Shown in pieces: positions 1-64,000 of a stretch of DNA of 64,000 nt; the first letter of the stretch is position 1; each line of letters opens with the position of its first letter. Under the pieces are notes generated by a model. It was not told the DNA's origin and made no database searches. It worked only from the letters and a program-made list of their open reading frames with translations. The DNA comes from Bordetella parapertussis. Lineage in GTDB: Bacteria > Pseudomonadota > Gammaproteobacteria > Burkholderiales > SG8-41. The position numbers and the translations under genes were made by a program. The DNA lies in the NCBI GenBank assembly GCA_945885345.1, contig CAMCYP010000018.1, positions 1 through 64,000 on the forward strand. Reading direction: 5' to 3'.

Positions 1-1055
<1,055 letters not shown>

Positions 1056-1343
1056 TTACTCGACGACGCCCATGATGTCTTCTTCGCGCATCACCAGCAG
1101 CTCGTCACCTTCAACTTTGACGGTCTGGCCGGAGTATTTGCCGAAGAGAACACGGTCGCCGACTTTGACGTCGAGCGGGATGACCTTGCCGTCATCGCCT
1201 TTTTTGCCTTTACCAACGGCTTTGACTTCACCCTGATCCGGCTTTTCAGCGGCGGTGTCAGGAATCACGATGCCGGAAGCAGTCTTGCGCTCTTCTTCCA
1301 GCCGCTTCACGATGATGCGGTCGTGCAACGGGCGAATCTTCAT
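1056..1343 (-). CDS. groES: 10 kDa co-chaperonin GroES
   Basis: 95 aa [40 protein letters not shown]..., canonical GroES. Confidence 0.98.
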
Positions 1344-1406
1344 GGGTACATCTCCTCAAAAATCGGTTGATAAACAGGTAACGCTAGGAAACCGCGAACC
1401 GTTTTG

Positions 1407-1433
1407 TTAGCACTCGGCTCAAGCGAGTGCTAA
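1407..1433. promoter_or_regulatory. CIRCE operator (HrcA binding site) upstream of groESL
   Basis: TTAGCACTC-GGCTCAAGC-GAGTGCTAA, exact 9-N9-9 CIRCE consensus, about 65 bp upstream of groES start. Confidence 0.95.
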
Positions 1434-1457
1434 TGATAGAGATGTACCGCCAGAAAG

Positions 1458-1486
1458 CAAGGGGGGCCGGATCACGGCCCCCCTTG
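1458..1486. other. Strong GC-rich hairpin without U-tract (possible terminator/insulator)
   Basis: CAAGGGGGGCCG / CGGCCCCCCTTG perfect inverted repeat with short loop; no T-run on either side. Confidence 0.6.
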
Positions 1487-1531
1487 GTGTAAGTACTTGC
1501 TTACACTAAAAATATCAATAAAAACAATAAG

Positions 1532-2188
1532 TTACTGTTTTATCGGGCTCACAACAGGCAGTGCCCGATGGGTCGGGATGCCAAAGCGGTACACGGTTTT
1601 ACGCTTGCCGGCACAGCTCGGGGGTTGCGGTGCATGCGGGCACGGCAGGGTGCGCCGACCCTCTTCCGACAGGGTGGCGTCATTGGCGAAATCCTTCCAG
1701 ATGCCGCCGCGCACCGGCCGGAACGCCCACAGCAGATAGCCACGCTCTGCTGCCAGTTCGAGCAGGTCATCGAGATCCGGCGCATCGTATACGGCGACCT
1801 GGGCGCCGTTGACATTGCAGGGGTAGGTGCCGAAGGCCTGCATGCACTCCAGTTCTTCGTTCTCCGCAGCACCCTGGCGAAAGCAGGCCGGGCGCTCGGC
1901 CCGCGCCACATCCCAGGCCCCCAGTGCCCAGGCCGCTTCCATCGCGGCATGATCCACTGCGATCAGGTCGCGCCAGCGGTCATTGAGTTGCAGCGATGAA
2001 CTGGGAATCGGCGTGTAGGCGACGGCTTCAGCTTCTTCCAGTTCAGCCAGCTTCTGTTTGATGAAGCCGTGCCAGTGCAGTGTCAGGATCACCGGGGTGT
2101 CGGGACAGGGTACTGCGGCGAGGGTGACGCCGACGAGCGGCAGGCCGGTGGCGGACATCTGGTCTTCGATGCGTTCGAGAATCTGCAT
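1532..2188 (-). CDS. Conserved hypothetical protein (about 218 aa; ORF extends to 2236)
   Basis: ORF 1532..2236; likely start at MQILERIEDQMSATGLPLVGVTLAAVPCPDTPVILTLHWHGF; divergent from bioA; no family recognised. Confidence 0.7.
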   Translation of the reverse strand: MQILERIEDQMSATGLPLVGVTLAAVPCPDTPVILTLHWHGFIKQKLAELEEAEAVAYTPIPSSSLQLNDRWRDLIAVDHAAMEAAWALGAWDVARAERPACFRQGAAENEELECMQAFGTYPCNVNGAQVAVYDAPDLDDLLELAAERGYLLWAFRPVRGGIWKDFANDATLSEEGRRTLPCPHAPQPPSCAGKRKTVYRFGIPTHRALPVVSPIKQ

Positions 2189-2353
2189 GCGCAAACATCT
2201 CCTATAGTGTGCTGTTAAACTCACTGTCGAAAACATTCAGAGCAATTCAGAGCAAATTCAGTGCCACAGCGCTTGATGCAACGCCACCATGCCGCATTGA
2301 CGTTTCACAACCGTACCATGCGCGGACTCATGGCGGAAAGTATTGATTAAGGT

Positions 2354-3700
2354 TTGACCAAAATGCCAACCAGCACTCGCAACACTGTGCTGCTAGAACG
2401 CAGCCGCACCGCAGTGTGGCATCCGTGCACGCAGATGAAGCAGCACGAAACGCTGCCCATCGTGCCGATTGCCCGCGCCCAGGGCTGCTGGCTCTACGAC
2501 TGTGACGGCAAACGTTATCTCGACGCCGTCAGTTCCTGGTGGGTCAACCTGTTCGGCCACGCCGAGCCGCGCATCAATGCCGCGCTGGTCGACCAGTTGC
2601 AGCAGCTGGAACATGTGATGCTCGCCGGCTTCACCCACGAACCGGTGGTCGCCCTGTCGGAACGCCTGTCGGCGCTGACCGGCGGCGCGCTGGGCCACTG
2701 TTTCTACGGCAGCGACGGTGCCTCAGCTACCGAAATCGCGCTGAAAATGAGTTTTCACTACTGGCGCAACAGCGGCCAGCCGGACAAAACCGAGTTCATC
2801 AGCCTCGCCGGCAGTTATCACGGCGAAACCCTGGGCGCGCTGTCGGTCACCGATGTCGCGCTGTTCAAGGACACTTATGCCCCGCTGCTGCGCGCAAGCG
2901 TCCAGGTGCCCAGCCCGGACTGGCGGCAGGCTGCTGCCGGCGTATCGCCGCGCGACCATGCCCTGCAATGCGCGCAGGTACTGGAACTGCATCTGCAACA
3001 GCACCACGCCCGCACTGCCGCGCTGATCGTAGAGCCGCTGGTGCAGGGCGCCGCCGGCATGGCCATGTACGACGCCGAATACCTGCGGCAGGCGCGCACG
3101 CTGTGCGATCGTTACAAGGTGCACCTGATTGTCGATGAAATCATGACCGGCTTCGGCCGCACCGGCACCTTCTTCGCCCATGAACAGGCCGGCCTCATTG
3201 GCGACCTCGCTCCCGATTTTTTGTGTTTGTCCAAAGGCATCACCGGCGGGTACCTGCCGCTGTCCGCGGTACTGACCCGCGACAGCATTTACCGGGCGTT
3301 CTACGACGAATCGGTGACCCGCGGCTTCCTGCATTCGCATTCCTACACCGGCAATGCGCTGGCCTGCCGCGCAGCACTCGCGACGCTGGATATTTTTGAG
3401 CAGGACCAGACCATTGCTGCCAATCGCGGCAAGGCACAGCGCATCACCGCGGCGGCACAAGTGCTGGCCACGCATCCGCGGGTGTGCAATTTCCGTTCAA
3501 CCGGCATGATCTGGGCGTTCGAGATTGACAGTGCCGATCCGGCCTTCAGCCGGCATTTTTTCGAAGCTGCGCTGGAACGTGAACTGCTGCTGCGTCCGAT
3601 CGGCACCACGGTTTATTTCATGCCGCCGTATGTCATCAACGACGCCGAAATCGAACTGCTCGCTACGCGCACCCTTGAGACGCTGGACGCCACGCCTTGA
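2354..3700 (+). CDS. bioA: Adenosylmethionine-8-amino-7-oxononanoate transaminase
   Basis: WHPCTQMKQHE, SSWWVNLFGHAEPRIN, GSDGASATEIALKMS, IVDEIMTGFGRTGTFFAHEQA, LCLSKGITGGYLPLS: BioA signatures. Confidence 0.96.
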   Translation: MTKMPTSTRNTVLLERSRTAVWHPCTQMKQHETLPIVPIARAQGCWLYDCDGKRYLDAVSSWWVNLFGHAEPRINAALVDQLQQLEHVMLAGFTHEPVVALSERLSALTGGALGHCFYGSDGASATEIALKMSFHYWRNSGQPDKTEFISLAGSYHGETLGALSVTDVALFKDTYAPLLRASVQVPSPDWRQAAAGVSPRDHALQCAQVLELHLQQHHARTAALIVEPLVQGAAGMAMYDAEYLRQARTLCDRYKVHLIVDEIMTGFGRTGTFFAHEQAGLIGDLAPDFLCLSKGITGGYLPLSAVLTRDSIYRAFYDESVTRGFLHSHSYTGNALACRAALATLDIFEQDQTIAANRGKAQRITAAAQVLATHPRVCNFRSTGMIWAFEIDSADPAFSRHFFEAALERELLLRPIGTTVYFMPPYVINDAEIELLATRTLETLDATP

Positions 3701-5088
3701 AACTGACTTTCCTCGGCGCGGCAGGCGAAGTCACAGGATCAAGTTTCCTGCTGGAGGCCGACGGCCTGCGTTTTCTGGTCGACTGCGGCATGTTCCAGGG
3801 CGGCCGTGAAGCCGATGCCAAAAATTACGCGCGTTTCGCCTTCGATCCCGCCACCCTCGATTTTGTACTGTTGACCCACGCCCATATCGACCACTCCGGA
3901 CTGTTGCCGCGCCTGGTTGCAGCAGGATTCCGCGGCCCGATCCATGCCACCGCGGCGACCTGCGATCTGCTCGAAGTCATGCTGGTCGACTCGGCGCATA
4001 TCCAGGAAAAGGAAGTCGAGTGGAAACAAAAAGCAAAAACGCGCGACGCCGACAAACCACCGCTGTACACCGTCGCCGAAGTCACGCGGACGCTGCGCCA
4101 GCTGAAACCTGTGGCCTACGACACCACGCTCGAGCCGCACCCCGCCGTGCGCTGCCTGTTCCGCGACGCCGGCCACATCATCGGCGCGGCCATCATTGAA
4201 CTGTGGGTGCGTGAAGGCGCACAGACGCGCAAGATCGTGTTCTCCGGTGACATCGGCCAACCGGGCCGCCCGCTGGTACGCGATCCGACACCGGTCACTG
4301 AAGCCGATGTACTGGTCGTCGAATCCACCTACGGCAACCGCCGGCACAAGAGCCTGGAAGACACCCTGGCGGAACTGGAACACGCGATCACCGACACCCT
4401 GGTGCGCAAAAAAGGCAATGTGATCATTCCGGCGTTCGCCGTCGGCCGCACCCAGGAAATCATTTACCTGCTGGTGGATCTGTACCGGCAGGGGCGGTTG
4501 CCGGAGATGAATATTTATGTCGATTCACCGATGGCGACCAAGGCCACGGAAATCACCGCGAAACACTGGGCCCTGCTCGACCAGGATGCAGCAACGCTGC
4601 TGCAATGGCTGAAAGGCGGGCGCGGACGGCCGCGCATCCATTTTGTGCAGGACCTGCTGGAATCGACCAATCTGCAGCGCATCAAACACGGTGCGGTGAT
4701 CATTTCCGCCAGCGGCATGTGCAATGCCGGGCGCATCAAACACCATTTGCGGCACAACCTCGGCCGCCGCGACTCGTCGATCCTGATCGTCGGCTTCCAG
4801 GCTGCGGGCACGCTGGGGCGGCGCATCGTCGACGGCGTCAAGAACGTGCGCATCTTCGGCATTCCGATCCCGGTGCGCGCCGACATCTACACCATCGGCG
4901 GACTGTCCGCCCACGCCGACCAGGACGCGCTGCTCGGCTGGCTGTCGCATTTCAAACGTGCGCCGCAACGCACCTTCGTGGTCCACGGCGAACCGGAGAC
5001 CGCCGGAATTTTTGCCGCCGCCATCCATGACAAACTGGGTTGGGGCGGCGTCGACAGGCCGACACTGCACAGCTCGGTCATCCTTTGA
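3697..5088 (+). CDS. MBL-fold/beta-CASP metallo-hydrolase (RNA specificity domain; YsnA/CPSF-like)
   Basis: LTHAHIDHSGLLPRL, DAGHIIGAAIIEL, FSGDIGQPGRPLVRDP, IISASGMCNAGRIKHHL, SAHADQDALLGWL; TTG start overlapping bioA stop. Confidence 0.92.
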   Translation: MKLTFLGAAGEVTGSSFLLEADGLRFLVDCGMFQGGREADAKNYARFAFDPATLDFVLLTHAHIDHSGLLPRLVAAGFRGPIHATAATCDLLEVMLVDSAHIQEKEVEWKQKAKTRDADKPPLYTVAEVTRTLRQLKPVAYDTTLEPHPAVRCLFRDAGHIIGAAIIELWVREGAQTRKIVFSGDIGQPGRPLVRDPTPVTEADVLVVESTYGNRRHKSLEDTLAELEHAITDTLVRKKGNVIIPAFAVGRTQEIIYLLVDLYRQGRLPEMNIYVDSPMATKATEITAKHWALLDQDAATLLQWLKGGRGRPRIHFVQDLLESTNLQRIKHGAVIISASGMCNAGRIKHHLRHNLGRRDSSILIVGFQAAGTLGRRIVDGVKNVRIFGIPIPVRADIYTIGGLSAHADQDALLGWLSHFKRAPQRTFVVHGEPETAGIFAAAIHDKLGWGGVDRPTLHSSVIL

Positions 5089-5117
5089 AATCAACCGGAA
5101 TCTCCGCTGAATCCCTG

Positions 5118-6581
5118 ATGCCCATGCCCCTGACCCGCGTTATCGCCGCTGCCCTGCTGATCCTGCTGCCACTGTCCGTCATCGCACAGCCGGCATCCAC
5201 CCTGCCCGAACCCGTTGCCCGTGCACTGGCCCAGGCCGGCATTCCCGAGTCGGCAATTGGCGTCTATGTGCATGAAATCGGCGCCGCAGAACCGGTACTG
5301 GCCATCGGCGCTGACCGCGTGCTGAATCCGGCCTCGACGATGAAACTGGTCACCACCTATGCCGGACTTGAAATGCTCGGCCCGGCCTTCGTATGGAATA
5401 CCGACGTGCTGACCGACGGCACGCTGACGCAGGACGTGCTGGCCGGCAATCTTTACATCAGGGGCGCCGGTGATCCGAAACTGACGGTGGAGAATTTCTG
5501 GTTGCTGCTGCGCAACCTGCGCGCGCGGGGTGTGCGTGAAATCCGTGGCGACCTGGTGCTTGACCGCCGCTTGTTCGCCGAAGAACTGCAGAATCCGGGC
5601 GCCTTCGATGATCAGCCTACGCGCCCTTACAACACCGGGCCCAGCGCATTGCTGGTCAACTTCAAGGCCGTCACGCTGCAATTCGTCCCCGATGCGACCA
5701 CGCGCACGGTGCGCATCGCCACCGAGCCGCTGCTGCCCCAGGTGCAGGTCATCAACAACCTGAAACTCGTCGACGGCCCCTGTGGCGATTGGGTCGGCAA
5801 GCTGCGCCTGGAATCGCAGGGCAATGCCGATTCAGCGCGTCTCACCTTCAATGGTACTTATGCGCTGGACTGCGGCGAAGGCATGCGCAGCTTCAGCGTA
5901 CTCGGCCATCGCCAGTATGTCGGCGCGTTGTTCACACAGTTATGGAAAGACCTGGGCGGCACGTTCAGCGGACAGGTGCGTGACGGCGCCACACCGGAAC
6001 AGGCGCGCCGCCTGGCGACTGCGCGTTCCCTGTCGCTCTCTGAAATCGTCCGCGACGTCAACAAATACTCCAACAACGTGATGGCACGGCAGTTGTTCCT
6101 GTCACTCGCCATGAATAATGGCGCCCCGGCAACCACCGCCGCTGCTGCGAGCAGCGTCAAACAATGGCTGGCGCTGAAGGGCCTCGCCGTGCCGGAACTG
6201 GTGCTGGAAAACGGCTCGGGACTTTCGCGCATCGAACGCATCAGCGCACGCAACCTCGGTGCCGTGCTGTTGAACGCTTATGCGAGTCCGGTGATGCCGG
6301 AATTGATGGCCTCACTGCCGGTCGCTGCCGTCGACGGCACGCTGCGCAAGCGCATGAGAAGCTCGGAAGTCGCCGGCCAGGCCCATGTCAAAACCGGATC
6401 GCTGTCGGGCGTGCGTTCGATCGCCGGTTATGTACTCGACACGAAGGGAAACCGCGCGGTGGTAGTATTCATGGTCAATCACGCCAACGCGTTCAACGCG
6501 CAGGCGGCTCAGGATGCGATGCTGGGCTGGGTGCACAATCGTGACAGCAGCAATTGCTGTCGACGTGTCAATAAAAAATAA
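5118..6581 (+). CDS. dacB: D-alanyl-D-alanine carboxypeptidase/endopeptidase (PBP4 family)
   Basis: Signal peptide, PASTMKLVTTYAGLEMLGP (SxxK), YSNNVMARQLFL (SxN), HVKTGSLSGVRSIAGYV (KTG). Confidence 0.93.
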   Translation: MPMPLTRVIAAALLILLPLSVIAQPASTLPEPVARALAQAGIPESAIGVYVHEIGAAEPVLAIGADRVLNPASTMKLVTTYAGLEMLGPAFVWNTDVLTDGTLTQDVLAGNLYIRGAGDPKLTVENFWLLLRNLRARGVREIRGDLVLDRRLFAEELQNPGAFDDQPTRPYNTGPSALLVNFKAVTLQFVPDATTRTVRIATEPLLPQVQVINNLKLVDGPCGDWVGKLRLESQGNADSARLTFNGTYALDCGEGMRSFSVLGHRQYVGALFTQLWKDLGGTFSGQVRDGATPEQARRLATARSLSLSEIVRDVNKYSNNVMARQLFLSLAMNNGAPATTAAAASSVKQWLALKGLAVPELVLENGSGLSRIERISARNLGAVLLNAYASPVMPELMASLPVAAVDGTLRKRMRSSEVAGQAHVKTGSLSGVRSIAGYVLDTKGNRAVVVFMVNHANAFNAQAAQDAMLGWVHNRDSSNCCRRVNKK

Positions 6582-6734
6582 CAGTGCCGCTTGTCGTCAA
6601 ATCACGACGGCTGTAACGCTTCGTTACAATTTTTTTCCGGAATTTTTCTGTCTGCATCGTGTCAACTTTGTTGTCGCGCTGGGATTGCTGTGGCACTTAC
6701 GCACAGTGCAGCGCACATCAACAAAGGAGATGTC

Positions 6735-7334
6735 ATGTACAAAAAAGCTATTTCCATAGTACTGATTGCTGCCGCACCACTCGCCGCTGGTATTGAAGCA
6801 CACGCACAAGCCACGCAAACGACTGCCGGCACCACCGGTTTCTACGGCGGTCTGGGCGCAGGCCGCTCGCACGCCGATATCGGCTCGGCGGGCATCGCCG
6901 GATCGACGGACAAAGATGACAACGCATGGAAAGCGTTTGGTGGTTATCAATTCAACCAGAATTTCGCCGTTGAGGGTGGTTATGTCGACCTCGGCAAAGC
7001 TTCGGTGAACGGTGCAACGGGCTTCGGCACAACCGACTCCAAGGCATGGCATGCCGGAGTGGTTGGCAGCCTGCCTATAACGCCGCAGTTTGCATTCACC
7101 GGAAAACTCGGCATCGCACGTACCGAAACCGACACCAGCGGCAGCAATGCCGGCATCGCGTTCGGCGGCACGGATCGCGAAACAGCGCCGACTTACGGCC
7201 TTGGAATGCGCTACGACCTCACCAAGACCTTCGCCGTGCGCGGCGACTGGGATCGGTTCCGTGTCAGCAGCGCCAGCATGGGCGGCAAAACCGATACGGA
7301 TCTGTACAGCGTAAGCGCGGTGTTCAAGTTCTGA
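6735..7334 (+). CDS. OmpA-like/opacity-type outer membrane beta-barrel protein
   Basis: Signal peptide MYKKAISIVLIAAAPLAAGIEAHAQ; FYGGLGAGRSHAD...FGGYQFNQNFAVEGGYVDLG...DLYSVSAVFKF C-terminal Phe. Confidence 0.85.
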   Translation: MYKKAISIVLIAAAPLAAGIEAHAQATQTTAGTTGFYGGLGAGRSHADIGSAGIAGSTDKDDNAWKAFGGYQFNQNFAVEGGYVDLGKASVNGATGFGTTDSKAWHAGVVGSLPITPQFAFTGKLGIARTETDTSGSNAGIAFGGTDRETAPTYGLGMRYDLTKTFAVRGDWDRFRVSSASMGGKTDTDLYSVSAVFKF

Positions 7335-7357
7335 TTGACAGCACCACGAAACAAAAG

Positions 7358-7388
7358 CGGGAACCTGTAATGCAGGTTCCCGTTTTTA
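7358..7388 (+). terminator. Rho-independent terminator
   Basis: CGGGAACCTG-TAATG-CAGGTTCCCG followed by TTTTTATT, 24 bp after the OMP stop. Confidence 0.9.
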
Positions 7389-8174
7389 TTGGGCTGCGAT
7401 CACCGCGCGATAACGCATCAGCCAGAGTCGCGACAGCAACTGAATCACTGCCGCAGCCGTCAGCGCGCATAAAAATGCCAGGCCAATGCCGGTGGCGGGC
7501 AAGGCCCAGGCCAAAATCATGCAGAAGGTGCTGAACGCGTAAAAACCCAGCACCATGCCGCGCAACAACTGGATCGTGGCAGCCGCACCGGCGCTGCGAT
7601 GCGTGAACAATACGAGCACGGTGCCCATCACCGGAAACATCGCAAACACACCGCTCAGGTCAGGCCCGAGATTGGCCGCGAAGTGCGTGACCAGCAGCAC
7701 GAGCAGCGCACTCAGGCCCATGCGCAGCAGCATGTCATTGGGCGGTTTTGACGCTGCCTTTGCCGCTGCCGGCAACACGGGATAAAGACGTGGCGCGAGC
7801 CACAGCCCCGTCACAACGACAAGTCCTGCAACCCACAGCGTGCTGGCATTCCACAGATCAAGCATGATAACGGCCGCGGCGTAACCGACATAGGCGAGCG
7901 GCAGGCTCAGCGGCCATGAGTAGCGGGTGGCTGCCCAGGCATAACTGAGGCCAAAGGCCAGCATCGCCAGCACGGCCGACAGCGTGCCGACAGCCGCCCT
8001 CGCCGCGAAGGCCGCGCCCTGTTCGATTGCAATGAACCACAGGATCGGGCCGGCGACGATCGGAAACGCCGAAAGCCAGCCGGCAACCGCCGGACCCCAG
8101 CGTCGGCCGGCCAGGGTCACCAGCGCGATCAGCGCAGGCACGAGAAACAACTTGAGTAACAGGACTGCGCTCAT
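7386..8174 (-). CDS. Multi-pass integral membrane protein, unknown function
   Basis: 262 aa, multiple hydrophobic segments; MSAVLLLKLFLVPALIALVTLAGRRWGPAVAGWLSAFPIVAGPI. Confidence 0.75.
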   Translation of the reverse strand: MSAVLLLKLFLVPALIALVTLAGRRWGPAVAGWLSAFPIVAGPILWFIAIEQGAAFAARAAVGTLSAVLAMLAFGLSYAWAATRYSWPLSLPLAYVGYAAAVIMLDLWNASTLWVAGLVVVTGLWLAPRLYPVLPAAAKAASKPPNDMLLRMGLSALLVLLVTHFAANLGPDLSGVFAMFPVMGTVLVLFTHRSAGAAATIQLLRGMVLGFYAFSTFCMILAWALPATGIGLAFLCALTAAAVIQLLSRLWLMRYRAVIAAQ

Positions 8175-8218
8175 GAAAGGTCTTCAATCGCTGCTGATGT
8201 TGCGGCAAGACGACCGCA

Positions 8219-9694
8219 TTACAGCCGCAGCGATGCCCACAGCGCATCCACCCGCTGCTTCACATCGGCACTCATCGCAATCGGCGTGCCCCACTCGCGA
8301 TTCGTTTCCTCCGGCCACTTGTTGGTGGCATCAATGCCCATCTTTGATCCGAGTCCGCTCACCGGACTGGCAAAATCCAGGTAATCAATCGGCGTCGCAT
8401 CGGCAATCAGCGTATCGCGCCGCGGATCGACACGGGTGGTCAGCGCCCACATCACTTCCTTCCAGTCGCGCACATTGATGTCGTCATCGGTGACGATGAT
8501 GAACTTGGTGTACATGAACTGGCGCAGAAAACTCCAGATGCCGAACATCACGCGCTTGGCGTGTCCCGGATACTGTTTTTTCATGCTGACGCAGGCGATG
8601 CGGTACGAGCAGCCTTCGGGCGGCAAATAGAAATCGACAATTTCCGGAAATTGTTTGACCAGCAAGGGCACGAACACTTCGTTCAGCGCCTCGCCCAATA
8701 CCGCCGGTTCATCCGGCGGCTTGCCGGTGTAGGTCGAGTGGTAAATCGGGTCTTTGCGCATCGTGATGCGCTCAACGGTGAATACCGGAAATTTTTCCTG
8801 TCCGTTGTAATAACCGGTGTGGTCGCCGAACGGGCCTTCCAGGGCGGTCTCATTGGGATAAATAAAACCTTCCAGCACGATCTCGGCGCGCGCCGGCACT
8901 TTCAGGGTATGACTCAGGCATTGCGCGATTTCGGTTTTTTCACCGCGCAGCAAACCGGCGAATTGATATTCGGACAAGGAATCCGGTACCGGCGTCACTG
9001 CACCAAGCATGGTCGCGGGATCAGCCCCTAGTGCCACCGCCACCGGGAAGGGTTCGCGCGGGTGCGCCAGGCAATGGTCGCGATAATCCAGTGCGCCACC
9101 GCGCTGTGCCAGCCAGCGCATGATCAGTTTGTTCTTGCCAATAACCTGCTGCCGGTAAATGCCGAGATTCTGCCGCGCCTTTTGCGGACCGCGCGTCACC
9201 GTCAGCCCCCAGGTGATCAGCGGACCGACATCACCGGGCCAGCAGGTTTGAATGGGTAAGCGCGCCAGATCAACATCGGCACCTTCCCAAACGATTTCCT
9301 GGCACGGCGGGTTTTTGACGTCGCGCGGCTGCATTGCCAGCACCTGACGCAGTAGCGGCAGTTTGTCCCAGGCGTCTTTCAGACCCGTCGGCGGTTCGGG
9401 TTCTTTCAGTTGTGCCAGCAATTGGCCGAGTTCGCGTAACGCCGCCACCGAATCGCGGCCCATGCCCAGCGCCACGCGCTGCGGTGTACCGAACAGATTG
9501 GCCAGCACGGGAATGCTGTGACCTGCTTGCTGACCTTTCGGTCTTTCGAACAGCAGCGCCGGACCGCTGCTCTTCAACACGCGATCGCAGATTTCCGTCA
9601 TCTCCAGACGCGGATCGACTTCGACATCGATTCGTTTCAGTTCACCGCTGCGTTCCAGGCCGGCGATAAAATCGCGCAAATCGCGATAACTCAT
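8219..9694 (-). CDS. ubiD: UbiD family decarboxylase (4-hydroxy-3-polyprenylbenzoate decarboxylase)
   Basis: [96 protein letters not shown]. Confidence 0.96.
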
Positions 9695-10575
9695 CGCAGC
9701 AGCCTGGTACCGAACCACAGATCGGCGGCAATCCCGACGAAAATCACGCAGCCCACCCAGTTGTTGTTGAGGAATGCCTTGAAGCAGCCTTCGCGCGTGC
9801 GCCCGCGGATGAGCCGGTACTGGTACAGCACCAGTGCCACCGCCACCGCCAGCCCGGCAAAATAAAACACATCACGCATCTGCCACCAGCCGATCCACGC
9901 CATCAGTCCCAGGAACAGCACCTGCGCCGTCATCACCCCGGCGACATCGTAGCGCCCGAACAGGATGGCGGAAGACTTCACCCCGACTTTCACGTCGTCC
10001 TCGCGATCAACCATCGCATACGCGGTGTCGTAGGCAACCGCCCAGAACACGTTCGCGACCAGCAGCAGCCACGCGACCCGCGGCAGTGCATGCCACAGCT
10101 CGGCATAGGCCATCGGGATACCAAACCCGAACGCAATGCCCAGCCAGACCTGCGGCAAGGGAAACACCCGCTTCACATAGGGATAGATGATGGCAATTGC
10201 CGCAGCAACGAATGCGAGCCTGATGGTCAGCGGGCTGAGGAGCAACACCAGGCCGAACGCCAGCAGCATCAATACCGCGGCAAGCACCAGCGCTTCGGCA
10301 GGCCGGATGATGCCGGCAGCCAGCGGCCGGTCCCTGGTGCGTTCAACATGAGGGTCGAAATTGCGGTCGGCGTAATCATTGACCACGCAACCGGCGCAAC
10401 GCATCAGCACCGTGCCGGTGAAAAATATCAGCAACACATCCGGCGGCGGCAAACCGCCGGCGGCGAACCACAAACCCCACAGCGTCGGCCACAACAACAG
10501 CAAAATGCCGATGGGCTTGTCGAGCCGCATCAGCTTTTCGTAGGCCGTCAGTCGCTGCTTTATTGTGAGTGTCAC
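9691..10575 (-). CDS. ubiA: 4-hydroxybenzoate polyprenyltransferase
   Basis: [75 protein letters not shown] start overlaps ubiC stop (GTGA). Confidence 0.95.
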
Positions 10576-11201
10576 AAGTCGTGTATTGCCGGCAAAAAGA
10601 CTTCGCTGACCAGTATAGGGGATTTGCCCGCAGCGAATATCGATCGCCGCGCCCACAATGGCGGTGGCATTTTTTTCAGTTGCGCCGCAGCACCACGATA
10701 CAGCGGATGATTACGCGATAGTTTTTTCTGCCGCAGCGGAAACCGCGCAATCCGCGGATCGGCAAACAAGGCCGCCCCCAGCGGCCGGTTTCCCAGCCCG
10801 GCAATGCCGCGCCAGGCCCCGCGCAAACCACCGGCGGCAAACACCGTGTGCGCAAACACCAGCGGCGTGGCTCCGCGCAGCAACAACACCTCACGCACCA
10901 TCACGCGTTTGGCCGGTGCAGCAAACAAAAAAGCTTCATCGCGATTAACCCGGCGCAGGCCCTGGAATAACACCTTCACCTTGATAGCACCGGCATGCCG
11001 CTCCAAGCGCGCGGTCAAAGAACCGGGATCGGTGAGCCAGCGGTGCAATGCGCCGGCAGCGATTGGTGCGGAACACCAGGAAGAATCTCGGGGAATGGAT
11101 TTCACGATAAACAGGGTTTTGAGTTGCGGAATTATCGCATCAAGCACTGAAAGTTCGCCGGGGGTAGCCCGGCGGCTAGTCACTTTCTCTTGCTTCACCA
11201 A
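10572..11201 (-). CDS. ubiC: Chorismate-pyruvate lyase (N-terminus uncertain; true start probably downstream of 11201)
   Basis: WLTDPGSLTARLERHAGAIKVKVLFQGLRRVNRDEAFLFAAPAKRVMVREVLLLRGATPLVFAHTVFA...GNRPLGAALFADPRI, UbiC-like; operon with ubiA. Confidence 0.85.
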   Translation of the reverse strand: MVKQEKVTSRRATPGELSVLDAIIPQLKTLFIVKSIPRDSSWCSAPIAAGALHRWLTDPGSLTARLERHAGAIKVKVLFQGLRRVNRDEAFLFAAPAKRVMVREVLLLRGATPLVFAHTVFAAGGLRGAWRGIAGLGNRPLGAALFADPRIARFPLRQKKLSRNHPLYRGAAAQLKKMPPPLWARRSIFAAGKSPILVSEVFLPAIHDL

Positions 11202-11210
11202 GAGAAAGTG
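11181..11210. repeat. 12-bp-arm hairpin, left part of an intergenic structured repeat
   Basis: CACTTTCTCTTG-CTTCAC-CAAGAGAAAGTG perfect inverted repeat. Confidence 0.85.
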
Positions 11211-11213
11211 ACC

Positions 11214-11221
11214 AAAGAGAA
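11214..11221. repeat. Target site duplication (left copy) AAAGAGAA
   Basis: Identical 8-mer abuts right TIR at 13322..13329. Confidence 0.88.
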
Positions 11222-11344
11222 GGCGTTATTATACTTCCCATACCCACGTTTTGCGGCGGGTGGGGCGTGAGTAGAGTAACCGATAATATTGAGGCCCTGG
11301 TTTGCGGCCTCCCGGCTCGCGAGCGGCTTACGAGAAAAATACTT

Positions 11345-12112
11345 ATGTTGACCGCGTTTATAGACGATAGCGGAACCGATGGAAGCGGGCCGTTTTGCGT
11401 GCTTGCGGGATACCTGTCAGACGTGGAGCAGTGGAAGTTATTTTCAGATTCTTGGGATATAGAGCTACGTACAGAACCGAAAATAAGTCACTTCAAAATG
11501 GCCCAAGCACACAGCAAGCGCGGACCTTTTTGGGGGTGGGATAACGAGGCCCGCGAAAACAAAGTCGCAAAACTAGCGAAAATCGTAAATCAACACGCGA
11601 TTGGAGGAATCGCCTCCATTGTGAGCAACAAGGCTTATCGAGAAGAGGCCAAGGGGTGCTTACCCGACACTATTGATCATCCGTACTGGCTCTGCTTTGA
11701 GCAAATCGTCATGGAAGCAATTCGTGTGTATGGGCACGAACTTAATGGCGGGAAAATAAATTTTGTATTCGACAGCCAAGGGGAAGGATACGAGCGGCGC
11801 GGCGGACTAGTACACGCAGGATGGCGGGAAGTGCTTACACGCACACCATACGAGCACCTGCTAGGCAGCATTACATTCGCCAGCGATCTCGACGTGCTTC
11901 CGCTACAGGCGGCTGATTTGCTGGCTTGGCATATTCGACGGCGCGGAGATCGTGCCATTCAAAAATCACCGGAAAATCGCCCCGCAGATGAATTATTGGG
12001 GGAAATTCCAATTCGTGTTTTTGATTGGAAGCCCAGTGACATCAGAGGCTATGTTGAGTGGTATCAACAGATGCACCCGAATAGCCCCATCAATAGACCC
12101 GACCTACATTAA
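11345..12112 (+). CDS. DUF3800 domain-containing protein (transposon passenger)
   Basis: MLTAFIDDSGTDGSGPFCVLAGYLS...INFVFDSQGEGYERR...VLPLQAADLLAWHIRRRGD: DUF3800 hallmark motifs (F-DDSG; QAADLLAW). Confidence 0.88.
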   Translation: MLTAFIDDSGTDGSGPFCVLAGYLSDVEQWKLFSDSWDIELRTEPKISHFKMAQAHSKRGPFWGWDNEARENKVAKLAKIVNQHAIGGIASIVSNKAYREEAKGCLPDTIDHPYWLCFEQIVMEAIRVYGHELNGGKINFVFDSQGEGYERRGGLVHAGWREVLTRTPYEHLLGSITFASDLDVLPLQAADLLAWHIRRRGDRAIQKSPENRPADELLGEIPIRVFDWKPSDIRGYVEWYQQMHPNSPINRPDLH

Positions 12113-12276
12113 CCGCGAGATTTCTTGTGGCTGGATTTATTTTTTTTAGGAATTATTGCACTCATGGCACGTTGAAATGATTTATTACTTTCCTCAATTC
12201 CAAGCGCCTTGGCAGTCTCAACAAATCGTTGAGACTGCCTCTTGTCATCTGATTCAGGCTTTGGCTTTTTTGCCAT
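12109..12276 (-). CDS. Small 55-aa hypothetical protein (not in supplied ORF track)
   Basis: Translated by hand: MAKKPKPESDDKRQSQRFVETAKALGIEESNKSFQRAMSAIIPKKNKSSHKKSRG*; AGGAG about 8-9 nt upstream of ATG; lies 30 bp after transposase stop on the same strand. Confidence 0.65.
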   Translation of the reverse strand: MAKKPKPESDDKRQSQRFVETAKALGIEESNKSFQRAMSAIIPKKNKSSHKKSRG

Positions 12277-12305
12277 TGCGTTTTCTCCTGCGCCAAGGTT
12301 CCTCG

Positions 12306-13256
12306 TTAACTAAACGTCGTATAGGTAAGGCGCTTACCTTTCACACCGAGCAACAATTTTTCGGCGCGCTCGATATCACTAACACCATTGGCGGCGCGAT
12401 TGTTGTAACGGAAATCAAACTCGGACAGGTAGCGGTTCAGGTGGTTATGCCCGCAATGTTGATAAACACCTTTCATGCCGCGCTTGAAAATCGAAAAGAA
12501 ACCTTCGATGGTGTTGGTGTGCACGGTCTTATCGGTGTAAGAAACATACTCGCCGATGCCGTGACGCACGATGCCATGCCTATCGAAATAGCGTTTCAGT
12601 CCGTTGTAACGGTTGTTGTATTGCGCGGCTTCGTCGGTCATCACGCGGGCCTTGGGCGAGATGTTCGCTTGCAAAATCGGCAGCAGGGTCGCCAGTTTCA
12701 GGTTATCCACGACCACGCTTTTAGCGCGGCCAGTGGTGCGGTCAACCAGAGACAGCACCTTGTTCTTATGCTCGTATCCACGGCCCTTCTTGACGCCTTT
12801 CGGCTTCTTGGTGAAGTCGTGACCGATGAAGGTTTCATCAATCTCAACGTCCCCGCCGTCACTACCAAATCCAGCCAAGCCCCCGTCCTTCATGGCTTCA
12901 CGGATGCGGTGCGACAGGAACCAAGCCGATTTGAGGGTGATGCCAAGGGTGCGGTGCAACTGGTTACTGCTGATGCCCTTCTTGCTGGACGCAATGAGGA
13001 AGATCGCTTGGAGCCAGAGGCGCAGCGGAATATGGCTGGACTCAAAAATGGTGCCCATCTTCACGGAAAACGGCTTGCGGCAGTCGTAGCACTTATACAG
13101 GCCAATGCGGGTCGATTTGCCGCCCATCAGCTTGTTACGCTCCACGCCGCCGCAGTGCGGGCATACCGGGCCATGCGGCCAGATGCGCGACTCTACGAAC
13201 TCGTAAGCGGCTTCTTCGTTATGAAAGTGCGGGGCGGAAAGGATGGATTCGCTCAT
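12306..13256 (-). CDS. IS1595 family (ISXO2-like) DDE transposase
   Basis: N-terminal zinc ribbon CPHCGG...CYDCRKPFSVKMGTIFESSHIPLRLWLQAIFL; VEIDETFIGHD; VMTDEAAQY; HTNTIEGFFSIFKRGMKGVYQHCGHNHLNRYLSEFDFRYNNR. Confidence 0.95.
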   Translation of the reverse strand: MSESILSAPHFHNEEAAYEFVESRIWPHGPVCPHCGGVERNKLMGGKSTRIGLYKCYDCRKPFSVKMGTIFESSHIPLRLWLQAIFLIASSKKGISSNQLHRTLGITLKSAWFLSHRIREAMKDGGLAGFGSDGGDVEIDETFIGHDFTKKPKGVKKGRGYEHKNKVLSLVDRTTGRAKSVVVDNLKLATLLPILQANISPKARVMTDEAAQYNNRYNGLKRYFDRHGIVRHGIGEYVSYTDKTVHTNTIEGFFSIFKRGMKGVYQHCGHNHLNRYLSEFDFRYNNRAANGVSDIERAEKLLLGVKGKRLTYTTFS

Positions 13257-13321
13257 GACTGGCTCCTGAATGTGAGACCAGTATGAGCGGTAAAAGTGGG
13301 TATGTCAAGTATAACGTCGCC

Positions 13322-13329
13322 AAAGAGAA
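13322..13329. repeat. Target site duplication (right copy) AAAGAGAA
   Basis: Same 8-mer as 11214..11221, immediately flanking the right TIR. Confidence 0.88.
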
Positions 13330-13590
13330 GGGGCGCCGCGGCTGCGTTCAACAATCGTGGGCCGGAGCGCCGGCGTCTGCTCCCGCAAACGGGCCTGCGG
13401 CTAACGAGTCGCAGCCGCCCCCAAGCTCACCGCCCTTCGGGTTCCCTGCGCTGCTCGCCAAGTCAGGCGGCTGCGGAACTCGCCCTTGCCTTCGGCAATG
13501 GCTCAGACAGTCCTCGCCGACTTCCCCTGACTTGGCTGTGCTGCTCGGCGGCTCACATGGGGGTTATGTCGTGGCTGGCGAGGTTTCCAT
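13330..13590. repeat. Right part of the interrupted intergenic structured repeat (non-coding)
   Basis: Contains GCCAAGTCAGG (13457..13467) / CCTGACTTGGC (13526..13536) inverted pair; resembles intergenic repeats I recall from betaproteobacterial genomes. Confidence 0.65.
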
Positions 13591-13599
13591 CAAAAACTT

Positions 13600-15684
13600 C
13601 TACACCTTCAAATACTCATTCCTCCCACCCAACCACCTCGCCAAATGCGCCTTCGCCGCCTCCGGCTCATCCCGCAACAACTTCTCCGCCGCATCCCGCG
13701 CCGCATCCAGCAAATCCAGATCCAGGGCCAGATCCGCAAACCGCAACATCGGCACCCCGCTCTGCCGCGCGCCCAGCAATTCGCCGGGCCCGCGCAGATT
13801 CAAATCGTGCCGCGCAATCTCGAAACCATCGGTATGTTCATAAATCACTTTCAACCGTTCCTTCGCGTTGGGCGACAGCTTGCCCTGGTAGAGCAGCACA
13901 CAGGTGCTCTCTGCCGCACCACGCCCGACGCGGCCACGCAGCTGGTGCATCTGTGACAGGCCCATGCGTTCGGCGTGTTCAATCACCATCAGCGAGGCGT
14001 TGGGCACATCGACGCCGACTTCGATTACCGTGGTGGCGACCAGCAGTTGCACTTCGCCATTCTTGAACGCGCTCATCACCTGCTGCTTTTCCGTGGACTT
14101 CAGCCGGCCGTGCACCAGGCCGACGCGCAATTCGGGGAAGGTCTGCTGCAGGTGAGCATGGGTATCCAGTGCGGTCTGCAATTGCAGTGTTTCCGATTCT
14201 TCGATCAACGGACACACCCAGTACGCCTGGCGGCCATCCATGCAGGCGTCGCGCACGCGCTGGATCACTTCATCGCGCCGCTCTTCCGCCACCAGCTTGG
14301 TCACCACCGGCGTACGCCCGGGCGGCAGTTCATCGATCACCGATACATCAAGGTCGGCGTAATAACTCATTGCCAGCGTGCGCGGAATCGGTGTCGCACT
14401 CATCATCAGCTGGTGCGGCTGCGCGCCCTTGTTTGATTGCGTGCCCTTCATGCGCAGCGCCAGACGCTGATGCACGCCGAAACGATGCTGTTCGTCGATC
14501 ACCGCCAGACCGAGGTTCTTGAACACTACTTCGTCTTCAAACAGGGCGTGGGTACCGACGACAATTTGTGCCTTACCCTGCGCAACATCCATAACCATTT
14601 GTTTTTTATCACTTTTCTTGATGCCGCCGGAAATCCACGCAATATTGATATTCAACGGCGTCAGCCACTCGGAGAATTTGCGGTAATGCTGCTCAGCAAG
14701 AATTTCCGTCGGCGCCATCACCGCCGCCTGATAACCGTTCTCCACACACTGCAGTGCCGCCAGCGCAGCCACCACGGTTTTGCCGCTACCGACGTCGCCC
14801 TGCAGCAAGCGCTGCATGGGATGCGACTGCCCGATGTCCTCGCGGATCTGCGCCAGCACCGTGTTCTGTGCTCGGGTCAGCTGGAACGGCAGGCGCTGCA
14901 ACAGTGCGTTGACCAGTTTGCCGCGTGCCTTCAGCACCGGTGCGCCGGCGGCGCGGCGGCGCCGGTAATGCACACGCATCGACAATTGCTGCGCCAGCAG
15001 TTCATCGAATTTCATGCGCCGCCAGGCCGGATGCACGCGGCCCTGCAATGCCGCCTGGGCAATATCCGGCGGCGGATTGTGCAGCAGGCGCACGGCGGCT
15101 TCGAACGGCGGCAAACCCAGAGCTTCAGTCAATGATGGCGGCAGCGTTTCTGCCAGCGACTCGGTATCCAGTGCCCGTGCAATCAAACGCCGCAAAGCGT
15201 CCTGGCCGAGGCCCGCGGTGGTGGGATAGATGGGTGTCAGCGCCTGTGCCACCGGTACATCGGCGCGCACCACGCGATAACGCGGATGAACCATTTCGGC
15301 ACCGAAATGCCCGAGGCGCACGTTGCCGAACACGCGTACCACATTGCCCGGGGCCAGTGTTTTCACCTGACTGCCGTAAAAATTCAGAAAACGCAGGGTC
15401 AGCTCTTCTCCGCTGCCATCATTGATGCGACATACCAGTTGCCGTTTCGGACGGTACTTGATGTCGCAGTCGGTGACCGTGCCCTGCACCAGCATTTCTT
15501 CGCCGGGCAACACATCGGCAATCGGACAAATGCGGGTTTCATCGTCATAGCGCAGCGGCAGATGCAGCACCAGGTCGAAGCGGCGCGCGATACCGAGTTT
15601 TGCCAGCCGTCCCAGCGTGCCGGCGCTGAGTCCGGACAGCGAGGGATGAGGTGCGGCAACCGCAGCCGCGCGCGCGCGCGCCAT
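13600..15684 (-). CDS. recG: ATP-dependent DNA helicase RecG
   Basis: LLQGDVGSGKTVVAALAAL, VVIDEQHRFGVHQRLAL, MSATPIPRTLAMSYYADLDVSVIDELPPGRTPV, HAERMGLSQMHQLRGRVGRG. Confidence 0.97.
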   Translation of the reverse strand: MARARAAAVAAPHPSLSGLSAGTLGRLAKLGIARRFDLVLHLPLRYDDETRICPIADVLPGEEMLVQGTVTDCDIKYRPKRQLVCRINDGSGEELTLRFLNFYGSQVKTLAPGNVVRVFGNVRLGHFGAEMVHPRYRVVRADVPVAQALTPIYPTTAGLGQDALRRLIARALDTESLAETLPPSLTEALGLPPFEAAVRLLHNPPPDIAQAALQGRVHPAWRRMKFDELLAQQLSMRVHYRRRRAAGAPVLKARGKLVNALLQRLPFQLTRAQNTVLAQIREDIGQSHPMQRLLQGDVGSGKTVVAALAALQCVENGYQAAVMAPTEILAEQHYRKFSEWLTPLNINIAWISGGIKKSDKKQMVMDVAQGKAQIVVGTHALFEDEVVFKNLGLAVIDEQHRFGVHQRLALRMKGTQSNKGAQPHQLMMSATPIPRTLAMSYYADLDVSVIDELPPGRTPVVTKLVAEERRDEVIQRVRDACMDGRQAYWVCPLIEESETLQLQTALDTHAHLQQTFPELRVGLVHGRLKSTEKQQVMSAFKNGEVQLLVATTVIEVGVDVPNASLMVIEHAERMGLSQMHQLRGRVGRGAAESTCVLLYQGKLSPNAKERLKVIYEHTDGFEIARHDLNLRGPGELLGARQSGVPMLRFADLALDLDLLDAARDAAEKLLRDEPEAAKAHLARWLGGRNEYLKV

Positions 15685-15698
15685 GGCGTGGCCGGGCG

Positions 15699-16088
15699 TC
15701 AGCGCGACAGCGGGCAGTGCATGACCGCGTCGACCTCGACCAGCGCGTTGCGCGGCAGGCTGGCGACACCGACTGCGGCGCGCGCCGGATAAGGCTCGTG
15801 AAAGTAGGTCGCCATGATTTCATTGACCTTCGCAAAATGGCCGAGGTCGGTCAGGTAGACATTGACCTTGACGAAATCATCGACCGTGCCACCGCCGGCG
15901 GCCGCCACCGCCTGCAGGTTTTTGAACACGCGATGAATCTGTGCGTCGATGCCCTCGGTCATTTGCATGGTCGCGGGATCGAGGCCGATCTGCCCGGCGA
16001 GATAAACCGTATCGCCGCAGCGCACCGCCTGCGAATAAGTGCCGATGGCCTGAGGCGCTGATGCCGTGTGTATGGGGGTCTTGCTCAT
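15699..16088 (-). CDS. RidA family protein (enamine/imine deaminase)
   Basis: [33 protein letters not shown]...[24 protein letters not shown]...[22 protein letters not shown]. Confidence 0.95.
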
Positions 16089-16220
16089 GACGGGCTCCGC
16101 ATGGATTCATTGGACAGACAGGTGAACGCGATTAATGAGAACGTGACTCGGAACGTAATCATGACGTTCACCCGAACGAAACACAACGCATCGTGCAGCG
16201 CGCCTGACTCTTCCTTTGTA

Positions 16221-17372
16221 TCAGGACGGCAGGTTGAGCACGTACTTGGCGAGGATGTTGCGCTGGATTTCGTTGGAGCCCCCGTAGATCGTGCCCGGCC
16301 GCGAGTTGTAGAAGGGAGACAGCACGTCGATACGCGCATCGCCCATGGCCACTTCGCCGTCGATCGCGCCATAATCGCCGGCCGCCTCAATCAACAGTTC
16401 GGACAGGCGCTGATAGGTTTCCATCGACCACACCTTCAGCATCGATACGTCCTGCCCCAGCGCTTCGCCGCGGCGCGCGCGTTCGACATAACGCTGGTAG
16501 AGCGAACCGAGGTCGGCCAGATCGAGTTTCAGCTGCGTCAGCCGCTCGCTGAACGCGGCATCGGCCAGCAATCCGCGTGCCTGCGCCAGCGCTTCGAGTT
16601 TTTCCAGCGCCTGCAGCGGCCGCCGCGGGCTGCCGATGTTGAGGCGCTCGAAACCGAGCAGGCCCTTGGCAATGGTCCAGCCCTTGTGCAGTTCGCCGAC
16701 CAGATTTTTCTTCGGCGTGCGCACATTGTCGAAAAACACCTGGCAGAACTCTTCATGGCCGGCGATGTTGCGGATGGTACGCAAGGTGATGCCCGGGGTT
16801 TTCATGTCGACCAGCAGGAAACTGATGCCTTCCTGCTTTTTCTTCGCCGCCTTGTCGGTGCGCGCCAGCACATAGATGTGCGTCGCGTCGTGGGCCATTG
16901 AGGTCCAGATTTTGCTGCCGTTGATGACGTAATCATCACCGTCCGCCACCGCCTCGGTGCGCAGGCTGGCCAGATCCGAACCGGCATTGGGTTCGGAATA
17001 GCCCTGGCACCAGATCGCGTCACCGGCGATGATTTTCGGCAAAAAGAATGCGCGCTGTGCGTCGTTGCCAAACCGGATCAGCGTCGGGCCGACCATGGTG
17101 ATGCCCTGATCCGGCATGCGGCCGACGCCGGCGCGTTCGGTCTCCTCGAAATAAATCAGCAGTTTCGTCGGCGACAGACCCATGCCGCCGTGTTCGCGCG
17201 GCCAGTTCGGCGCAAGCCAGCCCTTTTTCGACAGTTTCAGGTACCAGTCACGGCATTCATGCCAGCGCATGCGCCGCGGCAGGAATTTGAATTCGTCAGG
17301 AAATTCCGTCTCGAAAAAAGCCCGCAATTCGACACGGAACGCCTCGTCATCCATTGCATTCCAGTCGCTCAT
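16221..17372 (-). CDS. Acyl-CoA dehydrogenase family protein
   Basis: QGYSEPNAGSDLASLRTEAVADGDDYVINGSKIWTS; YGGSNEIQRNILAKYVL. Confidence 0.95.
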   Translation of the reverse strand: MSDWNAMDDEAFRVELRAFFETEFPDEFKFLPRRMRWHECRDWYLKLSKKGWLAPNWPREHGGMGLSPTKLLIYFEETERAGVGRMPDQGITMVGPTLIRFGNDAQRAFFLPKIIAGDAIWCQGYSEPNAGSDLASLRTEAVADGDDYVINGSKIWTSMAHDATHIYVLARTDKAAKKKQEGISFLLVDMKTPGITLRTIRNIAGHEEFCQVFFDNVRTPKKNLVGELHKGWTIAKGLLGFERLNIGSPRRPLQALEKLEALAQARGLLADAAFSERLTQLKLDLADLGSLYQRYVERARRGEALGQDVSMLKVWSMETYQRLSELLIEAAGDYGAIDGEVAMGDARIDVLSPFYNSRPGTIYGGSNEIQRNILAKYVLNLPS

Positions 17373-18502
17373 GCCGCCTCCTTCATCAACTGCGCATAAC
17401 GCGCACGATGTGCGCGGCCGTTACCCAGCCAGGCCGACAGGGTCATCGCCCGCTTCACGTACAAACCCACGTCGCAGTCTTCGGTAAACCCGATTGCACC
17501 GTGAAACTGGATTGCCGCACGGGTGATCGCCAGCGCGGCTTCGGCACAGCGTGATTTGGCGCGGCTGGCCAGCAACGCGCGTGTCTGGTCATCCGGTGCC
17601 GCATCAAGCTGCGTCACCACTTCGCGCAGCACCGCGTCGGCGAGTTCCTGCTGGATGTAGAGATCGACGGCACGATGCTGCAGGGCCTGGAAACTGCCGA
17701 TGGCCTTGCCAAACTGCACCCGCGTTTTCATGTAGTCAAGGCTCATCTCGTGCGCGCTTTTCATCACGCCGACCAGTTCTGCCGATGCAATCGTCGCGGC
17801 ATGGTCCAGAGCGCGGCCAAGCGCGCCTTGCGCCACCTTGCCGGATGCCAGCACCTGTTCACGCGGCACCGTCACATCCTTCAGCGTCACCGCACCGTAA
17901 CTGCGGCCGTCGGCCAGCGGGACCAGGCCGGTGTCGCAGCCAGCGGCATCACGCGGAATCCACAGCAGCTGCAGTTCACCGGCACTCTGTGCGCTGACGA
18001 TGTAACCGTCAGCGCCAACGGCACCGATCACAAATTGTTTTTGTCCACTGACGCGGAAACCGCCTTCAAACGGCGTCGCGGTGGTCGCAATCCGTGTGGC
18101 GCTCACATCGTCGGCCTGTTCATGGCAGGCCACCACCGGTACGCGCTCACCGCTCACCAGACCGCTCAGCAATTCACCGCGTAACGGCGTGTCAGCGGCA
18201 TATTCCAACGCGCGCGCCGCCAGCACCGCCACGGCCGTATACGGCTCGGGCGTCAGCGCACGACCCAAGCCTTCGGCAACGATCGCCGCTTCCGTCAGCC
18301 CCAGCCCGAGGCCGCCGCAGGATTCCGGCGCCAGCACACCCAGCCAGCCCAGCTCAGCCAGTTGCCGCCACTGCGCACGATCAAATTCGGCATGCGTTTT
18401 CGCCAGCGCGCGCACGCGCGGCAGATCAGCGCCACGCTTCACAAAATCGCCGACGCTCTGCGCCAGCAGCGCAGCGTGGCTGTTGTCATCCGGTGTAATC
18501 AA
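17369..18502 (-). CDS. Acyl-CoA dehydrogenase family protein (degenerate-type small partner)
   Basis: LGWLGVLAPESCGGLGLGLTEAAIVAEGLGRAL; RVQFGKAIGSFQALQHRAVDLYI; QFHGAIGFTEDCDVGLYVKRA; overlaps upstream ACAD start. Confidence 0.92.
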   Translation of the reverse strand: MITPDDNSHAALLAQSVGDFVKRGADLPRVRALAKTHAEFDRAQWRQLAELGWLGVLAPESCGGLGLGLTEAAIVAEGLGRALTPEPYTAVAVLAARALEYAADTPLRGELLSGLVSGERVPVVACHEQADDVSATRIATTATPFEGGFRVSGQKQFVIGAVGADGYIVSAQSAGELQLLWIPRDAAGCDTGLVPLADGRSYGAVTLKDVTVPREQVLASGKVAQGALGRALDHAATIASAELVGVMKSAHEMSLDYMKTRVQFGKAIGSFQALQHRAVDLYIQQELADAVLREVVTQLDAAPDDQTRALLASRAKSRCAEAALAITRAAIQFHGAIGFTEDCDVGLYVKRAMTLSAWLGNGRAHRARYAQLMKEAA

Positions 18503-18524
18503 TTGCGCGCCCCTCTTGTTGCAA

Positions 18525-19535
18525 TCAGGAAAACAGGCTGAAGCTCACCCACCAGGCAATCGCAGCCATCGTCGCCGCACAGGGTATGGTCAGGATCCAC
18601 GCCAGTACGATGTTGCCGGCAACACCCCAGCGCACGGCCGCAGCAGATTGCGTGGAACCGACACCGACGATGGCGCCGGTGATGGTATGCGTGGTTGATA
18701 CCGGAATACCCAGACCGGTGGCGAGGAACAGCGTCATCGCACCACCGCTCTCGGCGCAGAAACCGCCCACCGGTTTCAGCTTGGTGATTTTCTGGCCCAT
18801 GGTCCTGACGATGCGCCAGCCGCCGAACAGCGTACCCAGCGAAATCGCGACATAACAGCAGATGACCACCCACATTGGAATCGGATCCTGGGGACCTGAC
18901 AGTCCTGCCGCGATCAGCAGCATGAGTATGATGCCCATGGTTTTTTGCGCGTCATTGCCGCCATGTCCCAGACTGTAGGCGGCCGCCGACAGCAGCTGCA
19001 ACCGCCGGAACCAGCGATCAACCTTCGCCGGCGTGGTCCGCCGGCAAATCCACGACACTGCCACCATCATCAGCCCGGCGAGCAGGAAACCCAGCGTCGG
19101 AGAGATCACGATAAACAGCAATGTTTTGTAAATACCGGCGCTCTGCAGCGCCCAGAATCCGCTTTTGGCGACCGCCGCACCAATCAGGCCGCCGATCAGC
19201 GCATGCGAAGAACTCGACGGCAATCCGTAATACCAGGTGATGATGTTCCAGGCGATCGCGCCCACCAGCGCACCGAATACGATGTGGTGATCGACCACCG
19301 AGGCGTCGATGATGCCCTGGCCAACCGTGGTCGCCACTTTCAGATGGAACACGAACAGCGCGGCAAAATTGAAAAACGCCGCCCACATCACCGCCTGGTA
19401 GGGCTTCAGCACCCGGGTCGAGACCACGGTGGCAATCGAATTCGCGGCGTCGTGAAAACCGTTCATGAAATCGAATACCAGTGCAACGACCACCAGTAGA
19501 GCGACTACGGCGAGGCTGATGCTGCCCGTATCCAT
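18525..19535 (-). CDS. Inorganic phosphate transporter, PiT family
   Basis: FDFMNGFHDAANSIATVVSTRVLKP; GLPSSSSHALIGGLIGAAV; SLGHGGNDAQKTMGII; VSTTHTITGAIVGVG. Confidence 0.95.
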   Translation of the reverse strand: MDTGSISLAVVALLVVVALVFDFMNGFHDAANSIATVVSTRVLKPYQAVMWAAFFNFAALFVFHLKVATTVGQGIIDASVVDHHIVFGALVGAIAWNIITWYYGLPSSSSHALIGGLIGAAVAKSGFWALQSAGIYKTLLFIVISPTLGFLLAGLMMVAVSWICRRTTPAKVDRWFRRLQLLSAAAYSLGHGGNDAQKTMGIILMLLIAAGLSGPQDPIPMWVVICCYVAISLGTLFGGWRIVRTMGQKITKLKPVGGFCAESGGAMTLFLATGLGIPVSTTHTITGAIVGVGSTQSAAAVRWGVAGNIVLAWILTIPCAATMAAIAWWVSFSLFS

Positions 19536-19539
19536 GAGG

Positions 19540-20175
19540 CTAACCGTGCTCGAGCACGATGCTTTCAATGATGTTCGCCACATCCTCGCAGCGGTCGGTG
19601 ATTTCCTCGAGCAGCATGTACACGGAACGCAGCTTGAACACCTGCTTCAGGTCGGATTCGTCGCGGAACAGCCGCGACATTGCCGAACGCATCACGCGGT
19701 CGGCATCGGATTCAAGACGGTCGATTTCCTCGCAGGTCTTGAGTATGGCCTGCGGTGAACTGAGGTTAGACAGCAGGCTGACGGCGGTTTTCACCCGTTC
19801 ACAGGTCATGTGGCAGATCTGCGCCAGTTGTTCGGCTTCAGGCGTCACACGCTGAATGTCGTACAACAGCAGGGATTCGGCGACGTCCTGGATCAGGTCC
19901 AGGATATCGTCCATGCGGGTGATCAGCTGGTGGATCTGGTCGCGATCAATCGGCGTGATGAACGTGCTGTGCAACACCACCAGCGTGTCATGGGTAATCT
20001 TGTCGGCGGCGCGTTCTGCATCATCGATGCGCCGCGTGTAGTGCTCGGCCTGCGCCAGATTCCCCATCAGCCCGACCAGTTCCTGGCTGCCCTCGACGAT
20101 GCGCAGGGCATGAGCATTGAAAAAATCAAAAAAACGGCCCTCACGCGGCATCAGTTTGGAAAATAAGGTGGCCAT
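19540..20175 (-). CDS. DUF47/TIGR00153 family phosphate transport regulator
   Basis: MATLFSKLMPREGRFFDFFNAHALRIVEGSQELVGLM...HDTLVVLHSTFITPIDRDQIHQLITRMDDILDLI. Confidence 0.93.
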   Translation of the reverse strand: MATLFSKLMPREGRFFDFFNAHALRIVEGSQELVGLMGNLAQAEHYTRRIDDAERAADKITHDTLVVLHSTFITPIDRDQIHQLITRMDDILDLIQDVAESLLLYDIQRVTPEAEQLAQICHMTCERVKTAVSLLSNLSSPQAILKTCEEIDRLESDADRVMRSAMSRLFRDESDLKQVFKLRSVYMLLEEITDRCEDVANIIESIVLEHG

Positions 20176-20358
20176 GTTGGTCTGTGTTTTTTACCGTTGA
20201 TCTGCGGTGGACTATAACTGATTGTTTTTATTTGTTTTTTATCAGGGCGTCGAGCGACTGCCGAAACGGCCGCCCGCCGCGCATGCGCAGCTTACAGAAT
20301 TACCGCTCCGCGGGCCATGCGTGCCTGCAGCATGCGGACCCGTCCGCGACACGGAACA

Positions 20359-21426
20359 TCAGCCCTGTGCTTCGCGATCCAGCAAGGCACGTTTACGCGC
20401 GACGCCCCAGCGATAGCCGGACAGTCCGCCGTCCGTACGCACTACGCGATGGCAGGGTATTGCCACCGCCAACGCGTTGGCTGCGCAGGCACCGGCTACA
20501 GCACGGACGGATTTAGGCGCACCGATGCGCTGCGCGATTTCGCTATAACTCGCCGTGGTTCCGGCGGGAATTTTTTGCAGGGCCTGCCACACGCGTTGCT
20601 GGAAAGCGGTGCCGCGCACATCCAGTGGCAGGTCCAGCCCCAGCCGGGGTTGTTCGACAAAACCCACCACCTGCGCCACCCAGCGCTCGAAACCGGCGTC
20701 ACCACCGACCAGCTCGGCACGCGGGAAACGCTCCTGCAGATCACGCGCCAGCGCATCGGGGTCATCGCCCATCAGGATGGCGCAGACGCCGCGCGCACTG
20801 GCAGCCACCAGGATTGCGCCCAGTGAGCATTGGCCGATGGCAAACCGTATCGCGGTATCCGCCCCGCCGGTGCGATAACGGGTCGGTGTCATGCCCAGTA
20901 CGGCATTCGATTGTGCGTAAAATCGCGCGCTGGAGTTGTAGCCGGCGCCGTAAATCGCCTCAGTCACGGTGGCACCGCGCGTCAGTCCGGTTTTGACACG
21001 TTGCGCACGATGTGCCGCGGCATAAGCCCTGGGGGTCAGCCCGGTCACCGCCTTGAACACGCGATGCAGATGCCAGAGGCTTAATCCCGCATGTTGCGCA
21101 AGGGCTTCCAGGCTGGGCGCCTGTTCAGCGCGGTCAATCCAGCGGCACAGTTCCGCCACCCGCGCGGTTTGCTGTCCGACGGGCTGATCCGGCTTGCAGC
21201 GTTTGCAGGGCCGGAAACCCGCCTGCTCGGCCGCAACCGCCGTGGCATGGAACACCACATTCTCCGGTCGCGCAGTGCGTGAGGCACAGGACGGGCGACA
21301 GTAGACCCCGGTCGTTTTGACGGAATAAAAAAACCGGCCGTCCGCCGCCGGATCGCGGGCCACCACTGCCGCCCAGCGCGGATCGCCGACAGTTGTTGCT
21401 GTGCGCATTGCAGGTTTACGGGACAT
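20359..21426 (-). CDS. ada: Bifunctional Ada regulator / O6-methylguanine-DNA methyltransferase
   Basis: FFYSVKTTGVYCRPSCASRTARPENVVF; CKRCKPD; HTH AraC region; AVAIPCHRVVRTDGGLSGYRWGVARKRALL. Confidence 0.96.
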   Translation of the reverse strand: MSRKPAMRTATTVGDPRWAAVVARDPAADGRFFYSVKTTGVYCRPSCASRTARPENVVFHATAVAAEQAGFRPCKRCKPDQPVGQQTARVAELCRWIDRAEQAPSLEALAQHAGLSLWHLHRVFKAVTGLTPRAYAAAHRAQRVKTGLTRGATVTEAIYGAGYNSSARFYAQSNAVLGMTPTRYRTGGADTAIRFAIGQCSLGAILVAASARGVCAILMGDDPDALARDLQERFPRAELVGGDAGFERWVAQVVGFVEQPRLGLDLPLDVRGTAFQQRVWQALQKIPAGTTASYSEIAQRIGAPKSVRAVAGACAANALAVAIPCHRVVRTDGGLSGYRWGVARKRALLDREAQG

Positions 21427-21567
21427 GATCTGAGGCCCTTTGGTCTATTTTCAGCTTAATGGGCTGAATTTAGCCAGTGCGGCGACAACACGCACTCCGG
21501 GTCTTGCTGTTGAATTCACCGGGTCAGACGGCCAAACTCACGGGCGACAGCTATTTCAGGGGACAGA

Positions 21568-22749
21568 ATGACCCAACCCATGCAACCAAACCGGCGTCAG
21601 CGGCTCCACCCCGACGTAGTCAGGCTAGGCTTGGTGAGTTTTCTCACCGATCTCAGTTCGGAAATGATTTTTTCGGTATTTGCGATTTTCTTTACTACTG
21701 TGGCCGGCGCTTCCAGCGCGCTACTGGGATTGATCGAGGGCATGGCCGATTTTTCTTCTTCGTCGCTCAATTACCTTGCCGGCTGGCTGTCGGACCGCAG
21801 CGGCCGGCGCAAGTGGCTGGTCATCGGCGGTTACGGATTTTCCACACTGGCAAAACTCATTCTGCTGGTGTCATCGTCTATTGCAGGGCTGAGCATCTTT
21901 CGCGTGATCGAGCGACTGGGCAAAGGTTTTCGCGGGCCACCGCGCGACGCCTGGCTGTCGTCGATTGCTACAAAAGAATCGCGGGGCTACGCGTTTGGCG
22001 TGCACAAAGCGCTCGACAAATCAGGGGCAGTACTCGGGCCGCTGGTCGCCTACGCACTGCTTTCATGGCAGGGAGAATCGGTCAGCACTTACGGCATGCT
22101 GTTTCTGGTGGCCTTCGTGCCGGCGGTAATCAGTGTGGTAGTGCTCACGCGCATTCCGGATCAGGCTGGCACAGCGCATGAACACGAAAGCATACGGCAG
22201 AACTGGCGGCAACTCAGCCCCGGCTTCAAGCGCTTTCTGTTTCCAGCGGGCGTTTTTGCATTGGCTTATTTCAGTCTCGGGTTTCTTTTGCTCAAAGCCC
22301 ATGCTGTTGGTTTCAGCGCGACAGACATCGTGCTGCTCTACGCACTGTTCAATACCACCTGCGTTGTCGTCGCACCGCTGGTAGGAAGGCTCGGCGACAA
22401 GGTGGGGCGCAGCCATATCCTCATGCTGGGCTATGCACTGTATGCCGCGCTCAATCTTTGGCTGGTGGTAGCCAGCACTCGCTGGGAGATGATCGCCGTG
22501 TTCGCGATTTACGGGCTTTTTTACGCCATTGAAGAATCGCAAAGCAAAGCATTCATCGCCGACATCGAACCTGAGCGCCGCGCTACAGCAATGGGCGTCT
22601 ACAACTTCGTCACCGGTGCGCTGTACTTGCCAGCGTCGCTGATGGCCGGGGCGCTATGGGTCTTTGCTCCGAGCCTGGCATTTGGGCTCGCGGCCACACT
22701 GTCGCTGGTAGCCATGATGGTTTTTGCCCGGATGAGGATCGAGCAATAG
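21568..22749 (+). CDS. MFS transporter
   Basis: 12-TM-like; LVSFLTDLSSEMIFSVFAIFFTTVAGASSALLGLIEGMADFSSS...LGKGFRGPPRDAWLSS. Confidence 0.92.
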   Translation: MTQPMQPNRRQRLHPDVVRLGLVSFLTDLSSEMIFSVFAIFFTTVAGASSALLGLIEGMADFSSSSLNYLAGWLSDRSGRRKWLVIGGYGFSTLAKLILLVSSSIAGLSIFRVIERLGKGFRGPPRDAWLSSIATKESRGYAFGVHKALDKSGAVLGPLVAYALLSWQGESVSTYGMLFLVAFVPAVISVVVLTRIPDQAGTAHEHESIRQNWRQLSPGFKRFLFPAGVFALAYFSLGFLLLKAHAVGFSATDIVLLYALFNTTCVVVAPLVGRLGDKVGRSHILMLGYALYAALNLWLVVASTRWEMIAVFAIYGLFYAIEESQSKAFIADIEPERRATAMGVYNFVTGALYLPASLMAGALWVFAPSLAFGLAATLSLVAMMVFARMRIEQ

Positions 22750-22795
22750 CAACTTGCCGGTGTGCTCTGGTCGTAACCCACTTGGGGAAGATCTC

Positions 22796-22850
22796 ATCCT
22801 CCTCCACTCCACCAAAATACAAAAGCCGCCCTGCGGCGGCTTTTGTATTT

Positions 22851-22869
<19 letters not shown>
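22796..22869. repeat. 74-bp near-perfect palindrome (35-bp arms, 4-nt loop) including tRNA-Ala 3' end; probable bidirectional terminator core
   Basis: ATCCTCCTCCACTCCACCAAAATACAAAAGCCGCC-CTGC-GGCGGCTTTTGTATTTTGGTGGAGTGGAGGAGGAT. Confidence 0.95.
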
Positions 22870-22926
<57 letters not shown>

Positions 22927-23021
22927 GAAAAGAGGGCGGATTCTACCCGCTCGGCGGGCACGCGGCAAATCGCCGGCAGCGGCGGCTATAATCGATCAAA
23001 ACATCACCCCCGGAAATCATT

Positions 23022-23801
23022 TTGGACATCAACCCTCCCTACGGCTACCAGGAAATCGTTCCGCTGGCGAAAACCCACAAGGTTCTGCTGCCGGCTGAAC
23101 GCAGGCTACCGGTGCTGTTCCGCAAGCTGACGGCACTGCCGCTGTCCTTCACCGAATTTGCACCGGCCGTCCATGATTACCCGATCGCCTTCATTTCGGG
23201 CGATGCCGGCAGCAGTTTCGTCGCCATGGCCATCCTCGGTCTCGAAGCACAGCAGAATCTGTTTGTCGTCAATGACGATATCTGGGACGCCGGGGTCTAC
23301 CTGCCGGCCTATGTGCGGCGTTATCCGTTCTGCATGACCCGCGTCACTGTCGACGGACTGGAACAATCGGAACGTATCGCCTGCGTCGAAAAACGTGCGG
23401 TAAACGCCAAGGGCGAAGCGCTCTATGACAGCAAGGGTGAACCGCTGCCGGTGTGGGATCACCTGCGCAAACTGCTGTTTGAATTCGAAGCCGACCTCGC
23501 ACGCACCGAGGAACTGTGCCGGAAACTGCATGAGCTGCGCTTGCTGGAAACGTTTACCGCGCAGGTCGCACCACAGAATGAGGCGCCGATCGCGCTGACC
23601 GGCATGTACCGGGTTTCCGAAGAAAAACTGCAGGCCCTGCCGGCCGGCACATTGCAGGAACTCGCCCGCAACGGCATGCTGTCACGGGTATATGCGCACC
23701 TGCTGTCGCTGGACAATTTCCAGCGCCTGCTTGACCGCCGCGCGAAGCTGCACACACGCGAAAAACCGGCGCGCCGGGTTGATCCGAAAAAATTGAATTA
23801 G
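23022..23801 (+). CDS. SapC family protein
   Basis: [53 protein letters not shown]...[22 protein letters not shown]. Confidence 0.9.
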
Positions 23802-23819
23802 CAGTTCACTGACAAACGC

Positions 23820-24602
23820 TCAGCGCGGCCGCGTATACGCCCAGGCCAGCAAACCGATTCCGGCCACGATCATCGGCAGCGACAACCACTGCCCCATCGA
23901 AAACCCCAGCGCCAGCAAACCGAGGAACCCGTCGGGTTCCCGCGTGAATTCGACGCTGAAACGGAACACACCGTAACCGATCAGGAACAGTGCCGACGCC
24001 GCGCCACGCGGTCGCGGTTTCCGTGTAAACAACCACAGGATCACGAACAGCAGGATGCCTTCGAGCGCAAACTCGTAGAGCTGTGACGGATGGCGCGCCA
24101 TGCGATCGACATGGGGAAACACCATCGCCCACGGCACATCGGCCGGCCGGCCCCACAATTCGGCGTTGATGAAATTGCCCATGCGCCCGGCCGCCAGCCC
24201 CAGCGGCACCAGCGGCGCGATGAAATCGGTGATCTGCAGCCAGTTCCGCCGGCGGCTGCGGGCAAACCAGATCATTGCAATGACCACGCCGAGAAACCCG
24301 CCGTGGAAGGACATGCCGCCCTCCCACACGTAAAACACTTTCCACGGCGCGGCCAGATAATCGCCGAACTTGTAAAACAGCACGTAGCCCAGCCGCCCGC
24401 CGAGGATGGTGCCGAGGATGCCGTAGAACAACACATCGTCCAGATCGTTGCGGGTCCACACGCCGCCCGGATTGCGGTCGATGCGATAACGGCCAAACAG
24501 CCAGATCAGTGCGAAACCAAGCAGGTACATCAGGCCGTACCAGCGCAGTGCCAGCGGTCCAAGTTGCAGTGCCACGGGATCGAATTGGGGATGTACGAAC
24601 AT
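23820..24602 (-). CDS. lgt: Prolipoprotein diacylglyceryl transferase
   Basis: [80 protein letters not shown]. Confidence 0.97.
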
Positions 24603-24701
24603 GGTAGAGGGCGGGAGATGCGATAAAATGTCCTGCTTATTATACGTGTCCCGCCGCGGCAGCCATCGTTGCATGACCCGCCGGCTTATTGGAGAACAAC
24701 C

Positions 24702-26375
24702 ATGCCGCTGAACAAACGCAGCCACCTGATCACCGCCGGCGTCGCGCGCGCCCCCAATCGCGCCATGTTGCGCGCCGTGGGTTTCGGCGACCGCGATTTC
24801 GACAAACCCATTGTCGGCGTCGCCAATGGCCACTCGACGATGAATCCCTGCAACGCCGGCATCCAGCCGCTGGTCGACCGCGCCATTGCCGCACTGCATG
24901 ACGCTGGCGCAATGCCGCAGGTGTTCGGCGTGCCGACCGTCACCGACGGCATCGGCATGGGCACCGAGGCGATGAAATATTCGCTGGTGTCGCGCGAAGT
25001 GATTGCCGACTGCATCGAAACTGCGGTCAACGGCCAGGCCATGGACGGCGTGCTGGTGTGCGGCGGCTGCGACAAAAACATGCCCGGCGGCATGATCGCG
25101 ATGCTGCGCATGAACGTGCCCGGCATTTACGTATATGCCGGCACCATCAAGCCCGGTAAGTGGAAGGGCCAGGACCTGACGGTGGTCAGCGCCTTCGAAG
25201 CCGTCGGTGCCTACGGCGCCGGCAAGATGAGCGACGAGGATTTTCTCGGTATCGAGAAAAATGCCTGCCCTTCGGTCGGCGCCTGCGGCGGCATGTTCAC
25301 CGCCAACACCATGTCGTCGTCGTTTGAAGCGCTGGGCATGAGCGTGCTGGGCTCATCGCAGATGGCCTCGCCGGATCCGGAAAAGGCCGACTCCGCCGCG
25401 CAATCCGCGCTGGTCCTGATCAATGCCATCAAGCAGGACATCAAGCCGCGCGATATCGTCACCCGCAAATCGATTGAAAATGCGGTGGCGCTGATCATGG
25501 CCACCGGTGGTTCTACCAACGCGGTGCTGCATTACCTGGCGATTGCCCATGCCGCGCAGGTGAAATGGACCATCGACGATTTCGAGCGCGTACGCCGCAA
25601 GGTGCCGGTGCTGTGCGACCTGAAACCTTCCGGCCGTTATGTCGCAGTGGATTTCCACCGCGCTGGTGGCGTACCGCAGGTGCTGAAAATGCTATTGAAG
25701 CAGGGCCTGCTGCACGGCGACTGCATGACCATCACCGGTCGCACCATGGCGCAGGAACTGAAAAACGTGCCGGACGCGCCGCGCGCCGACCAGGACGTGA
25801 TCCGCCCGTGGTCGAACCCGATGTACAAGCAGGGCCATCTCGCCATTCTCAAAGGCAACCTGGCACCCGAAGGCTGCGTCGCCAAGATCACAGGTTTGAA
25901 ATCACCGAAAATCACCGGGCCCGCACGGGTGTTCGACTCGGAAGCCGCCTCGATGAAAGCCATCATGGCGAAAAAAATCAAGGCTGGTGACGTGGTGGTC
26001 ATCCGCTACGAAGGACCGAAGGGCGGCCCGGGCATGCAGGAAATGCTCGCGCCCACCGGCGCGCTGACCGGCCAGGGACTCGGCGAATCCGTCGGCCTGA
26101 TCACCGATGGCCGTTTCTCCGGCGGTACCTGGGGCATGGTCGTCGGCCACGTCGCACCGGAAGCCTTCGAAGGCGGCCCGATCGCGCTGATCAAGGAAGG
26201 CGATTCGATCACCATCGATGCACACAAACTGCTGATCCAGCTGAACATTTCTGCGAAGGAATTCGCGGCGCGCAAAAAGAAATGGAAACAGCCGAAACCG
26301 CGTTACACGCGTGGCGCGCTGGCCAAGTTCGCGCGACTGGTATCGACCGCAAGCAAGGGCGCGGTCACCGACTGA
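24702..26375 (+). CDS. ilvD: Dihydroxy-acid dehydratase
   Basis: [69 protein letters not shown]. Confidence 0.97.
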
Positions 26376-26397
26376 CCCTCAAGATGAAGCTGCGGAC

Positions 26398-27627
26398 ATG
26401 AACACCCGTCATCGTCCGCAACTGCGGCGGGTATTGTCGCTGCCCCTGATCACGTTTTATGGTCTGGGCACCATCCTCGGCGCAGGTATTTATGTACTGA
26501 TCGGCAAAATTGCCGGCATCGCGGGCTTGTATGCGCCGCTCGCATTCCTGATTGCCGCCGCGGTTGCCGCTCTCACCGGTTTTTCCTACGCCGAGCTGAC
26601 CTCCCGTTATCCGCGCGCCGGTGGCGAATCCATTTATGTCCAGCAAGGGTTCGGTGTCCGTATGCTATCCACGCTCGTCGGATTGCTGGTCGCCACCGCC
26701 GGCCTGGTGTCGGCCGCGACCATCACCCACGGTTTCGTCGGCTATCTGAGTGTTTTTATCGAGTTGCCGGCAACACCGGTCATCTTTGCCGTGGTGCTGG
26801 TACTGGGTGGTCTTGCCATCTGGGGCATCCTCGAGTCGGCATGGGCTGCAGCCATTGCGACCATGATCGAAATTTCAGGTCTGCTGCTGATCATCGCTGT
26901 GGCTTCGCCAAGCCTGGCAACCCTGTCTGCGCGCTGGCCTGAACTGCTGCCTTCCGCCGATGCTGCCGCCTGGTCGGGCATCATGCTCGGTGCTTTTCTT
27001 GCGTTTTATGCCTTTATCGGCTTTGAAGACATGGCCAATGTCGCCGAAGAAGTGCAAGACGCGGCGCGCAATCTGCCGCGGGCTATCCTGTTCTCGCTGG
27101 CGCTGGCCACCTTGCTCTATTTGCTGGTCGCGCTGGTGGCGGTATTGTCGCTGCCGCCGGCACAACTCGCCGCCAGCGCCGCGCCACTGGCACTGATTTT
27201 CGAACACAGCACCGGATATCCGCCGACACTGATTGCCGCAATCAGCCTGTTCGCTGTCGTCAATGGCGCGCTGATCCAGATCATCATGGCATCGCGCATG
27301 CTCTACGGCATGAGCGCAGCAGGCTGGCTGCCGGGTGTGCTCGCGCAGATAAGCCCGCGTACCGGCACACCGGTTGTCGCCACCGTGATTGCCGCATCAG
27401 GCGTCCTGTTGTTTGCGCTGGCGCTGCCGCTCGCCACCCTGGCCAAGGCCACCAGCACCATCGTGCTGGTGGTTTTTGCGCTGGTCAATCTTGCGTTGAT
27501 CAAGATCAAGCGCCGTGATCCGGCGCCGTCCGGTGCGCGGGTGTACGCCGGATGGATCCCCTGGGGAGGATTGTTCCTGTCGCTGGTGCTGCTCTTTTTC
27601 CACCTCGTCATCACCATCCTTGGCTGA
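26398..27627 (+). CDS. APC family amino acid permease
   Basis: LSLPLITFYGLGTILGAGIYVLIGKIAG; FSYAELTSRYPRAGGESIYVQ; FYAFIGFEDMANVAEEVQDAARNLPRAI. Confidence 0.93.
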   Translation: MNTRHRPQLRRVLSLPLITFYGLGTILGAGIYVLIGKIAGIAGLYAPLAFLIAAAVAALTGFSYAELTSRYPRAGGESIYVQQGFGVRMLSTLVGLLVATAGLVSAATITHGFVGYLSVFIELPATPVIFAVVLVLGGLAIWGILESAWAAAIATMIEISGLLLIIAVASPSLATLSARWPELLPSADAAAWSGIMLGAFLAFYAFIGFEDMANVAEEVQDAARNLPRAILFSLALATLLYLLVALVAVLSLPPAQLAASAAPLALIFEHSTGYPPTLIAAISLFAVVNGALIQIIMASRMLYGMSAAGWLPGVLAQISPRTGTPVVATVIAASGVLLFALALPLATLAKATSTIVLVVFALVNLALIKIKRRDPAPSGARVYAGWIPWGGLFLSLVLLFFHLVITILG

Positions 27628-27736
27628 CGCCACGCAACCTGTTCGTGTACTGGACGAACGCCACCCGCATTCGGCGAATCCAATCGGCATCGGCTACAAT
27701 CCAGACTTGTTCTGCACTGACCTCCAAGGAGCTTTG

Positions 27737-28045
27737 ATGAAGTTTTTATTTGCGGTGCTTTTCGCCCTCGGTGTATTGGCTGCCGGCAACGCCGCGGCAT
27801 CGGAAAAACTCGCCCAGTCCAGCGGCTGCATGACCTGCCACTCGATCGACCGCAAGGTCATCGGCCCCGGTTACAAGGATATCGCCGCCAAGTACCGCAA
27901 TGACAAAGGCGCTGCAGCCAACCTGGTGAAAAAAGTGAAAGCCGGCGGTTCCGGCGTCTGGGGTTCCACTGCGATGCCGCCGAACGCGCACGTCAAGGAA
28001 GACGACATCAAGACCCTCGTCACCTGGATCCTGACGCTCAAATAG
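27737..28045 (+). CDS. Class I cytochrome c (c551/c552-like), periplasmic
   Basis: Signal peptide; SSGCMTCHSIDRKVIGPGYKDIAAKY; STAMPPNAHVKEDDIKTLVTWILTL. Confidence 0.94.
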   Translation: MKFLFAVLFALGVLAAGNAAASEKLAQSSGCMTCHSIDRKVIGPGYKDIAAKYRNDKGAAANLVKKVKAGGSGVWGSTAMPPNAHVKEDDIKTLVTWILTLK

Positions 28046-28063
28046 CAACCTCGGATGATTCGC

Positions 28064-28091
28064 AAAAAAGCCGGCCTGCGCCGGCTTTTTT
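28064..28091 (+). terminator. Rho-independent terminator
   Basis: AAAAAAGCCGGC-CTGC-GCCGGCTTTTTT, 18 bp after cytochrome c stop. Confidence 0.93.
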
Positions 28092-28242
28092 GTTACCCGG
28101 CATTCCGCGGGCTGAAATTGACATTGCACCGCCCCCCCCGGATAATCAATAAATCTCTTTCAGTAACAACAAGTTAATACGAAATCCGTCACCTGTTGCA
28201 AACCGGGATTGTTCGCCGCACCGACCTCACATTGGAGCCATC

Positions 28243-29475
28243 ATGCACATGCACACACTGCGCCACGTCACCGCGGCACTGATTGCCGCCGTACTGATGA
28301 CTGCCTGTGGCAAGGAAGCACCGCCACCTGCGCCCAAGGTTGAAGCTCCGAAAGCCCCGGAAGTGATGACCGTAAAAATCGGCTCAGCCTCGCCGCTGAC
28401 CGGCCCGCAGGCGCACATCGGCATCGACATCCGCAACGGCGTACAGCTGGCCATTGAGGATCTCAACGCCAAAGGTGTCGAGATCGGCGGCAAAAAAGTG
28501 AAGTTTGAACTGGTGTCCGAGGACGACGAAGCCAACCCGACCAAGGCCACCACGGTCGCGCAGAAGCTGGTCGACGCCAAGGTTGCCGCAGTGGTCGGCC
28601 ACTTCAATTCGGGCGCATCGATTCCAGCGTCCAAAGTCTACGCCGATGCTGGCATACCGCAGATTTCGCCTTCTTCAACCAATCCGGATTACACGCTGAA
28701 GGGATTCAAGACCACGTTCCGCGTGGTCGCGCATGACGGCCAGCAGGGCCCGACCCTCGCCCGATTCGCGGTCGGCAATCTGAAAGCAAAAAACATCGCC
28801 ATCATTGATGACAGCACCGCCTACGGCCAGGGTCTCGCAGACAATTTCGAAAGCACCGTCAAAACCCTGGGTGCAAAAATCATTGCCCGCGAACATACCA
28901 CCGACAAGGACACCGACTTCAAGGCGATCCTGACCAAAATCAAGGGCAAAAAACCCGACCTGATCATGTTCGGCGGCATTGACCCCCAGGCCGCGCCGAT
29001 GATCAAGCAGATGAAGGAACTCGGCATCAAAGCCAGGTTCATTGGTGGTGACGGCATGCAAACGCCCAATTTCATCAAGCTCGCCGGCGACGCCTCCGAC
29101 GGCGCGATGGCTTCGATCCCCGGACTGCCCAAGGATCAGATGCCCGGCGGCAAGGAATTTCTCGAAAAGTACAAGGCCAAGTTCAACCAGGAAGTCGAGT
29201 TGTTCGCACCCATGGGTTATGACGCCGTGTTTGTTTTCGTCGAAGCCATGAAACGCGCCGGCTCCGCCGACCCTGCAAAATTCCTTCCGGAAATCGGCAA
29301 AACCGATTACCAGGGCGTCATCGGCCCGATTGCGTTTGACGATAAGGGCGACCTGAAAAACGGCCCGATCACCATTTATGTGGTCAAGGGCGGCAAATGG
29401 GAGCCACTGGAAGTGGTCAAACCCGAAGTTACAGCAGCAGCCCCGGCGGCAGAATCCGCGACCGAAAAAAAATAA
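28243..29475 (+). CDS. livK: Branched-chain amino acid ABC transporter substrate-binding lipoprotein
   Basis: VTAALIAAVLMTACGKEAPP (lipobox); VKIGSASPLTGPQAHIGIDIRNGVQLAIEDLNAKG...AAVVGHFNSGASIPASKVYADAGIPQISPSSTNP. Confidence 0.94.
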   Translation: MHMHTLRHVTAALIAAVLMTACGKEAPPPAPKVEAPKAPEVMTVKIGSASPLTGPQAHIGIDIRNGVQLAIEDLNAKGVEIGGKKVKFELVSEDDEANPTKATTVAQKLVDAKVAAVVGHFNSGASIPASKVYADAGIPQISPSSTNPDYTLKGFKTTFRVVAHDGQQGPTLARFAVGNLKAKNIAIIDDSTAYGQGLADNFESTVKTLGAKIIAREHTTDKDTDFKAILTKIKGKKPDLIMFGGIDPQAAPMIKQMKELGIKARFIGGDGMQTPNFIKLAGDASDGAMASIPGLPKDQMPGGKEFLEKYKAKFNQEVELFAPMGYDAVFVFVEAMKRAGSADPAKFLPEIGKTDYQGVIGPIAFDDKGDLKNGPITIYVVKGGKWEPLEVVKPEVTAAAPAAESATEKK

Positions 29476-29486
29476 GCAGCGATAAC

Positions 29487-29524
29487 AGACGACAACGGCA
29501 CCCTCCAGGGTGCCGTTGTCGTCT
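29487..29524 (+). promoter_or_regulatory. 18-bp perfect stem hairpin in livK-livH intergenic region
   Basis: AGACGACAACGGCACCCT-CC-AGGGTGCCGTTGTCGTCT; no U-tract. Confidence 0.85.
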
Positions 29525-29540
29525 ATAGAACCTGTTAACC

Positions 29541-30460
29541 ATGGAAATTTTCGCCCAACAAATCATCAACGGTCTGGTGCTGGGCAGCATCTACGCGTTG
29601 GTCGCGCTGGGCTACACCATGGTCTACGGCATCCTCGGGCTGATCAATTTCGCCCATGGCGACATCACCATGATCGGTGCACTGGTGTCGCTGACCCTGA
29701 TCCAGTTGCTGGCCGCGGCCGGCTTGCCGGCGCCGGTGATACTGCTGCTCGCCGGCGGCGGCGCGGTCATGGTCTGCGCGATTCTCGGCCTGTCGATTGA
29801 ACGCATCGCCTACCGGCCGCTGCGCCGTGCACCAAGGCTGGCGCCGCTGATCACTGCGATCGGCGTGTCGATACTGCTGCAGTATTCCGCAGCATTGATC
29901 TGGGGCAAACAGTACATCGCCCTGCCGGAGATCATCGACCCCACGCAGTTCACCATCTTCGGCGCGCAACTGACCAGCCTGCAGGCGGCGATATTCCTGC
30001 TGGCCTGCCTGATCATGGTGAGCCTGCTGTGGTTCATCAACACCAGCCGCATGGGTCGTGCGATGCGTGCCACAGAACAGAATCCCGACGTCGCCGGACT
30101 GATGGGCGTCAACACCAACACGGTGATTGCCTTCACCTTCGTGCTCGGTTCAGCCATCGGCGCCATCGCCGGGCTGATGGTCGTGCTCTATTACGGGCTG
30201 GGCCATTACTTCATGGGCTTCATGCTCGGACTGAAAGCATTCACCGCTGCCGTACTCGGCGGCATCGGCAACGTCGGCGGCGCAGTGCTGGGCGGACTGC
30301 TGCTCGGTGTCATCGAAAGTCTGGCCTCAGGTTACATCGGAGACCTGACGGGTGGTGTACTCGGCAGCAACTATCGCGACATTTTCGCGTTTCTGGTGCT
30401 GGTACTGGTGCTGGTTCTGCGACCGGCCGGACTGCTCGGGCACCAGGGCGGAGACCGCGT

Positions 30461-30464
<4 letters not shown>
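29541..30464 (+). CDS. livH: Branched-chain amino acid ABC transporter permease
   Basis: QQIINGLVLGSIYALVALGYTMVYGILGLINFAHGDITMIGA. Confidence 0.96.
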
Positions 30465-31508
<1,044 letters not shown>

Positions 31509-31522
<14 letters not shown>

Positions 31523-32285
31523 GACCCTGCTGTCCGCCACCGGTATCAGCAAACGTTTCGGTGGCCTGACCGCACTGAGCGAAGTGTCGATCAGCGTGCG
31601 CCGCGGCGAAATTTTCGGCTTGATCGGCCCCAACGGCGCGGGCAAAACCACGCTGTTCAATGTGCTGACGGGCCTTTATGCCGCCGATGCCGGCGAGCTG
31701 GTTTTCGACGGGTGGCCCTTCGCCGGCAGCAAACCGCATCAAGTGGCGCAACATGGCATCGCGCGCACCTTCCAGAACATCCGCCTGTTCGGCGGCATGA
31801 CCGCGCTGGAAAACGTCATGGTCGGACGCCACGTACGCACGCGGACCGGCGTGCTCGGGGCGGTTCTGCGCACGCATGGCGCCGCCATCGAAGAACGCGC
31901 AATCACACAGCGCGCCCGTGAACTGCTGGACTATTGCGGGCTTGCGGCGCGCGCCGGAGACCTCGCGCGCGACCTGCCCTATGGCGACCAACGGCGGCTT
32001 GAGATTGCCCGGGCACTGGCCACCGATCCCAAACTGCTGGCCCTCGACGAACCGGCCGCCGGCATGAATGCCACTGAAACCGGCACGCTGCGCAAACTGC
32101 TGGAACGAACCGTCGCCGACGGCACCACGCTGCTGCTCATCGAGCACGACATGAAACTGGTGATGGGTCTGTCGCATCGTGTGGCAGTGCTCGACTACGG
32201 CGAAAAAATTGCGGAAGGCGAGCCCGCCGTGGTGCAACGCGATCCCAAAGTCATCGCTGCCTATCTCGGTGGCACCCTCGCATGA
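31509..32285 (+). CDS. livG: Branched-chain amino acid ABC transporter ATP-binding protein
   Basis: [54 protein letters not shown]. Confidence 0.95.
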
Positions 32286-32995
32286 ACGCCATGTTGACCG
32301 TGCATCAGCTTGAGGTGTCCTACGGCGGCATCAAGGCGGTCAAAGGCATCGACATCATCGTCCGTCATGGCGAACTGGTGGCGCTGATCGGAGCCAATGG
32401 CGCAGGCAAAAGCAGCACGCTGAAAGCCCTCTCCGGCCTGCTCAGGCCCAGCGCCGGACGCATCGACTACGACGGTGCCGAGATCACCGGAAAACCGGCG
32501 TATCATCTGGTGCGGCGCGGTCTGGCCATGGTGCCCGAGGGGCGCGGTGTATTTCCCCGGCTTACGGTTGCGGAAAACCTGGCGATGGGCGCTTACATAC
32601 ATGACGACAAAGCTGCCATTGCGCGTGATTTTGAACGTGCTTATGCGTTGTTTCCGCGACTGGCGGAACGCCGTACTCAATATGCCGGCACATTGTCCGG
32701 CGGTGAACAGCAGATGCTCGCCATGGCGCGCGCGCTGATGTGCCGGCCCCGGCTGCTGCTGCTCGACGAGCCGAGCATGGGGCTGGCGCCTTTGATGGTG
32801 CAGAAAATTTTTGAAACCGTGCGTGCAGTTGCCGCGGAAGGCGTGACCATGCTGCTGGTCGAGCAAAATGCAAAATTGGCACTGGAAACCTGTAACCGCG
32901 GATATGTCATGGAAAGCGGCACCATCGTGCTCGCCGACAATGCGAAGACCCTGTTGTCCAGCCCACAAGTGAGGCAAGCGTATCTTGGAGAATAA
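32282..32995 (+). CDS. livF: Branched-chain amino acid ABC transporter ATP-binding protein
   Basis: LIGANGAGKSSTLKALSGLL; VPEGRGVFPRLTVAENLAMGAY; LSGGEQQMLAMARALMCRPRLLLLDEPSMGLAP. Confidence 0.95.
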   Translation: MNAMLTVHQLEVSYGGIKAVKGIDIIVRHGELVALIGANGAGKSSTLKALSGLLRPSAGRIDYDGAEITGKPAYHLVRRGLAMVPEGRGVFPRLTVAENLAMGAYIHDDKAAIARDFERAYALFPRLAERRTQYAGTLSGGEQQMLAMARALMCRPRLLLLDEPSMGLAPLMVQKIFETVRAVAAEGVTMLLVEQNAKLALETCNRGYVMESGTIVLADNAKTLLSSPQVRQAYLGE

Positions 32996-34865
32996 TCTCG
33001 AAAATAAGCTCAAAAAATCGCCGGCTGCTGCACTGCTGGCACGCGGGCGGGAAATCCTGATGTCCCGCAGGGCAAGGACTCCGCTGACGTTGCTGGTCGC
33101 CGCGGCACTGGTCGCGCTGCTCGGGTTCCTCTACCTGAAAAGCCAGGGTGTTGACTATCGGCGACAGAACGAAATACTCAGCTACCTGCGCGAACTGCGG
33201 GAAATCGATGCGCGCTGGGATCTTGAAGTGCTGCGCGCGCGGGTCGAAGGGGCGTCCGGCAAAGCACGTCCGACCGACGACCGCGGCGCGCGTGCTCCCG
33301 AACTGCTGCGGCGCCTGCAGCAGTCGGCGGCCGACGCCGGAAGTCCGGTGCTCAACAGCAGCCTGCCGACGCTGGTGCAGGCATTCAACCAGAAAATCGA
33401 ACTGATGACCCGTTATCGTGCGGCCAGTGGCATGGTCACGCAATCACTGGGTCGCATGGTTGAATTCGACAACGAAATCGCGGGGCTGGTGCGCGGAGTC
33501 TGGGCCAGTTTTCCGCAGCGCGACCGCCTGATCGCCGTTGAAAGCACCTCGGCGCTGCTGTTCGCCCAGGTCATGCGCTACGCCACCGACCCGAGCGATA
33601 CCCAGCGTAAAAACGTCGAACTGTTCGCCGCTGACCTGCGCAAGGCTGGAATCGGCGTGCCGCCCGCACTGCGCGAAGGCCTGGCCCGCATCGATACCAC
33701 GGTGGAGCAGATACTCGGCGCCAAACCGGTGGAAAACGAACTGTTCCAGAAAATCGCCATTGCTTCCGCAGGGCCCCGCATCGACAGCCTGAACGACGCC
33801 TTCAGCCTTGAAACCGCCGATGTGCAGTCCGACAGCGAGCGTTACCGCATTTACCTGATCGCCTATGCCGGCGCACTGCTGATCCTGATCGGCTGGTTGC
33901 TGTCAAAACTCGCCGTCAGTTACCGCCTGCTCAACGAAGCCAACCGCGTACTCGAATCGCGTGTCGAAGAACGCACTCGTGAACTGTCCGACGCACTGCA
34001 TCAGCTGAAAGAATCCGAGTCGCAGTTGATACAGACTGAAAAAATGTCCTCGCTGGGTCAGATGGTTGCCGGCATCGCGCATGAAATCAACACGCCTCTG
34101 GCCTACGTCAAGAACAGCCTGGGCTCGGTCGCCGGCAAACTGCCTGACGTCAAACAGTTGATTGTCGAAACCAACAAGCTGCTGAAGCTGATGGAAGACA
34201 CCAGCCCAGACCCGGCGCGGTTGCAGGCCAAATACACCTCGGTGCGCGGCCTGATACACCATTTCGCAGAGCAACAGGCGCTGGCCGAGCTCGGCCAGCT
34301 CGCAAACGACGGTCTCTACGGCATCGAACAGATTTCAGAAATTGTGCTCAACCTGAAAAATTTCAGCCGGCTCGACCGCAGCAAGGTCTCGAGTTTCAAC
34401 CTGAACGAAGGTCTCGACAGCGCGCTGATCCTTGCCAAGCACGAGCTGAAACACCTGTCGGTCAAAAAACAGTTCGGCGACATTCCGGCCATCACCTGTT
34501 CGCCCTCGCAGCTGAACCAGGTGTTCCTCAACCTGATCAACAATGCTGCGCAAGCCATCGAATCAGGCGCCGGCGAAATCACGCTCAGCACGCGGATGGA
34601 AGGTGCGGACCATGTTGCCGTCGAAATCGCCGACAATGGCAAGGGCATCCCGCCGGAAATCATGTCCAAGATATTCGACCCGTTTTTCACCACCAAGGCT
34701 GTGGGCAAAGGTACCGGTCTCGGCCTGTCGATTTCGTACAAGATTATCGAGCAGCACGGTGGTAGCATCACCGTTGATTCCACCGTGGGCAAAGGCACCC
34801 GTTTCACGATCGTGCTGCCGCTGACACCACCGGCAACAGCGAACCTGGACGAGCAGCAGGCATGA
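32985..34865 (+). CDS. Membrane sensor histidine kinase (large N-terminal sensory region)
   Basis: SLGQMVAGIAHEINTPLAYVKNSL (H-box), NQVFLNLINNAAQAI (N), IADNGKGIPPEIMSKIFDPFFTTKAVGKGTGLGLSISYKI (G1/F/G2); TTG start overlapping livF 3' end. Confidence 0.93.
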   Translation: MENNLENKLKKSPAAALLARGREILMSRRARTPLTLLVAAALVALLGFLYLKSQGVDYRRQNEILSYLRELREIDARWDLEVLRARVEGASGKARPTDDRGARAPELLRRLQQSAADAGSPVLNSSLPTLVQAFNQKIELMTRYRAASGMVTQSLGRMVEFDNEIAGLVRGVWASFPQRDRLIAVESTSALLFAQVMRYATDPSDTQRKNVELFAADLRKAGIGVPPALREGLARIDTTVEQILGAKPVENELFQKIAIASAGPRIDSLNDAFSLETADVQSDSERYRIYLIAYAGALLILIGWLLSKLAVSYRLLNEANRVLESRVEERTRELSDALHQLKESESQLIQTEKMSSLGQMVAGIAHEINTPLAYVKNSLGSVAGKLPDVKQLIVETNKLLKLMEDTSPDPARLQAKYTSVRGLIHHFAEQQALAELGQLANDGLYGIEQISEIVLNLKNFSRLDRSKVSSFNLNEGLDSALILAKHELKHLSVKKQFGDIPAITCSPSQLNQVFLNLINNAAQAIESGAGEITLSTRMEGADHVAVEIADNGKGIPPEIMSKIFDPFFTTKAVGKGTGLGLSISYKIIEQHGGSITVDSTVGKGTRFTIVLPLTPPATANLDEQQA

Positions 34866-36784
34866 CAACCGGTTTTCCCAAAAACATCGGCAAGTACGAG
34901 GTGCAGGGCATCCTTGGCCGCGGCGGCATGGGCGTCGTCTACAAGGCATTCGATCCGGCGATCCACCGCCAGGTGGCCATCAAGACCATCACCAAATCAG
35001 CGATGGACCCTTCGGAACTGCAATATGCCATCGCGCGTTTCCGCCACGAAGCGCAGGCCGTTGGCCGGCTGACCCATCCGCGCATCGCCGCCATTTTCGA
35101 CTATGGCGAAGACCATGACATCGCCTACATCGTGATGGAGTTGGTCAACGGCAAGTCGCTGTACGAACACCTGCAGAACAAGGCCAAATTCGAACTGGCG
35201 GAAATCGGCGAAATCATCCGCCAGCTGCTTGATGGTCTGGGTTACGCCCACGCCCAGGGCGTGGTTCATCGCGACGTCAAACCCTCCAACATCCTGATCA
35301 ACGATGACGGCCGTATCAAGATCAGCGATTTCGGCATCGCCCACCTCGATTCATCCTCGCTGACCCAGATCGGCGAAATCATGGGGTCACCGGGCTACAT
35401 GTCGCCGGAACAATTCACCGGCGATGAACCCGACGCACGCACCGACATTTACGCCGCCGGCGTCATTGCCTACGAACTGCTGGCGAACCGCAAGCCGTTC
35501 ATCGGCAGCAACGTCGAAATCATGCGCCAGGTGATCAGCGACCGCCCCGTCAACCCATCGGATTTCAACCCGCAGATTTCGATACAGCTCGACTGGGCCA
35601 CCCAAAAGGCGCTGGCTAAAAAACGCGAGGACCGCTTCCAGTCGGCACGTGAATTTGCGCTGGCGTTCGTACAAGGTATCGCCGCCAGCCTGCGCACCAG
35701 CAAAGTCTCCGCAGCAGAGGAGGCCGCCGAAGCGCCGACGCAGCGCCTGGATCCGAAACTGGTCTCGGCCGCGCGGATGATCTCCGGCATGCAGGCCGCC
35801 AAAGCGGCGGCCCAGTCCGCGCCGGCAACAGCAGCGTCAGCAGCGACACCGGCGGTCGCATCGACATTCGACACCGGCGGCAAAAAGGCAAAGTTGCTGT
35901 TCGTCGATGATGAAGAACGCATCCTCAATGCGCTGCGTTCAGTGTTCCGTGCCAACTACAACGTATTCACCGCAAGCAGCGGCCCGGAAGCGATGGAATT
36001 CCTGAAACGCTTCCGCCCGCACGTGGTCATCAGCGACCAGCGCATGCCGGAAATGACCGGTGTTGAATTCCTGCGCCAGGTCAAGGATTTCGCGCCACAG
36101 ACGGTGCGCATCCTGCTCACCGGTTATTCGGACCTTGCCTCCATCGTTGGCTCAATCAATGACGGTGAAGTGTTCCGCTTCATCAGCAAACCCTGGGACA
36201 ACGCCGAAATCCAGAAAACCATCGGCGAAGCCGCGGCCATCGCCATCGAACTCGCCGACATGGCGGCAGCGCCGGTCATCGTGCCTGACAAACTCGGCAG
36301 CGGCATCCTGGTGCTGAACCCCGATCAGAGCGTGTTCCGTGCCGTCAGCGAACTGATGGGCAGCGTCTGCCCGGTGCTGCATGCGCCGGACATGGAGCGC
36401 GCGCTGGCAATCCTCACGGAAACAGAAATCGCCGTGATCATCGCCGACATCCGCAGCGGCGACCAGAAATCCGTGGCTACCTTCAAGCTGCTGAAACAGG
36501 ATCACCCGGAAATCCTCGCCATCCTGACTACCGAGGCCTCGGATTCGGAACTGGTAATCGATTTGATCAACCAGGCCCAGGTGTTCCGCTTCCTCAGCAA
36601 GCCGCTGAACCTGAAACTGCTGCAGCAGCATGTGCATGCCGCGCTGGCGCGTTACCAGTCGTTCCGCAAAACGCCCAAACTGCTGAAACAGCACAAAGTG
36701 GCGGCGGCACAATCGTCCGATGCCTCGATGCTCGGCCAGTTGCGCGAACGGCTGCGTTCGGTCAAGTCCTGGCTTGGGGTCTGA
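34862..36784 (+). CDS. Ser/Thr protein kinase fused to two receiver-like domains (STPK-REC-degenerate REC)
   Basis: GKYEVQGILGRGGMGVVYKAFDPAIHRQVAIKTI, VVHRDVKPSNILINDDGRIKISDFGIAHLD, GSPGYMSPEQFTG; KLLFVDDEERILNALRS...VVISDQRMPEMTG...RFISKPW; second AVIIADIRSGD...FRFLSKPL. Confidence 0.93.
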   Translation: MTTGFPKNIGKYEVQGILGRGGMGVVYKAFDPAIHRQVAIKTITKSAMDPSELQYAIARFRHEAQAVGRLTHPRIAAIFDYGEDHDIAYIVMELVNGKSLYEHLQNKAKFELAEIGEIIRQLLDGLGYAHAQGVVHRDVKPSNILINDDGRIKISDFGIAHLDSSSLTQIGEIMGSPGYMSPEQFTGDEPDARTDIYAAGVIAYELLANRKPFIGSNVEIMRQVISDRPVNPSDFNPQISIQLDWATQKALAKKREDRFQSAREFALAFVQGIAASLRTSKVSAAEEAAEAPTQRLDPKLVSAARMISGMQAAKAAAQSAPATAASAATPAVASTFDTGGKKAKLLFVDDEERILNALRSVFRANYNVFTASSGPEAMEFLKRFRPHVVISDQRMPEMTGVEFLRQVKDFAPQTVRILLTGYSDLASIVGSINDGEVFRFISKPWDNAEIQKTIGEAAAIAIELADMAAAPVIVPDKLGSGILVLNPDQSVFRAVSELMGSVCPVLHAPDMERALAILTETEIAVIIADIRSGDQKSVATFKLLKQDHPEILAILTTEASDSELVIDLINQAQVFRFLSKPLNLKLLQQHVHAALARYQSFRKTPKLLKQHKVAAAQSSDASMLGQLRERLRSVKSWLGV

Positions 36785-36811
36785 CACCGCAGCCAGGGTA
36801 AGGGCTACGCC

Positions 36812-37711
36812 CTAAATCCAGTCTTTGGGCACCAGGAAATCGGTGTAAAGCCGCGCTTCGGGCGTGCCTGGTTGCGGTTGCCAGTCATAGCGCCAATGTA
36901 CTACCGGCGGCAGCGACATCAGGATGGATTCGGTGCGCCCGCCGGACTGCAATCCGAACAGGGTGCCACGGTCATGCACCAGGTTGAATTCAACATACCG
37001 GCCGCGCCGATAAGCCTGGAAATCGCGTTCGCATTCGCCGTACGGCAGATCACGCCGGCGTTCAACGATGGGCACATAAGCCGGCAGGAAATGGTCACCG
37101 ACGCTGCGCGTCAGCGCAAATGAAGTTTCAAAATCCGGTTCAGCCAGATCATCGAAGAAGATGCCGCCGACACCGCGCGGTTCGTTGCGGTGCTTCAGGA
37201 AAAAATAACGGTCGCACCATTGCTTGAAACGCGGATGGTGATCTGCGCCGAACGGCGCCAGCGCATCACGGCAGGTACGGTGGAAATGTGCCGCGTCTTC
37301 CTCGAAACCGTAATACGGTGTCAGGTCCATGCCGCCACCGAACCACCATACCGGCGCTGCCCCTGTTTTTTCGGCGACGAAACAACGCACGTTGAGGTGC
37401 ACCGTCGGCACATGGGGATTGCGTGGATGCAGCACCAGCGACACGCCCATGGCCTGGAAAGTACGTCCGGCGAGTTCCGGCCGTGCCGCTGAAGCCGACG
37501 GCGGCAGATTGTCGCCGAACACGTGGGAAAACCCGATGCCACCACGTTCGAACAGCGCGCCGCCTTCGATCAGCCGGGTGATGCCGCCGCCACCCTGCGG
37601 CCGCTGCCACTCGTCGCGCAGGAAGCTGCCGCCGTCGAGGGCAGCCAACTGATCGACGATGGTCTGCTGCAGACCGGTCAGGTAATTTTTGACTGCGGCG
37701 ATATCCATCAC
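36812..37711 (-). CDS. hemF: Oxygen-dependent coproporphyrinogen-III oxidase
   Basis: [81 protein letters not shown]. Confidence 0.97.
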
Positions 37712-37747
37712 TGTGCCCGGTGGGGGTGTGCTGGCCGCGCGGCTCTG

Positions 37748-39025
37748 TTACTTGCGTCCCGCGGCAACCGCACGATGGCCGATGTCGCGCCGGCATTGCA
37801 TGCCGTCGAAACGGATCAGGTCGACGATTTCATAGGCGCGGCGCTGCGCGGTGCGGGTGTTGTGGCCCAGTGCGGTGACGCACAGCACGCGGCCACCGCT
37901 GGTGACGACGTCCGTGCCCGCCAGAGTGGTGCCGGCGTGGAACACATGGTAATCCTCGCCCGCCGGCGGCAGGCCTCCGATCACGTCGCCCTTGCGCGGA
38001 TCCTCGGGGTAATTCGCAGCGGCCAGCACCACGCCCAGCGCCACCCGCGGATCCCATTCCGCCTGCACCGTATCGAGTTTGGCGTCAATCGCGGCTTCGA
38101 GCAGCGGCACCAGATCGCTTTTGAGCCGCATCATGATCGGCTGCGTTTCCGGGTCGCCCATACGGCAGTTGAATTCCAGCACCTTCAGCGTGCCAGCGGC
38201 GCCGATCATCAGCCCGGCATATAAAAATCCGGTGTACGGAATGCCGTCGGCGATCATGCCGTTCAAGGTCGGCTGGATCACTTCGCGCATCACCCGCGCA
38301 TGAATTTCCGGTGTCACCACCGGCGCAGGCGAATAGGCACCCATGCCGCCGGTGTTGGGACCGCGATCTCCGTCCTGCAAGCGTTTATGGTCCTGACTGC
38401 TGGCCAGAGCCAGCGCATTGCGGCCGTCAGCGAGCACGATGAAACTCGCTTCTTCACCGTCGAGAAATTCTTCGATCACCACCCGCGCACCGGCAGAACC
38501 CATCTTGTTGCCGACCAGCATCATGTCGATGGCGGCGTGCGCTTCATCCAGTTGCATCGCCACCACCACGCCCTTGCCCGCAGCCAGACCATCGGCCTTG
38601 ATCACGATCGGCGCACCTTCGCGGTCAATATACGCATGTGCCGCGGCAGCATCGCTAAAGGTCGCGTGCTTCGCCGTCGGGATGCGATGACGCACCATGA
38701 AGTTTTTCGCAAAGTCCTTGGAGCTTTCGAGCTGTGCGGCTTTCTGCGTCGGCCCGAAAATGCGGTGCCCTGCGCTGCGCACGGCATCAACCAAGCCCGC
38801 AGCGAGCGGGGCTTCGGGGCCAACCACGGTTAGCGCGACATCATTTTTATCAATAAAATCAATTACTTGCTGATTGTCTGTCGGCGCAACATTCTGCAGA
38901 CCTTCTTCACGTGCCGTGCCGGCATTGCCCGGGGCAACAAATACTTTCTGTACCAATGGCGACTGAGTCAGTTTCCACGCCAGCGCATGTTCGCGACCAC
39001 CGCCGCCGATGACGAGGATTTTCAT
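37748..39025 (-). CDS. purD: Phosphoribosylamine-glycine ligase
   Basis: MKILVIGGGGREHALAWKLTQSPLVQKVFVAPGNAGTA; DHKRLQDGDRGPNTGGMGAYSPAPV. Confidence 0.97.
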   Translation of the reverse strand: MKILVIGGGGREHALAWKLTQSPLVQKVFVAPGNAGTAREEGLQNVAPTDNQQVIDFIDKNDVALTVVGPEAPLAAGLVDAVRSAGHRIFGPTQKAAQLESSKDFAKNFMVRHRIPTAKHATFSDAAAAHAYIDREGAPIVIKADGLAAGKGVVVAMQLDEAHAAIDMMLVGNKMGSAGARVVIEEFLDGEEASFIVLADGRNALALASSQDHKRLQDGDRGPNTGGMGAYSPAPVVTPEIHARVMREVIQPTLNGMIADGIPYTGFLYAGLMIGAAGTLKVLEFNCRMGDPETQPIMMRLKSDLVPLLEAAIDAKLDTVQAEWDPRVALGVVLAAANYPEDPRKGDVIGGLPPAGEDYHVFHAGTTLAGTDVVTSGGRVLCVTALGHNTRTAQRRAYEIVDLIRFDGMQCRRDIGHRAVAAGRK

Positions 39026-39033
39026 ATTGTTAT

Positions 39034-40596
39034 TTAATGGCGGAAGTGGCGGAAACCGGTGAACACCATCGCAATGCCGTGTTCGTCGGCCGCAGCAATG
39101 ACTTCTTCATCGCGCAGGCTGCCGCCGGGCTGGATAATCGCCGTCGCGCCGGCCGCGGCCACCACATCGACGCCATCGCGGAACGGAAAAAAGGCATCCG
39201 AGGCCACCACCGATCCGGCGAGTTTCAATCCCGCGTTTTCCGCTTTGATCGACGCGATACGCGCGGAATCGACGCGGCTCATCTGTCCGGCGCCGACGCC
39301 CAGCGTTTTTCCCTCGCCGCAAAACACGATCGCATTCGATTTCACGAATTTCGCCACCCGCCACGCGAACAGCAAATCCGATAACTGCGCATCCGTCGGT
39401 TTTTTCTTTGTAACGACCTTCAATTGCGCCGCAGCGACATTCATGCCGTCCGGTGTCTGCACCAGTACGCCGCCGCCTACACGCTTGATATCAAAGCGGT
39501 TGGCGCCCGCAGCCAGCGGTACTTCGAGCACGCGGATGTTGGCCTTGCCGGCAAACACGACCAACGCATCGGGCAGCACCTGTGGCGCGATGATCACTTC
39601 GACGAACTGTTTTGAAATTGCCTGCGCCGCAGCAGCATCCAGCGCGCGATTGACAGCGATGATGCCGCCGAAGGCGGAAGTCGGGTCGGTCGCCAAGGCC
39701 TGGTCATAAGCGGCAGCGACATCCTTGCCGATCGCCACACCACAGGGGTTGGCATGTTTGACGATCACACAGGCCGGCACGTCAAAAGTCTTGACGCATT
39801 CCCAGGCTGCATCGGCATCGGCAATATTGTTGTAAGACAGTTCCTTGCCTTGCAACTGGCGGTATGCAGCGAGGCTACCGGGGGCCGGGGCGAGGTCACG
39901 GTAAAAAGCAGCATGCTGGTGCGGGTTTTCACCGTAACGCAGGGTCTGCACACGGTCGAACTGCAGATTGAGCCGAGCCGGGAATGCCGCAGCCTTGCCG
40001 CCGGGCTGCAGCGCCGTCAGGTAATTGCTGATCGCGCTGTCGTAGGCAGCGGTATGCGAAAACGCTTTGCATGCCAGCTGGAACCGCGTCTCCGCGCCCA
40101 GTGCGCCGCCGGCCGACTGCATTTCCTTCAGCAGTACTGCGTAATCGGCGGGGTCGGTGACCACCGCGACATGTTCATAATTCTTCGCCGCACTGCGTAC
40201 CATCGCCGGGCCGCCGATGTCGATGTTCTCGATGGCTTCCGCCAGCGGGCAATCCGGTTTGGCGATGGTCTGCGTAAACGGATACAGGTTCACCACCACC
40301 AGATCGATGCCGGGTATGCCGGCCTGTTTCATGGCATCGACATGCGCTGGTACATCGCGCCGGCCCAGCAGTCCGCCGTGGATTTTCGGATGTAGCGTTT
40401 TGACGCGGCCATCGAGCATTTCCGGGAAGCCGGTGTAATCGGCGACCTCGGTGACCTGGAGTCCGGCATCGCGCAGCATTTTGGCGGTGCCGCCAGTGGA
40501 CAGCAGGGTCACGCCGAAGCCGGCAAGTCCGCGTGCAAAGTCGAGGATGCCGGCCTTGTCGGAAACGCTGATCAGTGCTTGTTTGATGATGGCCAT
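39034..40596 (-). CDS. purH: Bifunctional AICAR formyltransferase/IMP cyclohydrolase
   Basis: [78 protein letters not shown]. Confidence 0.97.
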
Positions 40597-40670
40597 GGCT
40601 GCGGAGCGAAAGTGCGGGGCGAGAGTGTGGGGCGAAGGCACGCGGAGCGGCCCATGACTGTCGGGACTCG

Positions 40671-40910
40671 TCAGAACTTGATGTTGTAAGTCTTTATTTT
40701 TTTGCGCAGTGTGTTGCGGTTGATGCCCAGCATCGCCGCGGCATGCGACTGGTTGCCGCGCACCTTGTGCAACACCGATTCCAGCAGCGGCTTTTCCACG
40801 CTGCCAATGACCATATCGTATACGCCGCAGGCTTTTTCCCCGTCAAGATCACGGAAATAGCCGTCGATCGCCCGGCGCACCACGCGGGCCATTTCGGTTT
40901 CATTCATCAT
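40671..40910 (-). CDS. fis: Fis family DNA-binding protein
   Basis: [40 protein letters not shown]. Confidence 0.95.
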
Positions 40911-40938
40911 GCTGCCATTTCCTCCGAATGCTTATTTA

Positions 40939-42075
40939 TCATGCTGCCAGTTCAGCAAACTCTTCCACACGCCCGGTTTTATTCATCATGCCGGGTTCTT
41001 CCACATAAATCAGGCGTTCGCCCAGTCCCGAAAGTTCGGCAAAGTAATCGTCCACGGCCTTGACCTGTTCTGCACAGGTCTGCAACTGGTTCATGCCATG
41101 GCGGAACGCCGCCGAACCGGCAAGCCCTTTGGTGTACCAGGAGATATGTTTGCGCGCGACGCGCACGCCGGTGAGTTCGCCGTAAAAACCGTAAAGATCG
41201 TGCAAATGCGCCACCAGCACGCGGTGGATTTCCCCGACGGCGGGCGGCGGCAAATGGCGGCCGGTCTCGAGGAAATGGCTGATTTCACGGAACATCCACG
41301 GCCGGCCCTGCGCCGCGCGGCCGATCATTACCGCATCGGCCCTGGTGTATTCCAGTACATGTTTGACGCGTTCCGGCGTGGTGATGTCGCCGTTGGCAAT
41401 CACCGGAATGCGGATCTCCGCCTTGACCGCGGCAATGGTGTCGTACTCGGCTTCGCCGGTATAACCGCAGGCGCGGGTGCGGCCGTGAATCGCCAATGCC
41501 TGGATGCCCGAGCTCTCGGCGATGCGCGCCACCATCAATGCATTGCGGTGATCGCGGTCCCAGCCGGTGCGGATTTTCAGTGTCACCGGCACATCGACTG
41601 CGCCGACTACGGCCTTGAGGATGCGTGCGACCAGCGGCTCGTCCTTCAGCAATGCCGAACCCGCCATCACATTGCAGATTTTTTTCGCCGGACAGCCCAT
41701 GTTGATATCGATGATCTGCGCGCCCTGGTCGACGTTGTAACGCGCTGCGTCGGCGAGCATCTGCGGATCGGCACCCGCAATCTGCACCGAAATCGGATCG
41801 ACTTCGCCATCATGATTGGCGCGACGTTTGGTTTTTTCCGAACCCCACAGCAGTGAATTGCTCGCCACCATCTCCGACACCGCCATGCCGGCGCCCATCG
41901 TCTTGCACAACTGACGGAAGGGGCGATCAGTCACGCCCGCCATCGGTGCCACGATGAGGTTGTTTTTCAGTTGATGAGGGCCGATGCGCAACGGACTTGT
42001 TCTTATGTGGGTAACGAGGGAAAGGGCGCCATTGTAATCACACTCGCGCGGTGTGCAAAGAGAAATGTGCCTCAT
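40939..42075 (-). CDS. dusB: tRNA-dihydrouridine synthase B (true start possibly TTG near 41991)
   Basis: LRIGPHQLKNNLIVAPMAGVTDRPFRQLCKTMGAGMAVSEM; DINMGCPAKKICNVMAGSALL; IHGRTRACGYTGEAEYD; adjacent to fis as in many proteobacteria. Confidence 0.94.
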   Translation of the reverse strand: MRHISLCTPRECDYNGALSLVTHIRTSPLRIGPHQLKNNLIVAPMAGVTDRPFRQLCKTMGAGMAVSEMVASNSLLWGSEKTKRRANHDGEVDPISVQIAGADPQMLADAARYNVDQGAQIIDINMGCPAKKICNVMAGSALLKDEPLVARILKAVVGAVDVPVTLKIRTGWDRDHRNALMVARIAESSGIQALAIHGRTRACGYTGEAEYDTIAAVKAEIRIPVIANGDITTPERVKHVLEYTRADAVMIGRAAQGRPWMFREISHFLETGRHLPPPAVGEIHRVLVAHLHDLYGFYGELTGVRVARKHISWYTKGLAGSAAFRHGMNQLQTCAEQVKAVDDYFAELSGLGERLIYVEEPGMMNKTGRVEEFAELAA

Positions 42076-42278
42076 TTTTAAGCACCTGACTTTTACGCCA
42101 CATTTTTTACACTACATTTTTGCACAGCCGTTTGCATGATGTGTGTGCGCGGCACCGGGTCGACCGACCACGGACTTCGTCAAAAGCACTTAGTATCAAT
42201 GCGTTTACCGGAGATTGCTCCAATACCACCTGCAGATTCCGCGCCAAGCCGTGACCACACAATGCTTCACCGGCACAA

Positions 42279-43478
42279 TCAGCCGCGCGCGCCGAAGGTC
42301 ATGCGTCGTATCAGGAATTTTTTCAGCGGCGGTATGCTGCCAAGCAAAGCAAGTCCCGTACCTCGGACCAGACGCAGCGGCAGCAGATCGTTGGAGAACA
42401 ATTCCACCAGCGCATGGGTAAAACCAAGTCCGGCGCTGCGATCGACACGACGGCGCACCTGATAGACATCCAGCCAGGCGCGCGAGCCCAGTTCCCCTAT
42501 GGGCCGGCTGTTGATTTGCTCAGCGAGTTCCCATGCGTCGCGCAAACCGAGATTGAATCCCTGCCCGGCCACCGGATGCAGTGTCTGCGCGGCATTGCCG
42601 ATCAACACGATGTGGTCAGTCGCCTGCTGCGCGCGGCGACGCTGCAAGGGATACGCAGCGCGCCCGTTCACTGCGCTGAAATCACCAACGCGCCCGCCGA
42701 ACGCAGTACGCAGTTCCCCCAGAAAAATGTCCGGCGCCATTGCGCACAACTGTCGGGCATGGTCCGGCGTTGTGGTCCACACCAGTGCCCAGCCATTGCC
42801 CTCATCTTTACTGTCAGGCAACAAGGCCAGCGGCCCGTGCGCGGTGAATCGCTCATACGCGGTGTTGTTATGCGGGCACTCACTCACCACACGTGCCGTG
42901 ACCGCGCATTGCTGATAATCGATGGCCTCGGTGGCGGATTCACCGGCTGCACCACCATCGGCCAAGGCCACCAACGCTGCGGTCAGTTCGTGCCGTTCTC
43001 CGGCAGATTCATAGGCAACGCGCGCCGGATCATCGCCATGCGTAGCCGTCACCCGGGCTCCAGTCAGGCATTGCGCCGATGTCGCTGCTGCGGCCTGCGC
43101 CAAGGCCTGCGCGACACGGCCATAGTCGACGACATAACCCAGTTCCGGGAATCCGGCTTCCACCGCCGTCAGGCTGACACGGCCAAAACCACCGCGTTGC
43201 GAGACATGGATATTGCGGATCGGTGTTGCCAAGGCTGCCAAGGCCGGCCACACGCCCAGACGCTCGAGGATCAAGCGGCTGCCGTAGGACAGGGCCAGCG
43301 GGCGCGCATCACCGCCGCCCGCGGCGCGCGCTTCGAGCAACACGATGCGCAGTCCGCTGTCGCGCAAGGCCAGCGCCAGCGCGCTGCCCACCGGACCGCC
43401 ACCGACGATGACAATATCGGCCGCCGCAGTGTCGGCGATCGCAGTACCGGCGACCGCAGTGTCAGCAACTTCAGGCAT
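42279..43478 (-). CDS. FAD-dependent UbiH/UbiF/COQ6 family monooxygenase
   Basis: IVIVGGGPVGSALALALRDSGLRIVLLEA; DHIVLIGNAAQTLHPVAGQGFNLGLRDAWELAE. Confidence 0.94.
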   Translation of the reverse strand: MPEVADTAVAGTAIADTAAADIVIVGGGPVGSALALALRDSGLRIVLLEARAAGGGDARPLALSYGSRLILERLGVWPALAALATPIRNIHVSQRGGFGRVSLTAVEAGFPELGYVVDYGRVAQALAQAAAATSAQCLTGARVTATHGDDPARVAYESAGERHELTAALVALADGGAAGESATEAIDYQQCAVTARVVSECPHNNTAYERFTAHGPLALLPDSKDEGNGWALVWTTTPDHARQLCAMAPDIFLGELRTAFGGRVGDFSAVNGRAAYPLQRRRAQQATDHIVLIGNAAQTLHPVAGQGFNLGLRDAWELAEQINSRPIGELGSRAWLDVYQVRRRVDRSAGLGFTHALVELFSNDLLPLRLVRGTGLALLGSIPPLKKFLIRRMTFGARG

Positions 43479-44796
43479 GGCGGTCGCGCATCAGCGCTTC
43501 AATATCGGCAACACTTTTCGGTGCACTGACGCTGAGGATTTCCGAGCCCCGGGCGGTGACCAGCGCGTCGTCTTCGATGCGCACGCCGATACCGGCAAAG
43601 CCGTCCGGCACACCCGGCGCAGACCGGATATAACAACCGGGCTCGACGGTCAGCACCATGCCCGGCTGCAGCTCGCGCCAGGCGCCACTGGTTTTGTATT
43701 CGCCGGCATCGTGCACATCCAGCCCCAGCCAGTGTCCCGTGCGGTGCATGTAGAACTGTTTGTAAGTTTCCTGCTCCAGCACGCTGTCCAGCGTGCCTTG
43801 CAACAATTTCAGGTCGATGAAGCCCTGCGCCAGCACGTTCACTGCGGCATCGTGCGGCTCGTTCCAGCGCGCCCCCGGCTTGACCGTGGCAATCGCCGCA
43901 GCCTGCGCCGCCAGCACCAGCTCATACACCGCGCGCTGCGGCCCGCTGAAGCGGCCATTGACCGGGAAGGTGCGCGTGATGTCCGAGGCGTAACCGTCGA
44001 GTTCACAGCCAGCGTCGATCAGCAGCAGGTCGCCATCATGCAGCACGGCGTTGTTTTCAACGTAATGCAGCACGCAGGCATTGGCGCCGCCGGCCACGAT
44101 CGGCGTGTAGGCGGGGGCCTGCGCACCGCTGCGTCGGAATTCATGCTGCAGCAGGGCTTCGATTTCATATTCCGTGGCGCCCGGTCGCGCAGCCTGCATC
44201 GCGAGGCGGTGCGCGGCTCCGGAGATGTCGCCGGCGCGCCGCATCAGCGCCACTTCATGTGCATCCTTGTACAGGCGCATGTCGTCGAGCAGCGTACGCA
44301 CATCGTGAATATCGTTCGGCGCAGCCACGCCGCTGCGCGCGCGGTTGCGCACGGTATTGATCCAGCCCAGCACCCGCGCGTCCCACACCGCATCGGCACC
44401 GAGATGCACCTGCACCGCAGAACGATCCGCCAGCAGGTCCGGCAGGCGCGCATCCAGCTCAGTGATGCAATACGCGGCATCCACGGCAAACGTTTCGCGT
44501 GCCGCATCCGGCCCGTAGCGATAGCCGTCCCAGATTTCACGCTCGAGGTTTTTTTCGCGGCAGAACAGGATGTGCTGCGGCTTTTCACCACCGACGACGA
44601 CCAGCACCGCTTCCGGTTCGCGGAAACCGGTCAGGTAATAGAAATAACTGTCGTAGCGATAGGGATAGTGCGCATCGCGGTTGCGGATCTGTTCCGGCGC
44701 GGTGGGTACGATGGCCACGCCGTTGCCAAGCTGCGCCGCCAGGCGCGCGCGCCGACCCTGATAAACAGCGGCATCAATGGATGGTTGTGCAGACAT
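43471..44796 (-). CDS. pepP: Xaa-Pro aminopeptidase (aminopeptidase P)
   Basis: YPYRYDSYFYYLTGFREPEAVLVV; DGDLLLIDAGCELDGYASDITRTFPVNGRFS; HRTGHWLGLDVHDAGEY. Confidence 0.96.
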   Translation of the reverse strand: MSAQPSIDAAVYQGRRARLAAQLGNGVAIVPTAPEQIRNRDAHYPYRYDSYFYYLTGFREPEAVLVVVGGEKPQHILFCREKNLEREIWDGYRYGPDAARETFAVDAAYCITELDARLPDLLADRSAVQVHLGADAVWDARVLGWINTVRNRARSGVAAPNDIHDVRTLLDDMRLYKDAHEVALMRRAGDISGAAHRLAMQAARPGATEYEIEALLQHEFRRSGAQAPAYTPIVAGGANACVLHYVENNAVLHDGDLLLIDAGCELDGYASDITRTFPVNGRFSGPQRAVYELVLAAQAAAIATVKPGARWNEPHDAAVNVLAQGFIDLKLLQGTLDSVLEQETYKQFYMHRTGHWLGLDVHDAGEYKTSGAWRELQPGMVLTVEPGCYIRSAPGVPDGFAGIGVRIEDDALVTARGSEILSVSAPKSVADIEALMRDRHA

Positions 44797-44850
44797 GCCT
44801 TGATTATAGTCGCGCGCCGATCCGTATTTTTCGTTTCGTTTTCGTTTAAG

Positions 44851-46591
<1,741 letters not shown>

Positions 46592-46636
46592 GCAGTGAAT
46601 TGTGAGATTTTAGCACCTCGCCTGACACCCTCCCTG

Positions 46637-48934
46637 ATGCCCTTTTCCCGAAAAACCCGGATTGCTCTTGCCGTGCTGTGTGCGCTGCCGCTGCTGGCTG
46701 GCGCCGATGAAGGCCTGAAGCTCAAGCCACAGCCCGGACTGCTGCTGATCCCCCCCGACAATGGCGATGTGGTGCCGCTGTTCGTGGAAGCCGACCGCAT
46801 CCAGGGCACGCAGGACAAGGAAATCGAGGCTTTCGGCAGCGCGCGGCTGCGCAAGCGTGGCCAGGTTTTTTATGCCGACTGGATGCGGCACGACACGCCA
46901 ACGGACGTGCTGGATGCCAAAGGCAACGTCCGCATCGAACAGGAACGGGAAATCCTCCAGGGCGATACCCTGCGCTACGAAATGGCCACCGATCGCGGTT
47001 ACTTGGACCGCCCGCGTTACCTGCTGATGAGCACCCCCGAAACCGGGCCGATCAGCCGCATTGCGCGTCCGGTACAAACCGAAGGACGCGGCACTGCCGA
47101 TCGCCTGCTGTTCGAGGGTCCCGGGCAGTACCGTGTACAAAACTCCAGCTACACCACCTGCGAACCGGGTAATGATGCATGGTACCTGCGCGCCAATGTA
47201 CTTGATATCGACCGCGGTCGCAACGTTGGTACCGCGCACAACGCGAGCATCGTGTTCTTCGACGTGCCGATTTTTTATTCGCCCTACCTGTCGTTTTCGC
47301 TGCACCAGGAACGCAAATCGGGTTTCCTGACGCCGAGTTACCGCACCTCGAACACCACCGGCTTCGAGTTCACGACACCTTTTTACTGGAACATCGCGCC
47401 GGACATGGACGCCACGCTGTTCCCGCGCTACATGACCAAGCGCGGGCTGCAGCTCGGCAGCGAATTCCGCTACCTGAATTCGAAGGGCAAGGGTGAAGCG
47501 CGGGCGGAAGTGCTCTCCAACGACCAGCAGATCGGCCGCGACCGCTGGGGACTGTTCACCAAACACCAGCAGATGCTGGGCGACATCTGGAACAGCCAGC
47601 TCAACATCAACCGCGTCTCAGACGGCAACTATTTCACCGACCTGTCGACACAGGTGGCGGTGACCTCACAGGTCTACCTGAGCAACGACCTGACGCTGAG
47701 CCGCGGGGGTACCTGGGGTGACGGCGGCACCTACGGTTTTTCAGCATTTGCCCAGCGCTGGCAGACACTGCAGGCCGATCCGCTGGCGCCGCTGGTTGCA
47801 CCCTACAACCGCGAACCGCAACTGACACTGACCGCCCAGCAGCTCACCCGCTGGGGGGATCTGGATGTGCTCAGCAGTTATACCTCGTTCGCGCATCCAT
47901 CCCTGATCAATGCCAAGCGCACGGTGATCAATCCCAGTTTTTCGCTGCCGCTGCAGAATGCCTACGCTTACGTCACGCCCAAAGCCGGCGTGCATGTCAC
48001 CCACTACGCCATGGGCAGCAACAATACGACCGGCCTGCCCGATGCCACGCGCACATTGCCGATCGTCAGCGTGGACAGCGGGCTGGTTTTTGAACGAGAC
48101 ATGGAGGCCCGGGGCCAGAAACTGATCCAGACGCTGGAGCCCAAGGCTTATTACGTCTACATCCCGTACAAAGACCAGAGCCGGCTGCCGAATTTCGAAA
48201 GCGGGCTGCAGGACATCAATTTTGCAACCATTTTTACCGAGAACCAGTTCAGCGGCCAGGATCGCATCAATGATGCCAACCAGCTGACACTGGGGGTCAG
48301 CACGCGGTTCATTGACCCCAGCAACGGCATTGAGCGTTTGCGTGCCGCCGTCGCCCAGCGCTATTACTTCGAGCCACAACAAGTCACCATACCTGGCGTG
48401 CCGTCGCGCGCCAGTGACAGCAATTCCTCGGATCTGCTCGCCGCCATCAGCGGCAATATCGCGAAAAACTGGACCGGTGACGCCGGCTGGCAATACAACA
48501 CCGATCTGAAACAAACCCAGAAATTCAACATCGCTGCGCGCTACCAGCCGCAGGCCGGTAAAGTGGTCAATCTTGCCTATCGCGAAACCGCCAACGCGCT
48601 GCAGCAGGTGGATTTGTCGACGCAATGGCCAATCGATGGTCGCTGGACCGCCGTCAGCCGCTGGAATTTTTCAATCAAGGACAACCGTACTCTGGAAGCG
48701 CTGGTTGGTATTGAATACAGTGACCGCTGCTGGGCACTGCGCATCGCTGGCCACCGTTTTGCCACGACCACGGCCAGCGCCAGCACTTCCATTTTCGTCC
48801 AGCTGGAGCTGTCCGGCCTGTCGCGCATCGGCAGTGACCCGCAGGACGTCCTGCGCCGGAACATCAGCGGCTATAAACCGTTCGACCCCCGCGCCACCAC
48901 GCCGGTCGAATACAATGTACCGGGATTGTTCTAG
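46637..48934 (+). CDS. lptD: LPS-assembly protein LptD
   Basis: VEADRIQGTQDKEIEAFGSARLRKRGQVFYADWMRHD; FSLHQERKSGFLTPSYRTSNTTGFEFTTPFYWNIAPDMDATLFPRYMTKRGLQLGSEFRYL. Confidence 0.97.
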   Translation: MPFSRKTRIALAVLCALPLLAGADEGLKLKPQPGLLLIPPDNGDVVPLFVEADRIQGTQDKEIEAFGSARLRKRGQVFYADWMRHDTPTDVLDAKGNVRIEQEREILQGDTLRYEMATDRGYLDRPRYLLMSTPETGPISRIARPVQTEGRGTADRLLFEGPGQYRVQNSSYTTCEPGNDAWYLRANVLDIDRGRNVGTAHNASIVFFDVPIFYSPYLSFSLHQERKSGFLTPSYRTSNTTGFEFTTPFYWNIAPDMDATLFPRYMTKRGLQLGSEFRYLNSKGKGEARAEVLSNDQQIGRDRWGLFTKHQQMLGDIWNSQLNINRVSDGNYFTDLSTQVAVTSQVYLSNDLTLSRGGTWGDGGTYGFSAFAQRWQTLQADPLAPLVAPYNREPQLTLTAQQLTRWGDLDVLSSYTSFAHPSLINAKRTVINPSFSLPLQNAYAYVTPKAGVHVTHYAMGSNNTTGLPDATRTLPIVSVDSGLVFERDMEARGQKLIQTLEPKAYYVYIPYKDQSRLPNFESGLQDINFATIFTENQFSGQDRINDANQLTLGVSTRFIDPSNGIERLRAAVAQRYYFEPQQVTIPGVPSRASDSNSSDLLAAISGNIAKNWTGDAGWQYNTDLKQTQKFNIAARYQPQAGKVVNLAYRETANALQQVDLSTQWPIDGRWTAVSRWNFSIKDNRTLEALVGIEYSDRCWALRIAGHRFATTTASASTSIFVQLELSGLSRIGSDPQDVLRRNISGYKPFDPRATTPVEYNVPGLF

Positions 48935-48988
48935 CCGGCCGGGAGCCGGCTTCCCTGTATTACTTGATCATTTACGCACCCCTCTGAA

Positions 48989-50311
48989 ATGTCTGGATCC
49001 TGCATGCAATTCCGAATCCTGCTGTCCTGCGCCGTGTTGGCAGCCCTGCTGCCGGGCGTCCCTGCCTGGGGCCAGCAAACCGCAAAACCGCGGCAAATCG
49101 TCACGCTGGACCGCATCGTTGCGGTCGTCAACGAGGAAGTCATCACCCAGCAGGAACTCAACGCCCGCGTCGACTTTGCCTTCCGCCAGCTGCGGCAACA
49201 GGGTACGCAACCACCGGCGCGGGAAGTCATCGAGCGCCAGCTGATTGAGCGCCTGATCACCGATCGGGTGCAACTGCAGCACGCGCGCGATATCGGCCTG
49301 CGTGTCGATGATGCCGAACTCGACCGCGCACTGGTGCGGGTCGCCGAAGGAAACAAACTGTCACTGTCGCAGATGCGCGCAACCATTGAGAAAGATGGCG
49401 TGCCGTATGAAAAATTCCGCGAGGACCTCCGCAACGAAATCACGGTGTCCCGGCTGCGCGAGCGCGAAGTCGCGCAGAAAATCGTCATCACCGAATCCGA
49501 GATCGACAATTTCATCCAGGCCCAGCAGTCGCAGGGCCGCAATGACGAATACAATATTTCGCACATCCTCGTCACCGTGCCGGAAAACGCCACCCCGGAG
49601 CAGTTGCAGACCCGTCGTGTACGGGCAGAACAGGCATTAGGGCAATTGAAGGCCGGCACGGACTTCCGTCAGGTTGCCGCAGCATTTTCCGATGCCCCGG
49701 AAGCGCTGCAGGGCGGCTTGATGGGCTGGCGCGAAAGCAACCGTCTGCCCGCCATTTTCCTCGACGCACTGCGGCCACTGAAAGCCGGTGAGTTCAGCGA
49801 ACTGGTACGCAGTCCGAACGGATTTCATATCCTCAAACTCAATGAACGTCGCGGCGGACAAGCCGCGATCATGGTGCAGCAAACCCACGCCCGTCACATC
49901 CTGATCAAGACCAACGAGCTGGTGTCGGAAGCGGAAGCGCGCAACCGCCTGCTGGTACTCAAGGAACGTCTGGACAACAAGGCGGATTTCGCCGAGCTGG
50001 CGCGATCCCGCTCTGAAGACGGCAGCGCCGCGCGCGGCGGCGATCTGGGCTGGCTGAGCCCTGGTGATACCGTGCCCGAATTCGAGCAGGCGATGAATGC
50101 ACTGAAACCCGGTGAAATCAGCCAGCCGGTACGCAGCCCCTTCGGCTGGCACCTGATCGAAGTGCTGGAGCGGCGCACCCAGGACATGACGCGTGAAGGC
50201 CAGCGCCTGAACGCGCGCCAGGCCTTGCGCGAGCGCAAGACCGATGAGGCCTATCAGGAATGGGTGCGGCAATTGCGTGACCGCGCTTATATTGAACAGC
50301 GCCTCGAATAA
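48989..50311 (+). CDS. surA: Peptidylprolyl isomerase SurA
   Basis: Signal peptide; DRIVAVVNEEVITQQELNARVDFAF; two parvulin domains (ISHILVTVPE..., ARHILIKTNELVSE...). Confidence 0.96.
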   Translation: MSGSCMQFRILLSCAVLAALLPGVPAWGQQTAKPRQIVTLDRIVAVVNEEVITQQELNARVDFAFRQLRQQGTQPPAREVIERQLIERLITDRVQLQHARDIGLRVDDAELDRALVRVAEGNKLSLSQMRATIEKDGVPYEKFREDLRNEITVSRLREREVAQKIVITESEIDNFIQAQQSQGRNDEYNISHILVTVPENATPEQLQTRRVRAEQALGQLKAGTDFRQVAAAFSDAPEALQGGLMGWRESNRLPAIFLDALRPLKAGEFSELVRSPNGFHILKLNERRGGQAAIMVQQTHARHILIKTNELVSEAEARNRLLVLKERLDNKADFAELARSRSEDGSAARGGDLGWLSPGDTVPEFEQAMNALKPGEISQPVRSPFGWHLIEVLERRTQDMTREGQRLNARQALRERKTDEAYQEWVRQLRDRAYIEQRLE

Positions 50312-50345
50312 TCAATAAAAACAATGGCTTAACAGGCGACACCCC

Positions 50346-51344
50346 GTGCCCGCTACTTCCCGACAGCCTTTGGTCGCCGTCACTGCGGGGGAGCCTGCGG
50401 GTATCGGCCCCGACCTCTGCGCAATGCTGTCGCAGCGCCGCCTGCCGGCGCGGGTGGTGGTGATTGCCGACGCTACATTGCTGCACGATCGCGCGCGTGC
50501 GCTGGGCATCAACGGCGACATGCCGCGTTACAACGATGCCGCCGGCGCCGGCGATTTTTCCGTGCTGCATGTGCCGCTGGCGCAGCCTGTCAAAGCCGGC
50601 ACACTGAATCCCGCCAACAGTAAGTATGTATTGCGCACACTGGAAATCGCCGCCGACGGTTGCCGCGACGGCAGCTTTCATGCCATGGCCACCGCACCCG
50701 TACACAAAGGCGTCATCAACGACGCCGGCATCGCCTTCACCGGCCATACTGAATTTCTCGCCGAACGGCTGCATGCGCCGCAGGTGGTGATGATGCTCGC
50801 CGGCGGCGGCATGCGCGTGGCACTGGTCACCACCCACCTGGCGCTGCATGAAGTCGCTGCGGCGATCACCCGCGATAGCGTCGAAAAGTCCCTGCGCGTG
50901 CTGCGGCACGACCTGATCGCACATTTCGGCATCGCGCGGCCGCGCATTATCGTCGCCGGCCTCAATCCGCATGCCGGTGAATCGGGGCATCTCGGCCGCG
51001 AGGAAATCGACATCATCGTGCCGGTCCTCGAAAATCTGCGCAAGGAAGGTTTTGATCTCACCGGCCCGCTACCCGCCGATACGCTGTTCCAGCCGGAACG
51101 ACTGGCGCAATGTGATTGCGTGCTGGCGATGTACCACGACCAGGGACTGCCGGTACTCAAATACGCCAGCTTTGGCGCCGGCATCAACATCACGCTCGGC
51201 CTGCCGATCATCCGCACCTCGGTCGACCACGGCACGGCACTGGAACTCGCCGGCACCGGCAAGGCCCGGGCCGAAAGCCTGATTGCGGCGATCGAATTGG
51301 CTGCCGAACTCGCCGTGCGCAGCAAAAAAACTGCAGCCGCGTGA
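50346..51344 (+). CDS. pdxA: 4-hydroxythreonine-4-phosphate dehydrogenase
   Basis: VAVTAGEPAGIGPDLCAML; GHTEFLAERLHAPQVVMMLAGGGMRVALVTTHLAL; AGLNPHAGESGHLGREEIDII; MYHDQGLPVLKY. Confidence 0.96.
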   Translation: MPATSRQPLVAVTAGEPAGIGPDLCAMLSQRRLPARVVVIADATLLHDRARALGINGDMPRYNDAAGAGDFSVLHVPLAQPVKAGTLNPANSKYVLRTLEIAADGCRDGSFHAMATAPVHKGVINDAGIAFTGHTEFLAERLHAPQVVMMLAGGGMRVALVTTHLALHEVAAAITRDSVEKSLRVLRHDLIAHFGIARPRIIVAGLNPHAGESGHLGREEIDIIVPVLENLRKEGFDLTGPLPADTLFQPERLAQCDCVLAMYHDQGLPVLKYASFGAGINITLGLPIIRTSVDHGTALELAGTGKARAESLIAAIELAAELAVRSKKTAAA

Positions 51345-52120
51345 GCGCGAAGCATATCCCGCGCAAACGTTTTGGCCAGAATTTCCTGGTCGACGACGGC
51401 ATCATCGATAGCATCGTCGCCTCGATTGCGCCACAGCGCAGTGACAACCTGGTCGAAATCGGCCCCGGCCTCGGCGCGCTGACTGCACCGTTGCTGGCCC
51501 GGCTCGACCGCCTGCAAGTCATTGAAATCGACCGTGACCTGATCGCACAGTTGCGTGAAAGGTATGCCACAGCCAGCGTAACCATTCACGAAGGCGATGT
51601 ACTGAAGTTCGACTTTGCTGCGCTGGGCAGCGACCTGCGCGTCGTCGGCAACCTGCCCTACAACATCTCAACGCCACTGCTGTTCCGCTTTGCCGAGTTC
51701 GCCGGCCACATCCGTGACGTGCACGTGATGCTGCAGCGGGAGGTGGTGGAACGCATGGTGGCCGCACCCGGTGATTCGGAATTCAGCCGCCTCTCGGTGA
51801 TGCTGCAGTACCGCTTCGACATGGAAATGCTGTTCGACGTGCCGCCCGAATCCTTCGATCCGGCCCCCAAGGTGGAATCCGCCGTGGTACGGCTGATGCC
51901 GTTCACTACGCTGCCACATCCAGCACGTAATGAAGCCGTATTCAGCAGCGTGGTCGCACGCGCTTTTTCGCAACGGCGCAAGACGCTGCGCAACACACTG
52001 AAGGGGGTTATTGCCGACGCCGACTTCGCGCAGCTCGATATTGATCCCGGTGCACGGGCACAGGAACTGTCGGTGGCGGATTTTGTGCGGATCGCCGACA
52101 TCGTGAAGGCGCCAGTTTAG
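51341..52120 (+). CDS. rsmA: 16S rRNA (adenine1518/1519-N6)-dimethyltransferase
   Basis: HIPRKRFGQNFLVDDGIIDSIV; VEIGPGLGALTAPLL; RVVGNLPYNISTPLLFRFAEF; GTG start overlapping pdxA stop. Confidence 0.96.
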   Translation: MSAKHIPRKRFGQNFLVDDGIIDSIVASIAPQRSDNLVEIGPGLGALTAPLLARLDRLQVIEIDRDLIAQLRERYATASVTIHEGDVLKFDFAALGSDLRVVGNLPYNISTPLLFRFAEFAGHIRDVHVMLQREVVERMVAAPGDSEFSRLSVMLQYRFDMEMLFDVPPESFDPAPKVESAVVRLMPFTTLPHPARNEAVFSSVVARAFSQRRKTLRNTLKGVIADADFAQLDIDPGARAQELSVADFVRIADIVKAPV

Positions 52121-52137
52121 AATCGTCCAAAAATCGC

Positions 52138-52536
52138 TCAGGCTGCGGGCGCCGCTTTTCTTTGCACGAACTCGATCTTGTAGCCGTCAGGATCTTCGAC
52201 AAACGCAATCACCGTAGTGCCGTGCTTCATCGGCCCCGGCTCGCGTGAGACCTTGCCACCGCGCTTTTTGACTTCATCGCAGGCCTTGTAGGCATCCTCG
52301 ACTTCGACCGCGACATGGCCAAAACCGCTGCCCATGTCGTAGGACTTGGTATCCCAGTTGTGCGTCAGTTCGAGCACTGCAGCGCGTGATTCGTCGTCAT
52401 AACCAACAAAGGCGTTGGTAAAGCGCCCGCTGGGATAGTCGGATTTGCGCAGCAGACGCATGCCCAGCACCTGGGTATAAAAATCGATCGAGCGTTGCAG
52501 ATCGCCAACCCGGATCATCGTATGCAGCAGCCTCAT
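52138..52536 (-). CDS. gloA: Lactoylglutathione lyase (glyoxalase I)
   Basis: [69 protein letters not shown]. Confidence 0.96.
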
Positions 52537-52552
52537 GCGGACACCCTTCGCT

Positions 52553-52738
52553 TCAGATCTGCACCATTTCAAAATCTTCCTTGCGTGCGCCGCACTCCGG
52601 ACAGGTCCAGTTCATCGGCACATCTTCCCATTTGGTACCCGGTGCAATGCCTTCATCAGGCACGCCTGCAGCTTCATCGTAAATGTACCCGCAGATCAAA
52701 CACATGTACTTCTTGTACTGCCCGTTATCGGTAGTCAT
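52553..52738 (-). CDS. Rubredoxin
   Basis: [49 protein letters not shown]. Confidence 0.97.
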
Positions 52739-52814
52739 CAGCGTCTTCTAGGTTAATAAGCTACAATCACAACGTCATTCTAGCTGATCCCCCCTTCGCG
52801 CCCAATCTCCGCGC

Positions 52815-53681
52815 ATGACCGACTCACCACCCATCGTCATGGTATTTGCCGCCACCGATCCGACCGGCGGCGCCGGCTTGCAGGCGGACATCATGACCCT
52901 CGCCAGCATGGGCTGCCATCCGGTGTCGGTGGTGACTGCGATCACCATCCAGGACACCACGGGTGTCGATGGCATCCAGCCGATCGACGGCGAATGGGTG
53001 TCTGACCAGGCACGCTGCATCCTTGAAGACATGCCTGTAGCCGCATTCAAGATCGGCGTGCTGGGCAGCCTTGAGGCCGTCGCCGCAGTGGCCGAAGTGG
53101 TGTCCGATTATCCGGAAATCCCGCTGATTCTTGACCCGGTGCTGGCCTCAGGCCGCGGCGACGAACTCGCTTCCGAGGAAATGCTCGCGGCGATCCGCGA
53201 ACTGCTGATCCCGCAGACCACCATCGTCACTCCGAACAGCATCGAAGCGCGCCGGCTCGCCGACGATGACAGCGAAGGCGACAACCCCGACCTCGCCGAA
53301 TGCGCGCGGCGCATCCTTGATTCCGGCTGCGAATACGTGCTGATCACCGGCACTCACGAACACACCAACGACGTGGTCAACACGCTGTACAACAGCGAAG
53401 GCGTGGTGCGCAGCGATGCCTGGCCACGTCTGCCCGGCAGCTACCACGGCTCGGGCTGCACGCTGGCTTCGGCGCTGGCCGCCACCATTGCCAACGGTGT
53501 CGATATCCAGGAAGCGGTGCGCGATGCGCAGGAATACACCTGGCAGTCGCTGAAACTCGCATTCCGCCCTGGCATGGGCCAGCACATCCCGGATCGCCTG
53601 TTCTGGGCCCGCGACGAAGACGCCGTCTCCGGCGCAGTCGACGACGACAGCGGCGACCACAACAACGACAAGCCGGCGTGA
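52815..53681 (+). CDS. thiD: Hydroxymethylpyrimidine/phosphomethylpyrimidine kinase
   Basis: VMVFAATDPTGGAGLQADIMTLASMGCHPVSVVTAITIQDT; PGSYHGSGCTLASALAATIANG. Confidence 0.95.
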   Translation: MTDSPPIVMVFAATDPTGGAGLQADIMTLASMGCHPVSVVTAITIQDTTGVDGIQPIDGEWVSDQARCILEDMPVAAFKIGVLGSLEAVAAVAEVVSDYPEIPLILDPVLASGRGDELASEEMLAAIRELLIPQTTIVTPNSIEARRLADDDSEGDNPDLAECARRILDSGCEYVLITGTHEHTNDVVNTLYNSEGVVRSDAWPRLPGSYHGSGCTLASALAATIANGVDIQEAVRDAQEYTWQSLKLAFRPGMGQHIPDRLFWARDEDAVSGAVDDDSGDHNNDKPA

Positions 53682-54343
53682 ACACGCTGATCGCCGGGCT
53701 GTATGCGATCACGCCCGATCTCGCCGATACCCGTGCGTTGTTGCTGCGAACGCGTGCCGCGCTGAGCGGCGGCGCCCGCGTGCTGCAGTACCGCAACAAA
53801 ACGGCATCCCCGGCGTTACGTCACGAACAGGCGCTGGCGCTGCAGCAGCTCTGCACAGAGTTTCATGTACCGCTGCTCATCAACGATCATCTCGACCTCG
53901 CGCTGGCCGTCGATGCCGCCGGGCTGCATCTGGGTGGTGACGACGGTGACATCTCCGCTGCGCGGGCACGACTCGGCCCGGGCAAACTGCTGGGCGCATC
54001 CTGTTACGACCGCATCGAACTGGCGCAAAGTGCGGTGGCTGCCGGCGCCGACCACATCGCTTTTGGCAGTTTTTTCGCGTCCAGCATCAAACCCGACGCC
54101 GCGCGCCCGCCGCTGGACCTGATCAGCCGCGCCAAAAAGCGCTTCCGCCTGCCGGTGGTGGCCATCGGCGGCATCACCCCGCACAATGCGCCGCAGCTGA
54201 TTGCCGCCGGCGTCGATGCCATCGCCGTCATATCCGCCGTATTCACCGCGCCCGACGTTGCCGCAGCGGCGCGGGAGTTTCTGACTTTATTCGATCAACG
54301 TCTGTTTGAGCCCCACCATGAAAAAAAGTCAAACACTCTTTAA
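53678..54343 (+). CDS. thiE: Thiamine phosphate synthase
   Basis: GLYAITPDL...[25 protein letters not shown]...[27 protein letters not shown]...[29 protein letters not shown]. Confidence 0.95.
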
Positions 54344-55595
54344 CCACGCCCAGCTGACCATCCCCGGTGGCGTCAATTCACCCGTGCGTGCCTTCAAATC
54401 GGTCGGCGGCACCCCGCTGTTTTTTCAGCGCGGCAAAGGCCCGCTGGTATGGGATGTCGACGGCAACAGCTATATTGATTACGTCGGTTCCTGGGGGCCG
54501 CTGATCTGCGGCCATGCCCACCCCGATGTGATCCGCGCCGTGCAGCAGGCCGCCGAGCGCGGCCTGTCCTTCGGTGCCCCCACCGAAGCCGAGGTCGAAA
54601 TGGCCGATGTGCTGCGCAAGCTGGTGCCGTCCATGGACCAGTTGCGGCTGGTCAGTTCCGGCACCGAAGCCACGATGAGCGCAATCCGCCTCGCCCGCGG
54701 CTACACCGGGCGCAGCAAAATCATCAAGTTCGAAGGCTGTTACCACGGCCATGCCGACCCACTGCTGGTCAAGGCCGGCTCCGGTGCGTTGACCTTCGGC
54801 CAGCCGTCCTCCGCCGGTGTGCCGGCAGAAACAGCGGCACACACCCTCGTGCTCGACTACAACGACGAAGCCGGACTGGAAACGACTTTCACGCGCGAGG
54901 GCAGCGAAATTGCTGCAGTGATCGTCGAACCGGTCGCCGGCAACATGAACCTGGTCGCACCCAAGCCGGGATTCCTCGAACTGCTGCGCAAACTGTGTAC
55001 GCAGCATGGCGCGGTACTGATTTTCGATGAAGTGATGACCGGCTTCCGCGTGGCCCTTGGTGGCGCGCAGGCGCTGTACAACATCAAGCCCGACATCACC
55101 ACGCTGGGCAAGGTCATCGGCGGCGGCATGCCGGTCGGCGCCTTCGGCGGCCGCCGCGACATCATGCAATGCCTGGCGCCGGTGGGTCCTGTGTACCAGG
55201 CCGGCACTTTGTCCGGCAATCCGGTGGCGGTCGCAGCCGGGCTGGCCACGCTGAAACTGATCCAGGCCCCGGAGTTTTACGACCAGCTTGCCGGCACGAC
55301 TCATCAGTTGTGCAGCGGCCTGGCCGAGGCGGCACAGGCACGGCGGATTCCCTTCTCGGCGCGCAACATCGGCGGCATGTTCGGCCTGTATTTCCGCGCT
55401 ACACCACCGACCTCGTACGCCGAAGTGATGCAATGTGATAAAGGGGCTTTTAATCAGTTTTTCCACGCCATGCTGGCTGAGGGCATTTATCTGGCGCCCT
55501 CCGCCTACGAGGCAGGATTTGTCTCGGCCGCCCATGGCCCGGCGGAAATCGATCGCACGCTAAAAGCTGCAGCAAAAGTCTTTGCTGCACTTTGA
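54318..55595 (+). CDS. hemL: Glutamate-1-semialdehyde 2,1-aminomutase
   Basis: [95 protein letters not shown]. Confidence 0.97.
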
Positions 55596-55689
55596 TCTGC
55601 AACAAACTATAAATATCAATTAAAACAACTACTTAAAAATAAACCCCTTGCTGCACCATTTCCTGTGCTGCAGCAAAATCCCCACCCCC

Positions 55690-56421
55690 ATGGAAAAAAT
55701 CCGCCTGTCCAAGCTGATGTCGGAGCAAGGTTTCTGCTCCCGGCGCGAAGCCGACAGCTATATCGAGCGCGGCTGGGTGCTGGTCGACGGTGTACCGATC
55801 ACCGAACTCGGCACGCGCATCCTGCCGACCCAGACCATCACACTGGCGCCGGCGGCACAAAGCAAACAGGAAGCGCGGGTCACCGTGCTGCTCAACAAAC
55901 CCGTCGGCTTTGTCTCGAGCCAGCCGGAAAAAAACTACCGCCCAGCGATCACGCTGGTGACCGCCGAAACCCAATACACCGGCGACCGCAATCCGCAGCG
56001 TTTCGATCCGCGGCATTTGCGCGGCCTCGCCCCTGCCGGCCGGCTCGACATCGATTCCACCGGACTGCTGGTACTGACCCAGGACGGACGCATTGCCAAA
56101 CAGCTGATCGGCGAAAACTCGCGGGTGGAAAAAGAATACCTGGTGCGCGTCACCGGGAAACCGAACAAGGACGGGCTGGCGCTGCTGAACCACGGCCTGA
56201 GCCTGGACGGCGAAGCGCTGCGGCCCGCCGAAGTGTCCTGGCAAAACAAAGATCAGCTGCGCTTTGTGCTGCGCCAGGGCAAAAAACGCCAGATCCGCCG
56301 CATGTGTGAAATGGTCGGACTCACTGTGGTCGGCCTGAAACGCGTGCGTATCGGCAAGGTGATGCTCGGCGACCTGCCCGGCGGACAGTGGCGCTACCTG
56401 CGCGATGACGAAACGTTCTGA
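55690..56421 (+). CDS. RluF/Rsu-type pseudouridine synthase
   Basis: [31 protein letters not shown] (S4); [50 protein letters not shown]. Confidence 0.93.
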
Positions 56422-56434
56422 TCTGCCGGACTAG

Positions 56435-57268
56435 CTAGCCGGGGCGCCTGATCGCGGATCTGGGCGCGGCCGCCCGGCGCTTCGCCGGCTGTTTTGCTGC
56501 AGCAAGCGCCACCGGCGGTTCCGCCAGTTTTGCGGTCAGCCGAACCAATTCATCCTGCAGTTCCGGCGGCCCGCCGATGGCATGCAGCCGCCGTTTTCGT
56601 GCCGCATTGGTCGTCAGCGCATGCAAGCCCGTCATGTACAACAGCAGGTCTTCGGTGGTGTGGTAATGCTCGCCATCGACCCGCGTGAAATTGCGCGGAA
56701 AATTCGCGTATTCCACTGTCCGGCCCGGAAACAGCACCTGCGATACAAAACCCATGCAGCTCATGCACAGGCCGGGGACAACCCCGTTCAGCTCGCAATA
56801 AGGCACCTGCTGTTTGACCAGCGGCGTCACCCGGCGCATCAGGCTGCTGCGCAGGCTGCGCATCATCGTGTCATTGGCAAAGGGGCGCAGGGCATAGAGG
56901 TGCCGCACCTGGAATATCCTGCCGTGGGCATCGACTTCGCCCTCGGCGATGAACGGCGTCACATGCACACCCAATCCGGGAAACGACCACGCGATGCGCT
57001 GATCCGGCAGTTCGATGCCGACCTGGGTTTCCTGCTCACCATCGGGCGAGATAATCAGCCAGTAATGCACATAGCCGGCCTGATTCGGCCCCGTCGTCGT
57101 GACTACGGACAGCGCACTGACGCCGGCGGGTTTGACGATGGATGGCGATGTTTTTACAGCGCCGGTTTTTTTCTGCTGCGTGCCGGGTTGCAGCGCGGTC
57201 GAGGCCATACCCCGCACCGGCAACAATGCCGCAGCCAGCAACAAAATCAAAAGGGGAACAAGACGCAT
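56435..57268 (-). CDS. Secreted hypothetical protein
   Basis: MRLVPLLILLLAAALLPVRGMAS signal-like N-terminus; no family recognised; contains CELNGVVPGLCMSCMGF. Confidence 0.7.
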   Translation of the reverse strand: MRLVPLLILLLAAALLPVRGMASTALQPGTQQKKTGAVKTSPSIVKPAGVSALSVVTTTGPNQAGYVHYWLIISPDGEQETQVGIELPDQRIAWSFPGLGVHVTPFIAEGEVDAHGRIFQVRHLYALRPFANDTMMRSLRSSLMRRVTPLVKQQVPYCELNGVVPGLCMSCMGFVSQVLFPGRTVEYANFPRNFTRVDGEHYHTTEDLLLYMTGLHALTTNAARKRRLHAIGGPPELQDELVRLTAKLAEPPVALAAAKQPAKRRAAAPRSAIRRPG

Positions 57269-57398
57269 GGGCAATTGGGCCGGGTGCAGCTGCAAAAGTT
57301 CAGCTGCACCGTGTTGAAGCAGTTAACAGCTTAACGCCGCAACACGAATATTGCCTACAACACGACCGGTAATTTTCCGAAGCGTCGCCAAATGGCGA

Positions 57399-58145
57399 CT
57401 AGAACCCAAGCAGCGCCGGCAGGTCAGCGACACTGTTCAGCAGATGCGTATGCGGCAGGGGCTGCATCTGGTCGCGGCCATGCGCGCCGGACAACACGCC
57501 GATGTTCAGTGCGACGCCAGCGTTATGGCCCGCCTGCAGATCCAGCACGGTATCGCCGACATTGGCCACGCGACGCACATCGACGACACCGGTCGCTTCC
57601 ATGCAGCGGAAAATCATGTACGGCGCCGGCCGGCCCTGCGGCACTTCATCACCACAGACCACGGCATCGACCACGCCCTCGCGCCAGCGCAGCGCATCCA
57701 GCAGCAGGTTGGTGGTGTCACGGTCAAACCCGGTGTTCAGCGCCACACGCACACCGCGGCTGCGCAGGGTAGCTATCATTTCGCGCGCGCCGGGCACTGG
57801 TTCAACGGTGCCCTTGAACACGTCGGCCAGATGCTGCACAAACGTCGCGTAGACCTGCTCCGAGCGCGCCTGACGATCACTGCCTTCCGGGATCAGGTTC
57901 AGGATTGCCAGTCGTTTTGAAGCGCCGCGCAGGCTGTTGATTGCCTGCGGCGTCACCGCGATACCGTGCGCCGCGAGCGCTGATGTGAAGGCTTTCGGTA
58001 CCTGGCCTGCATCGCGCACTGTGGTGCCGGCCATGTCGCAGACCACCAGTTCTATGGTTTCTTTCAAGATTCCGCTCAAGACCATTCCCCCCGTGTTCCG
58101 GGATTTTACAAGGCCGTGTGCCAGGCCCTGATACCGGGTCCACAC
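57399..58145 (-). CDS. HAD phosphonatase-like hydrolase
   Basis: ELVVCDMAGTTVRDAGQVPKAFTSAL; VRVALNTGFDRDTTNLLLDAL; GDEVPQGRPAPYMIFRCMEATGV; ANVGDTVLDLQAGHNAGV. Confidence 0.9.
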   Translation of the reverse strand: MWTRYQGLAHGLVKSRNTGGMVLSGILKETIELVVCDMAGTTVRDAGQVPKAFTSALAAHGIAVTPQAINSLRGASKRLAILNLIPEGSDRQARSEQVYATFVQHLADVFKGTVEPVPGAREMIATLRSRGVRVALNTGFDRDTTNLLLDALRWREGVVDAVVCGDEVPQGRPAPYMIFRCMEATGVVDVRRVANVGDTVLDLQAGHNAGVALNIGVLSGAHGRDQMQPLPHTHLLNSVADLPALLGF

Positions 58146-58207
58146 CGTGTGGCGTTGCCCGGCGCGCAGGGGTCGCCTACCATCGGCGCTCCACTGAAGG
58201 AATCCGC

Positions 58208-59029
58208 ATGAATGATGAATTGAAAGGCAAAGTCGCCGTCGTCACCGGCGCCACACGCAAACGCGGGCTCGGTCGCGCCATCGCACTGGCGCTGGCGCGC
58301 GCCGGTGCCGATGTCGCCGTCACCGGCAACAGCCGCAACCCGTCGAGCCTGACCGCCGATGAACAGAAAGACGGCTGGCGCGGCCTGCCCGATGTGGTCG
58401 CCGAAATCGAGGCTTTGGGCGTGCGCGCCTGTGGTGCCTACATGGACGTACGCAAGGCCGACGACGTACAGCGCATGGTGCAGGAAGTTGTCGGCAAACT
58501 CGGCCGCATCGACATCCTCGTCAACAACGCCACCTATCCCCGCGCTGCCGACCGCGTGCCGGTACAGGAACTCGACGATGACCTGTGGCGCAACATCATC
58601 GACATCAACCTGACGGGGACCATGCTGTGTTCCAAGTACGCGTCGAAACAGATGATTGCGCAAGGTGATGGCGGCAGCATTGTCAGCATTTCCTCGGGTG
58701 CCGCGCTGAAAGCGCCAGCCACCTTCTCCGCCTATGCCGCCTCCAAGGCCGGCATGCATGCGCTGATGTCTTCGCTGGCGGATGAGTTGGGCCAATATGG
58801 CATCACCGCCAATGTCATCGCGCCGGGTTTTCTCGACACTGCGCGCATCGACACGCTGCGCGATCCGGCGAAATGGGAAAAACGTTTGTCGACCATACCG
58901 ATCAAACGACCGGGCACCGTGGAGGAAGTCGCCGACCTGGTGCGTTACCTCTGCGGCCCCAGCGCGCGCTGGATCAGCGGTGACGTGCTGCTGATGACCG
59001 GCGGTGAAGTGCGGCGGGCAGCGCGCTAA
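58208..59029 (+). CDS. SDR family oxidoreductase
   Basis: GKVAVVTGATRKRGLGRAIALALARAGADVAVTG; ILVNNATYPRAAD; YAASKAGMHALMSSLADELGQYGITANVIAPGF. Confidence 0.95.
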   Translation: MNDELKGKVAVVTGATRKRGLGRAIALALARAGADVAVTGNSRNPSSLTADEQKDGWRGLPDVVAEIEALGVRACGAYMDVRKADDVQRMVQEVVGKLGRIDILVNNATYPRAADRVPVQELDDDLWRNIIDINLTGTMLCSKYASKQMIAQGDGGSIVSISSGAALKAPATFSAYAASKAGMHALMSSLADELGQYGITANVIAPGFLDTARIDTLRDPAKWEKRLSTIPIKRPGTVEEVADLVRYLCGPSARWISGDVLLMTGGEVRRAAR

Positions 59030-59226
59030 TCCGGCGGCGCGCCGGCATCGCATTTTTTGCAGTCGAGCGCATGGCCGATCATCGACTGACGGCCTTCCGC
59101 CGTGGTAACCCACGGGCGATTGGTCCACGGCGGGTTGTGGCGCACGTGCTGGTGATGGCCGCAGGTGAGTTCGGCGACCCAATCTCCGGACTCATCCGGG
59201 TGAAAGTCTGTAATTGCCTGATTCAA
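59026..59226 (-). CDS. DUF3565 domain-containing protein
   Basis: ITDFHPDESGDWVAELTCGHHQHVRHNPPWTNRPWVTTAEGRQSMIGHALDCKKCD. Confidence 0.9.
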   Translation of the reverse strand: MNQAITDFHPDESGDWVAELTCGHHQHVRHNPPWTNRPWVTTAEGRQSMIGHALDCKKCDAGAPPD

Positions 59227-59278
59227 GAACCCGACGTTTCCGGTAAAACTCTTGGCCCGGGATTCTTACTGCAGGTCA

Positions 59279-59626
59279 TCAGAGCGCGCGGCCGTCGTAG
59301 TGCTGGACCGGAATGGCGGCCAGATCGACATTCTCAAGGCAGCGGATGTTAATGGCCGCCATGGCATTGCCTTTCGGATCATTGGCTTCGCCATAGGGAT
59401 GCATGCCGCAGGCCGGGCAGAAGCGGTGTTTGATCGCGTGTTTGTTGAAGGTGTAGGTGGCCAGCGCGTTTTCCGGCGTCAGCAGGCGCAGTTTGTCGCG
59501 CGGCACGAACCACATCAGCGCGCCCTTGCGCTGGCAGATGGAGCAGTTGCAGGCCATGACGCCTTTGATCTCGCCTTCGACTTCAAACGCCACTTTGCCG
59601 CAATGACAGCTGCCTTTGTAGATCAT
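59279..59626 (-). CDS. GFA family (CENP-V/GFA domain) protein
   Basis: YKGSCHCGKVAFEVEGEIKGVMACNCSICQRKGALMWFV...HRFCPACGMHPYG. Confidence 0.95.
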   Translation of the reverse strand: MIYKGSCHCGKVAFEVEGEIKGVMACNCSICQRKGALMWFVPRDKLRLLTPENALATYTFNKHAIKHRFCPACGMHPYGEANDPKGNAMAAINIRCLENVDLAAIPVQHYDGRAL

Positions 59627-59639
59627 GACGGGTCTCCTG

Positions 59640-60689
59640 TCAGAATTCGATACCGAGGTTGATCGAATAAAACTTCTGTTCCCCGCCGCCGTTGAATTCC
59701 TCGCTGCGTTTGACGCGGGTCACCGACAGGCGGACCGTGTCGATGCGCGCCGACAGGCCGGCGGTGATGTCGTACACCGTGTCATTGCGCGCGATACTAG
59801 GGCTGGCGCGAAACAGCGAGCCGTCGAGAAAAATATTGTAGGGAACCACCCGGCCGTCGACGCCCGCGAAGGCAAACCATTCCCAGGGCTGACGACGCCC
59901 TTCGTCCTGCTGGCGGCGGGCGTTTTTGAGCATCGCGCCGCCGGGCTCGATGCCGTCGGGTCCGAAGCCGGTCATGTTCTGGCCCACACGCACGATGCCG
60001 CCGGCGCGCACCAGGGTCATGATATTGCCGATGCTGGCGCCGACATGCGGCACGAACTGCACACCGCTGCTCGGGCCATAACGCCGCTTGTGCACATAGG
60101 TCAGCATCAGCCCGGGCTCGGCACGCACCTGGTTGCCCCAGCCTTTGGGTTCGGGCGCATCGACGATGTAGTCATGCCAGAAAGTCTGCACCTGCTTGCC
60201 CAGCGCCGGCGCACCGACAAAACCAAGGTCGAATTCGACGGTATGCAAGCGGTCATCCTTGACGCTTTGCGCCACCGCGCCGATATAAGCCCAGGCCGCC
60301 CAAGGCCGGTCATTCGGTTGCGACGCAGCAATGGTGATGTCCTTGGGGGTGTAGAGATTCTGGCCGATGAACAATCCGAAGTGATTGCTGGAGCCGTCGC
60401 TGATGGCATCAAGCAGCGCATTCGGCGGCCGTGAAAACAGTCCGATGACTTTGTCCGCCGGAATGCCGCCACCGATCTTGATGCCGTTGGTGTAGTACTT
60501 GTCGCCACTCCCAAAAGAATCGTTTTCGATAAAAATCTGGATCTCGCTGCCGCGCAAATCCACCGGCGGTTTTGTCGGCGTTTCCGCCGCGCGCGCCGCT
60601 ACTGCGCAGCACAGCAGCAACGCGGCCAGCGCCGAGTTAACACCTGGATGTGAGCGCCTGCTATTAAACAAAATATCCTTATAAATCAA
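59640..60689 (-). CDS. Lipid A deacylase LpxR family protein
   Basis: SEIQIFIENDSFGSGDKYYTNGIKIG...GLFIGQNLYTPKDITIAASQPNDRPWAAWAYIG...C-terminal YSINLGIEF. Confidence 0.88.
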   Translation of the reverse strand: MIYKDILFNSRRSHPGVNSALAALLLCCAVAARAAETPTKPPVDLRGSEIQIFIENDSFGSGDKYYTNGIKIGGGIPADKVIGLFSRPPNALLDAISDGSSNHFGLFIGQNLYTPKDITIAASQPNDRPWAAWAYIGAVAQSVKDDRLHTVEFDLGFVGAPALGKQVQTFWHDYIVDAPEPKGWGNQVRAEPGLMLTYVHKRRYGPSSGVQFVPHVGASIGNIMTLVRAGGIVRVGQNMTGFGPDGIEPGGAMLKNARRQQDEGRRQPWEWFAFAGVDGRVVPYNIFLDGSLFRASPSIARNDTVYDITAGLSARIDTVRLSVTRVKRSEEFNGGGEQKFYSINLGIEF

Positions 60690-61809
60690 TGCGATACTTT
60701 TTCATTTTGCGCGGATCCAGGGTCAGGCCTATGCCCGGACCCGGGGGCAATTGCAGATGGCCATTCTTGATCACCGGGTCTTCGTTGGCGACGTGATCTT
60801 TGGCGTCGATGAAGCTGGAAAACTCGTGTGCATGCGGCGTGGTGTAGGTGCTGGCGAAATGCGCTGCCGCCACGCAACCGATCTGCATGTCAGCCTGGGT
60901 GCCGTTATGTGCCGGCGTGTAAAACGATTTCGCCAGCGCCAGCACCTGCCTGGATTGCGTGTAGCCGGTGCGCGCGCATTTGATGACCAGGGCGCGGATG
61001 CCGCCAAGTTTCAATTCGTGCAGCACGTCGTCCGGCGTCATGCAGGAATCGTCGCCCGAAATCGGCACGCGCGTGCGTTCGGCGCAGAAGCGCTTGCCGG
61101 CACCGTCGCGCGCGGGAATCGGTTCCTCGATCAGCGCAACATTGACCTCTTCGAAATAGGGCGCAGTTTCCAGCAGGTCCTGCGACGAGTAACCCTGGTT
61201 GCAGTCGATGGTGATTTCGTGATCGTCACCGACCAGTTTGCGCAGCGCGCGCAGCAGCGCAATGTCGCGCTTTTTGTCGATGCCGCATTTGACCTTCCAC
61301 GCCTTGAAGCCATACTGCCTGATCATGCGTTCGGCTTCGGCCAGCATGTCCTTGTTTGAGCCCAGCATCAGCCGGCGGTTCACCGGCAAGGCTTTCGGTG
61401 TGCCGCCCAGCAATTCAGCGCAGGTAATGCCGAGGTGTTTGGCCTGGGCATCAAAAACCGCCATGTCGATGGCAGACTTGGCGGCGGGATTGCCGGCGTA
61501 CTGGTCGAATACCGCCCACACCTCTGCCAGATCGAACACATCCACGCCCTTCAGCTTCGGCGCGAAGTGGTCCTGGATGATGGTGGTGATCGACTGCTGG
61601 GTTTCACCGTAAATGGTTGGCCGCGGCGGCGCATCGGCGATGCCCTGGGTGCCGTCGCTCAGCGTGACCACGACAATCACGTTGTCGATGTTCTTGATCT
61701 CGCCGCGCGCCCATTTGATCGGGTGCAGCAGTGGTACCACCACCGGGATGGCTTCAATCTGGCGGATGCACAGCTCGCCGCTGCGCACCGGGCGGATTTC
61801 GGTTTTCAT
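60679..61809 (-). CDS. Enolase-superfamily (mandelate racemase/muconate lactonizing) enzyme
   Basis: IRQIEAIPVVVPLLHPIKWARGEI; AKSAIDMAVFDAQAKHLGITCAELLGG; ITIDCNQGYSSQDLLETAPYFEEVNVALIEEPIPA. Confidence 0.93.
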   Translation of the reverse strand: MKTEIRPVRSGELCIRQIEAIPVVVPLLHPIKWARGEIKNIDNVIVVVTLSDGTQGIADAPPRPTIYGETQQSITTIIQDHFAPKLKGVDVFDLAEVWAVFDQYAGNPAAKSAIDMAVFDAQAKHLGITCAELLGGTPKALPVNRRLMLGSNKDMLAEAERMIRQYGFKAWKVKCGIDKKRDIALLRALRKLVGDDHEITIDCNQGYSSQDLLETAPYFEEVNVALIEEPIPARDGAGKRFCAERTRVPISGDDSCMTPDDVLHELKLGGIRALVIKCARTGYTQSRQVLALAKSFYTPAHNGTQADMQIGCVAAAHFASTYTTPHAHEFSSFIDAKDHVANEDPVIKNGHLQLPPGPGIGLTLDPRKMKKYRIDL

Positions 61810-61962
61810 GGTTTTATCCGGATTGGGTAAAGACGAACCTCGCCGTTGCAGGCGGCAAAGGCAAAGTTGTGACAGGAATTGACCCCACAAGTTTACTGGG
61901 GCGTGGCGCTGCGGGCAATGTCGCCGGATGACGACTTTGCCCCGCGCGTAATAAATGCAAGC

Positions 61963-63495
61963 CTAGTAGCTGGTCGGCCAGGTGCGCATCAGGTGCTGCC
62001 CGATACCGTTGCTCATGCGCATGCGATGCACTTCGAGCATGCGGATCAGCCAGTCGCGGGTGTCGCGCGGATCAATGACATCCTGCGCGGTGTAGATCGC
62101 TGCCATGTCGTAGGGCGAAGTGCCTTTGGACATTTTGGCGACGGCGTCCTTGAATTTCTCCGGCTCTTTTTCCGGATCGACACCAAACACCACCTTGGCG
62201 CCGAAATCGGGTTTCATGAAACTGATTTCAGCCGTCAGCCAGCAGGCGAGTTCATCGGTATTGCCGCCGGCCCCCATATTGGACACCGCGAGGCCATAAC
62301 TCTTGCGCACGATGACCGAAATTTTCGGCACGGTGACCAGCGTCATCGCATTCAGCCAGTTCATCACCTTGCCGGTCACACCCCGCTGTTCGCCCTCGAG
62401 GCCGATCAGGAAACCGGGTTGATCGACCAGCATTACGATCGGGATGTTGAAGGAATCACACAGCACAAAAAACGCCTGCACCTTCTGGCAGGCGTCGACG
62501 TCGATGGCACCGCCCTTAAACAAGGGATTGTTGGCGACGATACCCACCGACTTGCCGTCGAGCCGCGCCAGCGCGGTAACCAGCGTCTTGCCGAAGCGTG
62601 ATTTCATTTCGAACATCGAGCCACGGTCGACGATGCACTGGATTACCTTGCGCATGTCGTAGACCTGGTTGGTCGAGTCCGGGATCAGCTTCATCACGTC
62701 CTTGATCGCCTCGTCCGACCCTTCCGGCACCGGATATTCCGGTGGCGGCTGCATGTTGTTGGACGGCAGATAGGACAAAAACTGCTTGATCGCGTCGACC
62801 GCCTGTTCATCGGTATCGACCACCTGATCGGCGATGCCGCTGACATCGGCATGCACGCGCCAGCCGCCGAGTTCTTCGCCATCGACCTGCTTGCCGGTCG
62901 CCATCGAGATCAGCCGCGGGCTGGATACCGCCATGATCGCGCCTTTGCGCATCACGCAGAAATCCGACATCGAGCCGTACCAGGCCGAGGAACCGTAGCA
63001 ATGGCCAAGCACGCCCGCCGCCCATGGCACCTCGCGCATGCGCAGATACTCCTGCGGATCGTCCTTGGAACCGATGGACGACGCACCCATCACGTCAGGC
63101 ATGCGCGCGCCGGTGGATTCACCGAGGAACACCAGCGGGATGCCGCGTTTTTTCGCGACACCCTTCATGTGTTTCAGCTTGCGGATATTGATCTGCGCAC
63201 TGGAAGCGCCCTTGACCGTGAAATCGTTGGACACCACCGCGGCCTCGCGGCCGTTGATGCGGCCATAACCGGCAACCTTGCCGTCGGCCGGCGTGGTCGC
63301 CTTGTCCTCGGGACGACTCGATACGGCATGCAAACCGGATTCGCTGAACGAACCGGCATCGAACAGACGGTCCACGCGCTCGCGGGCATTGAGCAAACCC
63401 TGCGCCTTGCGTTCGGCCAGTTTTTCCGGCCCGCCCATGCCCAGCGCCCGCTGTTTACGTGCGTCGAGCTCCTTGATCAGTTCTTCAAAGGCCAT
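61963..63495 (-). CDS. Acyl-CoA carboxylase carboxyltransferase (beta) subunit
   Basis: GLLNARERVDRLFDAGSFSESG; VFLGESTGARMPDVMGASSIGS; LVDQPGFLIGLEGEQRGVTGKVMNWLNAMTLVTVPKISVIVRKSYGLAVSNMG. Confidence 0.94.
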   Translation of the reverse strand: MAFEELIKELDARKQRALGMGGPEKLAERKAQGLLNARERVDRLFDAGSFSESGLHAVSSRPEDKATTPADGKVAGYGRINGREAAVVSNDFTVKGASSAQINIRKLKHMKGVAKKRGIPLVFLGESTGARMPDVMGASSIGSKDDPQEYLRMREVPWAAGVLGHCYGSSAWYGSMSDFCVMRKGAIMAVSSPRLISMATGKQVDGEELGGWRVHADVSGIADQVVDTDEQAVDAIKQFLSYLPSNNMQPPPEYPVPEGSDEAIKDVMKLIPDSTNQVYDMRKVIQCIVDRGSMFEMKSRFGKTLVTALARLDGKSVGIVANNPLFKGGAIDVDACQKVQAFFVLCDSFNIPIVMLVDQPGFLIGLEGEQRGVTGKVMNWLNAMTLVTVPKISVIVRKSYGLAVSNMGAGGNTDELACWLTAEISFMKPDFGAKVVFGVDPEKEPEKFKDAVAKMSKGTSPYDMAAIYTAQDVIDPRDTRDWLIRMLEVHRMRMSNGIGQHLMRTWPTSY

Positions 63496-63496
63496 A

Positions 63497-64000
63497 TCAG
63501 AGTTTCACGCCCAGGTTGCGCACCAGATCACCCCATTGCTTGATGCCGCTGCGCATGGATTCGCGTAACTGTTCCGGCGTGCCGCCGGCGGGTTCGGTAC
63601 CGTCGGCCGCGAATGCGGCCTTGACCTCGGGCCGCATCAATACCGCGTTGATGTCACGATTGAGTTTGGTGATGATCACCTGCGGCGTTTTCGCCGGCGC
63701 CAGCACGGCAAACCAGGTCGCCGCCGAATAGCCGGGCAGGCCCGATTCGGCAACCGTCGGTACATCGGGCAACACCGGAGAGCGCTGGGCTGAAGTCACG
63801 CCCAGCACGCGCAGCCGTCCACTTTTGATCTGCGGCAGTGCAACCGGAAACGGCGCAAAGGACAGCTGAATCTGTCCGCCCATCACGTCGGTGACGGCAG
63901 GATTCGCGCCCTTGTACGGGATGTGCGTCATCTTGATCCCGGTCAAGGCCTTGAAATGTTCGGCGAACAAATGGTTCCAGGTCCCGCTACCGGCGGAACC
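63497..64000 (-). CDS. Tripartite tricarboxylate transporter (Bug/TctC) substrate-binding protein, partial
   Basis: GSAGSGTWNHLFAEHFKALTGIKMTHIPYKGANPAVTDVMGGQIQLSFAPFPVALPQIKSGRLRVLGVTSAQRSPVLPDVPTVAESGLPGYSAATWFAVLAP; frame open to window end. Confidence 0.93.
   Translation of the reverse strand, partial: GSAGSGTWNHLFAEHFKALTGIKMTHIPYKGANPAVTDVMGGQIQLSFAPFPVALPQIKSGRLRVLGVTSAQRSPVLPDVPTVAESGLPGYSAATWFAVLAPAKTPQVIITKLNRDINAVLMRPEVKAAFAADGTEPAGGTPEQLRESMRSGIKQWGDLVRNLGVKL

Follow-up and report, generated by a model that had tools for sequence, protein, structure and literature searches.

The window, as we call the whole 64-kb stretch of DNA analyzed here, contains a 2,100-bp unit (positions 11222-13321) that is a real past insertion and that encloses, between terminal inverted repeats (TIRs), an IS1595-family transposase gene, a gene with a DUF3800 domain, and a short gene for a basic protein of 55 amino acids. 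In the reading that we favor and consider reasonably probable, the unit is a passenger-carrying IS1595 element, or transporter IS, whose cargo is modular; its DUF3800 nuclease would be kept for stabilization or defense, and the small protein would serve as an accessory of transposition.

The 8-mer AAAGAGAA stands as an exact target-site duplication (TSD) on both sides of the unit, at 11214-11221 and 13322-13329. Immediately inside lie the left TIR on the cargo side (11222-11247; GGCGTTATTATACTTCCCATACCCAC from 11222) and the right TIR on the transposase side (13296-13321; GGCGACGTTATACTTGACATACCCAC from 13321 inwards), which are 26 nt long and identical at 21 of 26 positions; the core of the left TIR is common to three related units discussed below (L007, L028, and L042). 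Apart from these ends, no inverted 26-mer pair in the 64-kb window that matches at 17 or more of 26 positions directly adjoins an exact 8-bp repeat, and the best TIR score in 40 block shuffles of the window was 18/26. A search with the joined flanks identified an empty orthologous site in the congener G005 (locus L103), in the intergenic region between two genes that we take to be ubiC and recG from names read off the flanking ORFs. This site has a single copy of the 8-mer and lacks the element, and the left flank aligns with it at 88%, uninterrupted through CCAAAGAGAAGGGGC; the AAAGAGAA repeat is therefore a true duplication and the unit a real insertion. A first-pass annotation of this DNA had given the same coordinates, TIR match, exact TSD, and interior length, all of which were exact on recheck, and its description of a complete IS1595-type unit with DUF3800 inside the TIRs is supported by Pfam and NCBIfam domains as well as by the empty site. 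A DUF3800 gene occupying this locus in the absence of the transposase and TIRs, which would have spoken against that description, was not found, and the empty site of G005 lacks DUF3800 as well. Recent movement, also proposed there, is a fair reading given the perfect TSD, intact ORFs, and empty congener site, yet no second copy of the unit was found in this draft genome, and a lone copy does not directly indicate that the element is active in this strain.

The DNA into which the unit inserted is itself a repeat of about 300 bp (11151-11221 and 13330-13562) that is dispersed between genes across the genus and has a 73-nt core ending CCAAGAGAAAGTGACCAAAGAGAAGG. Uninterrupted copies of this repeat occur in G005, G007, and G019, many partial copies occur in the present genome, and at the same locus in G019 the repeat is inverted.

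The transposase gene (12306-13256, reverse strand) is intact and encodes a 316-aa DDE transposase with an N-terminal zinc ribbon. It matches DDE_Tnp_IS1595 (PF12762) with 115 bits (cut-off, 27), Zn_ribbon_IS1595 (PF12760) with 46.3 bits (cut-off, 25.4), and NCBIfam NF033547 with 181 bits (cut-off, 75), and inspection of its sequence shows that the acidic and lysine motifs to be expected in the IS1595 family (IDETF, TDEA, and NTIEGFFSIFK) are preserved. Named subgroups of that family are ISPna2, ISH4, IS1016, IS1595, ISSod11, ISNwi1, and ISNha5. A passage of PMC8101967 (citing Siguier, Gagnevin and Chandler 2009) describes the N-terminal zinc ribbon as present in all IS1595 groups except IS1016. 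The domain matches and gene orientations bear out the earlier statement that an IS1595 transposase converges here with the DUF3800 gene. A promoter-like site for the transposase (TTGACA-17-CATACT; 13280-13308, reverse strand) matches the consensus at 10 of 12 positions, with its −35 box within the right TIR; this candidate is weak, because such sites are no commoner than in shuffles.

The DUF3800 gene lies on the forward strand (11267-12112), and its product is probably the 281-aa form starting at GTG 11267, a start that the first-pass annotation had overlooked; the alternative ATG at 11345 would give 255 aa. The longer form is likely because its N-terminal extension (ALVCGLPxR...MLT), which begins in the window at this GTG about 20 bp inside the TIR, is also present in the nearest relative of the protein (54% identity), encoded in L002 from a Betaproteobacteria MAG. 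The product matches PF12686 with 39.6 bits (gathering cut-off, 21) and has no match in NCBIfam; a PDB sequence search returned chance-level matches only. Among 12 divergent DUF3800 proteins, D7, S9, L187, Q188, and D191 are invariant (numbering from ATG 11345), D7 and D191 being the putative catalytic acids, and D143 is conserved in a close subset. A fold prediction, suggested earlier as a check for a nuclease-like structure, did return RNase HII-like matches but only with E values around 1e-3 and TM scores of ~0.4 to 0.5: the best PDB fold matches found by Foldseek for the AlphaFold model (pLDDT 78, pTM 0.80; the model rests on four sequences) are the RNase HII structures 1eke, 2dfh, and 2dfe (probability, 0.97 to 1.00; E from 1.2e-3), from which it differs in having 12 to 15% sequence identity. 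RNase HII carries an acidic motif, DEAGRG, near its N terminus, and the FIDDSG motif on the N-terminal side of the DUF3800 protein resembles it. We regard a metal-dependent nuclease with an RNase H fold as the most likely identity of the DUF3800 protein. An RNase H fold has also been predicted for the DUF3800 proteins of rare CRISPR-Cas loci (type V-A2/Cas12a2-linked and VI-F; PMC10910872, PMC12669027); these share the domain with the window protein, which differs in standing alone in a transposon without TPR domains or CRISPR.

Third-position G+C content (GC3) is 51% in the DUF3800 gene, versus 71% in the transposase gene and 69 to 72% in two flanking host genes. DUF3800 is present in 53 of 369 genomes of the class, most such genes not being near a transposase of this clade, and no further DUF3800 gene was found in this draft genome. 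No close relatives of the window protein were detected in phages or IMG/VR, where divergent ones surfaced only via the transposase search, and no DUF3800-associated RNA was detected within the element at a lenient threshold.

To place the unit among its relatives, transposase homologs were gathered from related genomes, IMG/VR virus contigs, and plasmids, and unit ends were located by an 8-bp repeat outside an inverted 24-mer. About 20 units of the same transposase clade were resolved, 1.9 to 3.6 kb in length and bounded by TIRs and 8-bp TSDs, the latter with an A+T content of 77%; the case is weaker for L055 and L063 (15/24 TIR matches, and one TSD mismatch). All resolved units extend beyond the transposase gene. 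The first-pass annotation had named elements with different TIRs that exclude DUF3800 as potential counterevidence; units of this clade with TIRs around the transposase only were not seen. The cargo recognized by Pfam comprises DUF433 plus DUF5615/PIN-like genes (L007; L028 has the same pair by sequence), PIN (G245, and weak matches in L047 and L057), a methyltransferase with Mrr (L048), an ImmA/IrrE peptidase (L052), HNH (L053), Bro-N (L055), weak HEPN-like matches (L064 and L145), and DUF3800 (L042, L051, and L144). Several other passengers have no recognized domain and no nuclease or toxin signature.

A DUF3800 passenger, regarded as unusual in the first-pass annotation, is not a one-off: the search it had proposed for other IS1595 units with adjacent DUF3800 was successful. 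About 3 of the 20 units found by the transposase alone carry DUF3800, and three further loci combine it with a transposase: L004, a distant relative whose own TIRs enclose DUF3800, the small protein, and the transposase and whose TSD differs; L068, with the same three genes near a contig end; and L002, with one TIR and a contig end. L002 and L004 were left out of the DUF3800 frequency because they were found with a DUF3800 query. Among the 38 IMG/VR records with the transposase, 3 hold DUF3800, each time beside the transposase.

The transposase tree and direct comparison of units indicate how this variety arises. The transposase nearest to that of the window (76% identity; support, 98/94) belongs to L007, from the same genus, whose cargo is the DUF433/PIN-like pair; the DUF3800 carrier L051 pairs with the PIN carrier L057 (100/99), and L144 (DUF3800) pairs with L145 (HEPN-like; 100/99), so that DUF3800 carriers occupy at least three places in the tree. 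L144 and L145 come from one genome and have 91% DNA identity over their first 992 bp, comprising the TIR and transposase, followed by unrelated DNA; the two then align again, at 84% identity, across 123 bp that include a small basic ORF. The simplest reading of these alignments is that cargo has been swapped beside a retained transposase block. An IS3-like transposase ORF, recognized by eye, is nested within L145 (G371:C1:438500-445500), whose genome also harbors the nearly identical L144. Since its relatives keep the small protein but differ in their passengers, the window unit looks like one member of a carrier with swappable cargo.

The first-pass annotation had correctly placed two genes in the unit but overlooked the third, the ORF for the 55-aa basic protein (12109-12276, reverse strand), which HMM relatives in related units identify as a conserved accessory of the transposon clade. 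An HMM built from eight copies found relatives in 24 of 38 IMG/VR transposase loci; single-sequence IMG/VR scans returned few loci, several of which end at contig ends. In the 369 genomes of the class, the small protein occurs in two, that of the window and G245, both times inside such a unit; in G245 its neighbors are an IS1595 transposase gene that is now frameshifted, a PIN gene, and a TIR that matches. Four of five plasmid loci carry a small protein of the same type and the fifth a weaker ORF of a second type, and units without the first type (L008, L144, L145, L010, and L053) have another small basic ORF with an SPP...KKK tail. Searches of Pfam, NCBIfam, PHROGs, and PDB returned no match to the small protein, and a low-confidence AlphaFold model (pLDDT 71, pTM 0.29) suggests a pair of helices and basic tails that are disordered. 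Its role is more likely tied to the transposase than to DUF3800 as a partner, because the protein is also found beside unrelated cargo, including complete DUF433/DUF5615 and PIN modules of toxin-antitoxin (TA) type, and in one plasmid unit that has the transposase and no further annotated gene. This distribution points most strongly to a function in transposition, as an accessory or a regulator. DUF3800 and a small protein may also travel alone, because a Polaromonas plasmid (L152; NC_007949.1:112000-118500) has DUF3800 and an unannotated small protein (114127-114255 of the record), with no IS1595 transposase or TIR found; this pair may be a remnant or an independent module.

Three further observations concern these small ORFs. 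In the window, two perfectly complementary 12-nt arms separated by a 5-nt loop (12211-12239) would form a strong hairpin within the ORF, and the 221 nt of the convergent region fold better than shuffled sequences (z, −3.3); a functional hairpin at 12211-12239 was dropped as a candidate, the stem not being consistently present in homologs. The small basic ORF of L053 (5027-5188) ends in KRGRPPKA, which is AT-hook-like and might relate to the AT-rich targets of the elements. By eye, the in-unit small proteins beside the PIN gene of L047 and beside DUF3800 in L144 are Cas2/SinR-like; Pfam recognizes neither.

Several other explanations of the DUF3800 gene deserve consideration. That it is a host gene of this locus, with TIRs and TSD matching by chance, has virtually no probability: this is refuted by the orthologous site in G005, which lacks both genes and has one 8-mer copy, and it also conflicts with the lack of another DUF3800 gene in the genome, the shuffles that stay below the observed TIR score, and the enclosure of the same three genes in L004. 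We also think it very improbable that DUF3800 is a transposition helper rather than cargo, acting for example on ends or on nascent RNA-DNA hybrids. The RNase HII-like predicted fold and the recurrence of DUF3800 inside TIRs of the clade are compatible with help of this kind, but most clade units lack the gene and yet have perfect TSDs, sister transposases swap it for other genes, and the majority of the DUF3800 genes of the class lie away from transposases of the clade.

Two alternatives treat DUF3800 as cargo but assign it a narrower task. It could be the toxin, and the 55-aa basic protein the antitoxin, of an addiction pair that prevents loss of the element: their genes adjoin in the window, L002, and L004 and occur together without a transposase on the Polaromonas plasmid, and sister units carry recognized toxin-type genes. 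We nevertheless judge this pairing unlikely, as the two genes form no operon but converge, the small protein occurs just as well alongside unrelated cargo and next to modules that are already complete, and one plasmid unit has it with the transposase and no other annotated gene. It is possible, though we hold it only tentatively, that DUF3800 is instead a stand-alone anti-phage or anti-plasmid defense gene spread by the element without addiction. Such a function is favored by the DUF3800 proteins that accompany some CRISPR loci and are predicted to be nucleases with an RNase H fold (PMC10910872, PMC12669027), by the methyltransferase-Mrr and HNH genes among sister cargo, and by plasmid DUF3800 genes that have HNH and AbiE genes or an ABC-three-component system nearby; against it, PADLOC models gave no match for three unit-borne DUF3800 proteins, and a single-gene nuclease requires some target discrimination, of which none is visible.

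In the reading that we prefer, that of a passenger-carrying transporter IS, the zinc-ribbon DDE transposase would recognize both GGCG...TTATACTT... ends and move the whole 2.1 kb, whose structure and insertion are observed, into AT-rich 8-bp targets. Comparison across the clade indicates that the TIR and transposase block is retained while the adjoining cargo is exchanged and that the small basic protein accompanies the transposase, on which it would act as an accessory or regulator of transposition. The DUF3800 nuclease would be kept because it stabilizes the element or protects the host, by addiction or by anti-element defense, as is suggested by sister units with PIN, restriction-modification, and ImmA/IrrE cargo.

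The kind of element is already known, since a passage of PMC3129680 (citing Siguier et al. 2009) uses the name transporter IS, in connection with the IS1595 family, for IS copies with passengers. The window unit resembles that family in its DDE_Tnp_IS1595 domain, N-terminal zinc ribbon, ends starting GG, 8-bp TSD, and passenger inside the TIRs; DUF3800 (11267-12112), absent from most sister units, is a passenger unrelated to transposition of the kind that defines a transporter IS. It differs in adding DUF3800 and the small basic protein, neither of which we found described for the family in the literature: our search found no account of IS1595 together with DUF3800 and no description of the small protein. 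Among the closest known counterparts are units on Methylobacterium pMOC1 and Roseomonas p1318-1 (IS1595 transposase, hypothetical protein, VapC/PIN, and small protein), which share the transposase, a cargo, the small protein, TIRs, and TSD but have a hypothetical protein and PIN instead of DUF3800, with codirectional rather than convergent genes. What looks new is thus the recurrent nuclease or toxin cargo together with the conserved small protein, part of which may be catalogued in ISfinder. More speculatively, this IS1595 subfamily could be a dedicated shuttle for stand-alone nuclease, TA, and restriction genes, with modular cargo beside a fixed transposase block, and its transposase could regularly be partnered by a small basic protein of two helices, so far undescribed (e.g., in target binding or transposition control).

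Little cargo is usually expected of an element whose transposase is encoded by one small gene. If this clade routinely carries nuclease- or toxin-type genes beside a conserved partner, it would be a compact vehicle by which these genes spread through Proteobacteria and the prophages they carry, with a small chassis that lends itself to direct testing. DUF3800, a predicted nuclease family, gains a defined mobile context outside CRISPR loci.
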